From contig NZ_RKLR01000001.1 in NCBI RefSeq assembly GCF_019599465.1, forward strand, positions 434,001-498,000: DNA of 64,000 bases, written 5' to 3'. Within the stretch, counting starts at the first letter, position 1. Each line of letters opens with the position of its first letter. Origin of the DNA: Haloarcula rubra (lineage in GTDB: Archaea; Halobacteriota; Halobacteria; Halobacteriales; Haloarculaceae). Made by a program: the position numbers and the translations under genes. This document shows positions 1 to 64,000 of the stretch, in pieces. Under the pieces are notes generated by a model. That model ran no database searches. It had not been told where the DNA came from and saw only the letters and a program-made list of their open reading frames with translations.

Positions 1-660
1 CGGGACTCGGCCCCGAACTTCGGCGACGACGCCGCACGACGCCTGCCGAAACTCCTGCCGGGCATCAACCTCGTCCACGGCCTGAAAGGCGAGACGCGGG
101 AGACGTTCGAACACAACAAGCGGTTCCTCCAGCGCGTCTACGACGAGGGCCTGATGCTCCGCCGCGTGAACATCCGGCAGGTGATGGCCTTCGAGGGGAC
201 GGACATGGCCGACACCGGCGCGGACATCGCGAAAGACCACAAGCAACTGTTCAAACAGTACAAGCAGGAGGTCCGCGAGGAGATAGACAACCCGATGCTC
301 AAGCGCGTCGCGCCCCCGGGGACCGTGCTGCCGGACGTGCATCTGGAGTACCACCAGGACGGCAAGACGTTCGGCCGCCAACTCGGGACCTACCCGTTGC
401 TCGTCGGGTTGCCCGGCGAACGCGAACTCGGGCGGACGATAGACGTCGCCATCACCGGCCACGGCTACCGGTCGGTGACCGGCGTCCCCTACCCGCTGGA
501 CGTCAACAGCGCCTCGATGGACGAACTGACGACGATTCCCGGCGTCGGGCGGAGTCGCGCCGGCGACATCGTCGTAGGCCGACCTTACGAGTCCGAGACG
601 GAGGTCGGCGAGGACCTCTCGCGGTTCGTCACGGCCCGGTCGCCGGGCGACGCGGACTGA
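1..660 (+). CDS. radical SAM protein with C-terminal helix-hairpin-helix (5' end outside window)
   Basis: The frame is open from base 1 and ends at the TGA at 658-660, so only the C-terminal 219 residues are visible. The stretch INLVHGLKGETRETF near window residues 22-36 resembles the last strands of a radical SAM TIM barrel. A helix-hairpin-helix follows near residues 173-190 (TTIPGVGRSRAGDI), a fold usually associated with DNA or RNA contact. The CxxxCxxC iron-sulfur motif would lie upstream and cannot be checked. Archaeal radical SAM proteins with a C-terminal HhH are a known uncharacterised group; the substrate is unknown. It is probably transcribed separately from the next gene, which has its own promoter-like element near 746. 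Confidence 0.8.
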   Translation, partial: RDSAPNFGDDAARRLPKLLPGINLVHGLKGETRETFEHNKRFLQRVYDEGLMLRRVNIRQVMAFEGTDMADTGADIAKDHKQLFKQYKQEVREEIDNPMLKRVAPPGTVLPDVHLEYHQDGKTFGRQLGTYPLLVGLPGERELGRTIDVAITGHGYRSVTGVPYPLDVNSASMDELTTIPGVGRSRAGDIVVGRPYESETEVGEDLSRFVTARSPGDAD

Positions 661-776
661 GGGGACGTGCCGACGCTGTCTTAGCACCTGTTTAGACGAT
701 TAACGCGCTGTTGGTGGGTCAGTGCGTCTCCGAACGAACAGAAGGTACTTTTGGCTCCCTCGCGCAGTGGACACCA

Positions 777-2600
777 ATGACCGACGTCGAGGTGAGCGTC
801 GTCCTGCCCGCCTACAACGAGGCAGACACCATCGAGCGGACCGTCTCGGTCACGCTGGAGACGCTCGCCGACTTCCTCCCCGACGACGCGTTCGAAGTCA
901 TCGTCGCCGAGGACGGCTGTGACGACCGCACACCCGAGATAGCGACCCGCCTCGCCGCCGAGGACGACCGCGTCCGACACATCCACTCCGACAGACGCCT
1001 CGGCCGCGGGGGCGCACTGGAGTACGCCTTCGAACGGGCCGAGGGCGACACGCTGGTGTACTTCGACACCGACCTCGCGACGGACATGTCCCACCTCGAA
1101 GAACTCGTCGAGAGCGTCCGCTCGGGCGAGTACGACGTGGCCACCGGGTCGCGCTGGATGCCCGAGAACCGGGCGGACCGGCCGGCCAAACGCGGCGTCC
1201 CGAGCATCGGCTACAACACGCTCGTCCGCACCATCCTGCGCTCGGACCTCAGAGACCACCAGTGCGGGTTCAAGGCGTTCGACCGGCAGGCCTTCGAGGT
1301 GCTCGGTCCGGCCGTCGAGGACGAACACTGGTTCTGGGACACCGAACTGCTCGTGAAGGCCCAGCGCCGCGGGTTCCGCGTCAAGGAGTTCCCCGTCGAC
1401 TGGGAACCGAAAGGCGACTCGAAGGTCGACATCGTCCGGGACGTGTTCGGGATGGGGAGCCAGATTCTCCGGACGTGGTGGGAACTCTCCGTCAGTCCCC
1501 GCATCACCCGCCGCGTGTCGCTGGGTGCCGGGACGGCGCTGGTCGCGGTGGCGCTCCTGTTGATGACCCAGTATCTGAACCCCCAGACGGTCCTGAACGA
1601 GATGGCCGGCGCAGACCCCGCGCTGGTCGGCGCCAGCGCCGTCGTCTACGCGCTCTCGTGGCCGCTGCGTGGCGCACGCTATCGGGACATCCTCGAGTCG
1701 ATGGGATTCCGCGAGCGGTGGGACTTCCTCACGGGCGCGGTGTTCATCAGCCAGACCGGGAACCTCGTGTTCCCCGCGCGGGCGGGCGACGCCGTGCGCG
1801 CCTACGTCGTGAAGGCCCGGCGCTCCATCCCGTACCCATCCGGGTTCGCGTCGCTGGCCGTCGAGCGTGTCTTCGACCTGCTGACCATCACGCTACTGGC
1901 CGGCGTCGTGATGATGGGACTGGCGGCGACGGGATCGGCCGACACGCTGATCGGCGCGGTCACCGGCGACGTGGCCGGCGGTGACGCCGCCGCGAGCGGG
2001 CAGACGGCCATCGCCGTCGCCGCGTTCGTCGGGTTGGCCGCTATCGGCGCCGTCGTCGCCATCGTCGCCAGCGCCCGGACCGACCGGAACCTCGTCCGCC
2101 GGACGGTGGGCCGCCTGAGCGACGACTCCTACGCCGACTACGTCGCGGGCGTCGTCGAACGGTTCGTCGGCGACGTGCAGACGGTGGCCGGCGACGGCCG
2201 CTCGTTCGCCCGTGTCGGCCTCGCGAGCCTCGCCATCTGGGCGCTGGACGTGGTGACGGCACTGCTCGTCTTCGCCGCCTTCGGCTACGCGCTCACGCCG
2301 TCGCTCGTCGCCGTCGGCTTCTTCGCCGTCAGCGTCGGGAACCTCGCGAAGGTGCTCCCGCTCACGCCCGGCGGCGTCGGCCTCTACGAGGGCGCGTTCA
2401 CCGTCATCGTCGTGCCGCTGACCCCCGCGGGCATCGGCGTCGCGACGGCGCTGTCGGTGGCCATCGTCGACCACGCCGTGAAGAACGCCGTCACCATCGT
2501 CGGCGGCGTCGTCTCGATGGCGTGGCTCAACGTCTCGCTGACCAAAGCCGTCGAGGAGTCCCGGACCGCCGCCGACGTCGAACCCGAGGCGACCGACTGA
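777..2600 (+). CDS. family 2 glycosyltransferase fused to UPF0104/flippase-like membrane domain
   Basis: This 607-residue protein has two parts. Residues 5-235 are a GT-A family 2 glycosyltransferase (VVLPAYNEADTIERTV near the start, FDTDLATDM near 95, and DHQCGFKAFDR, typical of dolichol-phosphate sugar transferases). From about residue 245 there are many hydrophobic segments with NLVFPARAGDAVRAY and LPLTPGGVGLYEG, the signatures of the UPF0104 / lysylphosphatidylglycerol-synthase-like membrane family. It probably loads a sugar on a polyprenyl phosphate at the inner membrane face, with the second domain possibly helping translocation; that last step is inference. I chose the ATG at 777 over an in-frame GTG at 711 because the GT fold starts there and an AT-rich element (ACTTTTGG, near 748) lies about 25 bp upstream. 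Confidence 0.85.
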   Translation: MTDVEVSVVLPAYNEADTIERTVSVTLETLADFLPDDAFEVIVAEDGCDDRTPEIATRLAAEDDRVRHIHSDRRLGRGGALEYAFERAEGDTLVYFDTDLATDMSHLEELVESVRSGEYDVATGSRWMPENRADRPAKRGVPSIGYNTLVRTILRSDLRDHQCGFKAFDRQAFEVLGPAVEDEHWFWDTELLVKAQRRGFRVKEFPVDWEPKGDSKVDIVRDVFGMGSQILRTWWELSVSPRITRRVSLGAGTALVAVALLLMTQYLNPQTVLNEMAGADPALVGASAVVYALSWPLRGARYRDILESMGFRERWDFLTGAVFISQTGNLVFPARAGDAVRAYVVKARRSIPYPSGFASLAVERVFDLLTITLLAGVVMMGLAATGSADTLIGAVTGDVAGGDAAASGQTAIAVAAFVGLAAIGAVVAIVASARTDRNLVRRTVGRLSDDSYADYVAGVVERFVGDVQTVAGDGRSFARVGLASLAIWALDVVTALLVFAAFGYALTPSLVAVGFFAVSVGNLAKVLPLTPGGVGLYEGAFTVIVVPLTPAGIGVATALSVAIVDHAVKNAVTIVGGVVSMAWLNVSLTKAVEESRTAADVEPEATD

Positions 2601-2606
2601 GGTGGG

Positions 2607-3122
2607 TCAGCGGGTATCGTACCGGTCGGTGAGGAACGGCCCGAACGCCCCGGCGACGGCGTCGGTCAGCGCGTCCGTCCGCGTGAGTCGCCCGTCGGTG
2701 TAGACGCCGACGGCACCCTCCCGTTCGGCGACGGCCTCGCGCCCGAGTCTGTCGTCGAGGACCGGGCCGAGTTCCTCGCCGTCACGGACGCGACCGGCGA
2801 CGGCCTCGGGGAGTCGGATGGACGGTCCCTCGCCGTACGCCGTCCGGTCGCCGTCGGTGACGACGGCCCACATCACGAGCCAGAGCCCCGGCGGCCGGTC
2901 GCGCTCCGTGACGCCGCCCTCGATACCGACGCCGAAGTCGGCGTCGGTGGCAGACAGCGCCGCCGCCGCCCGGTTTTCAGCGCCCGTGACCGTCTCCGCA
3001 CGGCCCCGTGGCTGTTCGGCCACGCCGGAGTCGACGCCGACCGAGACGACGACGGCGTCCGGCAGGATACGCTCGACAGCGGCCCGCTTGACCGGATTCT
3101 CGCTCCCGACTGCGACGTCCAT
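2607..3122 (-). CDS. non-canonical purine NTP phosphatase (inosine/xanthosine triphosphatase, YjjX-like)
   Basis: 171 residues beginning MDVAVGSENPVKRAAVE, the characteristic start of the NTPase_I-T family, which removes ITP and XTP from the nucleotide pool in the cytosol. Further family-like segments are ADFGVGIEGGV near residue 70 and GLWLVMWAVVTDG. The frame extends upstream, with another ATG at 3149, but family alignment begins at the ATG at 3122. It is divergent from the TFB gene; about 200 bp of shared upstream DNA contains a palindrome and TATA-like elements. Confidence 0.85.
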   Translation of the reverse strand: MDVAVGSENPVKRAAVERILPDAVVVSVGVDSGVAEQPRGRAETVTGAENRAAAALSATDADFGVGIEGGVTERDRPPGLWLVMWAVVTDGDRTAYGEGPSIRLPEAVAGRVRDGEELGPVLDDRLGREAVAEREGAVGVYTDGRLTRTDALTDAVAGAFGPFLTDRYDTR

Positions 3123-3186
3123 ATCTCTGGAAACTGCCGGATGATTCATGATTGTTGTTATTTGAATGGTCTTGTGTTCCGTACAC

Positions 3187-3198
3187 AAACACGTGTTT
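3187..3198. promoter_or_regulatory. 12-bp perfect palindrome AAACACGTGTTT between divergent genes
   Basis: The sequence AAACACGTGTTT reads the same on both strands and lies between the divergent NTP phosphatase and TFB genes. It is a plausible binding site for a dimeric regulator. Its distance to the TFB TATA-like element is about 40 bp. No known regulator can be assigned. Confidence 0.35.
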
Positions 3199-3236
3199 CG
3201 TGGCGTAACTCGCCCGTCCTCGTTTCGATACCACAA

Positions 3237-3245
3237 TTTTTAAAT
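3237..3245 (+). promoter_or_regulatory. TATA-like element upstream of TFB gene
   Basis: TTTTTAAAT is the most AT-rich stretch in the intergenic region and fits a haloarchaeal TATA box. The TFB start codon at 3329 is about 85 bp downstream, implying a 5' leader of roughly 55-60 nt rather than a leaderless mRNA. It may also serve the minus-strand gene. Confidence 0.45.
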
Positions 3246-3328
3246 CTCTTTCGGACAGACGCAGTATTACCGATTGCCTCCGGGTTCTACGGCGAGTCCC
3301 ACCCGGTGAGCACCCGCCTTCGCAACCA

Positions 3329-4291
3329 ATGAGCGAACACACGCGAACACGACGACGGACGGACGAGCAGACAGAGGAATCGACGTCGACTTCGACCGCC
3401 TGCCCCGAGTGCAGTGGCTCTCTCGTGATGGACGACGAACACGGCGAGACGGTCTGTGAGGACTGTGGGCTGGTCGTCGAGTCCGACGAAATCGACCGCG
3501 GTCCCGAGTGGCGCGCCTTCGACTCCAGCGAGAAAGACGAGAAGTCCCGTGTCGGCGCACCGACGACGAACATGATGCACGACAAGGGCCTCTCGACCAA
3601 CATCGACTGGCGCGACAAGGACGCCTACGGCAACTCCCTGTCGGGCAAACAGCGCCAGAAGATGCAGCGCCTGCGCAAGTGGAACGAGCGGTTCCGCACC
3701 CGCGACTCCAAGGAGCGCAACCTCAAGCAGGCGCTCGGCGAGATAGACCGGATGGCCTCCGCGCTCGGCCTCCCCGAGAACGTCCGCGAGACGGCCTCGG
3801 TCATCTACCGCCGCGCACTGGACGAGGACCTACTTCCGGGTCGCTCCATCGAGGGCGTCTCGACGGCCTCCGTGTACGCCGCCGCGCGACAGGCCGGCGT
3901 TCCCCGCTCGCTCGACGAGATTACGGACGTCTCCCGGGTCGAGAAGAGCGAGATCGCCCGGACCTACCGCTACGTCGTCCGCGAACTCGGTCTGGAAGTG
4001 AAACCCGCCGACCCCGAGAGCTACGTCCCGCGCTTCGCCTCCTCGCTGGACCTCTCCGACGAGGCCGAGCACCGCGCCCGGCAACTCCTCCAGAACGCGA
4101 AAGAGCAGGGCGTCCACTCCGGGAAGTCGCCCGTCGGACTGGCCGCCGCCGCCGTCTACGCCGCCGCGCTGCTGACCAACGAGAAGACGACGCAGGCCGC
4201 CGTCAGCGAGGTCGCCGACATCTCCGAGGTCACCATCCGCAACCGCTACCACGAACTGCTGGAGGCCGAGCAGGACCTGCCCGTCGCGTAG
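3329..4291 (+). CDS. tfb: transcription initiation factor IIB (TFB)
   Basis: 320-residue archaeal TFB, which bridges TBP-bound promoter DNA and RNA polymerase. The N-terminal zinc ribbon has Cys at residues 25, 28, 43 and 46 (CPEC and CEDC). A B-reader-like linker follows (RGPEWRAFDSSEKDEKSRVG), then two cyclin repeats, roughly 125-205 and 220-310, including SIEGVSTASVYAAARQAG and KSPVGLAAAAVYAAA. Haloarchaea usually encode several TFB paralogues with different promoter preferences, so which one this is cannot be decided here. It is a single-gene unit with a possible leader of about 55 nt. Confidence 0.97.
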   Translation: MSEHTRTRRRTDEQTEESTSTSTACPECSGSLVMDDEHGETVCEDCGLVVESDEIDRGPEWRAFDSSEKDEKSRVGAPTTNMMHDKGLSTNIDWRDKDAYGNSLSGKQRQKMQRLRKWNERFRTRDSKERNLKQALGEIDRMASALGLPENVRETASVIYRRALDEDLLPGRSIEGVSTASVYAAARQAGVPRSLDEITDVSRVEKSEIARTYRYVVRELGLEVKPADPESYVPRFASSLDLSDEAEHRARQLLQNAKEQGVHSGKSPVGLAAAAVYAAALLTNEKTTQAAVSEVADISEVTIRNRYHELLEAEQDLPVA

Positions 4292-4345
4292 CCGGCGCGC
4301 TCCGGCGTCCGAGGGAGAATCAGGGCTGATAACCACGGAGGTACG

Positions 4346-4351
4346 TTTAAT
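4346..4351 (+). promoter_or_regulatory. TATA-like element for soluble transducer gene
   Basis: TTTAAT lies 25-30 bp before the ATG at 4376, the spacing expected for a leaderless haloarchaeal mRNA. This supports the chosen start. Confidence 0.5.
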
Positions 4352-4375
4352 CTGCTGGACCCGTGCGGTGAGAAC

Positions 4376-5257
4376 ATGGCTTCAGATTCGGGCGACGTCG
4401 CCCCGAGCGTCGCCGGGTCCAGTGACCGGGACCTCGGCACCGCTATCGACGAGCTGTTGCGAACGTCGGAGAGCGTCTCCGCCAGCTCACAGGAGATAAG
4501 CGACCTCGCGAACGAACAGTCGGAGAACATGCGCGAGGTAGCCGGTGAGGTGTCGAACCTCTCGGCGACCGTCGAGGAAGTCGCGTCGAGTGCCAGTCAG
4601 GTCCGACAGGTGAGCGACCGTGCCAGAGAACTCGCCGACGAGGGGCGTGACGTGGCCGACGACGCCATCGACGCGATGGAGTCGGTCGACGAGGCCAACG
4701 AGGCGGTCTCCGAGGACGTCGAGCGACTCCGCGACCGCATCGACGAGATAGACGAGATCGTCGAGGTAATCAACGACATCGCCGACCAGACCAACATGCT
4801 CGCGTTGAACGCGTCCATCGAGGCCGCTCGCGCGGGCGAGGCCGGCGAAGGGTTCGCCGTCGTCGCCAACGAGGTCAAGAGCCTCGCCGAGGAGTCCCAG
4901 CAGAACGCCACCGAGATAGAGCAACTCGTCTCGAACATCAAGGCCGACACGGAGGACACCGTCGAGAGCATCGACGACGCCAACGAACAGGTCGAGGAAG
5001 GCATCGAGCAGGTGAGCCGAACCGTCGAGATTCTGCGGGACATCGACGAGGCCGTCGAGGAGGCCGCCCGAGGTGCCGAGGAGGTCGCCTCCGCCACCGA
5101 CGAACAGGCCGCGTCCACCGAGGAAGTCGCCAGTATGGTCGACCTGACCGCCGAGAACGCCGAGGAGGTCGCCGACGAGATCGAACAGATAGCCGCGGCC
5201 AACGAGCAACAGACCGCGAAGATAACCGAGATTCAGGGACTCCTCGACCGTCGATAA
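4376..5257 (+). CDS. soluble methyl-accepting chemotaxis-type transducer
   Basis: 293 residues, nearly all helical and acidic. The conserved hairpin tip of chemotaxis receptors is at about residues 135-168 (IADQTNMLALNASIEAARAG and GFAVVANEVKSLAEES), flanked by long heptad-repeat coiled coils with possible Glu/Gln methylation sites. There is no transmembrane segment, no HAMP domain and no recognisable sensor domain: the first 30 residues are short and low in complexity. It should therefore signal from the cytosol to CheA/CheW, with an unknown input. No che genes are in the window, so it is a stand-alone transducer. Confidence 0.9.
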   Translation: MASDSGDVAPSVAGSSDRDLGTAIDELLRTSESVSASSQEISDLANEQSENMREVAGEVSNLSATVEEVASSASQVRQVSDRARELADEGRDVADDAIDAMESVDEANEAVSEDVERLRDRIDEIDEIVEVINDIADQTNMLALNASIEAARAGEAGEGFAVVANEVKSLAEESQQNATEIEQLVSNIKADTEDTVESIDDANEQVEEGIEQVSRTVEILRDIDEAVEEAARGAEEVASATDEQAASTEEVASMVDLTAENAEEVADEIEQIAAANEQQTAKITEIQGLLDRR

Positions 5258-5294
5258 CCGCAAGACACGAGTCCCGGCGACTTCAGAACTCGCT

Positions 5295-6323
5295 ATGGAG
5301 ACGAGCCACCGGGTCGTCACGGGCGACGCCCGAGAGTTGCCACTGGCAGACGACAGCGTCGAACTCGTCGTCACCTCGCCGCCGTACCCGATGATAGAGA
5401 TGTGGGACGACATCTTCGCCGCGTTGGACCCCGACGTCGGGACGGCACTCGACGAGGACGACGGCGACAGGGCCTTCGAGTTGATGCACGACGTGCTCGA
5501 CACGGTGTGGGCCGAAATCGAGCGCGTCCTCGTGCCGGGCGGTATCGCCTGTATCAACGTCGGCGACGCCACGCGGTCGCTGGCCGACGGGTTCCGCTCG
5601 TACCCGAATCACGCGGAGATAACCGACCGATTCACCGACCGCGGCCTGCGGGCGCTCCCGGACATCCTCTGGAGGAAACCGACCAACAGCGGCGCGAAGT
5701 TCATGGGGTCGGGGATGGTCCCGCCCAACGCCTATCCCACGCTGGAACACGAACACGTCCTCGTGTTCCGCAACGGGGAGCGACGCCGTCTCGAACCCGG
5801 CGCCGACCGGCGCTACGAGAGCGCGTACTTCTGGGAGGAGCGCAACGAGTGGTTCTCGGACCTCTGGGAACTGCCCGGCGAAGCACAGGACATCGACGAC
5901 GGCCTGCGCGACCGGTCGGGGGCGTTCCCGATGGCGATTCCGTACCGCCTCGTCTCGATGTTCTCCGTCTACGGCGACACCGTGCTGGACCCGTTCCTCG
6001 GCACCGGGACCACGACGCTGGCGGCGATGGCCGGCGCTCGGAACTCCGTCGGCGTCGAGCGCGACCCCGACCTCGTCCGAGCGCTCGCCGAGCGAGTGGA
6101 CCGTCTCCCCGACCGCTCGGAACGGTTGGCGCGCGAGCGACTGGCCGACCACCGCGAGTGGGTCGAGCAGTACCGGGACCGGGGGAACGAACCGGGCTAC
6201 GAGGCCGAACACTACGACTTCGCCGTCAACACCAAACAGGAGCGTCGCATCCGTCTGTACGCCGTCGACGGCGTCGAGCGAACGGACGAGGGCTATCGCG
6301 TGACGCACGCCCCGGTCGAGTGA
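5295..6323 (+). CDS. solo site-specific DNA methyltransferase (beta class, probably N4-cytosine; Zim/CTAG candidate)
   Basis: 342 residues. Catalytic motif IV, TSPPYP, is at residues 27-32, and the SAM-binding motif DPFLGTGTTTLAAM is near 231-244. The order IV, target-recognition region, I is that of beta-class amino-methyltransferases, and SPPY favours N4-cytosine methylation. No restriction endonuclease, specificity subunit or Vsr gene lies nearby, so it is a solo enzyme. Haloarchaea commonly carry a conserved solo enzyme (Zim) that methylates CTAG; the length and architecture match, but the target is inferred. CTAG also looks rare in this window. Confidence 0.85.
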   Translation: METSHRVVTGDARELPLADDSVELVVTSPPYPMIEMWDDIFAALDPDVGTALDEDDGDRAFELMHDVLDTVWAEIERVLVPGGIACINVGDATRSLADGFRSYPNHAEITDRFTDRGLRALPDILWRKPTNSGAKFMGSGMVPPNAYPTLEHEHVLVFRNGERRRLEPGADRRYESAYFWEERNEWFSDLWELPGEAQDIDDGLRDRSGAFPMAIPYRLVSMFSVYGDTVLDPFLGTGTTTLAAMAGARNSVGVERDPDLVRALAERVDRLPDRSERLARERLADHREWVEQYRDRGNEPGYEAEHYDFAVNTKQERRIRLYAVDGVERTDEGYRVTHAPVE

Positions 6324-6425
6324 CCGAGTGGGTGACGGGGGAGAAGAGGCTGGTCGTCGGCACGACGAGCGTCGTGGTAATTGTTAACACGACGAGGTGA
6401 GAACAGGACGGTGGGGACACCTGCG

Positions 6426-7832
6426 ATGACCCTGACAACCGTACCCAGATACGACCGCGACGAGGTCGACGCCGTCGGAGACCACGCGGTAGTCGTCGGT
6501 GCGAGCATGGCGGGGCTGCTGGCGGGGCGCGTGCTAGCGGACGGCTTCGAGTCGGTGACGGTCGTCGAGCGGGATTCGCTCCCGGACGAACCGACCACTC
6601 GCCGGGGCGTGCCACAGGGCGACCACGTCCACGCGCTTCAGGAGGCGGGCCGGGCCACCCTCGAAGACCTGTTCCCGGGCTACAGCAAAGAACTCCTGTC
6701 GGCCGGCGGCCTGCTCGTCGACACCATGAGCGACTTCCGCCACTACGAGAAGGGCGGCTTCCTCGCGGAGGGAGCGACACGCATGCCGATGTACTCCGCG
6801 ACGCGGCCGCTCCTCGAACAGGTGGTCCGTCGCCGTCTCGCCGCCGTCGACTGCGTCACGCTCAGGACCGAGTGCCGGCAAGTCGACTACCTGACGACCA
6901 GCGACGGCACGGCGGTCACTGGCGTCGAACTGCGAGCCGACGGCGGCCACGACGAGGTGGACGCCGACCTCGTGGTCGACGCGACCGGCAGGACGAGTCA
7001 GACGGCGACGTGGCTCGGTGACAACGGCTACGAGTCACCCCCCGTCGACGAGGTCCACATCGACATCGCCTACAGCACCATCAGCGCCGAGCGACCGGCC
7101 GGCGACCGCCGGGCCTTCTTCGTCCCACCGGACCCGCCACGCACCCGCGGGGCCGGCGTCTTCCCGGTCGAGGACGGGCACTGGGTGGCGACGCTCGCGG
7201 GCGTTCACGGCGACCACCCGCCGACCGACCCGGCCGAACTGAGTGCCTTCGCCGCTACCCTCCCCGTGCCCGAACTGGCCGAGATATTCGACGAGCAGGG
7301 GCTGACCGAGGCGGACGTCGCTCACTATCCGTTCCCCTCTAACCGACGCCGCCGCTTCGAGGCCCTCGACCGGTTCCCGGACGGCCTCGTCGTCACCGGC
7401 GACGCGCTGTGCAGTTTCAACCCCATCTACGGGCAGGGGATGTCGGTCGCGGCCCTCGAAGCGCTCGTGTTGCACCACACGCTGGCGTCGGCGGAGGACA
7501 CCGGGTTCGGACTGTCGTTCTTCGAGGCGGTCGAACCCATCATCGACGTGCCGTGGTCCATCGCCGTCGGCGGGGACTTCGAGTTCCCGGCGACGACCGG
7601 TCCGAAGCCCCGCGGCACCGACCTGTTCAACCGCTACATCGCGCGACTGATTCGGCAGGCCCAGTCGGACTGGCGTCTACGCGAGGCGCTGGTGCGCGTG
7701 TTCATGATGGAGACGCCTCCGAGTTCGCTGTTGCGACCGACGACGGCGTACCGCGTCCTCAAACCGACCCGGTCGGACGTCGAGACGCTCTCGAAACGAC
7801 CGGTCGCGAGCGGGCACTGGGGACGCCCGTAG
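6426..7832 (+). CDS. FAD-dependent oxidoreductase (monooxygenase/epoxidase-like)
   Basis: 468 residues. A Rossmann FAD motif VVVGASMAGLLAG is at about residues 20-32, with VVERD at its strand end. The second FAD motif, GDALCSFNPIYGQGMSVAA, is near residue 326, typical of p-hydroxybenzoate-hydroxylase-fold flavoenzymes. The closest general annotation is an FAD-binding monooxygenase or epoxidase-like protein; the substrate is unknown. The ATG at 6426 was preferred over one at 6381 because the conserved fold starts just after it. Neighbours give no pathway clue. Confidence 0.8.
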   Translation: MTLTTVPRYDRDEVDAVGDHAVVVGASMAGLLAGRVLADGFESVTVVERDSLPDEPTTRRGVPQGDHVHALQEAGRATLEDLFPGYSKELLSAGGLLVDTMSDFRHYEKGGFLAEGATRMPMYSATRPLLEQVVRRRLAAVDCVTLRTECRQVDYLTTSDGTAVTGVELRADGGHDEVDADLVVDATGRTSQTATWLGDNGYESPPVDEVHIDIAYSTISAERPAGDRRAFFVPPDPPRTRGAGVFPVEDGHWVATLAGVHGDHPPTDPAELSAFAATLPVPELAEIFDEQGLTEADVAHYPFPSNRRRRFEALDRFPDGLVVTGDALCSFNPIYGQGMSVAALEALVLHHTLASAEDTGFGLSFFEAVEPIIDVPWSIAVGGDFEFPATTGPKPRGTDLFNRYIARLIRQAQSDWRLREALVRVFMMETPPSSLLRPTTAYRVLKPTRSDVETLSKRPVASGHWGRP

Positions 7833-7893
7833 CGGCCTGCGGGGCCGCCACGGAGGCGGCGTCTTTTTACGCCACCTCCGCCGAACGTCGGGC

Positions 7894-8580
7894 ATGGACT
7901 TCACCTCGTTCACGCTGCTGGCTGCCGGCTCCGACCTCTCGATGGAACCGGCCGCCCGCGAGGACGCCGACGGCGTCGAACTCCGGATGGACTTCGCCGC
8001 CGACCCGCTGGGCCAAATCGACGCCTACGACGGCGACCTGCCGGTCCTCGTCACCAACCGCGTCGCGTGGGAGGGGGGAGAGGCGCCCGACGACGCGGCA
8101 CGACTCGACGCGCTGGAGCGTGCCGTCGAGTACGACGCCGTCACGGCCGTCGACCTCGAACTCGCGGCGCTGGACGGCGACGGTGACTACGACGCCGCTC
8201 GGGTCGCCGACCACGCCCGCGACCACGGCGCGTCGGTCGTCGTCTCGACCCACGACTTCGAGGCGACCCCCGACCGCGACGCCATCGTCGACCGACTGGC
8301 GCGGGCCTGCGACCACGGCGACGTGGGGAAGATGGCCACGACCGCCCACTCGCCCGACGACGTGCTGGCGATGCTCGGTGCGACCCGTGAACTGTCGGCC
8401 GCCGGCGAGCGGGTGGCGACGATGTGCATGGCCGAGGCCGGCCGGCACTCGCGGGCCGTCGCCCCGCTGTACGGGTCGCGTATCGGCTACGCACCGGTCG
8501 ACCCCGCCGAGGCGACGGCTCCGGGGCAGTACGACCTCGCGACCCTGCGCTCGCTCGTCGAGCAGTTACGGAGTGAGTGA
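7894..8580 (+). CDS. aroD: 3-dehydroquinate dehydratase, type I
   Basis: 228 residues. This class I aldolase-fold enzyme dehydrates 3-dehydroquinate to 3-dehydroshikimate through a Schiff base. Expected catalytic residues are visible: Glu29 in VELRMD, His120 in VVVSTHDF and the Schiff-base Lys146 in DVGKMATTAHS. The C-terminal loop with YGSRIGYAP near 165-180 is also typical. It lies 12-18 kb from the other early shikimate genes. A CTTTTTAC stretch around 7864-7871 is about 25 bp before the ATG and supports a leaderless transcript. Confidence 0.93.
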   Translation: MDFTSFTLLAAGSDLSMEPAAREDADGVELRMDFAADPLGQIDAYDGDLPVLVTNRVAWEGGEAPDDAARLDALERAVEYDAVTAVDLELAALDGDGDYDAARVADHARDHGASVVVSTHDFEATPDRDAIVDRLARACDHGDVGKMATTAHSPDDVLAMLGATRELSAAGERVATMCMAEAGRHSRAVAPLYGSRIGYAPVDPAEATAPGQYDLATLRSLVEQLRSE

Positions 8581-8652
8581 CCGGTGCGGCGTCGGTACTA
8601 GACGACGCTGGGGACCGCTCGTCCGACCGTCGGCGAGACTGGAGAAGGTGTG

Positions 8653-8856
8653 CTAGCGGCCGTAGGTCAGCCGCGTCGCCACGTCGTCGAGGCGGCGCTT
8701 GACGCCCGAGAGCCACGCACCGGGCGAGACGGCCCGAGCCTCGTCGTCGGACACCTCGATGCGCTCGGACCCGAACGCGCTGGACCCGTCCCCGTCCGAG
8801 ACGTCGACGACGGTGGTCATGCTACACCGACCGCAAGTTTCCGTCTTCTTGCCCAT
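8653..8856 (-). CDS. small haloarchaeal protein with CxxC motif
   Basis: 67 residues, starting MGKKTETCGRC. A single CGRC pair (Cys8 and Cys11) suggests metal binding or a redox role, possibly as a dimer; the rest is acidic with a basic amphipathic end. I do not recognise a family. The internal ATG at 8856 was chosen over the one at 8928 because the upstream extension looks non-coding. It is convergent with aroD. Confidence 0.6.
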   Translation of the reverse strand: MGKKTETCGRCSMTTVVDVSDGDGSSAFGSERIEVSDDEARAVSPGAWLSGVKRRLDDVATRLTYGR

Positions 8857-8949
8857 GATATACCGTGATGGTTGTCGGGAGAGACGAATAAAGCTTGCCG
8901 CTGTGCGCGACAGGTGGGGAACCGCCACTAGAGCGGGGCGGTGCGCCCG

Positions 8950-10068
8950 TCAGGCGACGGGGTGGCGGAGAATCGCGCCGACGCCGTCGAACCCCTCGGC
9001 GAACCGCTCACCGCGGTCGTACCCGGTCGGGACGACGACGGTGTCAGCGCCGGTCTCTGCCGCCTGTCTGGCGAGTATCTGGGCGTCCGCCGCGTCGAGC
9101 GAGTCGGCCAGCAACACCGTCTCTGCGGCACCGTTGTCGACGGCCTCGGCGGTGTCCTCGTGTCCGTAGACGGTCGGGTCGTCGCCGTCGAGGTCCGCGA
9201 AGAAGGTGTCGAGCGTCTCGCGGGCCTCGCCGACGTCGAGTGCGTCGGCGGCCTCGGCCGCCTCGACCAGTTCGCGGAGTCCCTGTTCGGAGGCGTAGGC
9301 CACCTCGAAGGGACCGGCGACCCGGTCGGCGAGGCGGTCGGGGAGATGGTCACCGTCCTCGAACCGTTCGACCATCACTTCGCTCCCGCCGAGTACCAGT
9401 CGGTCGATGCCGGCGTCGGGGTCGTCACTGCCGGTCCCGGCGTCCTCGAGGAACACCCGTTCGGCGGCCGTACCGACCGCGTCGAAGAACTCGTCGGCGC
9501 GTTCGTCGCTCCGCCCCTGGAAGCGGTCCTCGGACCGACCCTCGGCAGCCTGCTTGCTGGGCACGTCGCTGGTCACCTCGTCGACCAGTTCGACCGTCTC
9601 GGCGTCGTAGCGGCCGAGGACAGCCGATTCGCGGGTGACTATCAGCAGTCCGTGGGTGGGGGCGTCGGCCGACGGGGCGACGCGCACGTCCAGCGGCGAC
9701 GTGTCGAACTCGTTCGAGCGCTCGTACACCGACTCGGTCACCGGTTCGGCGAGGTCGTCGAAGACGTAGGTCCGGAGGTCGCTGTCGACGACGCCGGCGT
9801 AGACGACGAGGCCGTTCTCCGGCGTCCGCTCGTAGTCGTGGAGGATACGGCGTATCTCTTCGAGGGCGTCCTCGACGTAGGTCTGCGTCGTCTCGTCCGT
9901 GTCGAGGTAGTTCGCTTCGGCGTGGTCCGCTTCGATGCGTTCCAGCGTCTCGCCGAGCGGTGCCGTGGCGGGGACAGCGACCGTCAGCAGGCGGTCTGTG
10001 TCGGCGGTCGCTGTGTCGACTGCTTCGATTCGTCCTCGGAAGTCGTCCGCGTGTGTAGTGTCGGTCAT
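8950..10068 (-). CDS. eRF1-like paralogue (archaeal baeRF/Vms1-type release-factor-related protein)
   Basis: 372 residues. Several eRF1-like features are visible: YERTPENGLVVYAG near 80-92 matches the end of eRF1 domain 1, HGLLIVTRESAVLGRY near 140-155 resembles the start of domain 2, and TAEAVDNGAAETVLLADSL near the C-terminus matches domain 3. The peptidyl-tRNA-hydrolysing GGQ tripeptide of true eRF1 is not seen, so this is not the canonical release factor. The baeRF group is proposed to act on ribosomes in rescue or conflict; the role here is inference. The ATG at 10068 was chosen over the upstream start at 10125. It is very acidic. Confidence 0.7.
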   Translation of the reverse strand: MTDTTHADDFRGRIEAVDTATADTDRLLTVAVPATAPLGETLERIEADHAEANYLDTDETTQTYVEDALEEIRRILHDYERTPENGLVVYAGVVDSDLRTYVFDDLAEPVTESVYERSNEFDTSPLDVRVAPSADAPTHGLLIVTRESAVLGRYDAETVELVDEVTSDVPSKQAAEGRSEDRFQGRSDERADEFFDAVGTAAERVFLEDAGTGSDDPDAGIDRLVLGGSEVMVERFEDGDHLPDRLADRVAGPFEVAYASEQGLRELVEAAEAADALDVGEARETLDTFFADLDGDDPTVYGHEDTAEAVDNGAAETVLLADSLDAADAQILARQAAETGADTVVVPTGYDRGERFAEGFDGVGAILRHPVA

Positions 10069-10291
10069 TGCGTGTAGTCGTGGACGCCAACGGTTGGTCG
10101 TCGGGTCCTGTGCGAACGTCGACACTGCGAGCGGCGTCTCCGGGACTGCGAGATGGTCGCATCGGATGGGTGACGGAGGGAGCGTGTTAAATGCAGTGGT
10201 GTCTACTCGCTGTCACGTTATTCCGTCACACACCGACGTGAGCGGCCGCTCGGGACCGACGTTTTAGGTGGGTCGCCGACGAGTGTGCGAT

Positions 10292-10666
10292 ATGGGGTAT
10301 CATCACATCGCGCCGGACGACGTCGCCGCCACACCAGACCGACCGTGCGTCCAGCGGTCCATCGGCGACGCCGCAGGGTTAGAGCAGATGGCTGCGAACG
10401 TCTACGAAGTGGCCCCCGGAGAACAGATTCCGCTGGCCTACCACTACCACGACGACCAGGAGGAGGTCTTCTACGTCCTCTCGGGAACGCTCCACGTCGA
10501 GACACCCGAGGGGACGTTCGAGGTCGGGGCCGACGAGGTGTTCGTCGTCGAGCCCGACAGCCCACAGCGAGCGTTCAACCCGGAGTCGGCTACCGAACCA
10601 GCCGAGACGTTCGTCGTCGGCGCACCGGCCGTCGACGACGTCCACCCGTACGACCCGGACGAATGA
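10292..10666 (+). CDS. cupin-domain protein
   Basis: 124 residues with one cupin barrel: HYHDDQEEVFYVLSGTLHVE around residues 51-70 contains His51, His53 and Glu58 of motif 1. The motif 2 region (VVEPDSPQRAF) lacks the usual fourth His, so metal binding may be incomplete. Substrate unknown. A TTTTAGG stretch at 10262-10268 is about 25 bp before the ATG. The stop codon overlaps the next start (ATGA), so this and the next two genes form a coupled operon. Confidence 0.85.
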   Translation: MGYHHIAPDDVAATPDRPCVQRSIGDAAGLEQMAANVYEVAPGEQIPLAYHYHDDQEEVFYVLSGTLHVETPEGTFEVGADEVFVVEPDSPQRAFNPESATEPAETFVVGAPAVDDVHPYDPDE

Positions 10667-11286
10667 GCGAATCCGACGACACCCGACGCACAGCAGAGGC
10701 CCCAGAGACGGCGGCCGAGGCCGACGCCGACCTGCCCTCGTGGGACGACGACTACCTCCAGCGCGTCGCCGACCGTCTCAAGTTCAACTACGACCTCGAA
10801 CGGGACCACACGGCCGGGAGCCAGCGCTTCGAGATGTACGGGCGGCTGTACGTCGAGAGCCAGAAGCAGTTCTTCCACCAGTCTATCAACTGGGCCAACT
10901 ACGAGACGGTCGAACACCTGTTCGTGCGGCGGGCCGACGGGGTCTCGCGGGCAGACCTCGACGCGCTGGTCGAGTTGGGGCACGACCTCGCCGACGAGTG
11001 GATAGCGGCCGACGAGGAACACCAGGGGACCGACTTCACGTTCGTCCTCGTGGTGCCCGACATCCCCGAGGACGTGCGCTCGTACGTCGACGGGTTCCGC
11101 GACCGGACCCTACTGAAGTACGGCTACTACGGTGCCTACGAAGTGAACCTCGCCGTGGTCGCCCCCGACCGCGAGGACGCCGTGGGGAGTTCGGAGGCCG
11201 ACGTGACCGCGGCCTTCGAACTGTGGCGTGACCTCGACGCGGGCCCCGACGGACTGCTGGGTCGGCTCCGGGCCTGGCTGGGATGA
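10663..11286 (+). CDS. uncharacterised haloarchaeal protein
   Basis: 207 residues, soluble and acidic. Conserved-looking features are the aromatic run YVESQKQFFHQSINWANYETVEHLF near residues 62-86 and LKYGYYGAYEVNLAVVAPD near 145-163; there is no known catalytic motif or membrane segment. It overlaps the cupin gene by 4 bp and the lipoprotein gene by 4 bp, which argues strongly that it is a real gene translated in a coupled operon. I do not recognise the family. Confidence 0.75.
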   Translation: MSESDDTRRTAEAPETAAEADADLPSWDDDYLQRVADRLKFNYDLERDHTAGSQRFEMYGRLYVESQKQFFHQSINWANYETVEHLFVRRADGVSRADLDALVELGHDLADEWIAADEEHQGTDFTFVLVVPDIPEDVRSYVDGFRDRTLLKYGYYGAYEVNLAVVAPDREDAVGSSEADVTAAFELWRDLDAGPDGLLGRLRAWLG

Positions 11287-11915
11287 GCCGACCGGCGCTC
11301 GCCGTCGCACTCGTCGCGTTCGTCGCGCTGGCGGGGTGTTCCAGCGGTGGCCCGTCGCGCGTGGTCGCCGCCGGGACGCCGGCCACGGTGGACGCGACGG
11401 CCCTCGACGGGACCGGCTACGAGCGCGTCGGGACGGCCAACAGGACGTTCAACACGACGGTCGGCGCGACCATCAGCGGCGACGTGAAGATGAGCGCCGA
11501 GCGTCCGGTGACGGCGACGACGCCTATCACGACCTACCGCCGCGGGACCGACAGCGGCCCGGCGCTGGTCCTCGTCGCGACGGCGCCGGCCGTCCACCCG
11601 ATAGAGAACCAACCGGTCGTCAGGAACCCCCTCGCGACCCTCTCGCCGACCGCCCTCGTGACCTACCTGCAGTCGACCTACGCCGTCGAGTCGCTGGAGC
11701 GAGGTGAGAACACGACCGTCCGGTTGCTCGCCAACGAGACGGCGGCCCGGACCTACACCGGCACGGCGACCCGCGGGGGGGAGACGGTCCCCGTCCGCGT
11801 CACTGTCGTCTCGGTGCGCGACGGCGAGGAGTTCGTCACCGTCGTCAGCGTCACGCCGCGCTCGGCGGCCGACGACGAGCGAGTCCAGCAGGTCGTCGCC
11901 GGCGTCACGCACTGA
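11283..11915 (+). CDS. secreted haloarchaeal lipoprotein
   Basis: 210 residues with an N-terminal hydrophobic signal and lipobox LAGC ending at Cys19, so it should be lipid-anchored outside the cell. The mature part is rich in Thr and Val with several N-x-S/T sites (for example NRT and NTT) and looks all-beta. It resembles the DUF6517-type lipoproteins common in haloarchaea; this match is from memory and not checked. It is the last gene of a three-gene coupled operon with the cupin and an unknown protein. Confidence 0.75.
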   Translation: MSRPALAVALVAFVALAGCSSGGPSRVVAAGTPATVDATALDGTGYERVGTANRTFNTTVGATISGDVKMSAERPVTATTPITTYRRGTDSGPALVLVATAPAVHPIENQPVVRNPLATLSPTALVTYLQSTYAVESLERGENTTVRLLANETAARTYTGTATRGGETVPVRVTVVSVRDGEEFVTVVSVTPRSAADDERVQQVVAGVTH

Positions 11916-11970
11916 AAAAGTACCGCGAAGCATCGTCGTCGAACGGGCACCGATGCCCGTGGTCGTCCGC

Positions 11971-13791
11971 TCAGTCGTCGGCCGGCGCGCCGCTGGGCCG
12001 TTCGCGCACGGTCCGGATGTTCTTGTAGCCGATCCAGACCAGCGAGAGCGCGAGGCCGACCAGCACCAGTGCCAGCACTATCTGGACGGCGACCGAGATG
12101 CGAGCGAAGATGCCCGCGCTCTCGGCGAAGCCGCCCTGGATGAACTGCTGGTAGAGGTTCTGGTACAGCGAGAGGTACAGTAGGGCACAGACGGTGATGA
12201 CGGTCATCAGCGCCATCGGGACGCCGGTGCTGATGAGCTGTTTGTCGTCGTCCCAGTTGGCCAGCCACACCGTCGCGGTCAGCAGCGCCAGCGCGGCCAG
12301 TAGCTGGTTCGCACCGCCGAAGAGGGGCCACAGGCTCGCCCAGGAGCCGCTGGCGACCAGCGCGTAGGCGATGAGACACTGGATGGCCGCGTTACTGTAG
12401 CGGTTGGTGCCGACCTCCTGGGCCTGTCGGATGGCCGAACTGCTGGCGTCGGGCGTGCCGACGATTTCCTCGGCCATGTAGCGGCCGAGCCGGACGGCCG
12501 TGTCGGTCGAGGTCAGCAGGAAGCTCACGAGCACGAGCGCCATGAACGGCGCACCGACGGACGTCGGGATGCCGAAGCTCGTCAGCATCACGCTGCCACC
12601 GGACGCGAAGTTCGGGAGCGCACGACCGATACCGCCACCGGCCGTGACGCCCGCGACGGCGACGGTGCCGAGCGCGACGGTCGCGAGCAGGCCTTCGCCG
12701 AGCATCCCACCGTAGCCGATGGGGCGGGCGTCCGTCTCCTTGTTCAGTTGCTTCGCCGTCGTCCCCGAGGACACCAGCGAGTGGAAGCCGCTGATGGTCC
12801 CACAGGCGATGGTCACGAACAGCAGCGGGAACAGCGGCAGGCCCGCCGTCCCCATGAAGCCGTAGTACGGTTCGAGCTGGATGACCAGCGGTTCCGCGGA
12901 CGTCCCCAGCAGGGTGCCGACGATAATCGCCAGCAGCGCCCCGCCGACGCCTGCGTACAGCAGGAACGACGAGAGGAAGTCACGCGGCTGGAGCAGCGTC
13001 CACACCGGGAGCACCGACGCGATGGCCGCGTACAGCAGGATGACCGGAATCCAACCGGCGGTGTTCGCGCCCAGCGTGCCCGCCGCGGGCACTATCGACG
13101 CCAGCCCCGAGCCGAACAGGACGATGGTCCCCTCGGGGAGCCCCTCGGCCGGGAACAGCGCGAGCGGGAACTCGATACCGACGAAGACCCCGCCGAACAC
13201 CGCGAGGACGAACGCCGCCGTCCCCGGGATGAACGGGAGGTCCAGCTGGTACAGGTACACCCCGAACACCAGCGCGAGGGCGATGTAGACGAAACTCGCC
13301 GTCGCGGCCTGTGGGTAGGCGTTGAACACGATGGCGACGACGAGCGCGAACACTGCCACCACGAGGATGATGGTCAGGAACGCGAACCACAGCAACATCT
13401 TCTTCCCCCGGTCCCCGACGTACTCGCCGATGATGTAGCCGATGGACTTCCCCTCGTGCCGGAGACTTCCCGACAGCGAGACGAAGTCGTGGACGCTACC
13501 CATCAGCGGGTTGCCGATGGCGATCCACAGCAGGGCCGGCACCCACCCCCAGACGACGCCGGCGGTGATGGGCCCGACGATGGGCGCACCCCCGGCGATG
13601 CTGGAGTAGTGGTGTCCCAGCAACACCGGTTTCTTCGAGGGGACGTACTCCTGTCCGTCCTCGTACTTGTGTGCCGGTGTCTCGTTTTGGTCACTCAACT
13701 CCACGAACTGCGCCAGATACCGTGAGTACCCGAGGTATCCAACGCTGAACGTCAACAGCGTCGCTACGACGAGCCACAGTACTTGTACCAT
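11971..13791 (-). CDS. cstA: carbon starvation protein CstA family transporter
   Basis: 606 residues with about 16 hydrophobic segments. N-terminal GHHYSSIAGGAPIVGPI is the hallmark of the CstA family, which includes peptide and pyruvate transporters induced by carbon limitation. Central segments such as FHSLVSSGTTAKQL are also typical. The start at 13791 was taken because the first membrane helix (VQVLWLVVATLLTF) follows directly and the longer frame overlaps the upstream gene. A TATA-like stretch lies at 13825-13837. The specific substrate cannot be read from sequence. Confidence 0.92.
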   Translation of the reverse strand: MVQVLWLVVATLLTFSVGYLGYSRYLAQFVELSDQNETPAHKYEDGQEYVPSKKPVLLGHHYSSIAGGAPIVGPITAGVVWGWVPALLWIAIGNPLMGSVHDFVSLSGSLRHEGKSIGYIIGEYVGDRGKKMLLWFAFLTIILVVAVFALVVAIVFNAYPQAATASFVYIALALVFGVYLYQLDLPFIPGTAAFVLAVFGGVFVGIEFPLALFPAEGLPEGTIVLFGSGLASIVPAAGTLGANTAGWIPVILLYAAIASVLPVWTLLQPRDFLSSFLLYAGVGGALLAIIVGTLLGTSAEPLVIQLEPYYGFMGTAGLPLFPLLFVTIACGTISGFHSLVSSGTTAKQLNKETDARPIGYGGMLGEGLLATVALGTVAVAGVTAGGGIGRALPNFASGGSVMLTSFGIPTSVGAPFMALVLVSFLLTSTDTAVRLGRYMAEEIVGTPDASSSAIRQAQEVGTNRYSNAAIQCLIAYALVASGSWASLWPLFGGANQLLAALALLTATVWLANWDDDKQLISTGVPMALMTVITVCALLYLSLYQNLYQQFIQGGFAESAGIFARISVAVQIVLALVLVGLALSLVWIGYKNIRTVRERPSGAPADD

Positions 13792-13824
13792 GTTATTGAC
13801 CCTCACCCGTATCTGTGGGCAAAA

Positions 13825-13837
13825 AGTATTTAATAAT
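13825..13837 (-). promoter_or_regulatory. TATA-like element for cstA
   Basis: On the minus strand this reads ATTAAATACTTTT, the only strongly AT-rich element in the 124-bp gap before cstA. It is about 35-45 bp upstream of the ATG, giving a short leader. Confidence 0.5.
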
Positions 13838-13915
13838 TGTGGACATCGCGCGTCAGAATCGCCAGAGAGAAACGGAGCAGTGGCTACTGCGTCCCCGTCG
13901 AACCGCCCGGAACTA

Positions 13916-14887
13916 TCAGGCCTGCGGTGGGGACGCCGCTGTCTCGATACCGAGTTCCTCGGTGACCTCCGAGAGGAGGTCACCCTTGATCTCGGAGACG
14001 CGCTGTTCGATGACCGCGACGACTGGCTGGTCGAACTCCGAGTGGATGCGTTCGAGTCGGTCCTGTTCGGTCCGGTGCCGTTCCCGCAGATACATCGCTC
14101 CCTTGCCGGTCTCGTCGTCGTCGGGGGAAGGTGCGACCTTGTTGACGACGAGGCCGCCGACGGTCAGGCCGGCCTCGGTCAAGTCCGACACCGCCCGGTG
14201 AGACTCCTCGATAGAGAGTTCGTCGGGGTTCAACACGAGGTAGAACGCCGACTGTTCGCGCAACGTCTCGCCGGCGAACTCGAACATCTCCTTGCGTTCG
14301 GTGAGTCGCCGGATGATGGGGTCTTCCTTGAGTTTCTGTCTGGCCTCCTTGTCGCCGATGGCGGCCTTCTCGAAGAGGTCGACGCTCTCCTTTCGTTTCT
14401 CCGTGAGCCGTTCTATCCACGACTCGAGGAACTCCGGGAGCGCCAGCAGTCGGAGCGTGCCGCCCGTCGGCGACGTGTCGAAGACGACGCGGTCGTACTC
14501 GTCGCTGTTCCGCATCACGTCGATGAACCGGTCGAACAGCGCCGCCTCGTAGGCCCCGGGCGTCCGGTGGGCCAACTCTATCTGGCGGTCTATCTCGTTG
14601 ACGATGGCCGGACTCACCTGGTCGGACATCGTCGACTTTATCTCCCGCATGTGGCGCTGGACCTCCTCGTCGGGGTCCAGTTCCATGGCGAAGAGGTCCT
14701 CGTGGCCCGCCACGGGTTTCGGGTCGTCGTCGAACTGCTGGTCGAAGACGTCCGAGGTGCTGTGGGCCGGGTCCGTCGAGACCAACAGGGTCCGGAGGCC
14801 GTCGCGCGCACACTTCAGACCGTAGGCAGAGGAGACGGTGGTCTTGCCGACACCGCCTTTCCCGCCGAAGAAGACGAACTTGTTCAT
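13916..14887 (-). CDS. ArsA/Get3-family ATPase
   Basis: 323 residues, a single-domain member of the deviant-P-loop family. The P-loop GGKGGVGKTT is at residues 8-17 with the intermolecular Lys10, switch I DPAHSTSDVF at 39-48, and the A-loop-like DTSPTGGTLRLL at 137-148. Get3 delivers tail-anchored membrane proteins and ArsA drives arsenite export; with no arsB or arsR nearby, a Get3-like role is more likely, though the eukaryotic CxxC zinc motif is absent. Its ATG is one base after the stop of an unknown 98-residue protein, so the two are translationally coupled. Confidence 0.9.
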   Translation of the reverse strand: MNKFVFFGGKGGVGKTTVSSAYGLKCARDGLRTLLVSTDPAHSTSDVFDQQFDDDPKPVAGHEDLFAMELDPDEEVQRHMREIKSTMSDQVSPAIVNEIDRQIELAHRTPGAYEAALFDRFIDVMRNSDEYDRVVFDTSPTGGTLRLLALPEFLESWIERLTEKRKESVDLFEKAAIGDKEARQKLKEDPIIRRLTERKEMFEFAGETLREQSAFYLVLNPDELSIEESHRAVSDLTEAGLTVGGLVVNKVAPSPDDDETGKGAMYLRERHRTEQDRLERIHSEFDQPVVAVIEQRVSEIKGDLLSEVTEELGIETAASPPQA

Positions 14888-14888
14888 G

Positions 14889-15185
14889 TCAGAAGTGGTA
14901 CTGCTGGCCCTTGCGTTCGATGTACGACTGGCGGTCCCACATCCGCCGCTCCCACTGGACGAACTCGTCGGTCAGGTACGGGAGGAGTTCGGCCGTGTAG
15001 TAGGAGACGGGACTCGGGATGCCGAAGGCGTCGGCGAAACAGGCGAACATGAACACGTCCGCCGTGTCCTCGGCTTCCTTCTCTATCTTCTCGAAGGACG
15101 GGTGTTCTATCATCCCGTGATAGAGGCCGTGGAACCACTCCTCTAACGTATCGAGGTAGGCCTGGATTCGTTTATCTACGTTCAT
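14889..15185 (-). CDS. uncharacterised small protein coupled to ArsA/Get3-type ATPase
   Basis: 98 residues, acidic and predicted helical, with no transmembrane segment. Unusual features are the high aromatic and Met content (MFACFADAFGIPSP, SYYTAELLPYL, QWERRMWDRQSY) and no known motif. It ends one base before the Get3-type ATPase start, so the pair is almost certainly co-transcribed. An adaptor or chaperone partner of the ATPase is the simplest hypothesis, but nothing in the sequence proves it. Confidence 0.7.
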   Translation of the reverse strand: MNVDKRIQAYLDTLEEWFHGLYHGMIEHPSFEKIEKEAEDTADVFMFACFADAFGIPSPVSYYTAELLPYLTDEFVQWERRMWDRQSYIERKGQQYHF

Positions 15186-15227
15186 GGATATTGGTAGCCG
15201 GCGCTTCCTAGATACGTGTTCCGCCGG

Positions 15228-15452
15228 TCAGCATGCACACCCAGTCGACCCCTGTGACCGCTCGAACCGCATCTCGTCCCCGCAGGTCGGGCAGTCCGGG
15301 GGCCCCTCACCCTCGACGTCGACGTCCCGAATCCGTTCGTCGCAGTCGTCACACCAGTAGGCACCGTTCGACATCTCCTCCGTGACGTCACCCCGATTGG
15401 CCGACTGCGTCGACGCCTGCAACACCTCCTTGACCGTCGTCAGGATACTCAT
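15228..15452 (-). CDS. small zinc-ribbon protein
   Basis: 74 residues. Cys34/Cys37 (CDDC) and Cys54/Cys57 (CPTC) form a likely zinc ribbon, and the protein ends with GCAC. The N-terminal 20 residues are a short amphipathic helix. Such proteins are common in haloarchaea and mostly uncharacterised. The ATG at 15452 was preferred over one at 15479 because the upstream extension overlaps promoter-like AT-rich DNA. Confidence 0.7.
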   Translation of the reverse strand: MSILTTVKEVLQASTQSANRGDVTEEMSNGAYWCDDCDERIRDVDVEGEGPPDCPTCGDEMRFERSQGSTGCAC

Positions 15453-15532
15453 GCGTCGGATTACCCTCGTAATAGGCATAAACGTTCCTGCAGAACTGCA
15501 CTACCGGCGCACAACCGCCGTGCCGTCGTCCG

Positions 15533-15970
15533 TCAGGAGACGTGCTCGGCCAGTCCGTCCAGCATCCGGTCGAGTTCCCCGCGGCGTTTCCACGCGGCGA
15601 CCCGGTCGGTCAGCGAGGCGAGGGGGAGTCCGAGACTGACCGACGACCGGACGGTCACCTCGCTCCCGTGGTCACGCGCGGTGTAGGTCACCGTCGTCTC
15701 CATCGCCTCGAACGGTCCCTGCTGGCCGACCTGTCGGTAGCGGAGTCCGTCGGTACGGTCCTCGAACTCGAACACCGCCTCCATCCCGCCGCCGCGGGCC
15801 GTGACTCGCTGTCCGTCGTCGACTGCCTCTGTCTCGACGACGGTGAACGTGCCCGCCGCTTCGAGGACGGTCGAGGGCGAGAGCGCACGTTCGAGTTCGG
15901 CCGGCGTCGCGTCTACGAACCGCGTCTGGACGACCTCGCGCATGGCAGTGCTGTCACCGTCACCCGCCAT
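15533..15970 (-). CDS. SRPBCC (START-like) domain protein
   Basis: 145 residues matching the helix-grip SRPBCC pattern: a strand (VVQTRFVDATPAELERAL), a long antiparallel sheet (TVTYTARDHGSEVTVRSSVS) and a C-terminal helix (LTDRVAAWKRRGELDRMLDGL). This fold binds hydrophobic ligands; the ligand is unknown. An internal ATG at 15943, preceded by GGTGAC, is an equally good start and would remove nine residues. It follows a small membrane protein gene by 11 bp and is probably co-transcribed with it. Confidence 0.72.
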   Translation of the reverse strand: MAGDGDSTAMREVVQTRFVDATPAELERALSPSTVLEAAGTFTVVETEAVDDGQRVTARGGGMEAVFEFEDRTDGLRYRQVGQQGPFEAMETTVTYTARDHGSEVTVRSSVSLGLPLASLTDRVAAWKRRGELDRMLDGLAEHVS

Positions 15971-15981
15971 AGTTCCACGGG

Positions 15982-16299
15982 CTACTGGGCGACGAGGGGC
16001 AAGGCGAGCGCCGCGACCGCCAGAAAGCCCGCCACGACGCCGTAGAGGAGCCGTCTGAACCGTGCTTCGGCGGGTATCTCCCCCCTGAGGGAGGGGCGCT
16101 CGGTCCAGACGTAGCGGTGGTAGGCGACGGCGGCCGTCAGGCCGGTCACGAGCGCCGCGACGCTCAGCGCCATCGGGAGCGAGGCCCCCAGCGCCATGAC
16201 GTAGATGGGGCCGAAGGAGAAACTCACGGCGAACCCGAGGCCGCTCACGACGAGGAACGGGACCGGGTCGACCGGCGTGCCGTCGCGGTTGTGAACCAT
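15982..16299 (-). CDS. small integral membrane protein
   Basis: 105 residues with about three membrane helices (PFLVVSGLGFAVSFSFGPIYV, ALSVAALVTGLTAAVAYHRY and a C-terminal one). No family is recognised. The start at 16299 was chosen over 16335 because an ATATTT element lies about 25 bp upstream (16322-16330 region) as for leaderless genes, and an inverted repeat occupies the bases between. Confidence 0.65.
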   Translation of the reverse strand: MVHNRDGTPVDPVPFLVVSGLGFAVSFSFGPIYVMALGASLPMALSVAALVTGLTAAVAYHRYVWTERPSLRGEIPAEARFRRLLYGVVAGFLAVAALALPLVAQ

Positions 16300-16304
16300 C
16301 ACCT

Positions 16305-16320
16305 GTCTCTTGGGAGAGAC
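16305..16320. promoter_or_regulatory. inverted repeat GTCTCT-tggg-AGAGAC at transcription start region
   Basis: Two perfect 6-bp arms separated by 4 bp lie between the TATA-like element and the start codon of the small membrane protein gene. The position fits an operator that blocks polymerase. The cognate regulator is unknown. Confidence 0.4.
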
Positions 16321-16401
16321 GAAATATGAACCCACCTATCCCGACAACATATCAACAACTAATCCACACAAATAAGGCGGCCCAAACCGCCACGGAGAGG
16401 T

Positions 16402-16581
16402 ATGGCATCCGACGGAGACATCCGCGTACTACTGGTGTTGGACCTCCTCCTCTCGCTCGTGTTCAGTACGGTCGTCGTCTGGGGACTGAGCTTCTTCGGC
16501 CTCGCGTCGTTCACGCTTCGGAGCGTCGCGACGACGGCGCTGGCGCTGGCGGTGCTGACCTACCTCCTCGTCCTCCGGTAG
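16402..16581 (+). CDS. 59-residue membrane protein
   Basis: A short open frame starting MASDGDIRVLLVL and ending at the TAG at 16579-16581. It encodes two hydrophobic segments, about residues 8-28 and 38-58, so it is a likely hairpin membrane protein. Evidence for a real gene: an AAATAAG element about 30 bp upstream, haloarchaeal codon use, and a good fit between convergent and divergent neighbours (its stop abuts the stop of the cupin gene). No family recognised. Confidence 0.6.
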   Translation: MASDGDIRVLLVLDLLLSLVFSTVVVWGLSFFGLASFTLRSVATTALALAVLTYLLVLR

Positions 16582-16923
16582 TCACTCCAGCCAATCCGGG
16601 TTCGGCCGCGGGGGGCTGAACACGTCGATGGCGAGGAGGTCCACGTCACCCCGGTTCTCGGCGGCGTGGACCTCGTGGCTCTGGAGCCAGTAGGACTCGC
16701 CCGGTTCGACGGTCACCGTCTCGCCGTCTTCGAGGACGAACGTCTGTTCGCCCTGATAGACGAACCCGACCTGTTCGTGGTGGTGGCTGTGTTCCGGCAC
16801 CCGGCCGCCCGGTTCGATGCGAAGGTGTTGGATGCTCATCTCCTCGCCCGCCGCCAGTTGCGCGAGGTGGACGCCCGGTTCGACTTCGACCGTCTCCGTG
16901 GGAGATTCTGGCACGACTTCCAT
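16582..16923 (-). CDS. cupin-domain protein
   Basis: 113 residues with a single cupin barrel: VPEHSHHHEQVGFVYQGEQ around 42-60 carries His45, His47 and other His residues of motif 1, and SYWLQSHEVHAAEN near 77-90 supplies His86 for motif 2. It therefore keeps a plausible metal site, unlike the cupin at 10.3 kb. Substrate unknown. The start at 16923 was taken because the upstream extension looks like non-coding shadow. Confidence 0.8.
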   Translation of the reverse strand: MEVVPESPTETVEVEPGVHLAQLAAGEEMSIQHLRIEPGGRVPEHSHHHEQVGFVYQGEQTFVLEDGETVTVEPGESYWLQSHEVHAAENRGDVDLLAIDVFSPPRPNPDWLE

Positions 16924-17006
16924 ACAGGGACGTACGGTGCATCGGTGATAACCGTGTCTCCCGCGGCCGTCTGTTCCTCGGCGGCGGGCCGTCGGCGTCC
17001 CGGCGG

Positions 17007-17228
17007 CTACGGCGTGTCCGGTCGTGCCGCGTCGGGAATGGCGTACGGTTGGCCACAGCCGTGTATTTCGAGCGTACACGACGGGCAGACGGTGTGTTTC
17101 TCCCGCCGGTGGGCCACGGATTGGCGCTGTCGGTGCTCGTCGGCCTCCAGTCGTTCGCGGACGTCCGCCGGCAGGTCGGTGAAGGCCACCAGTTCCGTCT
17201 CACAGGCGGGACACGTCGGTCCAGTCAT
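17007..17228 (-). CDS. small zinc-finger protein
   Basis: 73 residues. CPAC (Cys6, Cys9) at the N-terminus and CPSC (Cys48, Cys51) enclose a helical linker, a spacing suited to one zinc site; an extra Cys is at 58. Function unknown. It is about 80 bp upstream of the cupin gene on the same strand and could be co-transcribed. Confidence 0.68.
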   Translation of the reverse strand: MTGPTCPACETELVAFTDLPADVRERLEADEHRQRQSVAHRREKHTVCPSCTLEIHGCGQPYAIPDAARPDTP

Positions 17229-17382
17229 ACCCGGAGCCTCGTCGGCCAGCCACTAAACGGCACGCATCGGTGCCGCGGTGTCCGCTCGCGGGACGATGCC
17301 CTCGACGGCATCGGCCGAGAGACCGCTCGCGAACCCCAGTCGTTCGGAAGATATAGGGGTATGTGTGTCCGACGTTCCGGAT

Positions 17383-17805
17383 ATGACCGACACTGGGCGC
17401 AAGCGGCCGTGGCTCGCCGCGACGCTCGCCCTGCTCTACCCCGGTTTGGGACACGTCTACCTGCGGGAGTGGCTTCGTGCGGTTCTCTGGTTCGGCCTCG
17501 TCGTCAGCACGTCGATGTTGCTCATCGGTGACGAGGTGGTGGCACCGATTCAGGACGGAGTCACCGTCGACGGCGTCCTCGCCGTCTCGAGAGCGCTGCC
17601 GGTGGAGGTGGCGGTGGCACTGCTCGCCATCAGGGCACTCTCGATGGCCGACGCCTACCTGATGGCGACCCGGGAGAACGAGGCCGCCGAGGTCGTCGAG
17701 GGGGCGAAGTGTCCCAACTGCGGGAAGGAACTCGACGAGGACATCGACTTCTGTCACTGGTGTACGACCGAACTCGAACGGCCGCAGGCGAACCCCGAAC
17801 AGTAA
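17383..17805 (+). CDS. membrane protein with C-terminal zinc ribbon
   Basis: 140 residues: two or three hydrophobic segments (TLALLYPGLGHVYLREW and LWFGLVVSTSMLLIG, then VAVALLAIRALSMADAYL) followed by a cytosolic zinc ribbon CPNC...CHWC with Cys110, 113, 124 and 127. The LYPGLGHVYLREW stretch recalls TM2-type domains. The start at 17383 is supported by GATATAGG about 30 bp upstream. The MFS gene begins 3 bp after its stop, so the two form an operon. Confidence 0.75.
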   Translation: MTDTGRKRPWLAATLALLYPGLGHVYLREWLRAVLWFGLVVSTSMLLIGDEVVAPIQDGVTVDGVLAVSRALPVEVAVALLAIRALSMADAYLMATRENEAAEVVEGAKCPNCGKELDEDIDFCHWCTTELERPQANPEQ

Positions 17806-17808
17806 CGC

Positions 17809-19038
17809 GTGGTTCGGGACGGAGACGCCCGCTGGCTGTTGGTCGGCGTCGCCGCGGCCGTCATGGGTGCGGCCGGCACGTACCAGTTCGTCTGGACGAC
17901 GGTCAGCGGCGCCGTCGGGGCGCGCGTCGGGGCGTCACCGGCCCAACTGGGCACGGTCTTCACGGCCTACGTCGTCGGCCAGACGCTGGTCCAGTTTCCC
18001 GCCGGGAGTGTCAGGGACCGCACCGGCCCACGGCCGGTACTCCTCGCGAGCGCGCTCCTGTTGTTCGTCGGCTACACCGGACTGGCGCTGGCGGAGTCCT
18101 ACGCCGTGGCCGCGGTCACCTACGGCGTCGGGGGACTTGGCTGTGGGAGTGCCTACACCGTCGCGGTCAACACGCCGGTGAAGTGGTTCGACGACCGGCG
18201 CGGCCTCGCGACCGGTGTCGTCACGATGGCCTTCGGCGGGGCCAGCGTCGTCGTCATCCCGCTGGTCGGGGGCCGTATCGAGGCGTCCTACGCCGGGACG
18301 CTCCTCACGCTCGGGGCCGTCGTCGGCCTCGTCGGTCTCGTCGCTGCGTTCGTCGTCCGGGACCCCGACGGGACGAGCGCGAACGCACCGGCGACCCAGA
18401 GCGAGGGGCCGGACTCGACGACGGGCGTCGGGTGGCGGACCGTCGTCCGGACGTGGCAGTTCTGGGTGCTCTTCGGCGTGATGACCGTCGTCAACGGCGT
18501 CGGCCTGATGCTCATCGGGCAGTCGGTGGGCTTTACGACCGGACTGGGCCTCTCGGAAGCGACCGCCACGACCGTCGCCTCCGTCGTCGCACTCGCGGAC
18601 GCCGGCGGCATCGTCGTGATTTCCGGCCTCTCCGACCGGTTCGGCGGCGAGCGAACCGTCGGCGTCTCGCTGGTGCTGTGTGGCGGTTCGCTGGGCGGGG
18701 CGGTGGTGGCCGGCACCGCCGGCGTCGCGCCAGCGTTCGTGCTACTGGTCGGGGCGACGGCGTTCTTCAGGAGTCCGGCCTTCGCCGTCGTCCCGTCGCT
18801 CGTCGGCGAGTACTACGGGCGAGCGCGCTCCTCGGAGAACTACGCGCTCGTCTACTCGTCGAAGGTGCCCGGCGGGGTCTTCGGCGGGACGGTTGCCGGC
18901 GTCATGGTCGCTCGACTCGGGTGGGTCGACTCGTTCGCCATCGGGGCGGGACTGCTCGTGGTCGCCGGCGTCGCGACACTGACGCTCCGACCGGGTGCAC
19001 ATAGCGAGAAGCGGACCGAGACGACCGCAGACGGGTGA
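17809..19038 (+). CDS. MFS transporter (oxalate/formate antiporter-like)
   Basis: 409 residues with 12 predicted membrane helices. MFS signatures include GSVRDRTGPRPVLLAS in the loop between helices 2 and 3 and SGLSDRFGGERTVGVSL at the matching position in the second half. The overall pattern resembles the OFA subfamily, but the substrate is not predictable. The start is a GTG at 17809, three bases after the preceding stop; an in-frame ATG at residue 19 would truncate helix 1. Confidence 0.87.
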   Translation: MVRDGDARWLLVGVAAAVMGAAGTYQFVWTTVSGAVGARVGASPAQLGTVFTAYVVGQTLVQFPAGSVRDRTGPRPVLLASALLLFVGYTGLALAESYAVAAVTYGVGGLGCGSAYTVAVNTPVKWFDDRRGLATGVVTMAFGGASVVVIPLVGGRIEASYAGTLLTLGAVVGLVGLVAAFVVRDPDGTSANAPATQSEGPDSTTGVGWRTVVRTWQFWVLFGVMTVVNGVGLMLIGQSVGFTTGLGLSEATATTVASVVALADAGGIVVISGLSDRFGGERTVGVSLVLCGGSLGGAVVAGTAGVAPAFVLLVGATAFFRSPAFAVVPSLVGEYYGRARSSENYALVYSSKVPGGVFGGTVAGVMVARLGWVDSFAIGAGLLVVAGVATLTLRPGAHSEKRTETTADG

Positions 19039-19099
19039 GAGATTCGCTCGGACCATCGCGTGTCGGCGTGACGAGTCCGTCGCGCCGGCGTGACGAGCG

Positions 19100-20266
19100 T
19101 TACTTCTCGATGATGCTCTCTTCTATCTTCTCGCCGAAGTGTGTCGCCGTGTCCTCGTAGTGGACGAGGATCTCGTCGCCCGGTTCGAGGTCGGTGACCG
19201 CGGTGCGACCGTCGCGGGTGTGGACCTTGATGGTCTCGGCGTTCTGGAGGAGCGTCTCGATGCGGTCGCCGTCCTCGGTCTCGGCCTGCACCCGGAACAT
19301 CGGGCGCTTCTCTATCTTCGCGCGGCCGACGATGGCCTCGCGGGTGTGACCCTGTGCGTCGACTATCTGGACCTCGTCGCCCGACTGCAGTTCCGAGAGG
19401 TACTTCGTCCCACCGTCGGGCGTGCGAACGTAGGCGTGGACCGCGCCGGCGTTGACTCGAAACGGCCTCGAGGCGACGTAGGGCGACTCGGCGGTTTCGG
19501 CGTGGACGAAGAAGAGTCCACGCGCCATCGACCCGACGAGCATCCCCTCGTCGTGTTCCATCAGCGTCCCCGTATCGATGCAGACGCGGTCGGCGGAGCC
19601 GGTCTGTTCGATGGCCGTGACCTCGGCGTACTCCAGTTCGAGTTGCTCGCGGCCCATCTCGTCGCGGACCTCGACGGTCTTTCGAATCTCGTCGACGTCG
19701 TCCGTGTCGAGTAGCACGCCGTCCGCGCCGCGTTCGAGCGTCTCGTAGGCCGTGCGGGCGTCCTCGGCGGAGGTGACCCCGGCGATGAGGTCCGTCTCCT
19801 CGCCGACGCGGGCGATGAGGTTCTCCAGCGGGATTATCTGCCAGTTCTCGCTGACGACGATGGTGTAGTCGGCTTCCGTCGCGACGGCCTCGGCGAACGC
19901 TTCGTAGTCCTCGTCGAAGATACGGACGTAGCCGCCTTCGGGAGCGGCCCCGTTCTGGCGGAGCGCAGAGAGGTCCGCAGAGCCAGAGAAGTCGGACGGC
20001 AGGTCGACGGTGCCGTCGCCCTCGCCGTCCTTGCCCACGACGGTGGCGTCGGCGTTCGACTCCTCGGCCTCGGCCTCCATCACGTGGACGTCCCCGTTCG
20101 TGAAGGCCGCGACGTCGACGGCGCCGAGGTCCTGTACCCGTTCCACGTCGTCTTCGTCGACCAGTACCCAGTCGACCCCGGCCTCCAGACCGGCGGTGAT
20201 GCGCCGCTTTCGCGTCTCCCAGTCGCCGACCTCGTCGTCGGCTTTGAGCCACACGCTTCGTGTCAT
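19100..20266 (-). CDS. 3-dehydroquinate synthase II (archaeal-type)
   Basis: 388 residues starting MTRSVWLKADDEVGDWE. It matches the archaeal DHQ synthase family that converts 2-amino-3,7-dideoxy-D-threo-hept-6-ulosonate to 3-dehydroquinate with NAD, replacing bacterial AroB. Family-like stretches include VVSENWQIIPLENLIA, DRVCIDTGTLMEHDEGMLVGSMARG and PFRVNAGAVHAYV. The partner ADH synthase gene is 1.5 kb upstream on the same strand, but separated by an opposite-strand MinD-like gene, so the two cannot be a simple operon. Confidence 0.93.
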   Translation of the reverse strand: MTRSVWLKADDEVGDWETRKRRITAGLEAGVDWVLVDEDDVERVQDLGAVDVAAFTNGDVHVMEAEAEESNADATVVGKDGEGDGTVDLPSDFSGSADLSALRQNGAAPEGGYVRIFDEDYEAFAEAVATEADYTIVVSENWQIIPLENLIARVGEETDLIAGVTSAEDARTAYETLERGADGVLLDTDDVDEIRKTVEVRDEMGREQLELEYAEVTAIEQTGSADRVCIDTGTLMEHDEGMLVGSMARGLFFVHAETAESPYVASRPFRVNAGAVHAYVRTPDGGTKYLSELQSGDEVQIVDAQGHTREAIVGRAKIEKRPMFRVQAETEDGDRIETLLQNAETIKVHTRDGRTAVTDLEPGDEILVHYEDTATHFGEKIEESIIEK

Positions 20267-20410
20267 ACCGCCACGTCCGCGACGGTGGGGCTTGAACGTG
20301 GCGGAACCTGCAGGCGACCCGGCGACGACCATCAGAAGCGGCCGACGGCCACTGCCGTCGTCGAACGGCGGGTGCCCAATATTCAGGAGTGAAACTGTGG
20401 CCCCTAGAGT

Positions 20411-20427
20411 TATCAGTGAGACTGATA
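20411..20427. promoter_or_regulatory. inverted repeat TATCAG-tgaga-CTGATA upstream of MinD-like gene
   Basis: Perfect 6-bp arms with a 5-bp spacer end about 40 bp before the ATG at 20466, in the 199-bp divergent region between the MinD-like and DHQ synthase genes. It could be an operator. The arms are too AT-rich for a strong terminator. Confidence 0.4.
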
Positions 20428-20465
20428 GACTGTAAACGTAACAGAAGAGTGAACAACTGGTAACA

Positions 20466-21806
20466 ATGGTCACGAATCACGTCTACACGGTGGCGGGGGC
20501 GAAAGGCGGAGTGGGGAAGACGACGACCAGTATCAATCTGGGGGCGGCACTGGCTCAGTCGGGCTACTCGACAGTCACCGTCGAACTGGACCTCGCGATG
20601 GCGAACCTCGTCGACTTCCTCGAGATAGACATCGACGTGACCGAGGCGACCACGCTCCACGACGTCCTCGCCGGCGACGCCGACGTAGAGGACGCAATCT
20701 ACGAGACCGACACCGGCCTCTCGGTGGTGCCCAGCGGAACGGACCTCGCGGGCTACGCCGGGACGGACCTCGACCGACTGCCCGAAGTCGTCGAGACGCT
20801 CCGGTGGCACCACGACGTGGTCCTCCTCGACACCCCGGCGGGCCTGAGCGAAGAGACGATGCGACCGATACAGTTGGCCGACGACGTCCTCCTCGTCTCG
20901 ACGCCGCGCGTGGCGTCGATACGCAACGTCCGGAACACGCTGGAACTGGCCGACCGCGTGGACACCGAGGTGCGTGGCCTCGTCCTGACGAAGTCCGGGA
21001 CCGGCGCCTCGCCGGGTGCCGACCGAATCGCCGAGTTCCTCGACGTCGAGTTGCTCGGGCACGTCCCGGAGGACGACGCCGTCCCCCACTCGCAGGACAA
21101 AGGGATGCCGGTCATCTCGAACGCGCCGAAGAGCGGCGCGGCTATCGCCTATCGGAAGATATCGAGGCAACTGGTCGAGCACCCCCCGGCGCCGGACGCG
21201 ACGGCGAGCACTGCCGACCCAGCGGAGCGGGAGGAAGCCCGGGACGTCGACCAGACCGACGGTGAAGCCCCGGACGGGCAGGCCGCTGTATCCGGGGAGT
21301 ACGGTCGAGCGGTGACGGTCGGTGCCACGGAGTCGGACCCGGACGAGCAATCGGGGCAGCAGCGGTCGCCCGTAGACGAGTCGGCGGCCGCGGGCCCCGA
21401 CTCTCAGTCGAGCGACGCGGAGCGAGACGACGGCGTCACACCCTCGGGCGACGAACCGTCCGCAGGGGAGGCCGTGGCCGACGAACCCGAGCCACCACGC
21501 CCGACGGACACCGAGGAACCGGCCCGCGACGAGGCGACCGCCGACGGCGGGGCACCGACCGCCCCGTCGAACGAGGCGGCGCAAACGTCAGAGAGCGACG
21601 ATACCGGCGACCAAACCAGCCAGTCCACCCCTGCTGACGGGACGACCGGCGACGAGACGACTGCCAGCGAGTCGAGCCACGCCGAGCAGTCGACCAGTGC
21701 AGAGACGGCAGCGGCTGGCGAGAAAGAGCGTGCGGCAGAGAGCGAGACGACCGAAAGCGACGACAAGTCGCTCGGCGCCCAGATACGGTCGCTGTTCGGG
21801 TTCTAG
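20466..21806 (+). CDS. MinD/ParA-family ATPase with long acidic tail
   Basis: 446 residues. Residues 1-240 are a MinD-type ATPase: P-loop GAKGGVGKTT at 11-20 with deviant Lys13, VELDLAMANL near 39-48, and LLDTPAGLSEET near 120-131. Residues 245-433 are a low-complexity acidic, Ser/Thr/Ala-rich tail, and the last 12 residues (SLGAQIRSLFGF) form a short amphipathic segment reminiscent of the membrane-targeting helix of MinD. Archaeal MinD proteins act in positioning at the membrane; the cargo here is unknown. It lies between two shikimate genes on the opposite strand and overlaps the ADH synthase stop by 4 bp. Confidence 0.88.
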   Translation: MVTNHVYTVAGAKGGVGKTTTSINLGAALAQSGYSTVTVELDLAMANLVDFLEIDIDVTEATTLHDVLAGDADVEDAIYETDTGLSVVPSGTDLAGYAGTDLDRLPEVVETLRWHHDVVLLDTPAGLSEETMRPIQLADDVLLVSTPRVASIRNVRNTLELADRVDTEVRGLVLTKSGTGASPGADRIAEFLDVELLGHVPEDDAVPHSQDKGMPVISNAPKSGAAIAYRKISRQLVEHPPAPDATASTADPAEREEARDVDQTDGEAPDGQAAVSGEYGRAVTVGATESDPDEQSGQQRSPVDESAAAGPDSQSSDAERDDGVTPSGDEPSAGEAVADEPEPPRPTDTEEPARDEATADGGAPTAPSNEAAQTSESDDTGDQTSQSTPADGTTGDETTASESSHAEQSTSAETAAAGEKERAAESETTESDDKSLGAQIRSLFGF

Positions 21807-22606
21807 GCCTCGACGGCGAGGCCGGCCTCGTGGAGGGCGTCGACGGCGTCGGCGTCGTCGTGGACGACGCTGGCGACGGCCCGCGTGATCTTCTCGGGGT
21901 CCTCGTGCTGGAAGATGGAGCGCCCCATCGAGACGCCGGCGGCGCCGGCGTCGACCGCGCCGCGGACCATGTCGAGTGTCTCCTCGTCGGTGCCCTTCGC
22001 GCCGCCGGCGATGACGACCGGGAGCGAGGTGGACTCGACGACGTGCTGGAAGCTCTCGGCGTCGCCGGTGTACCCCGTCTTCACGACGTCGGACCCGAGT
22101 TCCTCCGCGAGTCGGACGGCGTGGCCGACGTACTGGTTGTAGTCGTCGGCCTCGGGGTCGATGTCCGGGCCGCGAGCGTAGGCCATCGCCAGCACCGGCA
22201 GGCCGTAGCGTTCGGCCTCGCTGGTCAGGTCCGAGAGCGCGGCGATCTGCTCGCGCTCGTACTTACTGCCGACGTTGATGTGGAAGGAGACGGCGTCGGC
22301 GCCGGCGCGGATGGCGTCCTCTACGGTCCCGGTCTGGCGCTTGTCGTTCTCGTCCGGGCCGATAGTCGTCGACCCGTTGAGGTGGACGATGTAGCCCGCG
22401 TCGTTCTTGTTCGGGTGGACGCGGTCGGCGATGCCCCGCTGGGTGAGGACGGCGTCGGCGCCGCCGCGCGTGATAGCGTCGATGGTCGATTCGATGTCTT
22501 TGAGCCCCGTTACGGCGCCCATGGTGATACCGTGGTCCATCGGGACGACGACGTACTGCCCGTCTGTCCCGATGCGTTCGAGTCGTGCGCGTGTCCCTGC
22601 GTTCAT
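21803..22606 (-). CDS. 2-amino-3,7-dideoxy-D-threo-hept-6-ulosonate (ADH) synthase
   Basis: 267 residues of the DeoC/FbaB aldolase family. PMDHGITMG at 22-30 and the Schiff-base Lys176 in DVVKTGYTG are the active-site signatures; VIAGGAKG and GVSMGRSIFQ form the phosphate-binding end. Archaea use this enzyme for the first step of the alternative shikimate pathway, and the paralogous class I fructose-bisphosphate aldolase has the same fold. Location right after trpA and near DHQ synthase II favours ADH synthase. It starts 26 bp after the trpA stop, so it is probably the fourth gene of the trpCBA operon. Confidence 0.87.
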   Translation of the reverse strand: MNAGTRARLERIGTDGQYVVVPMDHGITMGAVTGLKDIESTIDAITRGGADAVLTQRGIADRVHPNKNDAGYIVHLNGSTTIGPDENDKRQTGTVEDAIRAGADAVSFHINVGSKYEREQIAALSDLTSEAERYGLPVLAMAYARGPDIDPEADDYNQYVGHAVRLAEELGSDVVKTGYTGDAESFQHVVESTSLPVVIAGGAKGTDEETLDMVRGAVDAGAAGVSMGRSIFQHEDPEKITRAVASVVHDDADAVDALHEAGLAVEA

Positions 22607-22632
22607 GATATGCGAGAGTGTGGCAAGAACGA

Positions 22633-23511
22633 TTATGTGCGTTCCGGTTGCGGCCGTTCCTGTGCCCCGCGAACTGCGCCCTGCTTGAGTTCGCGAGCGA
22701 GTGATTCGAGACGGTCGGCGACCGCCTCGGTCGAATCGCCGTCCTCGTGGCCCTCGGCGACGATGTCGACCAGCGCGGACCCGACGATGACGCCGTCGGC
22801 ACCGGCGGCCACGATCTCCTCGGCGTGCTCGCCGGTCTTGATGCCGAACCCGACGGCCTTGGGCACGTCCCAGTCCGAGAGGCGGGCCAGCGACGCCTCC
22901 GTGGCGTCGTCGACGTCGTCTCGCGCGCCGGTGACGCCCAGACGGGCCTGCACGTAGACGTAGCCGGATACCTGTTCCATCATGCGTTCGAGGCGGTCCC
23001 CCCGCGTCGTCGGCGCGACGATGAACACGAGGTCCAGTCCGAACTCGTCGCAGGCCTCGCGGAGCGGTCCGGCCTCCTCGGCGGGCAGGTCCGGGACGAC
23101 GAACCCCTCGATGCCCACCTCGGCGGCCTTCTCGACGAAGGGGCGGGGGCCTTCCTGGCTCGCGGTGTCACCGCTCGCCGTTCCCGAGTCGCTCCGCGAC
23201 TCGCTGTCCCCGTACTGGTAGATGAGGTTGTAGTAGGTCATGCAGACGAGCGGGACGTCCACGTCGAGGTCTTCGACGAACTCGAAGAAGCGGTCGGGGG
23301 TCATCCCCGACTCCAGCGACCGGACGATGGCGTCCTGAATCGTCTTGCCCTCGGCGATTGGTTCCGAGAACGGCAGACCGAGTTCGATGACGTCGGCCCC
23401 GCCCTCTGCGAGCGCTTCGACGTAGGCGAGCGAGTCCTCGTAGTTCGGGTCGCCGGCGGCGAGATACGGCACGAAGGCCGGTTCGTCCGCGAAGGCGCGT
23501 TCCAGCCCCAT
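22633..23511 (-). CDS. trpA: tryptophan synthase alpha subunit
   Basis: 292 residues, somewhat longer than the usual ~260-270. The TIM barrel cleaves indole-3-glycerol phosphate. Catalytic Glu43 in VIELGLPFS and Asp60 in TIQD are present, as are the phosphate-site segments near the C-terminus. Residues about 101-122 (starting [10 protein letters not shown]) are an inserted, low-complexity loop that coincides at the DNA level with a stem-loop repeat also seen in trpB and between scpA and smc. The start overlaps the trpB stop by one base, the usual coupled arrangement. Confidence 0.96.
23159..23202. repeat. stem-loop repeat inside trpA coding sequence
   Basis: On the plus strand, a 30-bp part (CTCGCGGTGTCACCGCTCG followed by a run ending in TTCCCGAG) is nearly the same as the core of the repeats at 59298 and 59370. 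It is followed at once by the inverted repeat GAGTCGC-tcc-GCGACTC. The whole element lies in the part of trpA that encodes the extra loop, and the reading frame is kept. Confidence 0.6.
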
Positions 23512-24824
23512 CAGATGCCACCCCCGCCGACGCGGTTCAGGATAGACATGTCGGGCGCGATGTCGAGGTCACGCTTGCTCGTCTCCTCGATGACGGTTTC
23601 GAGGTCCTTGTCGCCGCGGCCGGAGACGTTCACGACGACGGTGTCGCCCAGTTCGTCGTGATTTTCTTCGAGGTAGCCGAAGGCGTGCGCTGTCTCGAGC
23701 GCCGGGATGACGCCCTCGTCCTGCGAGAGGCGGTGGAAAGCTTCGAGCGCCGCGTCGTCGTCGACGTTGACCGGCGTCACGCGGCCTTCGTCGACGAGGT
23801 GGGCGAGTTCGGGCCCGACGCCGGCGTAGTCGAGTCCCGCGGAGACGGAGTGAGACTCCATAATCTGACCGTCCGAATCCTGCAGGAGTTTCGTCCGCGC
23901 GCCGTGGAGGACGCCCTCGTCCCCCGTCGAGAGGGTCGCGGAGTTGGGGGCGACGCCCTTCTCCTCGTCGACGGTGAGCGAGGAGCCACCGGCCTCGACG
24001 GCGACGAGGTCGACTCGCCCTCGCGGCTCGTCGCCGCTCGGGTTCTTCGCGGAACTACGTTCCGCGCCATCGTCGGAGACGAACTCGGCGAACGCGCCCA
24101 TCGTGTTCGACCCGCCGCCGGCGCAGGCGACGACCGAATCCGGGAGACCGCCCGTCTTCTCGATGGCCTGCTCGCGGGCCTCCTCGGAGATGACCGCCTG
24201 GAAGTCCCGGACCATCTTCGGGAACGGGTGCGGGCCGACGATGCTCCCGATGACGTAGTGGGTGTTCTCGACGGTAGTCGCCCAGTCCCGCATCGTCTCG
24301 GAGATGGCCTCCTTCAGCGTCCCGCGCCCGACCGTGACGGGGTTGACCTCCGCGCCGTTGATGCGCATCCGGAAGACGTTGGGTCGCTGGCGCGCGATGT
24401 CCGTCTCGCCCATGTAAATCTCGCAGGGCATGTCGAGATGTGCGGCAGCCATCGCCGTCGCGGTGCCGTGCTGTCCGGCGCCGGTCTCGGCGATGATGCG
24501 CTCTTTGCCCATGTACTTCGCCAGCAGGACCTGCCCGAGCGCGTTGTTGAGTTTGTGTGCGCCGCCGTGGAGCAGGTCCTCCCGTTTGAGGTAGACGTCC
24601 GTGTCGTACCGGGCCGAGAGTTGCTCGGCGTACTGGAGCGGGGTCGGCCGACCCCCGAAGTCCGCCAGACGCTCCCGGAACTCGTCCATGAAGCCGTCTT
24701 CGTTCTCCAATACGTACCGTCCGTAGGCGTCGGCTAACTCCTCGATAGCCGGCATCAGTGCCTCGGGAACGTACTGTCCGCCGTACTCGCCGAACTTGGG
24801 GTCGTGTGCGTCGTCAGTGCTCAT
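23511..24824 (-). CDS. trpB: tryptophan synthase beta subunit
   Basis: 437 residues. The PLP Lys91 sits in [12 protein letters not shown], and the phosphate cradle [10 protein letters not shown] and REDLLHGG are as expected, so this is the standard TrpB1 form that pairs with TrpA. It uses indole and serine to make tryptophan. Residues roughly 253-268 ([14 protein letters not shown]) are an extra low-complexity loop that coincides with a stem-loop repeat in the DNA. It is the middle gene of trpCBA; its start overlaps the trpC stop. Confidence 0.97.
24020..24065. repeat. stem-loop repeat inside trpB coding sequence
   Basis: A diverged copy of the same two-part design as in trpA: CTCGCGGCTCGTCGCCGCTCG followed by GGTTC, then the inverted repeat GCGGAAC-tac-GTTCCGC with 7-bp arms and a 3-bp spacer. 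It encodes the extra TrpB loop in frame. Confidence 0.5.
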
Positions 24825-25612
24825 GTCTGTGTCTCCGCGTCTGTCAGTCGTCGCGTGTTCTCGGCCACGTCCGAGTCGCCGCCGTGGTCCATGATGGCCG
24901 ACCCGACGAGCAGTGCGTCGGCGCCGGCCGCGCGCATCCGTGCGACGTCGTCCGCTGTTCCTATGCCGCTTTCCGCAATGAGGGTGACGCTCTCGGGGGC
25001 CGCCTCGGCCGCCCGCGGGAACGTCTCGAGGTCGACCTCGAGTTTGGCTAGGTCGCGGTTGTTCACGCCGACGACGTCGGCGCCCGCGTCGACCGCCCGC
25101 CGGACCTCGTCTGCGGTGTGGGCCTCGACGAGCACCTGAAAGCCGCGCTCCCGGGCCGCCGAGAGCAGGGTCTCGAGGTCGTCGGTCCCGTCCTCGTCCA
25201 GAAACCGGACGATGAGGAGGACGACGTCCGCCTCGACCACGTCCAGTTGGGCCTCGTGGAGCACGAAGTCCTTCCGGAGGACGGGCACGTCGACGGCCGC
25301 TCGCACCCGTGCCAGCGTCTCGGCGGACCCGCCGAAGTGGTCGGGTTCGGTCAACACCGAGAGTGCCGCCGCGCCCCCAGCGACCATCTGTTCGGCCAGT
25401 TCGACGGGGTCGTCGGTTCGCTCGCCGTCGGCGGTCGGACTCGTGGGCTTGACCTCCGCGATGATGGGAACGCAGCCGTCGGCCGCCGCCGCTTCGAAGG
25501 CGTCGGTGAGCGACCGCGCCTCAACGGCGACCCGGTCGCCCCCACCCCCTCGCTCGCGTGCCGCCGCGAGTATCGACTCGACTTCCTGTGCCAGTCCCGC
25601 ATCGGATTCCAT
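24821..25612 (-). CDS. trpC: indole-3-glycerol-phosphate synthase
   Basis: 263 residues of the TrpC TIM barrel. Recognisable elements are [11 protein letters not shown] near 50-60 (the catalytic Lys in EVKP), [29 protein letters not shown] and [16 protein letters not shown]. It makes indole-3-glycerol phosphate, the TrpA substrate. It is the first gene of the minus-strand operon trpC-trpB-trpA-ADH synthase, with a 4-bp overlap to trpB. Its promoter region carries two TGTACA-like hexamers. Confidence 0.96.
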
Positions 25613-25625
25613 TACTGAACATTAA

Positions 25626-25641
25626 CGTACAGAAGTGTACA
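25626..25641. promoter_or_regulatory. two TGTACA-like hexamers in trpC promoter
   Basis: CGTACA at 25626-25631 and TGTACA at 25636-25641 have centres 10 bp apart, one helical turn, and lie 14-29 bp upstream of the trpC ATG, overlapping the expected TATA position (TTATGTA on the minus strand). TGTACA is the TRP-box sequence bound by TrpY in Methanothermobacter. The assignment to tryptophan control here is inference. Confidence 0.5.
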
Positions 25642-25702
25642 TAAGTGTTGTCGTCGTCGCCCGGTGCCAATCTTGAAGGCCCGACCGGCCCTCGACACCG
25701 CT

Positions 25703-26173
25703 ATGGAGACTCCGACGAGTGATGCAGGCATCTACGCCCGGGAGTCGGCGTACCTCGACCGGTTCGTCCAGTTCGGCGAGGCGGGCGACCGGGTCATCTC
25801 CCTCTCGTTCCCGACGGCACCCGAGGCTGACAGTCGGGCGGACCACGCGCTCCTGGACCGCATCGAGGACTACCTCAACGGCGCCGAGGACGACTTCGCC
25901 GACGTGACCGTCGGCCTGACGGTGCCGACGGGGCAGCGAAAAGTCCTCGAAGCCGTCCGGGAGATTCCCTACGGCGAGGACGCGACCGTCGAACAGGTGG
26001 CCCGGATGACCGCCGACATCGACCCGAGCGAACAGGACGACCTGACGCAGGTCCGCGAGGCGCTGGCGGCCAATCCCGTCCCACTGCTGATTCCCGACCA
26101 CCGGGTTCGGGACGGTCCCAGCGCGGCGCCACCCCCGGTCGAACAGAAGTTGCGGGCCGTCGAGGGACTCTGA
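25703..26173 (+). CDS. alkyltransferase-like (Ogt/MGMT-family) protein lacking the catalytic cysteine
   Basis: 156 residues. The C-terminal half matches the DNA-binding domain of O6-alkylguanine-DNA alkyltransferases: VREIPYGEDATVEQVARM at about 85-102 and NPVPLLIPDHRV at 124-135. The invariant PCHRV is PDHRV here, with Asp132 replacing the alkyl-accepting Cys, so it cannot work by the usual suicide transfer. Alkyltransferase-like proteins, which flag lesions for excision repair, usually have Trp at this site. The ATG at 25703 was chosen over the upstream GTG at 25664, which lies in the promoter region. Confidence 0.8.
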   Translation: METPTSDAGIYARESAYLDRFVQFGEAGDRVISLSFPTAPEADSRADHALLDRIEDYLNGAEDDFADVTVGLTVPTGQRKVLEAVREIPYGEDATVEQVARMTADIDPSEQDDLTQVREALAANPVPLLIPDHRVRDGPSAAPPPVEQKLRAVEGL

Positions 26174-26192
26174 CGGCGGCGGTCGGCACTGT

Positions 26193-27035
26193 TCAGGTGA
26201 GCGCCGTGAGCCGTTCGACGCCCAGTCCCTCGTGGACGACGAGTTCCAGGGCGTTCACGAGGTAGTGGGCGACGACGACGGCGAGGAGGCTGTCGGTCAC
26301 CACGAACAGCACCGCCAGCGCCGCACCGAGGACGCCCGTGACGACGATGCCCGCGCGTCCCTGTGCGCCGTGGCCGAGCGCGAACGCCGCCGACGAGAGG
26401 ACGACCATCGCCCACGCGGGCGCGCCCAGTCCGGCGACGGGGACGCCGATGGCCGCCGCCCGGAAGAGCAGTTCCTCGACGACGGCGATGGTCGGGAGGA
26501 CGAGTCCGAGCAAGACCACCCACCCGCCTGCCGAGTCGGGTGCGAGCAGTTCCCGGAGCGACTCGTCGAAGGCGATACCGAACCCGTCCGCGACCACCGC
26601 CGCGAGTTCGTTACCGACCCAGAACCCCACGCCGGCGGCGACGCCGATGGCGAGTGCGGGGAGGCCCGTCGAGAGCGCGGCATCCGTGACGCCGAACGCC
26701 GAGAGCGGAATCTGGAAGTAGAACCCGCCGCCGACGAGGAGCGCGCCGAACAGCCCCTGCGTGAGCGCGACGTTGGCCAGTAACGCACCGGGCGAGACGT
26801 CGCCGGGGGAGAGTTTCGATTCCAGACGTGCGCGTCGCCGTGCGACCGCTTCCGTCTCGAAGCGAGGAATCGTCGGGTCCCGTGGCCCGTCGGCCCCGAC
26901 GTCGCCGAAACCGTCGGTGCGAGCGGCCGCGTCGCCGTCGCTACCGGGGAGCGCACGCTGAGAGAGTCGCGCGAGCGCGAGTAGCGCCGTTAGAAGGAAT
27001 CCCGTCAGGCCGACGAAGGCGGCCCACTGGGGCAT
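26193..27035 (-). CDS. CPBP-family intramembrane metalloprotease
   Basis: 280 residues with six to eight membrane helices. The CPBP (Abi/CAAX-like) motifs are present: EE at 187-188 with Arg192 (VVEELLFRA), His222 (FALGHGAQG) and His257 (VVAHYLVNALE). The family cleaves or processes membrane substrates in prenyl-protein processing or immunity functions; the substrate here is unknown. A loop at residues 30-75 between the first two helices is acidic, then basic. Its start follows the stop of lonB by a single base, so the two are probably co-transcribed. Confidence 0.88.
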   Translation of the reverse strand: MPQWAAFVGLTGFLLTALLALARLSQRALPGSDGDAAARTDGFGDVGADGPRDPTIPRFETEAVARRRARLESKLSPGDVSPGALLANVALTQGLFGALLVGGGFYFQIPLSAFGVTDAALSTGLPALAIGVAAGVGFWVGNELAAVVADGFGIAFDESLRELLAPDSAGGWVVLLGLVLPTIAVVEELLFRAAAIGVPVAGLGAPAWAMVVLSSAAFALGHGAQGRAGIVVTGVLGAALAVLFVVTDSLLAVVVAHYLVNALELVVHEGLGVERLTALT

Positions 27036-29141
27036 CTACTGCGGGCTGGGACTGCCGCTACCCTGTCGCCCGACCTCGTGTTCGAGCGCCTTGCCCGTGA
27101 TGGACTTGAGGCGGTCGACCAGCGAGTCCTTCTCGGGTTCGCCGGCGAGGGCGACCTCCAGCACTTCGGAGATGTGGGAGACGGGGATGATCTCTATCAT
27201 GTCCTCGTACTCCTCCTCTATCATCACGTCCTGCGTGTTCGCTTCGGGGATGATGACCGTGTCGAGGCCGGCCTTCGCGGCGGCCTCTATCTTGTGGGTG
27301 ACGCCGCCGACCGGCAGGACGTCGCCCCGCACCGACAGCGACCCGGTCATGGCGATGTTCTGCTCGACGGGGACGTTCTCCAGCGCGCTGATGACCGCGG
27401 TGGCGACGGTGATAGAGGCGGAGTCGCCGTCGACGCCGCCCTCACCGGCCTGCACGAACTGGATGTGGACGTCCTTCTCGGAGATGTCCTCGTCGCTGAA
27501 CTTCTTGATGATGGCCGAGACGTTCTGCACTGCTTCTTCGGCCATCTCCTGCAGTTGGCCGGTCGCGATGACCTGACCGGGGCCCTGCGAGGGCGTGACT
27601 TCGGCCATGACGGGGAGGACGATGCCGCTGTCCTCGCCCATGACCGCGAGGCCGTTGACGCGGCCGACGACGTCGCCGTCGTTGACCGTGAGTTCGTAGT
27701 CCTTGCGGCGCTCGATGTAGTTGTCCGCGAGCTGTTGCTCGATGGACCGGGAGCGGCGCTTGGCCTGCAAGACGTCCTCGCGCGTGGTGAAGTCCTTGTC
27801 CTCGGCGCGGGCGATGTCGCCGGCGACGCGGACGAGGCCACCGAGGTCACGGAACTTCAGGGTGAGGTGGCCCTTCCGGCCCGCGCGGCGGCGGGCTTCG
27901 AGGATGACCTCTTCGACAGCCTCCTCGGTGAAGTGGGGCAGACGGCCGTCGTTCTCGACCTCCTGTGCGACGAACCGGGTGTACTTCCGGCGCATCTCCG
28001 GGTCGTCCTCGATGGTGTCGTCCATGTACACCTCGTAGCCGTACCCCTTGATACGGGAGCGCAGCGCGGGGTGCATGTTCTCCATCGCGTCGAGGTTCCC
28101 GGCCGCGATCATGATGAAGTCACACGGGACCGGTTCGGTCTGGACCATCGCACCGGAGGAGCGCTCGGACTGGCCGGTGATGCCGAACTCGCCCTCCTGG
28201 ATGGCCGTCATCAGCTTCTGCTGACTGCGGATGTCCAGCGTGTTTATCTCGTCGACGAACAGCACGCCCTTGTTGGCCTTGTGGATGGCACCGGGTTCCA
28301 CGCGGTCGTGGCTCGGCGTCTCCATCCCACCGGACTGGAACGGGTCGTGCCGGACGTCGCCCAGCAGCGCACCGGCGTGGGCGCCGGTCGCGTCCTCGAA
28401 GGGTGCGGTCTTCTGGCTGGCGTTGTTGACCAGCAGGTTCGGAATCATCGCGTCGCTGCCACGGGAGCCGTAGCGGAAGGCGAGATAGATGACACCGGCC
28501 GCGAGGATGCCCAGCAGCAACTGCTGGACGATGATGAGCGAGTAGCCCATCACGATGGCGATGATGATCCACATCAGGAAGGTCCGCATCTGGTTGCGCT
28601 TGCGGGCCTCTTCCTTGTGTGCCTCGACTATCTGTTCGCCCTTGCCGCCGGGCACGGTGCGAACTTTCGGCTCGTTGCCGTCGTCGGGGTTGTGATAGAC
28701 GAGCACGTCCTGCAGTTCCTCTCGCGGGAGCAACTGGCTCATCGCTTTCGCGAGCATCGACTTGCCCGTCCCGGGCGAGCCGATCATCATCACGTGGCGG
28801 CGCTGTTTGGCCGCTTTCTTGATGACGTCACGTGCGTGGTCCTGTCCGATGACCTGATCTACGAGGCGCTCGGGCACCTCTATCTCGGCGGTCGAATCGA
28901 TATCGAGACCACCCAGAAGGTTCTCCTCGTCGTCCTGGAGGCCGGACTCTCCCTCCACCTCGACGTCGCTGCCGAGAGTCGTATCCGACGTTGCTCCGTC
29001 CCCGTTCGATGACTCGTCGACGGAAGGGTCGGACGGCTGCTCGTCGGTCGTCTCGTGACCGTCGGCCGTCGTGTCCTCGCCGCCGTCGTCCACCTCCCGG
29101 TCGGGGTCGGGAGCCGCGTCAGTGTCGGTGTTGTCGCTCAT
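27036..29141 (-). CDS. lonB: archaeal membrane-bound Lon protease (LonB)
   Basis: 701 residues. After an acidic N-terminal 75 residues come the AAA+ domain (Walker A GSPGTGKS at 121-128, Walker B VLFVDEIN) with two membrane helices inserted at about 186-224, and a C-terminal Lon protease domain. The Ser-Lys dyad is in VDGDSASIT (near residue 573) and GGVTHKIEAAAKAG (near 616). LonB is an essential quality-control protease in haloarchaea that also adjusts carotenoid synthesis and lipid composition. The ATG at 29141 was chosen because upstream sequence overlaps the divergent NMN adenylyltransferase promoter. Confidence 0.96.
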   Translation of the reverse strand: MSDNTDTDAAPDPDREVDDGGEDTTADGHETTDEQPSDPSVDESSNGDGATSDTTLGSDVEVEGESGLQDDEENLLGGLDIDSTAEIEVPERLVDQVIGQDHARDVIKKAAKQRRHVMMIGSPGTGKSMLAKAMSQLLPREELQDVLVYHNPDDGNEPKVRTVPGGKGEQIVEAHKEEARKRNQMRTFLMWIIIAIVMGYSLIIVQQLLLGILAAGVIYLAFRYGSRGSDAMIPNLLVNNASQKTAPFEDATGAHAGALLGDVRHDPFQSGGMETPSHDRVEPGAIHKANKGVLFVDEINTLDIRSQQKLMTAIQEGEFGITGQSERSSGAMVQTEPVPCDFIMIAAGNLDAMENMHPALRSRIKGYGYEVYMDDTIEDDPEMRRKYTRFVAQEVENDGRLPHFTEEAVEEVILEARRRAGRKGHLTLKFRDLGGLVRVAGDIARAEDKDFTTREDVLQAKRRSRSIEQQLADNYIERRKDYELTVNDGDVVGRVNGLAVMGEDSGIVLPVMAEVTPSQGPGQVIATGQLQEMAEEAVQNVSAIIKKFSDEDISEKDVHIQFVQAGEGGVDGDSASITVATAVISALENVPVEQNIAMTGSLSVRGDVLPVGGVTHKIEAAAKAGLDTVIIPEANTQDVMIEEEYEDMIEIIPVSHISEVLEVALAGEPEKDSLVDRLKSITGKALEHEVGRQGSGSPSPQ

Positions 29142-29280
29142 ACAAACGTTGCTAACACACGATTGGAAGGACTGTCGACTGATATACTTTCTCCCCGCGT
29201 CCGACCTTGCCACACCCCCGTAACCGACAGAGGGCGCGGGGTTAAGCGGTTCCGAACACCCGACGGATGTGCCGTCGTCG

Positions 29281-29290
29281 GGTTTATCAA
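29281..29290 (+). promoter_or_regulatory. TATA-like element for NMN adenylyltransferase
   Basis: GGTTTATCAA lies about 25 bp before the ATG at 29313 and supports that internal start over the far-upstream ones in the same frame. Confidence 0.5.
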
Positions 29291-29312
29291 ACCACCCACC
29301 ACACACTCGAGT

Positions 29313-29879
29313 ATGCGAGGGTTCTACATCGGCCGGTTCCAGCCCTATCACGACGGCCACCACGCGATGGTCGGCCGTATAGCCGACGAGGTGGACGAAC
29401 TGGTGCTGGGTATCGGCAGTGCGGACGACTCACACACGACCCACGACCCGTTCACCGCGGGCGAGCGCATCATGATGATAACGAAGGCCGTGAAAGACTT
29501 CGACCTGACCACCTACGTCGTCCCGTTAGAGGACATCAACCGCAACGCCGTCTGGGTGAGCCACGTCGAGAGCATGTGCCCGGACTTCGACGTCGCGTAC
29601 TCGAACAACCCGCTGGTGGTCCGCCTGTTCGAGGAGAGCGGCATCGAGGTGCGCCAGTCGCCCATGTTCGACCGGGACCGACTGGAGGGCTCGGAGATAC
29701 GCGAGCGGATGGTCGCCGACGAGTCGTGGCGGGACCGCGTCCCCGACCCCGTCGTCGACACCATCGAAGAGATAAACGGCGTCAAACGGCTCCAGCACGT
29801 CTCCGATTCGGACTCGCTCGAACGCTACACCGCCGAGGACGAGGCCGTCGACGAACCGGCCATCGGCGACGAGGGATGA
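29313..29879 (+). CDS. nicotinamide-nucleotide adenylyltransferase
   Basis: 188 residues of the archaeal NadM type, which joins NMN and ATP to make NAD. The nucleotidyltransferase motif GRFQPYHDGH is at residues 7-16 (the HxGH-like site) and LEGSEIRERM near 124-133 is the ISxSxIR-type motif. A short acidic tail follows. It overlaps the next gene by 4 bp (ATGA), so NAD synthesis and the SAM-cleaving DUF62 gene are in one operon, an association seen in other haloarchaea as far as I recall. Confidence 0.95.
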   Translation: MRGFYIGRFQPYHDGHHAMVGRIADEVDELVLGIGSADDSHTTHDPFTAGERIMMITKAVKDFDLTTYVVPLEDINRNAVWVSHVESMCPDFDVAYSNNPLVVRLFEESGIEVRQSPMFDRDRLEGSEIRERMVADESWRDRVPDPVVDTIEEINGVKRLQHVSDSDSLERYTAEDEAVDEPAIGDEG

Positions 29880-30631
29880 TAACGCTCAGTTCCGACTTCG
29901 GGTCGCCCTATCCCGCGGCGATGAAGGGCGTCATCTGCCAGCACAGCGACGCTCGCATCGAGGACGTTGCCCACGACTTCCCCCGGCAGGACGTGCGGAC
30001 GGCGGCGTTCTGGCTGACCCAGACGCTCCCCTACTTCCCGCCGGCGGTCCACTGCGTGGTCGTCGACCCCGGCGTCGGGACGGACCGTGACGCTATCGTC
30101 GTCCGCGCGGGCGGGCACGCACTCGTGGGACCGGACAACGGCGTCCTCCTCCCGGTGGCCCGCGAACTGGCCGACGAGTTCGAGGTGTTCACGTGGGCCT
30201 ACGACGACCCGGCGAGCACGACGTTCCACGGCCGAGACGTGTTCGCGCCCGCGGCGGCGGCCGTGCACGAGACCGGCGTCGACGCGCTCGAAACGCTCGG
30301 CGAGACCACGCCGACCGACGAGTACGTGGACCTGCGGTTCCCGGACCCGACCGTCGAGGACGACCGTGCGACGGGTGAGGTACTGGTCGTCGACGACTTC
30401 GGGAACGCTATCACGAACGTTCCGGGAGACGTCCTCGCGGACCGCTTCGGCGGTACAGTCACCGTCGGCGACGACTCCGTCCCGGTAAGACGAGCCTACG
30501 CCGCCGTCGACGCCGGCGACCGTCTCGTCACCGTCGGGAGTCACGGCAACGTCGAACTCGCGGTCAACCGTGGCCGGGGCGACGACGCCTTCGGCGTGGC
30601 GGTCGGCGACAGCGTCGCCCTCCGCTGGTGA
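29876..30631 (+). CDS. S-adenosyl-L-methionine hydrolase / DUF62 family
   Basis: 251 residues. MITLSSDFGS at the start and VVDPGVGTDRDAIVV near residue 60-75, then LVGPDNGVLLP near 80, are typical of the duf62 family, which uses an activated water to cleave SAM to adenosine and methionine (relatives use fluoride or chloride). C-terminal domain features include VVDDFGNAITNVPGD. The biological reason for hydrolysing SAM is unclear. It is coupled to the NMN adenylyltransferase gene by an ATGA overlap. Confidence 0.9.
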   Translation: MITLSSDFGSPYPAAMKGVICQHSDARIEDVAHDFPRQDVRTAAFWLTQTLPYFPPAVHCVVVDPGVGTDRDAIVVRAGGHALVGPDNGVLLPVARELADEFEVFTWAYDDPASTTFHGRDVFAPAAAAVHETGVDALETLGETTPTDEYVDLRFPDPTVEDDRATGEVLVVDDFGNAITNVPGDVLADRFGGTVTVGDDSVPVRRAYAAVDAGDRLVTVGSHGNVELAVNRGRGDDAFGVAVGDSVALRW

Positions 30632-30777
30632 GGCGAACCGGTCCGGCCCGCCACGCTTTAGGCCCGCGAACGCGGCTACGTCTGCATCCCACACGCGGCC
30701 GCGGGGATGGAGGGGACCATCGTCGTCGAGGAGTGAGAGGCCGTGTCGGTCCGCCGGACGACCGATACGTTTTAGTG

Positions 30778-30795
30778 TTTTAGGCCCACCTAAAC
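30778..30795. promoter_or_regulatory. TTTAGG-ccca-CCTAAA operator-like palindrome (possible DtxR/SirR-type site)
   Basis: Perfect 6-bp arms with a 4-bp spacer. It sits 8-24 bp upstream of an ATG at 30802 and overlaps the expected TATA position (GTTTTAG repeats at 30769-30783). The arms resemble the TTAGG...CCTAA sites reported for haloarchaeal iron-dependent DtxR-family repressors; this link is from memory and not tested. Confidence 0.4.
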
Positions 30796-30801
30796 GAACA
30801 C

Positions 30802-30912
30802 ATGGTGAACCTGCCGGCACGGTGGCAGACGAACGGCCGCCGCCCGAGCGACGAGATGGTCGCCACCTGCCAGCACGTGGTCCCAGACCGAGCGACGGGA
30901 GGTGTTCGCTGA
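30802..30912 (+). CDS. possible 36-residue peptide or gene remnant
   Basis: Starts MVNLPARWQTNGRRP and stops at the TGA at 30910-30912. It follows an operator-like palindrome and a TATA-like element at leaderless spacing. The product is basic, with one Cys, and matches nothing I know. The adjoining +1 frame stays open into the antisense of the next gene, so a decayed or frameshifted gene is as likely as a real small protein. Confidence 0.25.
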   Translation: MVNLPARWQTNGRRPSDEMVATCQHVVPDRATGGVR

Positions 30913-31078
30913 AGTCGTCGACTCCCCCACACTTCGGCCTCCGCGGCGACGGCTACCGTGGGCACGGTTCGTCGGTCCGGTCGGACCGACGGCGTCGCCG
31001 CACCACGAGTTCCGACTCGTGTCTGTCCCATTTTCACTCGCGGTCCAGCGACGCCGGGCGTCGACCGACGCCCGGGAC

Positions 31079-31495
31079 TCATTCCACGACTTCCTCGACG
31101 GCCAGTTCCTCGAGCAACAGGAGTAGGTTGTACGCCGCGGTGGCGAGAAACCCGGCGACGAGATAGACGACCACCGGCCGTCGGTTCCCAGCGACGGTGA
31201 CGAGGAGGTACACCGCCGCCAACGTCCCGCCGGTCGCGACGACGTGGATGGTCGAGGCGACCAGCGGGGACTGCGACTCGGGTGGTGCCGCCGTCTCCGA
31301 GACGCCCCGGAACGCGAGGACCGCGAGCGTCCCGAACCCGCCTAGCGCACCGGCCACGTACGCCATCGCCCACGTGACGCCGGGGATGCCGAACGTGTGG
31401 ACGAGCAGGGCCCCACCGCCCCATATCGAGAGTGTGTAGCCGTACGCCTCCGATTCGGCCGCCAGATTCGATTCCAGACGAGTCCGTGCGTCCAT
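31079..31495 (-). CDS. four-helix membrane protein
   Basis: 138 residues with about four hydrophobic segments (YTLSIWGGGALLVHTFGI, AMAYVAGALGGFGTLAVLAF, ASTIHVVATGGTLAAVYLLV and VVYLVAGFLATAAYNLLLLL) and short charged ends. No family recognised. The APC permease gene lies just upstream in the same orientation, 35 bp away, so co-transcription is possible. Confidence 0.7.
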   Translation of the reverse strand: MDARTRLESNLAAESEAYGYTLSIWGGGALLVHTFGIPGVTWAMAYVAGALGGFGTLAVLAFRGVSETAAPPESQSPLVASTIHVVATGGTLAAVYLLVTVAGNRRPVVVYLVAGFLATAAYNLLLLLEELAVEEVVE

Positions 31496-31529
31496 CGGGC
31501 CGACCGAGACGCGCGAGCGGAGTAAAAGT

Positions 31530-32894
31530 TCAGTCTCCGAGTCCGAGCGTCTCGGTGAGGCCGGTGTCGGTCACGTCTAGCTGTTCGACTTCTCGCTCCA
31601 GATACGAGCGCTCGAAGTACAGCAGTTCGACGGCGAAGACGACGACGGCGACCACCAGCACGGTGTAGAACGTGTTGGGCTCCCGGTTGTACAGGTTGTA
31701 CAGCATCAACGGGAAGAACGCCGTCGCGCCGAGGGTCCCGACCGCCGGCAGGACGGTACTCACCGTGTCCTCGCGCTGGCGGAAGGCGATGTAGCTCATC
31801 CCGCCGAACACGAGGATGAACGAGAGCGAGGCGAACGAGGTGATGGCACCGAGGCTCCCGACGGCGGAGAACGCGGCCGTAACGCCGCCGATGAACAGCA
31901 TCGTGCGCTCGGGCGCGCCGTCCGCGTCGGCGTCGCCGAGGTCGTCGGGCAGGAGGTCGTCGGTGAGCATCCCCTTCGCGAAGTGCGCCGCCGAGAACAG
32001 CGTCGCGTTGATTGCGCTCCCGGTGGAGAACAGCGCCGACACCGAGAGGAGGACCGCGCCGGCCGCGCCGAGTCCCCACGGCGACAGCATCGTCGAGGCG
32101 GCGTCTTTCAGCGCGACGTGCGGGTGACTCGTCAGCGCCTGCGGCGCGAGGTTCACGGTCACGACGCCCACGAGGACGTAGACGACGACGGCCGCCGGGA
32201 TGGAGATGTACACCGCCTTCCGGATGGTATCGACGGGGTCCGCGATGCGCTCTTGGTCGTAGAACAGCAGTTGCCACCCCTGAAACGCCACGAACGAGAT
32301 GGCGGCCGCGACGATGGGGCTCACGGTCGTGAGTCGGCCGAAACCGAGTCGGAGTGGCTGGCCGCTGTACCCGAAGGCGTACACGAGTCCGAGGACGCCG
32401 AAGCCGACGAGGATGGCGACTTTCAGCGCCACGAGGACGTTCTCGGCGACGCCGGTCGTGCGGGCGCCCAGCAGGTTCAGCCCGACGAACCCCGCGACGG
32501 CCAGCACCGACACCAGCGGCCGAATCGGCAAGCCCGCCACCGACTGCGGGAGGCCCAAGGTGATGGCGAACTCGGCGAACGCGAAGGCGTACATCGCCAT
32601 CGATCCGACGTAGCCGAAGAGCAACGTCCAGCCCACCATCCCGGCCACCGTCGAGTTACCGAGGTACTGCTGGACGAACGACACCGACCCACCGTGGGTG
32701 TCGCTCTTGGCGTTGAGTCTGTTGTAGGAGTAGCCTGCACACATCGCGACGACGCCGGCGAGGACGAACGCCGCCCACGTCGCCGTCATCGTAATCTGTG
32801 CGACGACGCCGAGGACGGCGTATATCCCGCCCCCGATCATGCCCCCGAGAGCCATCGAGACGCCCTCGGTCAGGCCGAGGTCGGAGTCACTCAT
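31530..32894 (-). CDS. APC-superfamily amino acid permease
   Basis: About 454 residues with 12 hydrophobic segments. The first helix, SMALGGMIGGGIYAVLG, contains the broken-helix GGGI motif of LeuT-fold APC transporters; SFVAFQGWQLLFYDQERIADP resembles the helix 6 region. Amino acid uptake is likely; the substrate is not identifiable. I used the ATG at 32894 because the conserved domain begins there; in-frame ATGs at 32942 and 32966 would add 16 or 24 polar residues. Confidence 0.88.
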   Translation of the reverse strand: MSDSDLGLTEGVSMALGGMIGGGIYAVLGVVAQITMTATWAAFVLAGVVAMCAGYSYNRLNAKSDTHGGSVSFVQQYLGNSTVAGMVGWTLLFGYVGSMAMYAFAFAEFAITLGLPQSVAGLPIRPLVSVLAVAGFVGLNLLGARTTGVAENVLVALKVAILVGFGVLGLVYAFGYSGQPLRLGFGRLTTVSPIVAAAISFVAFQGWQLLFYDQERIADPVDTIRKAVYISIPAAVVVYVLVGVVTVNLAPQALTSHPHVALKDAASTMLSPWGLGAAGAVLLSVSALFSTGSAINATLFSAAHFAKGMLTDDLLPDDLGDADADGAPERTMLFIGGVTAAFSAVGSLGAITSFASLSFILVFGGMSYIAFRQREDTVSTVLPAVGTLGATAFFPLMLYNLYNREPNTFYTVLVVAVVVFAVELLYFERSYLEREVEQLDVTDTGLTETLGLGD

Positions 32895-33076
32895 TCCGTC
32901 GTGGCCGTTCTCGCCCGGTTCGGGAATACTCCACGCCTGCATCTGCAAGTCACGGGCACGAGTCACACCGGACGTGAATCCGGAAAATCGGCCGGGCAGT
33001 CGTCACGGACGACCGCGCGCGACGGCCGGTAGCCTGCGGCGCTACTGCTCGCGGCAGGTGGTCGGCGAAGGCCGTC

Positions 33077-34657
33077 TTAGCTCGACGAGATGACGTCGTC
33101 GATGCGGACGATCATCGTCGACGCCTCGGTCGCGGAGTCGATGGCCTCGCGCTTGACCGCGGCGGGGTCTAAGATGCCGTACTCGACGGGGTCGCCGACG
33201 ACGCCCGTCTGGCCCTCGCTGATGACGCCCGCGATGCCCTCGCTCTCGTGTTCCGAACGAAGGTCGACGAGTGCGTCGATGGCGTCGAGGCCCGTGTTCT
33301 CGGCCAGCGTGCGGGGCAGGACGTCGACGGCGTCGGCGAACGCCTCGACGGCCAGCTGTTTGCGGCCCTCGATGGATGCCGCCGTCGAACGGATGTGGTC
33401 CGCGATGGCGATTTCGGTCGCGCCGGCACCGGGGACGACGCCGCCGGCGTCGAGCGCGGCGACGACCACGTCGAGCGCGTCGGTGAGCGCGCGCTCGATC
33501 TCGTCGACGACGTGGTCGGTCGAGCCGCGGGCGAAGACCGTCACGGACTCGGCGGCCGCGCCGCCCTGGATGAACGTGACTTCCTCGTCACCGTGCTTCT
33601 GGACGCTGATGCTGTCGGCGTGGCCCAGTGCGTCCTCGGTGAGCGCGTCCACGGAGCCGAGTCGCTTCGCACCGGTCGTCTCGACGACGTCTTTCGCGGT
33701 CGAGGAGCTGACGCTCTCGACGGCGAGGACGCCGGCCTTCGCGAGCTGGGAGGCGACGCGGTCCGCGATGTCGTCCGTGACGAAGACGACGTCGGCACCG
33801 GAGTCGACGACGGCCTGCGCGTAGCCGCGGAGTTCCTCCTCCTCGGCGTCGAGCGCGGCGTTGAGCTGGTCGACGTTGGTGACGTTGTACTCCGCGTCGA
33901 CGTTGCTCTCGCGGACGTCGAGTTCGGCGTCGATGACGGCCACGCTGGCGTCCTCGACCGAGCGGGGCATGTTGTCGTGGACGGGCGTGTCGTCGATGAT
34001 GACGCCCTCGACGAGTTCCGTCGCGGACGTGGCCGCGCCGGTCTGGGTGTGAATCTCGATGTTGTCGCGGACGACGCCGTTGTCGGTCTTGGCGTGGCGG
34101 ACGGCCTCGACGACGACTTCGGCGAGGCGGTGGGCGTCGACGTCACCGGTGCCCTTCCCGGTCATCGAGGACTCGGCGACTTCGACGAGCGTGTCGTCGT
34201 CGAGGTCGACGTCGAGCACTTCCTCGTCGATGGCTTCCTGCGCCAACTGGGAGGCCTCGTGGTACCCCTCGACGATGGTCGTCGGGTGGACGTCGTCGTC
34301 GAGCAGGTCCTCGGCCTTCGCGAGCAGTTCGCCGGCCAGTACGGACGCCGTGGTGGTGCCGTCGCCGACCTCGTCCTCCTGTGTCTCGGCGACCTCGACG
34401 ATCATCTGCGCGGCGGGGTGCTCGATGTCCATCTCCGAGAGGATGGTGGCGCCGTCGTTCGTGATGACGACGTCGCCGCTGTCGGAGACGAGCATCTTGT
34501 CCATGCCGCGGGGACCGAGCGTGGTACGTACCGATTCGCTGACGGCCTTTCCGGCGGAGATGTTCGACGACTGTGCGTCCTTTCCGTGTGTGCGCTGGGC
34601 GTCCTCGTCGAGAATGAAGAGGGGCTGGCCGCCCATGCGTCGCTGGCCAGATGACAT
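33077..34657 (-). CDS. thermosome subunit (group II chaperonin), Cct3-like
   Basis: 526 residues of a TCP-1-type chaperonin. Nucleotide-site signatures include [21 protein letters not shown] and [16 protein letters not shown] (about residues 47-110), and [15 protein letters not shown] in the C-terminal equatorial part. It ends DDVISSS, without the Gly-Met-rich or acidic tail of the major haloarchaeal subunits, and is shorter than they are. That fits the third subunit type (Cct3 in Haloferax), an inference from length and tail. A strong TATA element precedes it. Confidence 0.95.
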
Positions 34658-34693
34658 AGCTGTGTAACCTCACCTAAATCATCGTAAGCGGTT

Positions 34694-34703
34694 CTATATA
34701 AAG
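34694..34703 (-). promoter_or_regulatory. TATA box of thermosome gene
   Basis: The minus strand reads CTTTATATAG, a near-ideal archaeal TATA box, centred about 40 bp before the ATG at 34657. It leaves a leader of roughly 10-15 nt. The good match fits a highly expressed, heat-inducible gene. Confidence 0.7.
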
Positions 34704-34798
34704 TTTTTGGAGGTGCGCCCCGACGACGGCGTACCCGACCGGCAGACGTGACACCGATACAGCGCTCCGACCGGGTCCTGCCGGCCGCGGCCGGCCCG

Positions 34799-34812
34799 AT
34801 GATTTAATACGG
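34799..34812 (+). promoter_or_regulatory. TATA-like element for amidohydrolase gene
   Basis: GATGATTTAATACG lies 23-36 bp before the ATG at 34835, the spacing for a leaderless transcript. Confidence 0.5.
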
Positions 34813-34834
34813 GGTTCCGCACACAGTGGGGTAG

Positions 34835-35644
34835 ATGCTGGAGTTGGAACACGGGTTCCGGGTCGTCGACGTCCACGCGCGGGTCGAACCGGACGAACAG
34901 CGCCGGCCCCGGCCCGGACTGGGCGACCCCGAACAGCTCGAACGGGAGATGCATCAGGCGGGGGTGGTCCGCAGCGTCGTCCACCCGGACGCCCGCGACG
35001 GCGGGTACCTGAAGGCGAACAACGCCGTCGCCCGCATGACCGTCGAACGGCCGCTCGTCGCGTTCGCCAGACTGAACGGCGCCCGCGACGCCGGCAGCGG
35101 TCCCGGGTCGACACTTCGGAACCTCACCAGCAGTCGTGGTGAGCAGCACACGTCGCCGGGAGACGTCGAGAAGTACGCCTACGACGACCGGTTCGCCGGG
35201 TTCAAACTCCACCCACCGGAGGACGGCCTCCCCGACGAGGAGGTGCTGGCCGAACTCGCCGACGTCTCCCTCCCGGTCCTCGTCCACGGGGGCGAGTCCT
35301 TCCCGCCGAGCGCCGTGGCACGCGAACTGCTAGACTACGAGTTTCCGGTCGTCCTCTCGCACTTCGGTGCCCACCCGCTCCGACGGGACCTGATGGACGA
35401 GACCATCGACCTGCTGGGACGGTACGACGACCTCTATCTGGATACGAGCGTCGTGCGCTATCGGACGCCACTGGAGCGCGCCATCATGGAACACCCCGAC
35501 CGTGTCCTGTTCGGTAGCGGTGCGCCGAGCGCACACCCGAACGTCGCGGTGATGGAGATTCTCACGCTCGACGTGCCGGAGGACGCGATGAAGAAGGTGT
35601 TCTCGAACAACCCGGGCCGCGTCGTCGACGAACTCTCGCCCTGA
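34835..35644 (+). CDS. amidohydrolase-fold (TatD/Amidohydro_2-like) protein with missing metal ligands
   Basis: 269 residues. The metal-dependent TIM-barrel pattern is visible: VVDVHARVEP (the HxH position has His14 but Arg16), FAGFKLHP, VLVHGGES, VVLSHFGAHP and VLFGSGAPSAHPN. The second His of HxH and the late Asp (FGSD in relatives, FGSG here) are missing, so metal binding may be reduced or mononuclear and activity altered. Substrate unknown. It is divergent from the thermosome gene. Confidence 0.78.
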   Translation: MLELEHGFRVVDVHARVEPDEQRRPRPGLGDPEQLEREMHQAGVVRSVVHPDARDGGYLKANNAVARMTVERPLVAFARLNGARDAGSGPGSTLRNLTSSRGEQHTSPGDVEKYAYDDRFAGFKLHPPEDGLPDEEVLAELADVSLPVLVHGGESFPPSAVARELLDYEFPVVLSHFGAHPLRRDLMDETIDLLGRYDDLYLDTSVVRYRTPLERAIMEHPDRVLFGSGAPSAHPNVAVMEILTLDVPEDAMKKVFSNNPGRVVDELSP

Positions 35645-35647
35645 GCG

Positions 35648-36550
35648 TCACCGGCGGTCGTAGACCGCGACCGCCCGGTCGGCACGGACGGAGCGCCCGT
35701 TGGGGTTTCTGACGTCGCTCCGGTCACGGTACCGGGCTATCAGCCCGTCTTTGCACCCCAATCCGAGTCCCCCGAGTACGTCGCGGCCGGTGCCGAGCCA
35801 CTTCGACGGGGGTGTCTCGCCGCGGGCGACGTCTTTCAGCGCCTCGGTGCCGTCCCGGGCGGCGTGACTGAGAACCCGGCGGGCGACGGTCGGTCTGACC
35901 CCGTAGTTCTTCAGCAGGCGGTAGGCCAGCGAGCGGTACTTCCAGTTCCAGTCCGTCTCGCGGATGCCACCGTCGGCCTCGAACTCGCGGCTGACGCACA
36001 TCCCGGCGTCCCAGTCGACCGTGTAGCCGCGTGCGGCCAGGCGGTGGGCCACGTCGCGGGACCCGCCTATCTCCAGATACTCGTCGAACCCGTCCAGCGC
36101 GTCGATAGCCGTCCGCCGGAACGCGACGTTCCCGGGGTTGAAGTACGTCACTTCTCTGCCGGCTATCGTCCGCGTCTCCTTCGACTCGGTGGTCATCCCC
36201 GCGACGAGTTGCTCGTGGGTCGGCCCGGTGACCGCCACGCCCGATTCGACGCCCGACCGAACCGCCTCGCCCCACCCCGACTCGACGGAGAGGCCCTGAC
36301 TCACCATCGCGACGGCGTCGCCCGTCGCCCGGTCCAGCCCCGCGTTGCGCGCGACGTTGACCGAGCGGTCCGCTATCTCGACCAACACGTCGACGTCGTC
36401 CCGGTCACGGACCATGCCCGTCGTCCCGTCGGCCGAGGGGCCGTTGACGACGATAGTCTCGGCGTCGGGCACCTCCTCGGCGAGCGCGTCCAGACACCCG
36501 GCCAGCTCCTCGCGGCCGTTCAGCGTCGGGACCACCACCGATAGCTCCAT
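35648..36550 (-). CDS. family 2 glycosyltransferase
   Basis: 300 residues. MELSVVVPTLNGREELAGCLDAL is the typical GT2 start, and NVARNAGLDRATGDAVAMVSQ and VTYFNPGNVAFRRTAIDALDGFDE (near 145-170) follow, the last being the acceptor-side motif. The usual DXD is replaced near residue 82 (VSQG). There is no membrane segment, so it is a soluble or peripheral enzyme, perhaps for N-glycans or polysaccharide. The start at 36550 is where the domain begins. It is convergent with the amidohydrolase gene. Confidence 0.85.
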   Translation of the reverse strand: MELSVVVPTLNGREELAGCLDALAEEVPDAETIVVNGPSADGTTGMVRDRDDVDVLVEIADRSVNVARNAGLDRATGDAVAMVSQGLSVESGWGEAVRSGVESGVAVTGPTHEQLVAGMTTESKETRTIAGREVTYFNPGNVAFRRTAIDALDGFDEYLEIGGSRDVAHRLAARGYTVDWDAGMCVSREFEADGGIRETDWNWKYRSLAYRLLKNYGVRPTVARRVLSHAARDGTEALKDVARGETPPSKWLGTGRDVLGGLGLGCKDGLIARYRDRSDVRNPNGRSVRADRAVAVYDRR

Positions 36551-36704
36551 ACTCCTCGGTTCCTCTCCGGAGGCGCTTAAAAGTCGCGGGCCACGGTGGC
36601 CCATCGGGCGTAAAACAGGTGACAGAGCGGTTATAAGTCGGCAACTGTGTCGCAATCGACCGGGAAGACGCGTCACCGGCCCTGATAGTGCAAGCCGAGC
36701 GAGG

Positions 36705-37409
36705 TCAGACGTGCGTGTTCCAGTAGGACACCGAGGCCAGTTTGTCCCCGAGGGGCGTCCCGCCGATGGCGGTGTCGATAGAGCGGAAGGAGGCGGCCAG
36801 TTCGTTCGGAATCTTCCGGTAGAAGCCGTAGGGGAGCACCCAGTCGTGGGACTCCTCGGTCAGTTCCAGTCCCGCGCCGTCGAGCAAGCGGTCTATCTCC
36901 CACCGGGAGTAGAGCCGCGACCCCATCGGGAGCGCCCAGTTGTACAGCGACCGCGTCGAGAACCGGTTGAACGTGTCGAAGAACACCTGTTCTTTGGCGA
37001 CCCGGCGCATCTCCGCGAGGAACGCGGCGGGCGTGTCGGCCAGATGGAAGAAGCGCATCGCCAGCACCGTATCGAAGTAGTCGTCCGGGAACGGGAGGCG
37101 GGCGGCGTCGCCGCGCATGAACTCGACGTGGTCGGCGACGTCGGCGGCCTGCGCTTTCTGACGGCCCTGCTGGAGCATCGGGCCGGAGATGTCGAGACCG
37201 GTGATGTCCGCCCCGCGTTCGGCGAGCATCACGGTGAACCGACCAGTGCCACAGGCGACTTCGAGAACCTTCTTGTCGTCGACCGGGCCGATGGCGTCGA
37301 GCACCGCCTGCTTCTCCCGGCGGTCGATGAGACGGCCGCCTCGGGAGAACCGCTTGGCCTCGTACTCTTCGGCCACGGTGTCGGCCTGGTACCACTCCTG
37401 CCCTTTCAC
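36705..37409 (-). CDS. class I SAM-dependent methyltransferase
   Basis: 234 residues. Motif I, KVLEVACGTGRFTVML, is near residues 47-62, followed by ITGLDISGPML (motif post-I) and a motif II-like DYFDTVLAMRFFHL near 108-121. It belongs to the Ubi/COQ-like small-molecule methyltransferases; the substrate is unknown. A GTTTTATCC element about 25 bp upstream (37431-37440) supports the ATG at 37409 and leaderless expression. It lies 150 bp upstream of the glycosyltransferase gene on the same strand. Confidence 0.87.
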   Translation of the reverse strand: MKGQEWYQADTVAEEYEAKRFSRGGRLIDRREKQAVLDAIGPVDDKKVLEVACGTGRFTVMLAERGADITGLDISGPMLQQGRQKAQAADVADHVEFMRGDAARLPFPDDYFDTVLAMRFFHLADTPAAFLAEMRRVAKEQVFFDTFNRFSTRSLYNWALPMGSRLYSRWEIDRLLDGAGLELTEESHDWVLPYGFYRKIPNELAASFRSIDTAIGGTPLGDKLASVSYWNTHV

Positions 37410-37584
37410 GCTACAATCGTCGCCGCCGGGGGGATAAAACGATACTGGAATCGTAGTTCGGTACGGCCGTCATCACCGGTGGAACGGGGGCGACCGGCGT
37501 CGAACGACACGGGTGGTCGCCAGTCCGGCGACCGACCAGACCCAGTGACCGCGAACCTGTATAAGGATACATTATACACATTTC

Positions 37585-37598
37585 ACAATTCGTATTGT
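37585..37598. promoter_or_regulatory. inverted repeat ACAAT-tcgt-ATTGT at HTH gene promoter
   Basis: Perfect 5-bp arms with a 4-bp spacer in a long AT-rich stretch (37560-37625), immediately upstream of a TATA-like CATATAG near 37608. Its position suits autoregulation of the wHTH gene at 37651. Confidence 0.45.
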
Positions 37599-37650
37599 TT
37601 GGTCACACATATAGCCAAGTTTTACCAGTGTAGTTGGACCAGCGTTCAGT

Positions 37651-37923
37651 ATGAGCACCACGACCACCGAGGACGTAACTGCTTCCCCGTTCACCGAAGA
37701 CGAGTTCCGCGAACGCCTGCGCGAACTCCCGCCCAGTGCGAAACTCGTCGCGAAAGTACTCGAGGACGACGCACCGCTCTCGCAGGGCCAGCTCGCGGAG
37801 TCGTCGCTCCTGCCCGACCGGACGGTCCGGTACGCGCTGAACCGACTCGAGGAGTCCGAACTCGTCGAGTCCCGGTACAGTTTCACCGACGCACGCAAGC
37901 AAGTCTACTTCCTCACCGCGTAA
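37651..37923 (+). CDS. winged helix-turn-helix transcription regulator
   Basis: 90 residues. A MarR/TrmB-like winged helix is clear: PPSAKLVAKVLEDDAPLSQGQLAESSLLPDRTVRYALNRLEESELVESRY covers helices 1-3 and the recognition helix (residues 50-65), then a short wing with YSFTDARKQVYFLT. No effector domain. Haloarchaea have many such single-domain regulators, often binding their own promoter. An AT-rich promoter with an inverted repeat precedes it, and a metallo-hydrolase gene follows 46 bp later. Confidence 0.87.
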   Translation: MSTTTTEDVTASPFTEDEFRERLRELPPSAKLVAKVLEDDAPLSQGQLAESSLLPDRTVRYALNRLEESELVESRYSFTDARKQVYFLTA

Positions 37924-37969
37924 CGCCGACCCACGGGAGTTTTCCTCGCCCGGGGCGACGCACTACTGG

Positions 37970-38746
37970 ATGACGTGGACACGGTTCGACGTCCCGGTGG
38001 CGACCCGCGCTCCGACCGGTCAGACGGCCGCGTACCTCGGCGACGGGCCCGACGCACTGCTCGTCGACCCCGCCGGCCGGACCGACGCGCTAGACGACGC
38101 CGTCAGCGACGCCGACGTCGGACACGTCGCCGTCACGCATCACCACCCGGACCACGTCGGTGGCGTCGCACACTACGCCCGCCAGACGGACGCGACCGTC
38201 TGGGCGCGTCGCGGGCGTGCGGACGCGTTCGAGTCCGCCACCGGCGTCACTGCCGACAACACCCTCGCCGAGGGCACGACGATACCGGCGGGTGACGGCG
38301 TGGCAGTCCTCGATTTGCCCGGGCACGCACCGGAACACGTCGGCTTCGCCACGCAGTCGGGCGTCGTCAGCGGGGACGTCGCCGTCGCCGAGGGGAGCGT
38401 CGTCGTCGGGGCACCAGAAGGTGACGTGCGGGCGTATCTGACCTCACTCCGACGCCTCCACGCCCAAGCACCGCCACGCCTGCACCCCGGTCACGGCCCC
38501 ACCATCACGGACCCGCGCGAGGCCTGTTCACGACTCCTCCGCCACCGTCTGGACCGCGAGCGACGGGTCCGGGAGGCCGTCGAATCTGATGCGACGACCG
38601 TCGACGAGGTGCTCGACCGTGCCTACGAGAAGGACCTCACCGGCGTCCGTGACCTCGCGCGGGCCACCGTCGTCGCACACCTCGAGAAACTGGCCGTCGA
38701 GGGCGCGGTACGGTGGGACGGACGTGTCGCGACGCCACCGCGATGA
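37970..38746 (+). CDS. MBL-fold metallo-hydrolase (LACTB2-like)
   Basis: 258 residues. The zinc motif HHHPDH is at residues 57-62, with LPGHAPEHVGF near 115-125, SGDVAV and a late His in RLHPGHGPT near 170-177. The C-terminal 60 residues form a winged-helix-like domain (ATTVDEVLDRAYEKDLTG...), as in LACTB2-type hydrolases that act on RNA or thioesters. The substrate is not identifiable. It starts 46 bp after the HTH gene and may be co-transcribed. Confidence 0.87.
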   Translation: MTWTRFDVPVATRAPTGQTAAYLGDGPDALLVDPAGRTDALDDAVSDADVGHVAVTHHHPDHVGGVAHYARQTDATVWARRGRADAFESATGVTADNTLAEGTTIPAGDGVAVLDLPGHAPEHVGFATQSGVVSGDVAVAEGSVVVGAPEGDVRAYLTSLRRLHAQAPPRLHPGHGPTITDPREACSRLLRHRLDRERRVREAVESDATTVDEVLDRAYEKDLTGVRDLARATVVAHLEKLAVEGAVRWDGRVATPPR

Positions 38747-38813
38747 CGCGACGCTCGTCGGCGGCCCCCGGTCGGCACCTCCGGCTCGCATGTGAATAAG
38801 CATTCTGAGAGGT

Positions 38814-38843
38814 GTGTAACGAGTACCACGGTAACAGTTACAC
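38814..38843. promoter_or_regulatory. 30-bp interrupted palindrome in intergenic region
   Basis: The order is GTGTAAC, gag, TACC, ac, GGTA, aca, GTTACAC: outer 7-bp and inner 4-bp arms are perfectly paired around a 2-bp centre. It lies 150-180 bp before the next start codon (38993) and about 100 bp before a TATA-like ATCATATAC near 38916. It is too balanced in composition for a terminator; a large operator is a fair guess. Confidence 0.45.
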
Positions 38844-38992
38844 CCCACGTTCGGAGCGCTAACTCGGGTTCGTCCGCGTGTCCACTGGTAGCACGCGCCG
38901 TTACTTGTCCGAAATCATATACTTTTTCAGCGCCGGGATGTAACGTCGTGTATCCACGCCGGCCCTGCGGCCGGTCCCCCTCCCAGACACCC

Positions 38993-39268
38993 ATGACACG
39001 ACTCTCACCCACGTCGCTCGCATACGGTACATCGACGACAGATAACCGAACACTCGGCTCCACACTGGCGTTCCCACTCGTGCTAGTGACGCTCGTCCTC
39101 GTGGCGAGCTACCCGGTGTCGACCACGGCGGTGCTCCTCGCCGTCGGCACGCTCACGAAAGCCACGCAACTCGGCCTCGCGGCAGTCGTTCGACGGGCCG
39201 GCGACCGAATCGGCCGGTTCGAACTGCCGGGCGTCGGCACCGTCAGCATCCGCATCTCACCGCGATAG
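38993..39268 (+). CDS. small membrane protein
   Basis: 91 residues. Two hydrophobic segments at about 25-45 (FPLVLVTLVLVASYPVST) and 45-60, followed by a basic end (RRAGDRIGRFELPG). No family recognised. The ATG at 38993 is preferred to the longer frame from 38792, whose first 67 codons look non-coding and overlap the palindrome at 38814. Confidence 0.55.
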   Translation: MTRLSPTSLAYGTSTTDNRTLGSTLAFPLVLVTLVLVASYPVSTTAVLLAVGTLTKATQLGLAAVVRRAGDRIGRFELPGVGTVSIRISPR

Positions 39269-39332
39269 CCAGCGGTCGCTCGACCGCCCGACGTGACGCG
39301 CCCTTTTTGCCCGTCGACGCCAACGAGTAGCC

Positions 39333-40022
39333 ATGGAGTCGCTCGAAGCCGAACTCGAACGCGCCCGCGAGTTGGACGTGGGAGCGCTGGCCGACGCCAT
39401 CGAGACCATCGGGTTCGAGTGTACGCGCTGTGGGGCCTGCTGTAAGGCCGGCGAGACGGCCTGTGGCGACGACGCCGACGAGACGGACCCCGAACCACAC
39501 ACCGCGACGGTGTTCCCCGACGAGATTCGTCGGTTGCAGTCGGCCGGCGACTACGACTTCCGTGACGTGGCCCGCCCGATGCCCTACGGCGTCGAGGCGA
39601 CGCCGGACGGCCCACAGGGCGAGACGTTCGAGTGGGCCCTCCAGACCGACCACTGCGGCGACTGTACGTTCTACGCCGAGGACGACGACGGCGTCGGCGC
39701 GTGTACGGTCCACGACGACCGGCCGCTCATCTGCCGGACCTACCCGTTCAGCGTGGCGCTCGGCGGCACCAGTCAACCGATGGGCGAGGCCGTCGACGCG
39801 GAGGGGATGGTCCGCGCTCACGAGTGTGAGGGACTCGGCCGGGACATCGCACGGGACGAGGCGGAGGAATTGGCGGCCGCACTGAAAGAGCGTGCCGTCA
39901 GGGAGCTCGAAGAGGCGGTAGGGGTCCGCGAGAACTACCGACCCGTCGACGTGTCGGGCGTCGTCGTCCACGACTCGGAGGGACAGAAACGACCCGACGG
40001 GACGCCACTCGACGAGACGTAG
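39333..40022 (+). CDS. YkgJ-family cysteine cluster protein
   Basis: 229 residues. The N-terminal cluster CTRCGACC (Cys30, 33, 36, 37) and later CGDCTFY and CRTYPF match the zinc- or iron-chelating YkgJ / Fe-S oxidoreductase family. Function is poorly known; the family often accompanies methyltransferase or flagellar genes, but here it stands alone. An CTTTTTGC element about 25 bp before the ATG (near 39303-39310) fits leaderless expression. Confidence 0.87.
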   Translation: MESLEAELERARELDVGALADAIETIGFECTRCGACCKAGETACGDDADETDPEPHTATVFPDEIRRLQSAGDYDFRDVARPMPYGVEATPDGPQGETFEWALQTDHCGDCTFYAEDDDGVGACTVHDDRPLICRTYPFSVALGGTSQPMGEAVDAEGMVRAHECEGLGRDIARDEAEELAAALKERAVRELEEAVGVRENYRPVDVSGVVVHDSEGQKRPDGTPLDET

Positions 40023-40069
40023 GCGTCGACGCAGTCGCTGTGAGTGGCGGCCACGACGTGAGGCGAGGC

Positions 40070-40474
40070 CTACACGTCCTCGTCGAGAATCTCGCCGACC
40101 GCGAAGTTCGACTTGACCTCCGTCACCTCTATCTTCACCCGTTCGCCGATGTCTGCCCCCGGGACGATGATGACGTAGCCGCGTTCGACCCGAGCGATGC
40201 CGTCGCCCTGCTTGCCGATGTCCTCTATCTCGACGTAGCGAGTCTCACCCGGTTCGACCGGCGGTTGTGGCTGGTCCGGCGGCGTCTCCGTCCCGGTACT
40301 CTCGGCAGTCTCGTCGCTCTCGGCGTCCGCGGAGATGAGTGCGACTCGGTACGTCCCCCCAGCGTCGACGGCCCCCGTCTCGACTTCTCGGCGTGGCACT
40401 TCCACGACGTAGCGGTCGCCGTCGTCGCTGACCTCAGCACTGAACAGACACAGGAGTTCGTCGGAGATTTCCAA
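40070..40474 (-). CDS. TRAM-domain protein with TTG start
   Basis: 134 residues. The C-terminal 60 residues are a TRAM domain (VEIEDIGKQGDGIARVERGYVIIVPGADIGERVKIEVTEV), a beta-barrel that binds RNA; haloarchaea and methanogens use small TRAM proteins as RNA chaperones, some linked to cold adaptation. The N-terminal part begins LEISDELLCLFSAEV. I chose the TTG at 40474 because GGAGGT lies 8 nt upstream and homologues commonly begin at this segment; an in-frame GTG at 40510 would put the start right beside the TATA element. Confidence 0.82.
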   Translation of the reverse strand: MEISDELLCLFSAEVSDDGDRYVVEVPRREVETGAVDAGGTYRVALISADAESDETAESTGTETPPDQPQPPVEPGETRYVEIEDIGKQGDGIARVERGYVIIVPGADIGERVKIEVTEVKSNFAVGEILDEDV

Positions 40475-40482
40475 TGTAATAG

Positions 40483-40488
40483 ACCTCC
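40483..40488 (-). promoter_or_regulatory. ribosome binding site deciding the TRAM gene start
   Basis: The minus strand reads GGAGGT, 8 nt before TTG at 40474. Together with the TATA-like element at 40510-40517 it makes a short leader with a Shine-Dalgarno sequence, unlike most genes in the window, which appear leaderless. Confidence 0.65.
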
Positions 40489-40509
40489 GTTCGGCATACT
40501 TGCCGCCCA

Positions 40510-40517
40510 CTATTAAA
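40510..40517 (-). promoter_or_regulatory. TATA-like element of TRAM gene
   Basis: TTTAATAG on the minus strand, about 25 bp upstream of the GGAGGT site, placing transcription start near 40490 and the leader at about 15 nt. Confidence 0.55.
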
Positions 40518-40711
40518 GAACTGCCGGACGGTCAGACCGGAGCGTTCGACGGCGCTGCCGCGTGTTTCCCCGACGTACCAACCCGTCCGGTATCGGGACG
40601 CTAGCCGTCATCCCGGGGCCTACCTCAGCGCGAAAACCGCAAGACAGCGGTGCGTTAATCGACTGTACCAAACCCACTAAGGGTACACCTACCGAACCAC
40701 CGGGTATAGCA

Positions 40712-40954
40712 ATGAGCGCGACTGCACAGGCGGCCGACAGCCCACTCTCGGACAAACAGCGTCGCATTCTGGAGTACCTCCAGTCGAACGCCGACGAACA
40801 GACGTACTTCAAGTCCCGTCTCATCGGCGACGAACTGGGACTCTCGGCGAAGGAAGTCGGGACGAACATGACGGCCATCGCCAGCGGCGACCACGACATC
40901 GACGTCGAGAAGTGGGGATACTCCTCCTCGACGACGTGGATGGTCGAGGCCTGA
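40712..40954 (+). CDS. small winged-helix protein (DUF7123-like)
   Basis: 80 residues beginning MSATAQAADSPLSDKQRRILEYLQ. A helix-turn-helix pattern spans about 14-60 (SDKQRRILEYL...YFKSRLIGDELGLSAKEVGTNM). It is very well conserved across haloarchaea as I recall and is classed as DUF7123; the target is unknown. The start at 40712 is supported by the acidic-to-helical pattern and by AT-rich DNA at 40655-40690. It is divergent from the TRAM gene. Confidence 0.75.
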   Translation: MSATAQAADSPLSDKQRRILEYLQSNADEQTYFKSRLIGDELGLSAKEVGTNMTAIASGDHDIDVEKWGYSSSTTWMVEA

Positions 40955-41092
40955 GACGGCCTCGCGTAGTTCGGGACGTCCGCCACGGGGTCGCCGAACG
41001 CCGACGAACGACCCCGACGGTCCGTCTGCTGTGTCACGGTTGCACCACCGTGTCTCGCCTCATCTCTCTGCACTCGACCCGGCGAGCGACCG

Positions 41093-41698
41093 CTACGGGT
41101 CGTAGCGGAACAGCGAGTCGGCCTCGCTCGCCAGTTCGACCGCGTCGCCGCCGAACGAGTCCGCGTACCGAACGAGCAGCGTCAGAATCGTCTCCGGTTC
41201 GGTGACGGCGTAGCCGTCCTCGCGCGAGAGGAGCCCCGCCGATTCGAGGTCGGCGGCGTAGTTGCTGATGGTCGGTCGGGAGACGTCGAGCGTGGCTGCC
41301 AGTTCCGAGGCGGTCACCGTCGGGTCCCGGAGCATGGTGACGAGCATCCCGCGCGGCGTCGCCCGTCGGAGGTAGCCCAGTGTCGTCTGCTCGAACTCGG
41401 TGAACTGGTCGGCCGGGAAGTACCGCCGGTAGTCACCGTCCTTCTGGGAGGCGACGACGCCCTCGTTCTCGAGGCGGTGGAGGTGGTGCTGGGCCTCGCC
41501 GGTGCCCAGTTGCAGGTCGTCGCGCAGTTTCGAGAAGTGAGTGCCCGGATGGGCCGAGACGTAGCCGGCGATGGCGTCCGGCGCGTCGCTGTCGCTCCCG
41601 TCGTCGGTGAACCGGACGAAGGGGCTGGCAGCGCCGAGGGCGGCGAAGCGGCGCAACGTCGCGCGCTTGTCCTCGTCGACGCCACCGTCCCGTGTCAT
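41093..41698 (-). CDS. two-domain winged-helix transcription regulator
   Basis: 201 residues containing two HTH modules. The first (about 45-95) is ArsR-like (HFSKLRDDLQLGTGEAQHHLHRLENEGVV); the second (about 120-175) has SELAATLDVSRPTISNYAADLESAGLL. This tandem arrangement is common in haloarchaeal regulators, such as those of the TrmB/Bat type, but no sensor domain is visible. It is convergent with the DUF7123-like gene and shares the strand of the stomatin cluster. Confidence 0.83.
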   Translation of the reverse strand: MTRDGGVDEDKRATLRRFAALGAASPFVRFTDDGSDSDAPDAIAGYVSAHPGTHFSKLRDDLQLGTGEAQHHLHRLENEGVVASQKDGDYRRYFPADQFTEFEQTTLGYLRRATPRGMLVTMLRDPTVTASELAATLDVSRPTISNYAADLESAGLLSREDGYAVTEPETILTLLVRYADSFGGDAVELASEADSLFRYDP

Positions 41699-41742
41699 AC
41701 ACGGGGAGAAGCGATTCTGCTACAAAACGTCTTCGGCTACGC

Positions 41743-42909
41743 CTATTGTTCCTCGCCCGTCGTGTCGTCCGGGCCGCCGGCGACGTCGGTCTTCTCGCCG
41801 TCGATTTCGGCGTCCATCTGCTCGATGACTTCGTCGGCGCTGTCGACGCCCGAGTCCTCGCCGTGTTTTATCTTCTGGGCTTCCTGCTCCATGGCTTCGA
41901 CGTCGACTTCGGCCTCCTCGTCTATCTGGCCGAGAATCTCCTCGATGTCGTCCAGTCCGAGCATCTCGCGGGTCTCCTCGTCGAAGTCCAGTGCGTCGAG
42001 GACGTGGCCGTTCTCCTTGACGTCCGACCCCTGCAGGTGCTTGCCGTAGCGGCCCACGAGCGACGTGAGTTCCTGCGGGAGGATGAACGTCGTCGACTCG
42101 GACCCGCCGATTTCGGCGAGCGTCTCCATTCCCTTGTCGATGACGGCGCGTTCGCCCATCGACTCGGCGGACTTCGCGCGCAGGACCGTCGAGATGGCGT
42201 CACCCTGTGCCTCCAGAATCTGGCTCTGCTTCTCACCCTGTGCGCGGATGATGTTGGACTGCTTGTCACCTTCCGCCGTCTCGATGGCGGAGCGGCGCTC
42301 ACCCTGCGCTTCGAGAATCATGGCACGGCGTTTCCGCTCGGCGGAGGTCTGTTGCTCCATGGCCTGCTGGACGTCCTTCGAGGGGTTGACCTCACGGACC
42401 TCGACGGACTCGACCCGGACACCCCACTCGTCGGTGGGTTCGTCCAGTTCCTTCCGGATACGGGCGTTTATCTCCTGTCGCTTGTTCAGCGTGTCGTCCA
42501 GTTCCATGTCGCCCAGCACCGCACGGAGCGTGGTCTGGGCGAGGTTCGAGACGGCGCGCTCGTAGTTGTCGACTTCGAGGAACGCTTTCTTCGGGTCCAT
42601 CACCTTGATGTAGACGACGGCGTCGGCGGTCACCGGCGAGTTGTCGCGGGTGATGGCCTCCTGCCGTGGCACGTCGAGCGTCTGGGTCCGCATGTCGAAC
42701 CGTGTGACGTCCGAGACGAAGGGGTAGATGAAGTGAATCCCCTGGTCGAGGATGCCACGATAGGTCCCGAGGACGGTGTAGGCACCTTTCTGGTACGGGC
42801 GGATGATGACGACGCTGGAGTACACCAGCGCGATGGCCAAGAGGAGGAAAATCACCGTGACGAAACCGATGATTCCCCCGATTTGCAGCGGCACTAGCGC
42901 GGGGAACAT
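41743..42909 (-). CDS. SPFH/stomatin-family membrane protein
   Basis: 388 residues. An N-terminal membrane helix (about 10-32) is followed by the SPFH/Band 7 domain with the usual VPRQEAITRDNSPVTADAVVYIKV (about 80-105) and a helical heptad region rich in Ala-Glu-Gly repeats (EAQGERRSAIETAEGDKQSN), then an acidic tail. Such proteins form oligomeric rings and organise membrane patches or restrain proteases. It follows the NfeD gene by 71 bp on the same strand; NfeD and stomatin are normal partners. Confidence 0.93.
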   Translation of the reverse strand: MFPALVPLQIGGIIGFVTVIFLLLAIALVYSSVVIIRPYQKGAYTVLGTYRGILDQGIHFIYPFVSDVTRFDMRTQTLDVPRQEAITRDNSPVTADAVVYIKVMDPKKAFLEVDNYERAVSNLAQTTLRAVLGDMELDDTLNKRQEINARIRKELDEPTDEWGVRVESVEVREVNPSKDVQQAMEQQTSAERKRRAMILEAQGERRSAIETAEGDKQSNIIRAQGEKQSQILEAQGDAISTVLRAKSAESMGERAVIDKGMETLAEIGGSESTTFILPQELTSLVGRYGKHLQGSDVKENGHVLDALDFDEETREMLGLDDIEEILGQIDEEAEVDVEAMEQEAQKIKHGEDSGVDSADEVIEQMDAEIDGEKTDVAGGPDDTTGEEQ

Positions 42910-42980
42910 AACGGTTGAGACTCCGGGACGCTGAAAGAAAAGCCTTCGGTGCCTGTGTCACATACTGACGGTTCGCACAG

Positions 42981-43574
42981 TTACGCCCGCTCGGACTCGG
43001 TGTCGCGCTCCGGCTCGCTCTCCCGGTCGCGCTCCAGCGCCCGGTCGATGTCGTCGTCGGTCCCGCCGACGGCCTCGACGGTGATGACGTTGCCGCCACC
43101 GGGGTCGACGACCATCACCTCGGCGCCTTCCTCGATGACGCCGTCGACGCTCCGGGCCTGATAGTAGGGGTTGAAGCCGCCGTCCTCCAGTTTCACCTCG
43201 CCGGAGTTCTTCGTGACGCGCTCGGTGACGGTACCGAACTGCCCCTGCAGGGAACTCGACGAGAGCGTCTGCCCCCGTCCCGGGGCGGCGAAGTCGAGTT
43301 TCCGGTACCCCCACAGGGTCGCCGCCGTCGTGGCGAGGACGACGGCGGCGAGGATAATCGGCGCGAGGATGCCCAGACTCGCCGGGATGAACAGACCGAC
43401 GAGGCCGGCGGTCAATAGCGCGATGCCGAGGACGAAGAAGTGCGTCCCCGGTGCGAGGGCCTCCGCGACGACGAGGCCGGCCCCGGCGAGGAACAACAAC
43501 AGCGAGAGCGACAGACTGAACAGTGGGTCGACCTGGGCGGGCGCGAGAGAGAGGGAGACCAGGGGGACTACCAT
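42981..43574 (-). CDS. NfeD-family membrane protein
   Basis: 197 residues. Three to four membrane helices (residues 15-90) precede a C-terminal OB-fold domain (GQTLSSSSLQGQFGTVTERV ... GVIEEGAEVMVVDPGGGNVITVEAV) and an acidic-basic tail. NfeD proteins work with stomatins (the next gene) in membrane-protein quality control. There is no serine-protease domain, so it is the short form. Function beyond the pairing is unknown. Confidence 0.9.
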   Translation of the reverse strand: MVVPLVSLSLAPAQVDPLFSLSLSLLLFLAGAGLVVAEALAPGTHFFVLGIALLTAGLVGLFIPASLGILAPIILAAVVLATTAATLWGYRKLDFAAPGRGQTLSSSSLQGQFGTVTERVTKNSGEVKLEDGGFNPYYQARSVDGVIEEGAEVMVVDPGGGNVITVEAVGGTDDDIDRALERDRESEPERDTESERA

Positions 43575-43599
43575 ACCCGAGTGTAGGGCGGGCGCGGGA

Positions 43600-43962
43600 T
43601 TAAGTGTCGGGGTCGGTCCGAGTGAGGAGCGCGTAACAGACGGCCGTCCCCACCACGACGGCGGCGGTAACCGTGGCGAGCGTCGTCGGCGCGTAGATGC
43701 CCGGTCCGGCCACCATCTGGCCGAGGACCAGCGTCGAGAGGTACACGCCGAGAGCGACGAACAGGGTGTTCTCCAGCGTCGGCGTCCCCGGCGTCACTTC
43801 GACGTCCGGCGCGAACGACCCCGCGACGGCGCCCTCCTGCGTGTCCTCGTCGGCGTCGGCCGTCGTGTCGATGACGTCGGCCTCCGTCGCGAACTCGTAC
43901 GTCTCGACGAAATCGTCGCTCGACTCGGCGACCCGGTCGTCGTCAGACCCGTCAGCAGCCAT
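43600..43962 (-). CDS. membrane protein upstream of NfeD/stomatin
   Basis: 120 residues. The first 60 are acidic and polar; two membrane helices follow (LENTLFVALGVYLSTLVLGQM and TLATVTAAVVVGTAVCYALL). It resembles the haloarchaeal DUF7312 type, from memory. Its stop is 25 bp before the NfeD start on the same strand, so it is probably the first gene of a three-gene membrane operon with NfeD and the stomatin. Confidence 0.7.
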   Translation of the reverse strand: MAADGSDDDRVAESSDDFVETYEFATEADVIDTTADADEDTQEGAVAGSFAPDVEVTPGTPTLENTLFVALGVYLSTLVLGQMVAGPGIYAPTTLATVTAAVVVGTAVCYALLTRTDPDT

Positions 43963-44004
43963 ATGCCACCACGTATGCGTGTCTGCTACAAAAAGGGACG
44001 GAGA

Positions 44005-46134
44005 TTACTGGACGCGCGTCCCGAGTGGCGCGTCCTCGTGGGTGGTCAGCAGGTCCGCCTCGTCGCCCGCCGCGAGGACCATCCCGTTGGACTCGATGCC
44101 GAACAGTTCGGCCGTCTCCATGTTGGCGAGCAGGATGACCCGCGTCCCCGGCAGGTCGTCGACGTCGTGGAGTTCGGCGAGGCCGGCGACGACCTGTCGG
44201 ACCTCGTGGCCGATGTCCACGTGGAGTTCGAGGAGTTTGTCCGCGCCGTCGACCGGGTCGGCCGAGACGATTTCGCCGACCCGCATATCGACGCCCTCGA
44301 AGTCCTCGAAGCCGATGCGCTCGGAGACGAGCGGTTCGAGGTCGGCAGCCGCCCCACCGTCGTCGCCCTCGTCCGCGTCGTCGCTCTCGTCGTCCTCGTT
44401 CGCCTCCTCGATACGTGCCTGCAGTTCCGCGTTCAACTCCTCGATGTGGTCGTCTTCGACCTGTTCGAACAGTTCGTCGGGGTCGTCGAACTCGCTCGGC
44501 GGTGCTTCCAGCGCGGTGTCGAGCGAGACGTCCGCGACGGAGCCCTCCTCGCCCAACTGCCCCCAGAGCCGTTCGGCCTTGCCCGGCAGGACCGGTTGCA
44601 TGACGACGGCGACGGCCTTCGTCAACTGGACGCAGTCCCGGATGACCTGCTCCGCTCGCTCGGGGTCGTCGTCGACGAGGTTCCACGGCTCGTTGCGCTG
44701 GATGTACTCGTTGCCGTAGTTCGAGAGGTCGATGGCGACGTCGGCGAGCGTCCGCACGTCGTAGTCGCGCACGGCGGCCGCGAAGTCGTCCAGCGCGTCG
44801 TCGATGCGGTCGCGCACGTCCTCGCTCACGTCGGCGTCGGGCGTGCCGTCGTAGTTGCGCTCGGCGAACAGCAGCGAGCGGTAGATGAAGTTGCCGACGT
44901 TGCCGACGAGTTCGCCGTTGACGCGCTCCTGGAAGCGGTCCCACGAGAAGTCCACGTCCGTCTCTAAGCCCGCGCCGGTGGCGATGTAGTACCGGAACAG
45001 GTCGGGGTGGAAGCCGGCGTCTAAGTACTCGTCGGCCCACACCGCCCGGTTCCGGGAGGTCGAGAGGGCGTTGCCGTCGATACCGACGAACCCGGTGGCG
45101 AGGATGGTCCGTGGCTCGTTGTAGCCCGCGCCGCGGAGCATGGCGGGCCAGAAGACGGCGTGGTGCTGGATGATGTCGCGGCCGATGACGTGGATTATCT
45201 CGCCGCTGTCCTCGCTCCACTCGTCGTCCCACTGGGTGCCGTGCTGGGCCTCGCCGTCGACCTTCCAGACCTGCTCCCAGTCGTACTCGTCGGTGCCGAC
45301 CCGTTCGGAGTACTGCTTGGTGGAGGCGACGTACTCGATGGGGGCGTCGACCCAGACGTACAGGACGAGGTCCTCCGCCTCACCCTCCTCTCCGGGGTAG
45401 TCGATACCCCAGTCCATGTCCCGCGTGATACAGAGGTCCTGCAGTTCGCCCTCTATCCACTCGCGGGGCTGGTTCTGGGCGTTGTCGGTGCCTTCCACGC
45501 GGTCGAGGAAGCCCTGTAAGTATTCCTGGAAGTCCGCCAGACGGAGGAACTTGTGTTCGCGGGTCCGGTACTCGGCGGGGTTGCCGGTGATGGTGCTGAC
45601 GGGGTCCTCTATCTCGCCGGGTTCGAGGTGGCGCTGACAGCCCTCGTCACACTCGTCGCCGCGGGCCTGTTCGCCGCAGTACGGGCAGGTGCCCTCGACG
45701 AAGCGGTCGGGGAGTGGCTGGTCTTCCTCGGTGTCCCACGCGACCTGAATCTCCTTCTCGTGGACGTGGTCGTTGTCGACCCACGACCGGACGAACTCCT
45801 GTGTGAGTTCGGTGTTGGTCTCGTCGTCGGTGTGGCCGTAGTTGTCGAACTCGACGTTGAACTGCGGGAACGTCTCGGCGTACGTCTCGTGGTACTGCAT
45901 GGCGAACTCGCGCGGTTCGACGCCCGCCTCGGCGGCGTTGACGGCGACGGGCGTGCCGTGCATGTCGGACCCGCAGACGAAGGCGGTCTGCTGGCCGAGA
46001 CGTCGCAGGGCCCGCGAGAGGGCGTCCCCGTCGACGTAGGTCCGCAGGTGGCCGACGTGCAGGTCGCCGTTCGCGTACGGCAACCCGCAGGTCACCACCG
46101 CTGGCTGCTCTGTCGGGAACTCGTCGTGGCTCAT
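44005..46134 (-). CDS. metG: methionyl-tRNA synthetase
   Basis: 709 residues. The class I HIGH signature is HVGH at 26-29 (YANGDLHVGHLR), a zinc knuckle CPYCGEQARGDECDEGC lies near 150-166, and the KMSKS loop is degenerate (GNALSTSRN, about 355). The anticodon-binding helices follow, an acidic linker at about 560-600, and a C-terminal tRNA-binding (EMAP/Trbp111-like) domain from about 600 (VDMRVGEIVSADPVDGADKL). It charges tRNA-Met in the cytosol. A TTTTGACCC element about 25 bp before the ATG gives a leaderless start. Confidence 0.97.
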   Translation of the reverse strand: MSHDEFPTEQPAVVTCGLPYANGDLHVGHLRTYVDGDALSRALRRLGQQTAFVCGSDMHGTPVAVNAAEAGVEPREFAMQYHETYAETFPQFNVEFDNYGHTDDETNTELTQEFVRSWVDNDHVHEKEIQVAWDTEEDQPLPDRFVEGTCPYCGEQARGDECDEGCQRHLEPGEIEDPVSTITGNPAEYRTREHKFLRLADFQEYLQGFLDRVEGTDNAQNQPREWIEGELQDLCITRDMDWGIDYPGEEGEAEDLVLYVWVDAPIEYVASTKQYSERVGTDEYDWEQVWKVDGEAQHGTQWDDEWSEDSGEIIHVIGRDIIQHHAVFWPAMLRGAGYNEPRTILATGFVGIDGNALSTSRNRAVWADEYLDAGFHPDLFRYYIATGAGLETDVDFSWDRFQERVNGELVGNVGNFIYRSLLFAERNYDGTPDADVSEDVRDRIDDALDDFAAAVRDYDVRTLADVAIDLSNYGNEYIQRNEPWNLVDDDPERAEQVIRDCVQLTKAVAVVMQPVLPGKAERLWGQLGEEGSVADVSLDTALEAPPSEFDDPDELFEQVEDDHIEELNAELQARIEEANEDDESDDADEGDDGGAAADLEPLVSERIGFEDFEGVDMRVGEIVSADPVDGADKLLELHVDIGHEVRQVVAGLAELHDVDDLPGTRVILLANMETAELFGIESNGMVLAAGDEADLLTTHEDAPLGTRVQ

Positions 46135-46273
46135 ACCTGTTCGTGAACCGCCGGCGGGTCAAAAGGGGGTTGGTTTCCGGCGGCGGTCGGACGGCCGACG
46201 GCGGACGTAGCAGGTCGGCGAGCGCCGTCCGGGAGGTCCTCCCTTTACGACAGTCGCGGCTGTACTGCCGGCC

Positions 46274-46870
46274 ATGTCACCGAGCGACGAGTACGAAGTC
46301 GAACTGACGACCACCCGAGCGGAGGCCGCAGCGCTCCTGACCGGCGTCGCCGACGGAGTCCGCGAGGGCACCGTCCGGTTGGGCGACGGACCGGAGGCAG
46401 TCACCGTCGACACGCCCGCGGAGCTGACCGTCGAACTGGAGGTCGAAATGGACGACGACGGCGTGAGCCTGGAGGTAGAACTTGAGTGGCCGAACCCGGC
46501 GGCGGGAGCGCGTGACGCCGTCGACGCTGACGGGGAGGACGACACGGCCGCGTCCCCGTCCGACGGACGGTCAGCGGCGTCGGTCGACGAGGGAACTGAC
46601 GGAGCCACGGTCGAGCGTGCGGAGTCGCCGGACGCCACGGACGGGGACGGCGTCGCGGTCGGTGCCGCCGGCGGGACGGGGTCGCTGGCACGGTTCGAAC
46701 TGTTCCGGGACCGGGCCGACGAGTGGCGCTGGCGGCTCCGCCACCGGAACGGGAACGTCATCGCTACCAGCGGCGAGGGGTACACCCGCAAGCACAACGC
46801 CCGGAAAGGCATGCGGAGCGTCGTCGAGAACGCGCCGGGGGCCGAGGTCCGCGCGGACGGGCCTGACTGA
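46274..46870 (+). CDS. amphi-Trp domain fused to DUF1508 (YegP-like) domain
   Basis: 198 residues. Residues 1-75 match the amphi-Trp beta domain (TTTRAEAAALLTGVADGVREGT ... VELEVEMDDDGVSLEVELEW); residues 140-195 match DUF1508 (RFELFRDRADEWRWRLRHRNGN and GYTRKHNARKGMRSV). The central 60 residues are an acidic, disordered linker. Both domains are found in small haloarchaeal proteins; the fusion is less usual and its function unknown. Divergent from metG. Confidence 0.8.
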   Translation: MSPSDEYEVELTTTRAEAAALLTGVADGVREGTVRLGDGPEAVTVDTPAELTVELEVEMDDDGVSLEVELEWPNPAAGARDAVDADGEDDTAASPSDGRSAASVDEGTDGATVERAESPDATDGDGVAVGAAGGTGSLARFELFRDRADEWRWRLRHRNGNVIATSGEGYTRKHNARKGMRSVVENAPGAEVRADGPD

Positions 46871-46920
46871 GGCCGGTACGTCGGGTCGGGACGGGTCCCC
46901 GCCGGCGGCAGCCAGCCGTC

Positions 46921-47502
46921 TCACAGCAACGCCAGCGTCCCACTCGCCAGTCCGAGCGTGAAGAGCAGTCGCCCGGCGCTCCCGGCGAAGGTGGCCGCCC
47001 CGAAGCGGAGGTAGTCCTCCTCTAAGACGGTGAACGCGTAGATGGAGAGCGTGTCGGGGAAGAACGGGACACAGAGCGCCAGCGCGAGGCCGACGTAGCC
47101 GTACCGTTTGGCGAGTTTGATGGTCTTCTTCTCGGACCACGAGATGATGTCGAACCGGGAGCGCTGAATCCACCGGACGAGCGGGCCGTACTCCTTGGCC
47201 TCCTGTCCGATGTGGAATGCGAAGAGGCTCCCGACAGCCTTGCCGAACGCGCTGACGACGATGATGGCCGCGAGGTTCCCCGTCGTCGAGAAGCCGAGTC
47301 GAAGCGTCTCGGCCGGGACGAGGACGACTTCGCTCGGCAGGGGGAGGATGAAGGCGATGAGGAACGAGTAGACGGCGATGATGGCGAGCCCCGTCGGTCC
47401 GGTGGCGGTGCAGACGGCCTCCTCTAACGGTGAGAGGGCTGACCCTGTCGAACACTCGCCGACTAGCGCAATCAACACCGGGAGCGGGGCTACCGAATCC
47501 AC
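46921..47502 (-). CDS. DedA/VTT-domain membrane protein
   Basis: 193 residues with five to six hydrophobic segments. IAFILPLPSEVVLVPAETL near 50-70 is the re-entrant proline-rich loop of DedA/YqaA/VTT proteins, and FGKAVGSLFAFHIGQ and ALALCVPFFPDTLSIYAF complete the family pattern. VTT proteins are thought to move lipids or lipid carriers across the membrane. It is convergent with the amphi-Trp gene. Confidence 0.85.
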   Translation of the reverse strand: MDSVAPLPVLIALVGECSTGSALSPLEEAVCTATGPTGLAIIAVYSFLIAFILPLPSEVVLVPAETLRLGFSTTGNLAAIIVVSAFGKAVGSLFAFHIGQEAKEYGPLVRWIQRSRFDIISWSEKKTIKLAKRYGYVGLALALCVPFFPDTLSIYAFTVLEEDYLRFGAATFAGSAGRLLFTLGLASGTLALL

Positions 47503-47612
47503 ACTCGCCGATTACCCATACGGGGTCCTAAAGCTTGGTATGTGCGCTCCGGAGACGTGGGGAGCGAGCCGTCGATGGGCTGACAGAATCGGGGGCTCGG
47601 GAGGGCGCGCGC

Positions 47613-48665
47613 TCAGTACCAGTCTAAGTCCGCCACGAACGACCGGAGCATCGACCGGTTGACGTGGGGCATACAGACGACGCGCATCTCGCCGGCACCC
47701 GTCTTCGAGACGCGCCAGCCGCGGTCACGCAATTCGTCGGTCATCGGCACCGAGAGGTCGGCGGCGACGAGGGGGAGTTCGGGGTCGACGACGTCGTGCC
47801 CGCGGGCGCGCAACTGGTCGGCCAGCCAGTCGGCGTTCGCCATCGAGCGCTCGTACTGCTCGCGGTAGCCGGCGGGCCACAGCGCCTCCATCGCGGCGAC
47901 GGCCGACGCGACGCCGGCACCCGACCGCGTGCCCGTCAGCGTCAACTGACTCGTCGATTCGAGGTAGGGCGTCTCGACGGCCAGTTCGTCCAGTAGCGTC
48001 TCATCGCGGGCGAGCAATCCGCCGGCAGGCACCGCGGCCTGCCCGACCTTGTGCGGGTCGATAGTCATCGTGTCCACCTCGGCGTGGCCGAAGTGCCAGT
48101 CGTGGTCGGTGAAGGGGAGGTAGAACCCGCCCCACGCGGCGTCGACGTGACAGAGCGCGTCGGCCTCGTGGGCCAGCGCGGCGATGTCGGGGATGGGGTC
48201 GACGTAGCCGTACTCCGTCGACCCGGCGACGCCGACGACGCAGACGGTGTCGTCGTCTATCAGCTCGGCCATCGCCGCGAGGTTCACGCGGTAGTCCTCG
48301 GCCGGTGCCGTCCGCAACTCGACGCCCAGCACGTCCGCGGCTTTGGTGAACGAGAAGTGCGCGTGGACCGGTGCGACGACGTTGGGGTCGTCGGTGTCGG
48401 CGCGGTTACGGGCGATGCGGACGGCCTGTACGTTGGCCTCGGTGCCGCCGGAGGCGACGTAGCCCGCCGGGTCCGACAGGCCGGTCACCTCGCCGAGATA
48501 GTCGACGGCCTCGGCTTCGAGTTCGGCGACCGTCTCGTAGGTTCCTGGGTCGCCGGGGTTGGTCGCGAGGAAGCGTTCGGCCGCGTCGCGGGCCGCGGGG
48601 TGGGGGACGGTACACATCGAGGAGAGCACCCGGTCGAACTCCTGTGGCTCGGCCCGCTGAAGCAT
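47613..48665 (-). CDS. mfnA: PLP-dependent L-tyrosine/L-aspartate decarboxylase (MfnA-like)
   Basis: 350 residues. The PLP Lys206 is in [10 protein letters not shown], with HVDAAWGG at 173-180 and [13 protein letters not shown] near 74-86 binding the cofactor. MfnA decarboxylates tyrosine in methanofuran synthesis in methanogens and aspartate to beta-alanine for coenzyme A in other archaea; since haloarchaea make no methanofuran, the aspartate route is more likely. The start at 48665 matches family length; an ATG 15 bp upstream is also possible. Confidence 0.9.
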
Positions 48666-48737
48666 TCTATCGGGAGGCACGAGTGCGAGCGGTTTAGCCG
48701 TTTTGTTCGGCCGAGCGTCACGTCGCCGTCGCTCGGC

Positions 48738-49643
48738 TCACCAGTTCGACGGGCCGATCTTCTTTGTCGCTTTGGTCCGGAACCCCGTCGGCCCCACCTG
48801 TGACTCGAAGACGGTCTGTCGCTCCGTGTCGAGGGCGCCGCCGAACGACCCGACCCGCATCGTCCGGTACGTCTCGAACCCCTTGTCGTTCGAGTAGAAG
48901 TACACCGCGCCGTGGAGCAGGCCGTGTATCTGCTCGTCCGCACGCACGGCGCTGGCTTGCCGGTCGAGCTTGACGTAGGCGACGTTCCCCCAGTTGACCA
49001 CGGCCTCTCGCAGACCGATGAGGAACGCGGTCACGCGGCCCTGCGAGAGGCCGAACTGCCGGGCGCGTTCGAGGTCGGTGAGCGAGTCGACGACGACGAC
49101 GTCGTCGTCGGCGTCGGTGATGCGTTCGCTGATATCGTTCAGCAGGTCCGCGAACGTCTCGTCGTCGGCAGTTCCGGAGCGAGGGGCGTCCCCCGCTGGT
49201 TCCTCGACGTCGCTGTCGCTCCGTCGTGCGTCGAACAGCGCCGGCGGCACCGGGAGCAGTTCCATGAACCGCTGAGAGAAGTCGGCGACGGTGAGGTTGT
49301 CCGTCAGCGTGTCGAACTGGTAGCCGTCGAGGACGGCGTCGAGTTCGCTGTAGACGTGGTCGCGGTCGTTCGAGAGCGTGATGTAGGTGACCGACTCCGG
49401 AATCGTGTCCCGCCGCCGCGCGATACCGCCCGGGACGAGGTCCGGGTCGTGTTTCGCGAGCATCAGCGTCGCCAGACTCGTGTACGTGAACGCGTCGCCA
49501 CCGGCGTCGGCCGCGCCGGCGAGCAACACCGTACTGCCCGTCGGAATCCCGCGGACGTTCCCGTCGAGGCCGGGGATACCGAAGGGAATGTACGAGACTC
49601 CCTCGCTGATGCTCTTGGCTTCCGCCGTCGATGGCCGAGACAT
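48738..49643 (-). CDS. RecA/KaiC-like protein with degenerate Walker A (HTR-like)
   Basis: 301 residues. The start, SYIPFGIPGLDGNVRGIPTGS, follows the KaiC/RadA layout, but the P-loop reads GAADAGGDAFTY at about 43-54, with no Lys-Thr, so nucleotide hydrolysis is unlikely. Walker B-like DVVVVDSLTDLERA near 172-185 is kept. Residues 138-160 are a low-complexity insert (RRSDSDVEEPAGDAPRS). Haloarchaeal relatives are called HTR-like proteins. It could be a regulatory or scaffold member of a KaiC-like complex; no partner is nearby. Confidence 0.75.
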   Translation of the reverse strand: MSRPSTAEAKSISEGVSYIPFGIPGLDGNVRGIPTGSTVLLAGAADAGGDAFTYTSLATLMLAKHDPDLVPGGIARRRDTIPESVTYITLSNDRDHVYSELDAVLDGYQFDTLTDNLTVADFSQRFMELLPVPPALFDARRSDSDVEEPAGDAPRSGTADDETFADLLNDISERITDADDDVVVVDSLTDLERARQFGLSQGRVTAFLIGLREAVVNWGNVAYVKLDRQASAVRADEQIHGLLHGAVYFYSNDKGFETYRTMRVGSFGGALDTERQTVFESQVGPTGFRTKATKKIGPSNW

Positions 49644-49695
49644 ACCCGTCGCAGGACGGGAACCGCAAAAAATCTGGCGTCCGTCGACGTCGCTG

Positions 49696-51996
49696 TCAGC
49701 GGACGGATTCGAGCAGGAGGCGCTGCTCGACCCGCTTGACCTCGTGCTGGACGTCGCGCACGGCGTCGATGTTCGCGGAGATAGAGGTGACGCCCTCGTC
49801 GACGAGGAACTGGACCATCTCCGGTTTCGAGGCGGCCTGTCCACAGATACTCGTGGCCACGTCGTAGTCGCGGCAGGTGCCGATGACCTGTCCCATCAGG
49901 TCCAGCACGGCGGGGTGGAGTTCGTCGAAGCGGTCGGCGACGTTGCCGTTGTTGCGGTCGACCGCCAGCGTGTACTGGGTGAGGTCGTTCGTCCCGAACG
50001 AGACGAAGTCCAGTCCGGTCTCACACAGGTCCTCGATGCACAGCGCGCTGGCCGGCGTCTCGACCATCACGCCCCAGTCGCGCTTCTCGGGGTCGAGGCC
50101 GACCTCCCGCATCAGCGACTTCGCACGGAGGACGTCCTCGGCGTCGGTCACCAGCGGGAGCATCAGTTCGACGTTGTCGTAGCCGAGTTCGTAGAGGCGC
50201 TCGAACGCCCTGAGTTCGAGTTTGAACTCGCCGGGGCGGTCCAGCGAGCGCCGGATGCCCCGATACCCCAGCATCGGGTTGTGCTCGCTGGGTTCGTCCT
50301 CGCCGCCCTGCAACTGCCGGAACTCGTCGGAGGGGGCGTCGAGGGTGCGGACGCGTACCGGCCGCGGGTAGAACGCCTCGGCGACGCTCCGGACGCCCTC
50401 GACTATCTCCTCGATGTAGGCCCGTTCGCCGTGGTCCTCGACGTAGCGGGCCGGCGTCTTGTCCGTCGAGAGAATCATGTGCTCGATGCGGAGCAACCCG
50501 ACGCCGTCGGCGCCAGTCGCGGCGGCCCGCTCCGCGGCCTCCGGAATCGAGACGTTGACCTTCACCTCGGTGCCGGTCATCGGCTTGACCGGCGAGTGTT
50601 GCTGGTCGACGTCCGGGGCGGCCGGTTCTGGGTCCTCGTCGTCGGCCTCGTCTATCTCGGTACCCTGTTCGACGGTGCCCATGTCCCCGTCGATGGTGAC
50701 TATCTGCCCGTCGCGGAGGCGTTCGGTGGCGTCGTCGGCCCCGACGACGGCGGGCACGCCGAGTTCGCGCGAGACGATGGCCGCGTGACTCGTCATCCCG
50801 CCCTGGTCCGTGACGATGCCGGCGGCGCGTTTCATCGCCGGCACCATGTCGGGCGTGGTCATCTCCGTGACGATGACGTCGCCCTCCTCGACCTTGTCGA
50901 GGTTGTCCAGTTTCGTCACGATGCGGACCTCGCCGGTCACGCGCCCGGGACTGGACCCGATGCCGGAGAGGCGCACGTCCTCGCTCTGGCCCTCCATCGA
51001 CCCGCCGTCGGCGACGCCGGCGCTCCCCGCGCTCTCGCCGGACGCCCCGGCGTCGACGCCCTCGTCGATGGTCGTTATCGGCCGGGACTGGAGGACGTAC
51101 ACCTCGCCCTCGTAGATGGCCCACTCGACGTCCTGTGGGGTGCCGTAGTGGTCCTCGACGCGTTCGCCGATTTCGACGAGGCGGTGAATCTCCTCGGCGG
51201 AGAGGACGCGTTCGGTGCGCTTCTCCTCGGGCACCGACCGCTCGACCGTCTCGCCGTCCTCGCCGCGGACGCACATCACCTTCTTGTCGGCGACGGTGAC
51301 TTCCTCTATCTCCTCGGTCTCGCGGTCGACGACGTAGTTGTCGGGCGAGACGGCACCGGAGACGACCGCTTCGCCGAGGCCCCACGCGGCTTCGAGGATG
51401 GCCGTGTTCGCGCCGGTCGAGGGGTGGCTGGTGAACATGACGCCGGACTTCTCGGCGTCGACCATCTGCTGGACGACGACGGCGATGTCCACCATGTCGT
51501 GGTCGAACCCCTGCTCGTTCCGGTAGTAGATGGCCCGCTGGGTGAACAGCGACGCCCAGCACTCCTTGACTCGCCGGAGGAGGTCCGCCCGCGAGACGTT
51601 GAGGTAGGTGTCCTGCTGGCCGGCGAAGGAGGCGTCGGGCAGGTCCTCGGCCGTCGCCGAGGACCGCACCGCCACGTCTTCGTCACCCATCTCGTCGTAG
51701 GCCGCGAGCAGGTCCTCCCGAACCGACTCGGGCGCGTCGGTGTCGAGGATGAGTTCCTGTGCCCGCTCTGCCGCCTCCGCGAGGGCGTGTGAATCGTCAC
51801 TGTCGACGTCGACCACCGAGAACAGTTCGTCGTCGATACCGGTTGCTTCGATGAACGACCGGTACGTGTCGGCAGTGACGACGAACGCCGACGGGACAGG
51901 CAGTCCCGCCGCGGTCAGTTCTCCGAGAGACGCCGCCTTGCCGCCGACCCGCTCTAGGTCGTCGGCACCGATCTCGTCGAGCCACAATGTAGGCAT
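49696..51996 (-). CDS. ppsA: phosphoenolpyruvate synthase
   Basis: 766 residues. The N-terminal nucleotide-binding domain has VGGKAASLGEL and AVRSSATAEDLPDASFAGQQDTYLN; the phosphohistidine domain has GGMTSHAAIVSRE near 398-410; the C-terminal PEP-binding barrel has VELMLPLVTD, FVSFGTNDLTQYTLA and the catalytic Cys in TSICGQAAS. It makes PEP from pyruvate and ATP for gluconeogenesis. The start at 51996 gives the family start MPTLWLDEIGADDLERVGGKA; the frame continues upstream to 53178 but only as a shadow of the PhzF gene. Confidence 0.97.
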   Translation of the reverse strand: MPTLWLDEIGADDLERVGGKAASLGELTAAGLPVPSAFVVTADTYRSFIEATGIDDELFSVVDVDSDDSHALAEAAERAQELILDTDAPESVREDLLAAYDEMGDEDVAVRSSATAEDLPDASFAGQQDTYLNVSRADLLRRVKECWASLFTQRAIYYRNEQGFDHDMVDIAVVVQQMVDAEKSGVMFTSHPSTGANTAILEAAWGLGEAVVSGAVSPDNYVVDRETEEIEEVTVADKKVMCVRGEDGETVERSVPEEKRTERVLSAEEIHRLVEIGERVEDHYGTPQDVEWAIYEGEVYVLQSRPITTIDEGVDAGASGESAGSAGVADGGSMEGQSEDVRLSGIGSSPGRVTGEVRIVTKLDNLDKVEEGDVIVTEMTTPDMVPAMKRAAGIVTDQGGMTSHAAIVSRELGVPAVVGADDATERLRDGQIVTIDGDMGTVEQGTEIDEADDEDPEPAAPDVDQQHSPVKPMTGTEVKVNVSIPEAAERAAATGADGVGLLRIEHMILSTDKTPARYVEDHGERAYIEEIVEGVRSVAEAFYPRPVRVRTLDAPSDEFRQLQGGEDEPSEHNPMLGYRGIRRSLDRPGEFKLELRAFERLYELGYDNVELMLPLVTDAEDVLRAKSLMREVGLDPEKRDWGVMVETPASALCIEDLCETGLDFVSFGTNDLTQYTLAVDRNNGNVADRFDELHPAVLDLMGQVIGTCRDYDVATSICGQAASKPEMVQFLVDEGVTSISANIDAVRDVQHEVKRVEQRLLLESVR

Positions 51997-52082
51997 TGAC
52001 TCGCCTAGTGATTCACTAACGACTATTATGGTCCTTCCGGTGGCGGCATCAACGGTGGGTCGTTCACTCGGAACTGAGCGAA

Positions 52083-52988
52083 CTACACTTCGAGAATCTC
52101 GTCGTCCTCGTCGGCGTCGGGGACCGTGAGCGACCCGTCGAGCGTCGTGACGGCCCGTCCGCCGACCCACACCGCCGTCCCGTCGGTGTCGACCTGTACC
52201 GTGCCCGGCCGGTCGAGGAAGTGGCCCTGTTCGACGACGATCTGTTCGACGGTGCTGTCGAGAGCCCCGTAGCGACGGATGTACGCCCCGCACGCCCCGG
52301 CGGCGGTGCCGGTCACCGGGTCTTCCGTGATGCCGGCCCGGGGCGCGAACGCCCGCCCGTGGAGCGTCGACTGGCCGTCGATGGTGTCGAAGGTGAACGC
52401 GTACACCCCCATCGCGTCGACCGCTTCGCACAGCGACTCGATGGCCGACGGGTCGGGGTCGGCGCCGCTGAGATGCTGGAAGTAGTTGACCGGGACCAGT
52501 AGCCACGGGAACCCGGTGTCGCCGACGGCAAGCGGCAGGTCGGCACCCACGTCCTGTAGCGTCGCCACGTCGACGCCGACGGCGTCGGCCACGTCGTCGA
52601 GCGAACAGTCGACCTCGCGGATGTCGGCCTCTCCCTGTTCCATCCACACCGTCCCGTCCGCTTTCGTCTCCACGTCGAGGACGCCCCGTTCGGTCGCCAT
52701 CGTGTGCTGGCCCGTCTCGACAGTGCCGCGTTCGAAGAGTGCGGCGTGGGCCGCGATAGTCGCGTGTCCACAGAGGTCTACCTCCTGGTCTGGCGTGAAG
52801 TAGCGGAGGCGGCGGTCGGCGTCCTCGCTGTCGAGGACGAACGCCGTCTCGCTGGCACCCAGTTCGCCGGCGATAGCCTGCATCTGGTCGTCGGTCAGTC
52901 CGTCCGCGTCCGGCACCACCCCGGCCGGGTTGCCCGCCATCGGTTCCGCGGCGAACGCGTCGACGAGCAAGGCCTGTCGCGTCTCCAT
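52083..52988 (-). CDS. PhzF-family isomerase/epimerase-like protein
   Basis: 301 residues. The PhzF (diaminopimelate-epimerase fold) pattern is present: VDAFAAEPMAGNPAGVV at the start, LGASETAFVL near 45 with the catalytic Glu, FTPDQEVDLCGHATIAAH near 65-80, and ITEDPVTGTAAGACGAY near 225. Most family members have unknown substrates. The start at 52988 was chosen over 53006; the extra residues are not conserved. It is upstream of ppsA on the same strand, 85 bp apart, but functional connection is unclear. Confidence 0.9.
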   Translation of the reverse strand: METRQALLVDAFAAEPMAGNPAGVVPDADGLTDDQMQAIAGELGASETAFVLDSEDADRRLRYFTPDQEVDLCGHATIAAHAALFERGTVETGQHTMATERGVLDVETKADGTVWMEQGEADIREVDCSLDDVADAVGVDVATLQDVGADLPLAVGDTGFPWLLVPVNYFQHLSGADPDPSAIESLCEAVDAMGVYAFTFDTIDGQSTLHGRAFAPRAGITEDPVTGTAAGACGAYIRRYGALDSTVEQIVVEQGHFLDRPGTVQVDTDGTAVWVGGRAVTTLDGSLTVPDADEDDEILEV

Positions 52989-53106
52989 GGCACCGTGTTG
53001 TGGCACCCCGCGGATAACAGTTCGTGCTACCCGGCGCGGTTACAGCCGCGCTAGGTGGTAACAAACGACGAACGATTAAGCGCCCCCTCTGCGAAGTATA
53101 ACACGT

Positions 53107-53838
53107 ATGACGGTACTGGAACCGCTCGCGTTCGAAACCGAGTCGGACAGGCGCATCTACCAGTTCGTGGACCGGCACGGCGCCCCCTCGGTAGACGAGG
53201 TGCGAGACGCCGTCGACGTCTCCGACGACGAGTTCGACGAGCGTCTCGACTATCTCCAGACCCGCGGGTACGTCGAACGGCAGGACGGGACCGTGGAACT
53301 CGGACTGGACGCCGGGACCGAGACGGAGTACGAGACACCGGACTTCACGTACGTCGTCCGGCCGGCCCGCGAGGAGGACTTCGAGTCGCTCGTCGACACG
53401 ATTCGGACCGTCACGGACCGGCAGACGTACGTCATCGGTGAGAACCTCGTCGAGGAGTTACAGTACGAGGACACCGTGACGCGACACAACACCGTCTGGT
53501 CGCGCCTGTTCTTCGTCGCCACCGTCGACGGCTACATCGTCGGGTGGTCACACCTCACACTGCCACAGACGGAGAAACTGCAGGGGACCGCGGAACTGAC
53601 GCTCGGCGTGCGCCGGGACTACCGCGGCTACGGCATCGGCGAGCGCCTGCTGGACCGGGCGCTGGACTGGGCGGAGACCCACGGCTACTGGAAGGTGTAC
53701 AACAGCCTCGCACGCACGAACGGCAACGCCATCACGTTCCTCGAACGGCACGGCTGGGAGCGCGAGGCGGTCCGGGAGAAGCACTACCTGCTCGGCGAGA
53801 AGCGCGTCGACGAGGTGATGCTCGCGTACACGTTCTGA
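53107..53838 (+). CDS. winged-helix / GNAT acetyltransferase fusion
   Basis: 243 residues. Residues 12-60 form a winged helix (DRRIYQFVDRHGAPSVDEVRDAVDVSDDEFDERLDYLQTRGYVE). From about 80 a GNAT domain follows, with the acetyl-CoA loop RRDYRGYGIGERLLDRAL near 173-190 and NGNAITFLERHGWE near 208-220. The fusion suggests either a self-regulating acetyltransferase or a DNA-directed one. A CGATTAAGC element 25-30 bp before the ATG fits a leaderless start. Confidence 0.88.
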   Translation: MTVLEPLAFETESDRRIYQFVDRHGAPSVDEVRDAVDVSDDEFDERLDYLQTRGYVERQDGTVELGLDAGTETEYETPDFTYVVRPAREEDFESLVDTIRTVTDRQTYVIGENLVEELQYEDTVTRHNTVWSRLFFVATVDGYIVGWSHLTLPQTEKLQGTAELTLGVRRDYRGYGIGERLLDRALDWAETHGYWKVYNSLARTNGNAITFLERHGWEREAVREKHYLLGEKRVDEVMLAYTF

Positions 53839-53872
53839 AACCGTTAAGGCCGCCCGTCCACGCCACCTCTGT

Positions 53873-54568
53873 ATGGGCGAGTTACCGGAGGAGTTCCCGT
53901 GTACCATCACCAACTGGGAGTACATCTACGGGCTGTGCCGTGACGTGGCCGACGACGTGAAGGCCGCCGACTTCGAACCCGACGTGGTCGTCGCGCTCGC
54001 GCGCGGCGGCTGGTTCGCCGGCCGCTGTCTGTGTGACTTCCTCGGCCTCGACGACCTCGCGAGCCTGAAGGTCGAACACTACGTCGGCACCGCCCAGCAG
54101 GGCGACGAACCGGAGGTGCGGTACCCGCTGGCCGACGGCGCCGTCGAGGGGAAAGACGTCCTCGTCGTCGACGACATCGCCGACACCGGCCAGTCCATCG
54201 AGACGGCCGCCGAGTGCGTGCGCGACCGGGAGCCGAACAGCGTCCGCACCGCCACGCTCCAGTTGCTCCAGACCAGCGACCACGAACCCGAGTTCGTCGG
54301 CGAGCGGTTGGACGAGTGGGCGTGGGTCGTCTACCCGTGGAACTTCGTCGAGGACATGATAGAACTCGTCGCCGGCGTCATGGAGAAGGGCGACCAGCAG
54401 GTCCACACCGAAGACGACGTCCGTGCGCTCCTCCGGGAGTACCACGACGTGAGTCACACGGCGATGGAGATAGCCCAGCCAGACCGGTTCGACGAGGTGA
54501 TGGCCGAGATGGTGCGCCGGGACGTAGCCGTCGCTACCGACGACGGCTGGCGACTGACCGACGGCTAG
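53873..54568 (+). CDS. type I phosphoribosyltransferase-like protein
   Basis: 231 residues. The PRPP-binding loop VLVVDDIADTGQS is at about 96-108, after VVVALARGGWFAGRCLCDFL near 38-58. The fold matches purine/xanthine-guanine-type phosphoribosyltransferases, and haloarchaea have several of these with uncertain base specificity. The C-terminal 70 residues are an acidic, helical extension (HTEDDVRALLREYHDVS...). A CCGTTAAGG element 25 bp upstream fits leaderless expression. Confidence 0.88.
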   Translation: MGELPEEFPCTITNWEYIYGLCRDVADDVKAADFEPDVVVALARGGWFAGRCLCDFLGLDDLASLKVEHYVGTAQQGDEPEVRYPLADGAVEGKDVLVVDDIADTGQSIETAAECVRDREPNSVRTATLQLLQTSDHEPEFVGERLDEWAWVVYPWNFVEDMIELVAGVMEKGDQQVHTEDDVRALLREYHDVSHTAMEIAQPDRFDEVMAEMVRRDVAVATDDGWRLTDG

Positions 54569-54598
54569 AACGGGCCGTTCTGCGGCGCGAATCGACTC

Positions 54599-54712
54599 TC
54601 AGTGACGGCGGCGGCCGTCGTCACGCACGTACTCCAGCGCGGAGACGAGTTTCTCGGTGTCGACGCGGCCCTCCGACTCTTCGAGGCGCTCGCGTATCTT
54701 CGTCGGAGTCAT
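54599..54712 (-). CDS. 37-residue protein
   Basis: Starts MTPTKIRERLEESEGRVD and ends at the TGA at 54599-54601. It is a charged, likely single-helix peptide with haloarchaeal codon use and no obvious shadow pattern, placed convergent to the phosphoribosyltransferase gene. No family recognised. It is too short to be certain, but the regular helix-like charge pattern favours a real gene. Confidence 0.45.
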   Translation of the reverse strand: MTPTKIRERLEESEGRVDTEKLVSALEYVRDDGRRRH

Positions 54713-54784
54713 GGTCACTGTTACCATACGACGCCCTCGGACATAGTTCTTTCTCCAGAGCCAACAGTTCGCCGGCGGGAGGCG

Positions 54785-55024
54785 TCAGGCCCCTTCGGCG
54801 TCCTCCTCGACGGGGATGTTCACCGAGTCGAGGTCTGCCTCGCAGGCCGCCTCGGCCAGTCCGTAGCCGACGGCGTACCCCGTCGACCCGCCGACGAGGC
54901 CGCCGATACCGGCCCCCAGCGGTCCGGCGCCGGCCCCGACCACCGCGCCGAGGAACCCGCCGACCGTCGCCGACCGTTCGGCCGCCCGCTCCGGGTCGTC
55001 AGTCGCACAGGAGTCGTGAGACAT
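54785..55024 (-). CDS. small glycine-zipper protein
   Basis: 79 residues. The middle (about 21-55) is a glycine-zipper: GGFLGAVVGAGAGPLGAGIGGLVGG, of the sort that forms helical membrane hairpins or pores. The ends are acidic. No signal peptide. Function unknown; similar small proteins occur in many haloarchaea. It is divergent from the SDR gene. Confidence 0.68.
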   Translation of the reverse strand: MSHDSCATDDPERAAERSATVGGFLGAVVGAGAGPLGAGIGGLVGGSTGYAVGYGLAEAACEADLDSVNIPVEEDAEGA

Positions 55025-55102
55025 ACACGGCCGTTCGGCCGGGACGACCGAAACAGTTTCGCGTCCAACAGGTTCTTCGACGCGGGGCGCGTCCGGGACC
55101 GT

Positions 55103-55798
55103 ATGCCACGGACTGCCGTCGTCGCCGGTGTCGGCCCCGGACTCGGAGCATCGCTCGCCCGTCGATTCGTCGACGAGGGCTGCAACGTCGGCCTCTTCGC
55201 ACGTTCGGAGGAGTACGTCACCGACCTCGCCGACGACCTCGGGGAGCACGCTATCGCCGTCCCGACGGACGTCACCGACCCGGAGGCCGTCGCCGAGGGG
55301 TTCGAGCGAGTGCGGGACGCGTTCGGCCCCGTAGACGTCCTCGTCAACCACGCCAGCGGCGGCGCGTGGAAGGGCGTCCGGGAGATCTCCGACGACGAGT
55401 TCGCCCACGCACTCGACGTGGGGCCGATGGGCGGCCTCTACTGTTCGCGGGAGGTCGTCTCGGACATGCTCGAGAACGACGGCGGGACGGTCGTCTTCAC
55501 CGGCGCGACCTCCGGGGTCCGCGGTCGTGGGGGCGCTATCGGCTTCAGCGCCGCGAAGTTCGCCGTCCGCGGGATGGCCGAGTCGATGGCCCGGGAACTC
55601 GGACGAGAGGGTATCCACGTCGCACACGTCGTCGTCGACGGCCAGATTCTCGGCCCGGACGCTCCCGCCGCCGACCGCGACGCCGAGGAGTACCTCGACC
55701 CCGACGAGATAGCGGCGTCGTACTGGCATCTGGTCGAGCAGGACCGCTCGGCGTGGACGCTCGAACTCGACCTGCGCCCGCACGTCGAGTCGTTCTAG
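55103..55798 (+). CDS. SDR-family oxidoreductase with substituted catalytic residues
   Basis: 231 residues. The Rossmann motif is AGVGPGLGASLA at 8-19, and the VNHASGG strand is at 81-87. The active site reads GFSAAK (148-152) instead of YxxxK, so the catalytic Tyr is Phe148, while Lys152 remains; the Ser that should lie 13 residues earlier (position 135) is Ala. This branch of SDRs either uses a different mechanism or only binds NAD(P). The stop overlaps the stop of the next convergent gene by 4 bp. Confidence 0.85.
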   Translation: MPRTAVVAGVGPGLGASLARRFVDEGCNVGLFARSEEYVTDLADDLGEHAIAVPTDVTDPEAVAEGFERVRDAFGPVDVLVNHASGGAWKGVREISDDEFAHALDVGPMGGLYCSREVVSDMLENDGGTVVFTGATSGVRGRGGAIGFSAAKFAVRGMAESMARELGREGIHVAHVVVDGQILGPDAPAADRDAEEYLDPDEIAASYWHLVEQDRSAWTLELDLRPHVESF

Positions 55799-56073
55799 TC
55801 GTCGCTCGGCGGTTCGACGGTGCGTTCCTCGTGGAGTTCTATCCACTCCCGGAGCGGCTGTCGGATACCGTCGACGGTGATGGTCACGTCGCCGTCGAAC
55901 CGCCACCGGGCGCGCGGCGCGTCGTCGCCGAACCGTATCGGCACGTCTACCTCCAGATTCTCGACTGACACCGCCAGCGCGTCCTCCCGGTCGACCGTCT
56001 CGTCGAGGAGGCGCTCGACCGCCGCACGGAGTTCCTCGAAGTCCGGTTCGGGGACGCCTGCTGACTCGCTCAT
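55795..56073 (-). CDS. uncharacterised acidic protein
   Basis: 92 residues, starting MSESAGVPEPDFEELRAAVERLLD. An N-terminal helix is followed by a beta-rich part (VDVPIRFGDDAPRARWRFDGDVTITVDG) and an acidic end. No family recognised. The start at 56073 is preferred to 56127. It is convergent with the SDR gene, sharing four bases at the stops. Confidence 0.62.
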   Translation of the reverse strand: MSESAGVPEPDFEELRAAVERLLDETVDREDALAVSVENLEVDVPIRFGDDAPRARWRFDGDVTITVDGIRQPLREWIELHEERTVEPPSDD

Positions 56074-56162
56074 GCGGCAGTGTTCGCACCCACGCCTATT
56101 TCGTGTTTCCCCGGCCGGGCCCCACAACGGACATCCCCGTCCAGCCCCGACGGGGAGCCAAG

Positions 56163-56399
56163 ATGGAACTCCCGACGCCGTACCACATCGGCGGCCACTA
56201 CTACGTCGACGACGTCTCTGTCGGCCGTCTGCCCGACGACGAGACGGTGCGGGACTGCGCGGGGTGTCGGGGCTACGTCTACGACGACCGGTGGCACGTC
56301 GTCGCCCGCGTCCGCGACACGGCCGCTGGCAGGCGCCAGACCCACCACTACTGCAGCGACGACTGCCTGACCGCGTGGCTCCGACTGGTCACGTCGTAA
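56163..56399 (+). CDS. small zinc-finger protein
   Basis: 78 residues. CAGCRGYVYDDRWH and HHYCSDDCLTAWLRLV give a CxxC...CxxxC-type zinc site (FCS/MYM-like) near residues 32-35 and 64-68. Typical small nucleic-acid- or protein-binding finger in haloarchaea; target unknown. The start at 56163 is chosen because the upstream extension from 56103 overlaps the region before the previous divergent gene. Confidence 0.68.
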   Translation: MELPTPYHIGGHYYVDDVSVGRLPDDETVRDCAGCRGYVYDDRWHVVARVRDTAAGRRQTHHYCSDDCLTAWLRLVTS

Positions 56400-56436
56400 C
56401 CCCCGGAGTCTTACCGGCCCGGCCGATAGTGTCCCC

Positions 56437-57087
56437 ATGGAGCAGCGCACGGGTCGGTTCCGGGTCTTTCGGGTCGTCGAGTCCGTCCCGCACATCAACT
56501 TCTTCGATACGGACGCGACGCGACTGTACACGGTGTACCAGTCGGGCTACGGCGAGCGACAGGCGCGCATCGACTCGCTGCAGACCGGTGACCTCGTGGA
56601 GGCGACGCTGGCCGGCGACGCGGACGACCCCGAGGAAGCGTGGTCCATCCAGTCGCTGGAGCGAGTCGGCGGCGTCGGGATGTCCTTCGCCGTCGACGTC
56701 GAGATGCCCGCCCTCGCCGAAGAACTCTGGTCGGCGGGACAGACACACCCGAGCAGTAGCGTCGTCGAGGAGGACGGCGACCCGGTCGCGGAACTGCACG
56801 TCCAGCCCCGCGAGCCACTCCCCGGTGGGTCGTTCGTCCCGAGCGTCCTCACCGGTCTCGTCCCGCTGGAGGGGCCGCTCTCGGTGCTACCGGTCGTCGG
56901 TGGGTCCGCGAGCCACGCGCTCTTTCTCGACCCCGACCCACCCGACGCCGACCGCTACTCGCGCCCCTTCGGCGTGGTCGTCCTCTTCGGCGAGGACGCC
57001 GACGCGGTGCTGACCGAGTGGCACGACCGGTACGACGTCGACCCGGCGGGAGATTCCCGGCCGACGTACGACCCCTACGGCATCTGA
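56437..57087 (+). CDS. uncharacterised haloarchaeal protein (DUF6663-like)
   Basis: 216 residues. It looks all-beta at the start (GRFRVFRVVESVPHINFFDTDATRLYTVYQSGYGE), with a middle sheet (SIQSLERVGGVGMSFAVDVEMP) and a late FGVVVLFGEDADAVLTEWHDRY. It resembles the haloarchaeal DUF6663 proteins, as I recall; no catalytic motif is visible. It is 37 bp after the zinc-finger gene and probably co-transcribed; convergent with the site-2 protease gene. Confidence 0.68.
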   Translation: MEQRTGRFRVFRVVESVPHINFFDTDATRLYTVYQSGYGERQARIDSLQTGDLVEATLAGDADDPEEAWSIQSLERVGGVGMSFAVDVEMPALAEELWSAGQTHPSSSVVEEDGDPVAELHVQPREPLPGGSFVPSVLTGLVPLEGPLSVLPVVGGSASHALFLDPDPPDADRYSRPFGVVVLFGEDADAVLTEWHDRYDVDPAGDSRPTYDPYGI

Positions 57088-57088
57088 G

Positions 57089-58195
57089 TTACAGCGAGAT
57101 AGTGATGGGGACGGGGACGAAACACAGCAGGCCGAGGACCAGCGTCAGCACGCCTATCGCCTGTCGTTTCGGCCCGAGGGCCGTCTCGTCCAGCGGCGTC
57201 ACCGAGCCGGCGCGGCTGAAGAGGAGCGTCAGCACGCCCCAGAACCCCCACAGCGCCGCCGCGTCGCCGTTCTCGAAGACGAAGAGGTAGCCCGCCAGTC
57301 CGAACAGCGCGACGGGCACGGCCGTCTGGACGGCCGACATCCGCTCGCCGAGCAACGACCGGGTGACGTGTGCGCCGTCGAGTTGCCCCACGGGCAGGAG
57401 GTTCAGGAAGGTGACGAACGCGCCGACCCACGCCCCGATGACGACGGGGTTCGGGATGACGGCCGGGTCCGCGTAGACGACCTGTTCGCCCATGAGCGCC
57501 GCGATACCCCGAATCAGCAGCGGGTAGCCGAGCTCTATCTGGGCGGCGACGCCGCCGGTGACCCGGATGGGGTCGAGCGTCACGCCGATAGCCGTCACCG
57601 CTATCGTCGCTATCAGTCCGGCGAGCGGACCGGCGACGCCGATGTCGAACAGCGCCTCCCGGTCGGGCATGTTGTCGTTCATCCGGATGACGGCCCCGAG
57701 CGTCCCGATGACGTTGAACGGCAACGGGATGAAGTACGGCAGACTGGCCTGCACCTCGTGGTACCGGGAGAGGGCGTAGTGGCCGAACTCGTGGATAGCG
57801 AGGATGCCGAGGACGGCGGCCGCGAACGGCCACGCCTGTACGATGGCGGCCGGGTCCTCGACGACCGAGAGGCCGTACCACCGGCTCCCGGCGTACAGCG
57901 TCGAGAGCAGCGTCGCCACCGCCAGCAGGACGTTCGTCCACGGGACGCCGTCGACGCCCAGCGAGCGCTCGCTCGCGACGAGGACGTGTTCGCCCATCTC
58001 GCGCTGGAGGCGGACGCGATACCCGCGCTGTCGGAACGTCGGCCCGACCCGCTGGAGGACCTGCTCGGACTCCGTCTGTGGCTCGCCGTAGTAGCGCACG
58101 CCGTCCTCCGCGCTGGCGTCCACTTCGTAGACGTGGAAGGCGTCGGCGAGTCGCTCGGGGTCCGGGAGCTCCGTCGGCAACGACTGCTGTGCCAT
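57089..58195 (-). CDS. site-2 protease-family intramembrane metalloprotease
   Basis: 368 residues with six to eight membrane helices. The zinc motif HEFGH is at 135-139 (LAIHEFGHYALSRY), and NLLPVGQLDGAHV near 273-285 supplies the third ligand Asp. An N-terminal cytosolic domain of about 85 residues precedes the first helix, but no PDZ or CBS domain is seen. It may cleave a membrane-bound regulator. It is downstream of scpA on the same strand, with a gap of 75 bp. The start at 58195 is the family-like one. Confidence 0.9.
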   Translation of the reverse strand: MAQQSLPTELPDPERLADAFHVYEVDASAEDGVRYYGEPQTESEQVLQRVGPTFRQRGYRVRLQREMGEHVLVASERSLGVDGVPWTNVLLAVATLLSTLYAGSRWYGLSVVEDPAAIVQAWPFAAAVLGILAIHEFGHYALSRYHEVQASLPYFIPLPFNVIGTLGAVIRMNDNMPDREALFDIGVAGPLAGLIATIAVTAIGVTLDPIRVTGGVAAQIELGYPLLIRGIAALMGEQVVYADPAVIPNPVVIGAWVGAFVTFLNLLPVGQLDGAHVTRSLLGERMSAVQTAVPVALFGLAGYLFVFENGDAAALWGFWGVLTLLFSRAGSVTPLDETALGPKRQAIGVLTLVLGLLCFVPVPITISL

Positions 58196-58270
58196 TGTCC
58201 ACAGTAGGGACTCGACCCGTTTGAACCTGTTTGCCACCCTGACCGACGCTGGGCGTCGCTCGGCCGCCGG

Positions 58271-59284
58271 TCAGTCGGCCAGCGCTTCCTCGGACCCGCT
58301 CACCGCGTTGGGGTCCTGTATCCAGAGGTCGCCGAACACGTCGTCTTGCTGGAGCACGACCTGTCCCCGATGAGCCAGAAACAGCAGTCCGAGGAACGTC
58401 TCGACACGCGACCCGCCCGCGTGTTCGACCTCCTTGTACAGTACCTCGTCGCGCCCCTGGTCGTACTGCTCGCGGACCGCCGCGTACACGTCGTCGATGA
58501 TGTCGTCTATCTGCTCGGCGTGGGCGGTGCCGGTCACGTCGGCGGCCGACGGCTCGTCGTCCATCCGCATGTCGTCGGCGCTCCGGTAGTCCAGTTCCTG
58601 AGTCCCGCGCTGGAACCCGCTGGGCGACCCGCTGGTGTCGTACTCGCGGGACTCCTTCCACCACGAGTCCCGCTCGGCGTCGCGCAGGTCGCGAACGAGT
58701 TCGTCCAGCGTCTGGGGCATCCCGCGGGCCCGACGGCGTTCGAGTCGGCGGTCCATCTCGGACTCCAGCGCCGAGAAGGGGTCCGGCTCCTCGATGGGGG
58801 CGTCCTCGGTCATCGCCTGCTCCCACGGCTCTGCCGGCGGGTCCTCCTGTTCGTCCTCGCCGAGCATCGCGTCGCTCTTCATCCGGACGAGGACGGAGGC
58901 GTAGAACAGCGCCCGTCCGCCGGTGCGGAGGTCACCCTCGTCGATGCGGGCGAGGAACTTGTCGGTGACCTCGACCACGTCGATGTCCCACGGGTCTATC
59001 TCGCCGTCGTCGGCCAGTTGGACCAGCACCTCGACGGGTTCGGCGACGTCGTCGTCCTCGTCGCCCTCGCTTCCGGTCTCGTTCAGTAACTCGACGTCCT
59101 CGGGGGTGTCGCCCTCGGTTTCCTCGGGGTCGTCCGCGTCGTCCCCGAACAGCGACGACGCCGAGTCGTCGGGGCGTTCGCGGTCTTGCGGGTCGGTCCC
59201 CTCCCCGCGGGGCTGCCTCGAGCCGCGTGGCGGCTCGCGGTCTTCGTGTCCCGTGATGTCCAGTGGGATGTCGTCGTCAGTCAT
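58271..59284 (-). CDS. scpA: segregation and condensation protein A (ScpA kleisin)
   Basis: 337 residues. An acidic 90-residue N-terminal tail precedes the kleisin head (EPVEVLVQLADDGEIDPWDIDVVEVTDKFLARI, about 84-115), an N-terminal helix pair and a C-terminal winged helix (EVEHAGGSRVETFLGLLFLAHRGQVVLQQDDVFGDLWI). It joins SMC heads to form the condensin ring. The longer N-terminus is a haloarchaeal trait. It follows smc by 152 bp in which two 39-bp repeats lie. No scpB gene is in the window. Confidence 0.93.
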   Translation of the reverse strand: MTDDDIPLDITGHEDREPPRGSRQPRGEGTDPQDRERPDDSASSLFGDDADDPEETEGDTPEDVELLNETGSEGDEDDDVAEPVEVLVQLADDGEIDPWDIDVVEVTDKFLARIDEGDLRTGGRALFYASVLVRMKSDAMLGEDEQEDPPAEPWEQAMTEDAPIEEPDPFSALESEMDRRLERRRARGMPQTLDELVRDLRDAERDSWWKESREYDTSGSPSGFQRGTQELDYRSADDMRMDDEPSAADVTGTAHAEQIDDIIDDVYAAVREQYDQGRDEVLYKEVEHAGGSRVETFLGLLFLAHRGQVVLQQDDVFGDLWIQDPNAVSGSEEALAD

Positions 59285-59297
59285 GGCGGTACACCAC

Positions 59298-59336
59298 CTC
59301 GCTCGCGGTTCTCACCGCTCGCGTTCCCGAGGGCCC
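59298..59336. repeat. 39-bp stem-loop repeat, copy 1
   Basis: Begins CTCGCTCGCGGTTCTCACCG and ends GAGGGCCC. It differs from copy 2 at one base only. On the minus strand it can fold into GCGGT-gaga-ACCGC and CTCG-ggaacg-CGAG hairpins. The core matches the element inside trpA. Confidence 0.75.
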
Positions 59337-59369
59337 CCCATAGCGGTGCGCCGTCGACGAATCAGCCCG

Positions 59370-59408
59370 CTCGCTCGCGGTTCCCACCGCTCGCGTTCCC
59401 GAGGGCCC
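59370..59408. repeat. 39-bp stem-loop repeat, copy 2
   Basis: Same 39 bp as copy 1 with one substitution (CCCACC for CTCACC), 72 bp downstream in period. A further partial CCCTCGCG stretch follows before the smc stop. Confidence 0.75.
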
Positions 59409-59436
59409 TCCCTCGCGTTGCTCGGTCGGCCCCTCG

Positions 59437-62400
59437 CTAGTCATCGCTCACCACCGCCTCCTCTTCGTCGTCCGGCCCCTCGCCCGAGAGGTCGATACCG
59501 GTCACGGCGCTCACGTTGTCGCCCTGCATCATCACGCCGATAGCGCGTTCCGAGCGTTCGAGCAGGGCCGAGCGGTGCGAGACGACGACGAACTGCGCGT
59601 CGCCGGCGAGTTCGTCGACCATCTCGCCGACGAGGTCGGCGTTCGCGGCGTCGAGGAAGGCGTCCACCTCGTCCAGCGCGTAGAACGGCGCGGGGTTGTG
59701 CCGCTGGATGGCGAAGATGAACGCCAGCGCAGTCAGGGACTTCTCGCCGCCCGACATCGCCGCCAGCCGCTGGATGGGCTTGTCGCCGGGTTGGGCCTTC
59801 ATCGTCAGGCCGCCCTCGAAGGGGTCGTCCTCGTTCTCCAGGTGGAGGTGCCCGGTCCCGCTGGAGAGGCGCTCGAAGATGTCCTGGAACTGGTCGTTTA
59901 TCTCGTCGAACGACTCCATGAACGTCTCCTTCTTGCGGGCCTCGTAGGCGTCGATGCGGTCGCGGATGCCTTCGGCCTCCTCGACCAGCGTCTCCTTCTG
60001 GTCTTCGAGGTCTGCGAGGTCGTCGGCCACGCGGTCGTACTCCTCGATAGCGCGCATGTTGACCGGCTCTAGGGCCTCCATCTCGGCAGTCAGACGTTCG
60101 ATTTCGGCCTCGACGGTGTCGTGGTCGGGGACGTCCTCGGGGTCGTAGTCGCCGACCTGCGCTTCGAGTTCGTCTATCTCCCACTCCAGCCGTTCGCGTT
60201 CCTCCGTCTCGTCTTCGAGGTCGCGTTCCACGTCGGTGACCTTCGACTGCTGTTCGTCGCGGGCCTCCTTCGCGTCCTGCAGGTCCTCGCGCAGGTCCTC
60301 GCGCTCGCTCTTGAGGTCGGCGAGTTCGTCCTCTAGCTCGGCGACCTCCTGCTCTTTCTCGGCTTTCAGTTCCTGCTTGGCCTCGACCTGTTCCTCTAGG
60401 TCGGCGATGCGCTCTTCCTTCTCGGCCTTGCGGTTCTGGGCGGCCTCGATGTCGTCGTGGAGGTCCTCGATGGCGTCCTCGGCGTACTGCTTCTCCAGTT
60501 GGAGTTCGTTGAGTTGGGCGTCGAGGTCGTCGAGTCGGTCCTCCAGCGTGTCTATCTCGCTCTCGATGGCCTCGCGTTCGTCGGTGAGGTCCGGCAGGTC
60601 CGAGTCCTGCACCTCCGTCTCCAGTTCGTCGATGTCTGCCTCGACCTCCGCGATGGCCTCGTTCTTGGCCTCGATATCGGCCTCCAGTTCGTCCATCTCG
60701 TCGGCGACGGCCTCGCGGTCGGCCGCGATGTCTTCGAGGTCGGCTTCGAGCGAGTCGATGCGCTCGCGAGTCTCTTCGAGTTGGGTCTCCTTGCGCTCGA
60801 TGCTCGTCTCGATGTCACGGACCTGTTCGGTCGCGTCGGACTCGCGGTCGCGGGCGTCGTCGAGTCGGTCCTCGACGTCTCGCAGGTCGTCGCGCACGTC
60901 CGCGCGTTCGTCTTCGAGTTCGTTGATGCGCTGTGCGACCCGTTCGAGTTTCCCGGCCCCGCCGGAGAAGGAGTAGCGAGTCCCCGAGGAGGACCCCCCG
61001 GTCATGGCGCCCGACTTCTCGACGAGGTCGCCGTCCAGCGTCACCATGCGGTAGTCGCCCATCAGGTCGCGTGCGGTGTCCATGCTGTCGACGACGACCG
61101 TATCACCGAGGACGTACGAGAAGATGCCCGCGTACTCCGGGTCGAAGTCCACGAGGTTGTACGCGAAGTCGACCACGCCGTCGGCGCTGGGCAGCGACGG
61201 GAGCGAGCGGTTCTGCATCTGCGTGATGGGCAGGAACGTCGCTCGCCCGGCGTTGCGGGCTTTGAGGTACTCGATACAGGACTGTCCGACGCCGTCGTCG
61301 TCCACGACGACGTGGGCGAGTCGCCCGCCGGCCGCCGTCTCACAGGCCGTGGCGTACTCTGGGTCGACGCCACCCAACTGTCCGACGGTGCCGTGGACCC
61401 CCTCGCGGTCGGCGTTCAGGATGGCCGTCACCGCGCGGCCGTACGAGGAGTCGCCGTCCTCGCCGGCCTTCGCTTCGAGTTGGGCGTACTCCTGCTGTTT
61501 GGCGCTTATCTCGTCTTCGAGGTCGTCCAAGTCCGACTGGAGTTCCCGCTTCTCGGCACGCAGGTCGTCGACCACCTCGCCGATTGTGGCCTTGTTCTTC
61601 TCGGCCTTCGCCAGTTCGGACTCTAGGTCCTCGATGTCGGCTTCGAGGTCCGGAATCGTCGCCTCGGCCTCCTCGATGGCCGCCCGCTTCTCGTCCTCCT
61701 CGTTGGAGCGCCGACGGGCCTCGTCCAGCAGGCGGTCCTGCTCTCGCTGGAGGTCGTTGCGCTCGCTCTTGAGCTGTTCGAGGCGGTCCCGCTTCGTCTC
61801 GAGTTCGTCCTTTATCTCCTCGAACTCCTCGCCGATGTCGTCGATGCGCTGCTGGACGTCGGCGAGGTCACTCTCCTTGCTCGCGACGTCGGCCTTGACG
61901 TTGGACTTCTCGACTTTCGTCTCGCGGATGTCCGACTCGAGGTCGTCGATGGTCTCCTGCTTGCGGTCTATCTGGACGAACGCCTGTCGGCGTTCGTTCT
62001 CAGCGCTCTCGACGGCCTCCTCGGCCGTCTCTATCTTGTCTTCGAGGCGCGAGATGTCGCCCTTTATTTCCTCGATGTCGCGCTTGATGGCGAGTTGTTC
62101 GTCCTCGCCCTTGCGCTCTATCTCCTGATTGAGTTCGTGGAGTTCGTCCTCCAGCCGGACGACCTTGCCCTGTCGGGCGTCCAGTTCCTCCTGCAGGTCG
62201 GCGAGTTCGGCCTCCAGCTCGGCGATGCGGTCCTCGACGGCGTCGAGTTCCGCGCGCTTGTCTTCGAGTTCGGCGGCCTTGCGGTAGCCTTCGTACTCCT
62301 CTTTCTCCTCGCGGAGCGACTGGTACTCCAGTGCCGTCTCGCGTTCGTCTTCGAGTTGGTCGAGACGGGTCTGTTTCTCCTCGATGCGGAGTTCCGCCTC

Positions 62401-63030
62401 GTCGATGCGCTCCTCGACGACTTCCAGTTCCTCGAAGGCGTCGGCCTTCTTCTGGTCGAACTGGGCGACGCCGGCTATCTCGTCGATAATCTCTCGACGA
62501 GACCCCGGCGTCATGTTGATTATCTCGGTGACGTCGCCCTGCATGACGACGTTGTACCCCTCGGGCGTCACGCCCGCCTGCGCGAGCAAGTCCTGGATGT
62601 CCGAGAGGTTGACCGAGCGGCCGTTGATGTAGTAGTACGAGTAGTAGTTGTCCTCGGTCTCTTTCACCCGACGCTTGATAGCTATCTCGTCGACGTCGCC
62701 GACGTCCTCGGTGCCGGCGGCGTTGACGACCTGTGCGCGTTCGAGGGTCCGGTCCTCGTTGGCGAGGATGACCTCGACGCTGGCCTGCCGGTCGCCCGAG
62801 ACGTCGACGTCCTCGTCGGCGTGGCCGGGGTTGTAGATGAGGTCGGTGAGTTTCTCGGCGCGGATGCCCGACGTCCGGGCCAGTCCGAGTGCGAACAGGA
62901 CGGCGTCGATGATGTTCGACTTCCCAGAGCCGTTCGGGCCGCTGATGGTAGTGAAATCTTCGTAGAACGGGATGCGAGTCTTCCGCCCGAAGCTCTTGAA
63001 GTTGTCGAGGACGAGCTCTTTGATATGCAT
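59437..63030 (-). CDS. smc: chromosome segregation protein SMC
   Basis: 1197 residues. The N-terminal head has Walker A GPNGSGKSN at 31-39; about 330 residues of coiled coil lead to the hinge (residues ~510-680, with TAILNADREGVHGTVGQLGGV and MTGGSSSG); a second coiled coil follows to the C-terminal head with the ABC signature MSGGEKSLTALAF and Walker B PFYALDEVDAFLD. It is the ATPase of the archaeal SMC-ScpA complex that shapes and segregates the chromosome. It starts 19 bases after a small coiled-coil protein gene and is followed by scpA after a repeat-bearing spacer. Confidence 0.97.
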   Translation of the reverse strand: MHIKELVLDNFKSFGRKTRIPFYEDFTTISGPNGSGKSNIIDAVLFALGLARTSGIRAEKLTDLIYNPGHADEDVDVSGDRQASVEVILANEDRTLERAQVVNAAGTEDVGDVDEIAIKRRVKETEDNYYSYYYINGRSVNLSDIQDLLAQAGVTPEGYNVVMQGDVTEIINMTPGSRREIIDEIAGVAQFDQKKADAFEELEVVEERIDEAELRIEEKQTRLDQLEDERETALEYQSLREEKEEYEGYRKAAELEDKRAELDAVEDRIAELEAELADLQEELDARQGKVVRLEDELHELNQEIERKGEDEQLAIKRDIEEIKGDISRLEDKIETAEEAVESAENERRQAFVQIDRKQETIDDLESDIRETKVEKSNVKADVASKESDLADVQQRIDDIGEEFEEIKDELETKRDRLEQLKSERNDLQREQDRLLDEARRRSNEEDEKRAAIEEAEATIPDLEADIEDLESELAKAEKNKATIGEVVDDLRAEKRELQSDLDDLEDEISAKQQEYAQLEAKAGEDGDSSYGRAVTAILNADREGVHGTVGQLGGVDPEYATACETAAGGRLAHVVVDDDGVGQSCIEYLKARNAGRATFLPITQMQNRSLPSLPSADGVVDFAYNLVDFDPEYAGIFSYVLGDTVVVDSMDTARDLMGDYRMVTLDGDLVEKSGAMTGGSSSGTRYSFSGGAGKLERVAQRINELEDERADVRDDLRDVEDRLDDARDRESDATEQVRDIETSIERKETQLEETRERIDSLEADLEDIAADREAVADEMDELEADIEAKNEAIAEVEADIDELETEVQDSDLPDLTDEREAIESEIDTLEDRLDDLDAQLNELQLEKQYAEDAIEDLHDDIEAAQNRKAEKEERIADLEEQVEAKQELKAEKEQEVAELEDELADLKSEREDLREDLQDAKEARDEQQSKVTDVERDLEDETEERERLEWEIDELEAQVGDYDPEDVPDHDTVEAEIERLTAEMEALEPVNMRAIEEYDRVADDLADLEDQKETLVEEAEGIRDRIDAYEARKKETFMESFDEINDQFQDIFERLSSGTGHLHLENEDDPFEGGLTMKAQPGDKPIQRLAAMSGGEKSLTALAFIFAIQRHNPAPFYALDEVDAFLDAANADLVGEMVDELAGDAQFVVVSHRSALLERSERAIGVMMQGDNVSAVTGIDLSGEGPDDEEEAVVSDD

Positions 63031-63048
63031 ACGGTCGTTGGCCGTCTC

Positions 63049-63387
63049 CTACGCGACGATGATGTCGGAGCCGGAGTCCTCCTCGGACTCCGACTCGGAC
63101 GCGGCCTCGGCCTCCTTGTCGGTGTCGTCGGTGGCCTCCGTGTTAGGTGTGTCGGCCTCTGGGGCCAGAATCTCGTCTTCGTTGGTCGTCGATTGCTCGG
63201 GTGCTGCGGCGTCGTTCTGGGCGTCGCCCTTGTGGGCGTCGGCCCCGAACCCGCTGTCCTCGTCGACGGTGTTCTCGAGTTCGCGGAGGCGAACTTTACA
63301 CTCGACGAGTTCGTCGGTCAGCCCCTCGACGGAAGCCTGCAGTTCCTGAACCTGCTCTTCTAGTTCCTCGACGCGGTTGCCGCACAT
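63049..63387 (-). CDS. small coiled-coil protein upstream of smc (DUF7518-like)
   Basis: 112 residues. The first 40 are a heptad-repeat helix (CGNRVEELEEQVQELQASVEGL), followed by an acidic, disordered tail ending SDIIVA. Cys2 and Cys30 could pair. It is the first gene of the smc-scpA run; the stop lies 18 bp before the SMC start. Haloarchaeal proteins of this sort sit next to smc as I recall, which suggests an accessory role, not shown. Confidence 0.72.
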   Translation of the reverse strand: MCGNRVEELEEQVQELQASVEGLTDELVECKVRLRELENTVDEDSGFGADAHKGDAQNDAAAPEQSTTNEDEILAPEADTPNTEATDDTDKEAEAASESESEEDSGSDIIVA

Positions 63388-63691
63388 ATCACAATGCCAG
63401 CCACGCTATCGTCATAAACTTACGTCAGACATTGACAGTTAATCTGATACATCTGACCGACCACCGAAAGTCGCCGTAGGGCCCTCGGCGACGGCGTCGA
63501 CGAGGGAGCGGACGCCGTGGTCGAAATCCAATGTTCGAGCGGCTGATAGTGACCGATGGGAGAGAGGTGGCCACAGAGACAGTTGCTCGAATCGGTCCGC
63601 TGACCGAGCGGTTTCCGGCCCGTCAGAGACGCCGTTCGGTCGGGCCCCTAGCGTTATGTGTAATTCAATCTAACCTTCACGGTGGACTTCC
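63388..63691. other. 304-bp intergenic region before E1-alpha gene
   Basis: It contains the divergent promoters of the coiled-coil/smc operon and the E1-alpha gene. An AT-rich GTGTAATTCAATC near 63656-63668 is the likely TATA element for the latter. On the minus strand, 63442-63534 is open and reads like coding sequence (LDFDHGVRSLVDAVAEGP), but it has no plausible start or family and I do not call it a gene. Confidence 0.45.
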
Positions 63692-64000
63692 ATGGTATCA
63701 GTTAACGAACTGCGAGAGATGTACGTCGACATGGTGACGGCCCGCCATTACGAAGAGCGGTTGCAGGAGGAGTATCTGGAGGGGAAACAACCGGCGTTCG
63801 ACATCTCGGCGGGGCCGATTCCCGGGGAACTGCACCTCGCCGCCGGGCACGAAGCCTCGGCCGCGGGCGTCTGCCAGCACCTCCGGGACGACGACACGGT
63901 GACGGCACCCCACCGGCCCCACCACGTCGCCATCGCGAAGGGCGTCGACCTCGAACGGATGACCGCCGAGATATTCGGTCGGGAGACGGGCCTCGGAAAG
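63692..64000 (+). CDS. 2-oxoacid dehydrogenase E1 component, alpha subunit (3' end outside window)
   Basis: The first 103 codons are visible, starting MVSVNELREMYVDMVTARHYEERL. Residues FDISAGPIPGELHLAAGHEASAAGVC (about 34-59) and TAPHRPHHVAIAKGVDLERM match the E1-alpha subunit of pyruvate, branched-chain or acetoin dehydrogenase complexes, which decarboxylate with thiamine diphosphate. The TPP-binding GDG motif lies beyond the window. The beta, E2 and E3 genes, expected downstream, would decide the substrate. The start at 63692 follows an AT-rich element by about 25-35 bp. Confidence 0.88.
   Translation, partial: MVSVNELREMYVDMVTARHYEERLQEEYLEGKQPAFDISAGPIPGELHLAAGHEASAAGVCQHLRDDDTVTAPHRPHHVAIAKGVDLERMTAEIFGRETGLGK

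Follow-up and report, generated by a model that had tools for sequence, protein, structure and literature searches.

The palindrome TTTAGGCCCACCTAAA lies in a gap of 447 bp (30632-31078) without an obvious target gene, which raises the question of what it controls. The window analysed here, a 64-kb stretch of Haloarcula rubra DNA, holds only this one match (30779-30794) with up to two mismatches, where 0.11 are expected by chance and at least one occurred in 9 of 100 shuffles. A preliminary description of the gap had reported TTTAGG-ccca-CCTAAA near a TATA-like element and a 36-codon ORF, and all of these are present as described, the ORF opening with an ATG at 30802. The palindrome, presumably the DtxR-family consensus (TTTAGG-N4-CCTAAA-like), overlies the promoter as a DtxR/SirR-type site, between the TATA-like element and the ATG at 30802; the elements at 30762-30775 are what we take to be BRE and TATA. 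The palindrome is real and functional-looking, and the target missing from the earlier account is a small RNA. The locus comprises the following features:

30662-30736, + strand: 3'-terminal remnant of a halocyanin-domain gene (ARERGYVCIPHAAAGMEGTIVVEE, then stop), outside the RNA; the gene is intact in G046 and G012
30744-30759, no strand: degenerate second operator TGTCGGTCCGCCGGAC, with 5 mismatches here, 35 bp upstream of the main operator
30762-30775, + strand: core promoter, BRE-like CCGATACG and TATA-like TTTTAG (30770-30775); CGA and T-rich columns kept in a 20-locus alignment
30779-30794, no strand: main operator TTTAGGCCCACCTAAA of the DtxR-family type; 29 of 31 loci have it exactly and the other two with one mismatch
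30800-31035, + strand: predicted small RNA of ~230 nt, its 5' end placed from TATA spacing and its 3' end from the last conserved block plus ATTTTC
30802-30912, + strand: 36-codon ORF within the RNA, with a conserved start codon and no detectable purifying selection on the peptide
30898-30904, + strand: GGAGGTG block, conserved in 28 of 31 loci
30943-30950, + strand: outer stem, 5' arm GCGGCGAC
30953-30964, + strand: ferredoxin-pairing segment CTACCGTGGGCA, with 12 contiguous Watson-Crick pairs to the ferredoxin start of its own genome
30970-30991, + strand: inner hairpin CGTCGGTCC-GGTC-GGACCGACG
30994-31001, + strand: outer stem, 3' arm GTCGCCGC
31004-31021, + strand: terminal hairpin CACGAG-N6-CTCGTG
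31022-31029, + strand: invariant tail TCTGTCCC, followed by ATTTTC

The same palindrome is found at iron-acquisition genes of the same genome. Exact TTTAGG-N4-CCTAAA occurs at 9 sites genome-wide (0 for the reversed control), and 18 sites are found when one mismatch is allowed (1 for the control). Three tandem exact operators (L011:6261-6382) precede an operon of aminotransferase class III, pyridoxal decarboxylase, IucA/IucC-FhuF and GNAT acetyltransferase genes, which is a hydroxamate-siderophore cluster, and two operators, one exact and one with a mismatch, precede a transporter with periplasmic-binding-protein, FecCD and ATPase components. Sites with one mismatch adjoin a DpsA-like ferritin, and further sites adjoin a GMC oxidoreductase. 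Four strong proteins and one weak one score above the cut-off for PF01325 (iron-dependent repressor). By its sequence, the palindrome at our locus belongs to this iron regulon and is predicted to bind a repressor, and the earlier suggestion of a DtxR/SirR-type site is supported, the same palindrome standing at siderophore and iron-transport genes. Two other exact operators were also observed, one (L013:5677-5692) preceding a NorB-type oxidase gene by 92 bp and the other (L010:3309-3324) lying 87 bp upstream of a gene with HHH and MutS-domain-V regions, a surprising candidate member of the iron regulon.

Throughout the genus, the operator and the RNA are kept together. A DNA search with the 447-bp gap gave matches in 28 of 41 genomes (our own included), and the RNA scan hit 12 named contigs, ten from Haloarcula (among them H. 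pellucida, vallismortis, japonica, amylolytica, salina and rara) and two from Halobacteriales MAGs. With R1, a sequence-only model of the 3' block of the RNA, a single match per genome was found in 31 of 32 Haloarcula genomes and in 28 of 28 of good quality; the sole miss is G011, a 71%-complete assembly in which the ferredoxin discussed below is present. The RNA always stands behind the operator in the 31 loci that bear it, in the order second operator, 33-35 bp, main operator, ATG at +23, conserved blocks and CACGAG..CTCGTG TCTGTCCC. A second operator at -33 to -35 (up to two mismatches) is seen in 26 of the 31 orthologous loci, and GGAGGTG and ACCGTGGGC are each retained in 28. Conservation of the palindrome, on which the preliminary description had made its reading depend, extends to all 31 RNA-bearing loci. 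Outside the genus, R1 matches in other genera of the family are weak (E 8e-5 to 1e-2; 22 of 36 matching genomes), and an operator with at most one mismatch is absent from all 16 such loci that were checked; we take these matches as chance rather than as relatives of the RNA. An order-wide search for the operator plus GGAGGTG matched 14 of 146 genomes, six of them Haloarcula. The suggestion that an iron-controlled RNA is made here is thus borne out, as far as sequence can tell, by genus-wide conservation of RNA and operator and by an operator of the iron-gene type.

Could the operator instead be a relic, the promoter of a deleted protein gene that has no function now? A gene was indeed deleted alongside it. 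In ten loci, wherever the 3-8 kb of flanking sequence reached far enough, nucleotidyl-transferase/SAM_HAT genes border one side, accompanied in some cases by the halocyanin-domain gene, and permease/thermosome genes border the other; G012 differs in having other genes downstream of the RNA locus. The remnant at 30662-30736 (75 bp) corresponds to the last 24 codons and the stop of a halocyanin-domain gene, presumably so named from its C-terminal motif, of which H. pellucida (G046) and G012 have intact copies (724-822 codons). With the gene intact in these close relatives, this strain has lost a large blue-copper-domain lipoprotein. The earlier proposal that a regulated gene had been deleted, leaving its promoter, is wrong in that form: a gene was lost, but the halocyanin-domain gene stood on the same strand, upstream of the operator, and was not its target. 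The second operator is degenerate here, as might be expected of a relic; against this, 31 of 32 genomes keep both operator and RNA, and some of these still have the intact halocyanin gene upstream; we regard a functionless remnant as extremely improbable. The neighbour on the other side (31079-31495) encodes a membrane protein of 138 residues without a Pfam match or a PADLOC match, patchily distributed (4 of 60 genomes searched, our own included) and broken by a TGA in the G043 copy.

A leaderless mRNA that encodes a peptide of 36-43 residues induced in low iron, with the 3' part as its untranslated region, also seems quite unlikely as the transcript, even though in 30 of 31 loci the distance from the operator start to the ATG is exactly 23 nt and 29 of 30 ORFs measure 36-43 codons. 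G015 has no start codon, and in G018 the stop is lost, extending the frame to 114 codons. Synonymous changes make up 13 of 41 (0.32) among 14 genomes of one clade, against 0.286 expected, and 91 of 295 over ten pairs, at least three of which (L106/L107, L108/L123 and L076/L072) are noisy because of indels; of the 9 changes that separate the window from H. pellucida, 8 are nonsynonymous and one is synonymous. The peptides are basic and unlike one another between clades. Since the substitutions are neutral with respect to the protein, the ORF probably makes none, and we rejected the small protein on this pattern, purifying selection being undetected; the small protein proposed in the preliminary description is thereby set aside. 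The Shine-Dalgarno-like GGAGGTG is kept in the RNA even in loci with a different ORF frame. As a ribosome-binding site of a second ORF it was discarded, inspection by eye finding no consistent start codon downstream.

The non-coding RNA seems to have a conserved structure, as in iron-sparing small RNAs. We aligned twelve diverse loci by sequence alone (A3) and tested on them a hand-drawn structure consisting of the outer stem, the two closing pairs of the inner hairpin, a 9-bp hairpin and the terminal hairpin. Of 296 cells 97% are paired, although the structure was drawn from single-sequence folds, which biases the test somewhat in its favour. Changes on both sides occur at four pairs (shuffle mean 1.0; 1 of 500 shuffles as high), the covariation score was reached by none of 500 shuffles, and pairing is destroyed when the partners are slid. 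The + strand keeps G-U pairs (e.g. columns 36-49 and 34-51) whose counterparts on the opposite strand would be mismatched A-C, in agreement with transcription from the operator. RNAalifold on larger sets, poorly aligned and including a poorly aligned clade, gave 0 and 2 pairs with covariation, and the folding energy of the whole RNA is unremarkable (z -0.2 to -1.8; 13 of 31 RNAs). On the twelve-locus alignment the 3' part reads as a structured RNA with compensatory changes on both sides. At Rfam gathering score the RNA has no match, with chance-level hits to other families only, and it does not match the RyhB covariance model. An extra GC-rich insertion of ~75 nt separates the 5' part from the 3' domain in G010, G002 and G042 (L093, L095 and L104).

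The best-conserved inner segment, the near-invariant ACCGUGGGCA, is complementary to AUGCCCACGGU, the start codon region of the mRNA of a [2Fe-2S] ferredoxin, which we so name from its protein sequence (MPTVEYLNYE...CRAGACANC). In four genomes the complement TGCCCACGGT occurs at 7, 6, 10 and 5 sites with the RNA itself included (4-9 non-self), and the only non-self locus common to all four is the ferredoxin start codon, ATGCCCACGGTAGAG. The gene lies at G000:C22:81939-82325 (minus strand) in our genome; it is present in 32 of 32 Haloarcula genomes and begins with ATGCCCACGGTAGAG in 30 (G011 included). In each of the 31 RNA-bearing genomes the RNA can pair over its own ferredoxin start by 10-14 contiguous nucleotides, G.U allowed, and in G021 the 12-nt pairing there has an equally long match elsewhere. 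The longest Watson-Crick run is 9-12 nt (mean 5.9-6.5 in shuffled RNAs), a value reached in 0-12 of 300 shuffles and least exceptional in G015 (9 nt, or 14 with G-U). The pairing segment, partly inside a hairpin, would thus by sequence engage the start region of an iron-protein mRNA, a single target. The tail CTCGTGTCTGTCCC was considered as a pairing segment too; with up to one mismatch it occurs nowhere else in the genome, and no complementary site exists there at the same threshold.

Two genomes, G013 and G018, depart from this pattern on both sides. Their RNAs lack ACCGUGGGCA and carry UCGACGGUUGGCA (DNA GACGGTTGGCACC) instead, from which we predicted, before their ferredoxins were fetched, a start of ATG CCA ACC GTC. 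The start found was ATG CCA ACC GTT, AUGCCAACCGUUGA (DNA ATGCCAACCGTTGAG), the last base of which differs from the prediction and gives a G.U, so that its pairing with the RNA of its own genome spans 13 nt and includes one G-U. Both partners have changed at three positions (C-G to A-U, G-C to C-G and A-U to U-G). Natural duplexes, of which four were computed, have predicted energies of -22 to -28 kcal/mol, compared with -8 to -11 for two swapped pairs, whose partners reach about -23 to -25 in their natural combinations. In these genomes two separate genes thus carry matching compensatory changes at three positions, which count as one evolutionary event because G013 and G018 share the ferredoxin start and a near-identical 3' domain.

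How much of the complementarity could arise from the protein alone was judged from ferredoxins outside the genus. The gene was found in 58 of 59 genomes of an order-wide draw (our own and one congener included), and 48 outgroup starts were inspected, 46 of them readable (L197-L244). Codon 2 is CCC in 20, CCA in 17, CCG in 5 and CCT in 4, and all four codons are in use at position 3; codons 2-3 are therefore free to vary elsewhere. Valine codon 4 is GTA in 40 of the 46, across the order and despite GC-rich genomes, which indicates that GTA is favoured for another reason: this bias is a constraint on the mRNA start separate from pairing with the RNA. As codons 1-4 are partly conserved by the protein and GTA is also frequent beyond the genus, the complementarity in the other 29 genomes does not amount to 29 independent observations. 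One might accordingly suppose that the iron-controlled RNA is real and acts on something other than ferredoxin (or activates ferredoxin), the complementarity being chance combined with conservation at the protein level. The protein-conserved N-terminus, the presence of the same ATGCCCACGGT in 9 of 46 outgroup ferredoxin starts, and other invariant blocks of the RNA (UCUGUCCC, GGAGGUG) that have no assigned partner would fit this reading, which is nevertheless unlikely given the matched changes at three positions in both genes of G013 and G018 and a segment that falls exactly on the start codon and ranks with the best-conserved parts of the RNA.

We consider it very probable that the locus encodes a non-coding RNA of ~230 nt, predicted to be repressed by a DtxR-family protein and made in low iron, which would pair over the ferredoxin start codon and block translation or trigger decay. 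With enough iron, the repressor would sit on the palindrome between the TATA box and the transcription start and keep the RNA off; in low iron it would be released and the RNA made. The structured 3' domain may then present ACCGUGGGCA to the ferredoxin mRNA, where the hairpin loop GGGC (UGGC in G013 and G018) could nucleate on GCCC/GCCA beside the AUG, and the resulting duplex over the start codon would block initiation (or trigger decay), sparing iron. Which repressor acts, the direction of the iron response, and repression rather than activation are points that we infer.

RyhB of enterobacteria, PrrF, FsrA and NrrF are small RNAs that are repressed by iron regulators and silence iron-protein mRNAs. 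To our knowledge, the targets of haloarchaeal DtxR-family regulons are proteins, and we know of few archaeal small RNAs with a convincing target. The Haloarcula RNA resembles RyhB, PrrF, FsrA, NrrF and IsrR in two predicted respects, its repression by an iron regulator and its silencing of an iron-protein mRNA where translation begins; it differs from the RyhB group in belonging to an archaeon, having a DtxR-type rather than a Fur operator, being larger with a GC-rich junction, lacking an Rfam match and having a single target so far. It shares the operator type and the association with iron genes with the haloarchaeal regulons of Idr1/Idr2, SirR and TroR, although here the target is an RNA. 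IsrR is reported to be an iron-regulated small RNA that silences an iron-protein mRNA (PMC9410917), and Idr, SirR and TroR are named in PMC11349517. Archaeal small RNAs acting on mRNAs or transporters are likewise reported, s479 of Haloferax for zinc transport (PMC8155600) and sRNA162 of Methanosarcina for a transcription factor (PMC3510493), but neither target concerns iron. Among open-licence PMC papers on haloarchaea, iron, small RNAs, ferredoxin and iron sparing that our searches returned, none announces an archaeal iron-sparing RNA in its title or the start of its abstract.

The seemingly orphan iron box would be accounted for as the promoter of a non-coding gene, and this gene is likely the first iron-sparing small RNA in Archaea, Haloarcula-wide, evolved apart from the RyhB type and co-evolving with its target. 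G013 and G018 provide a natural two-gene compensatory swap that is ready for genetic tests. If our reading is true, switching off an iron protein by antisense RNA arose separately in bacteria and archaea.
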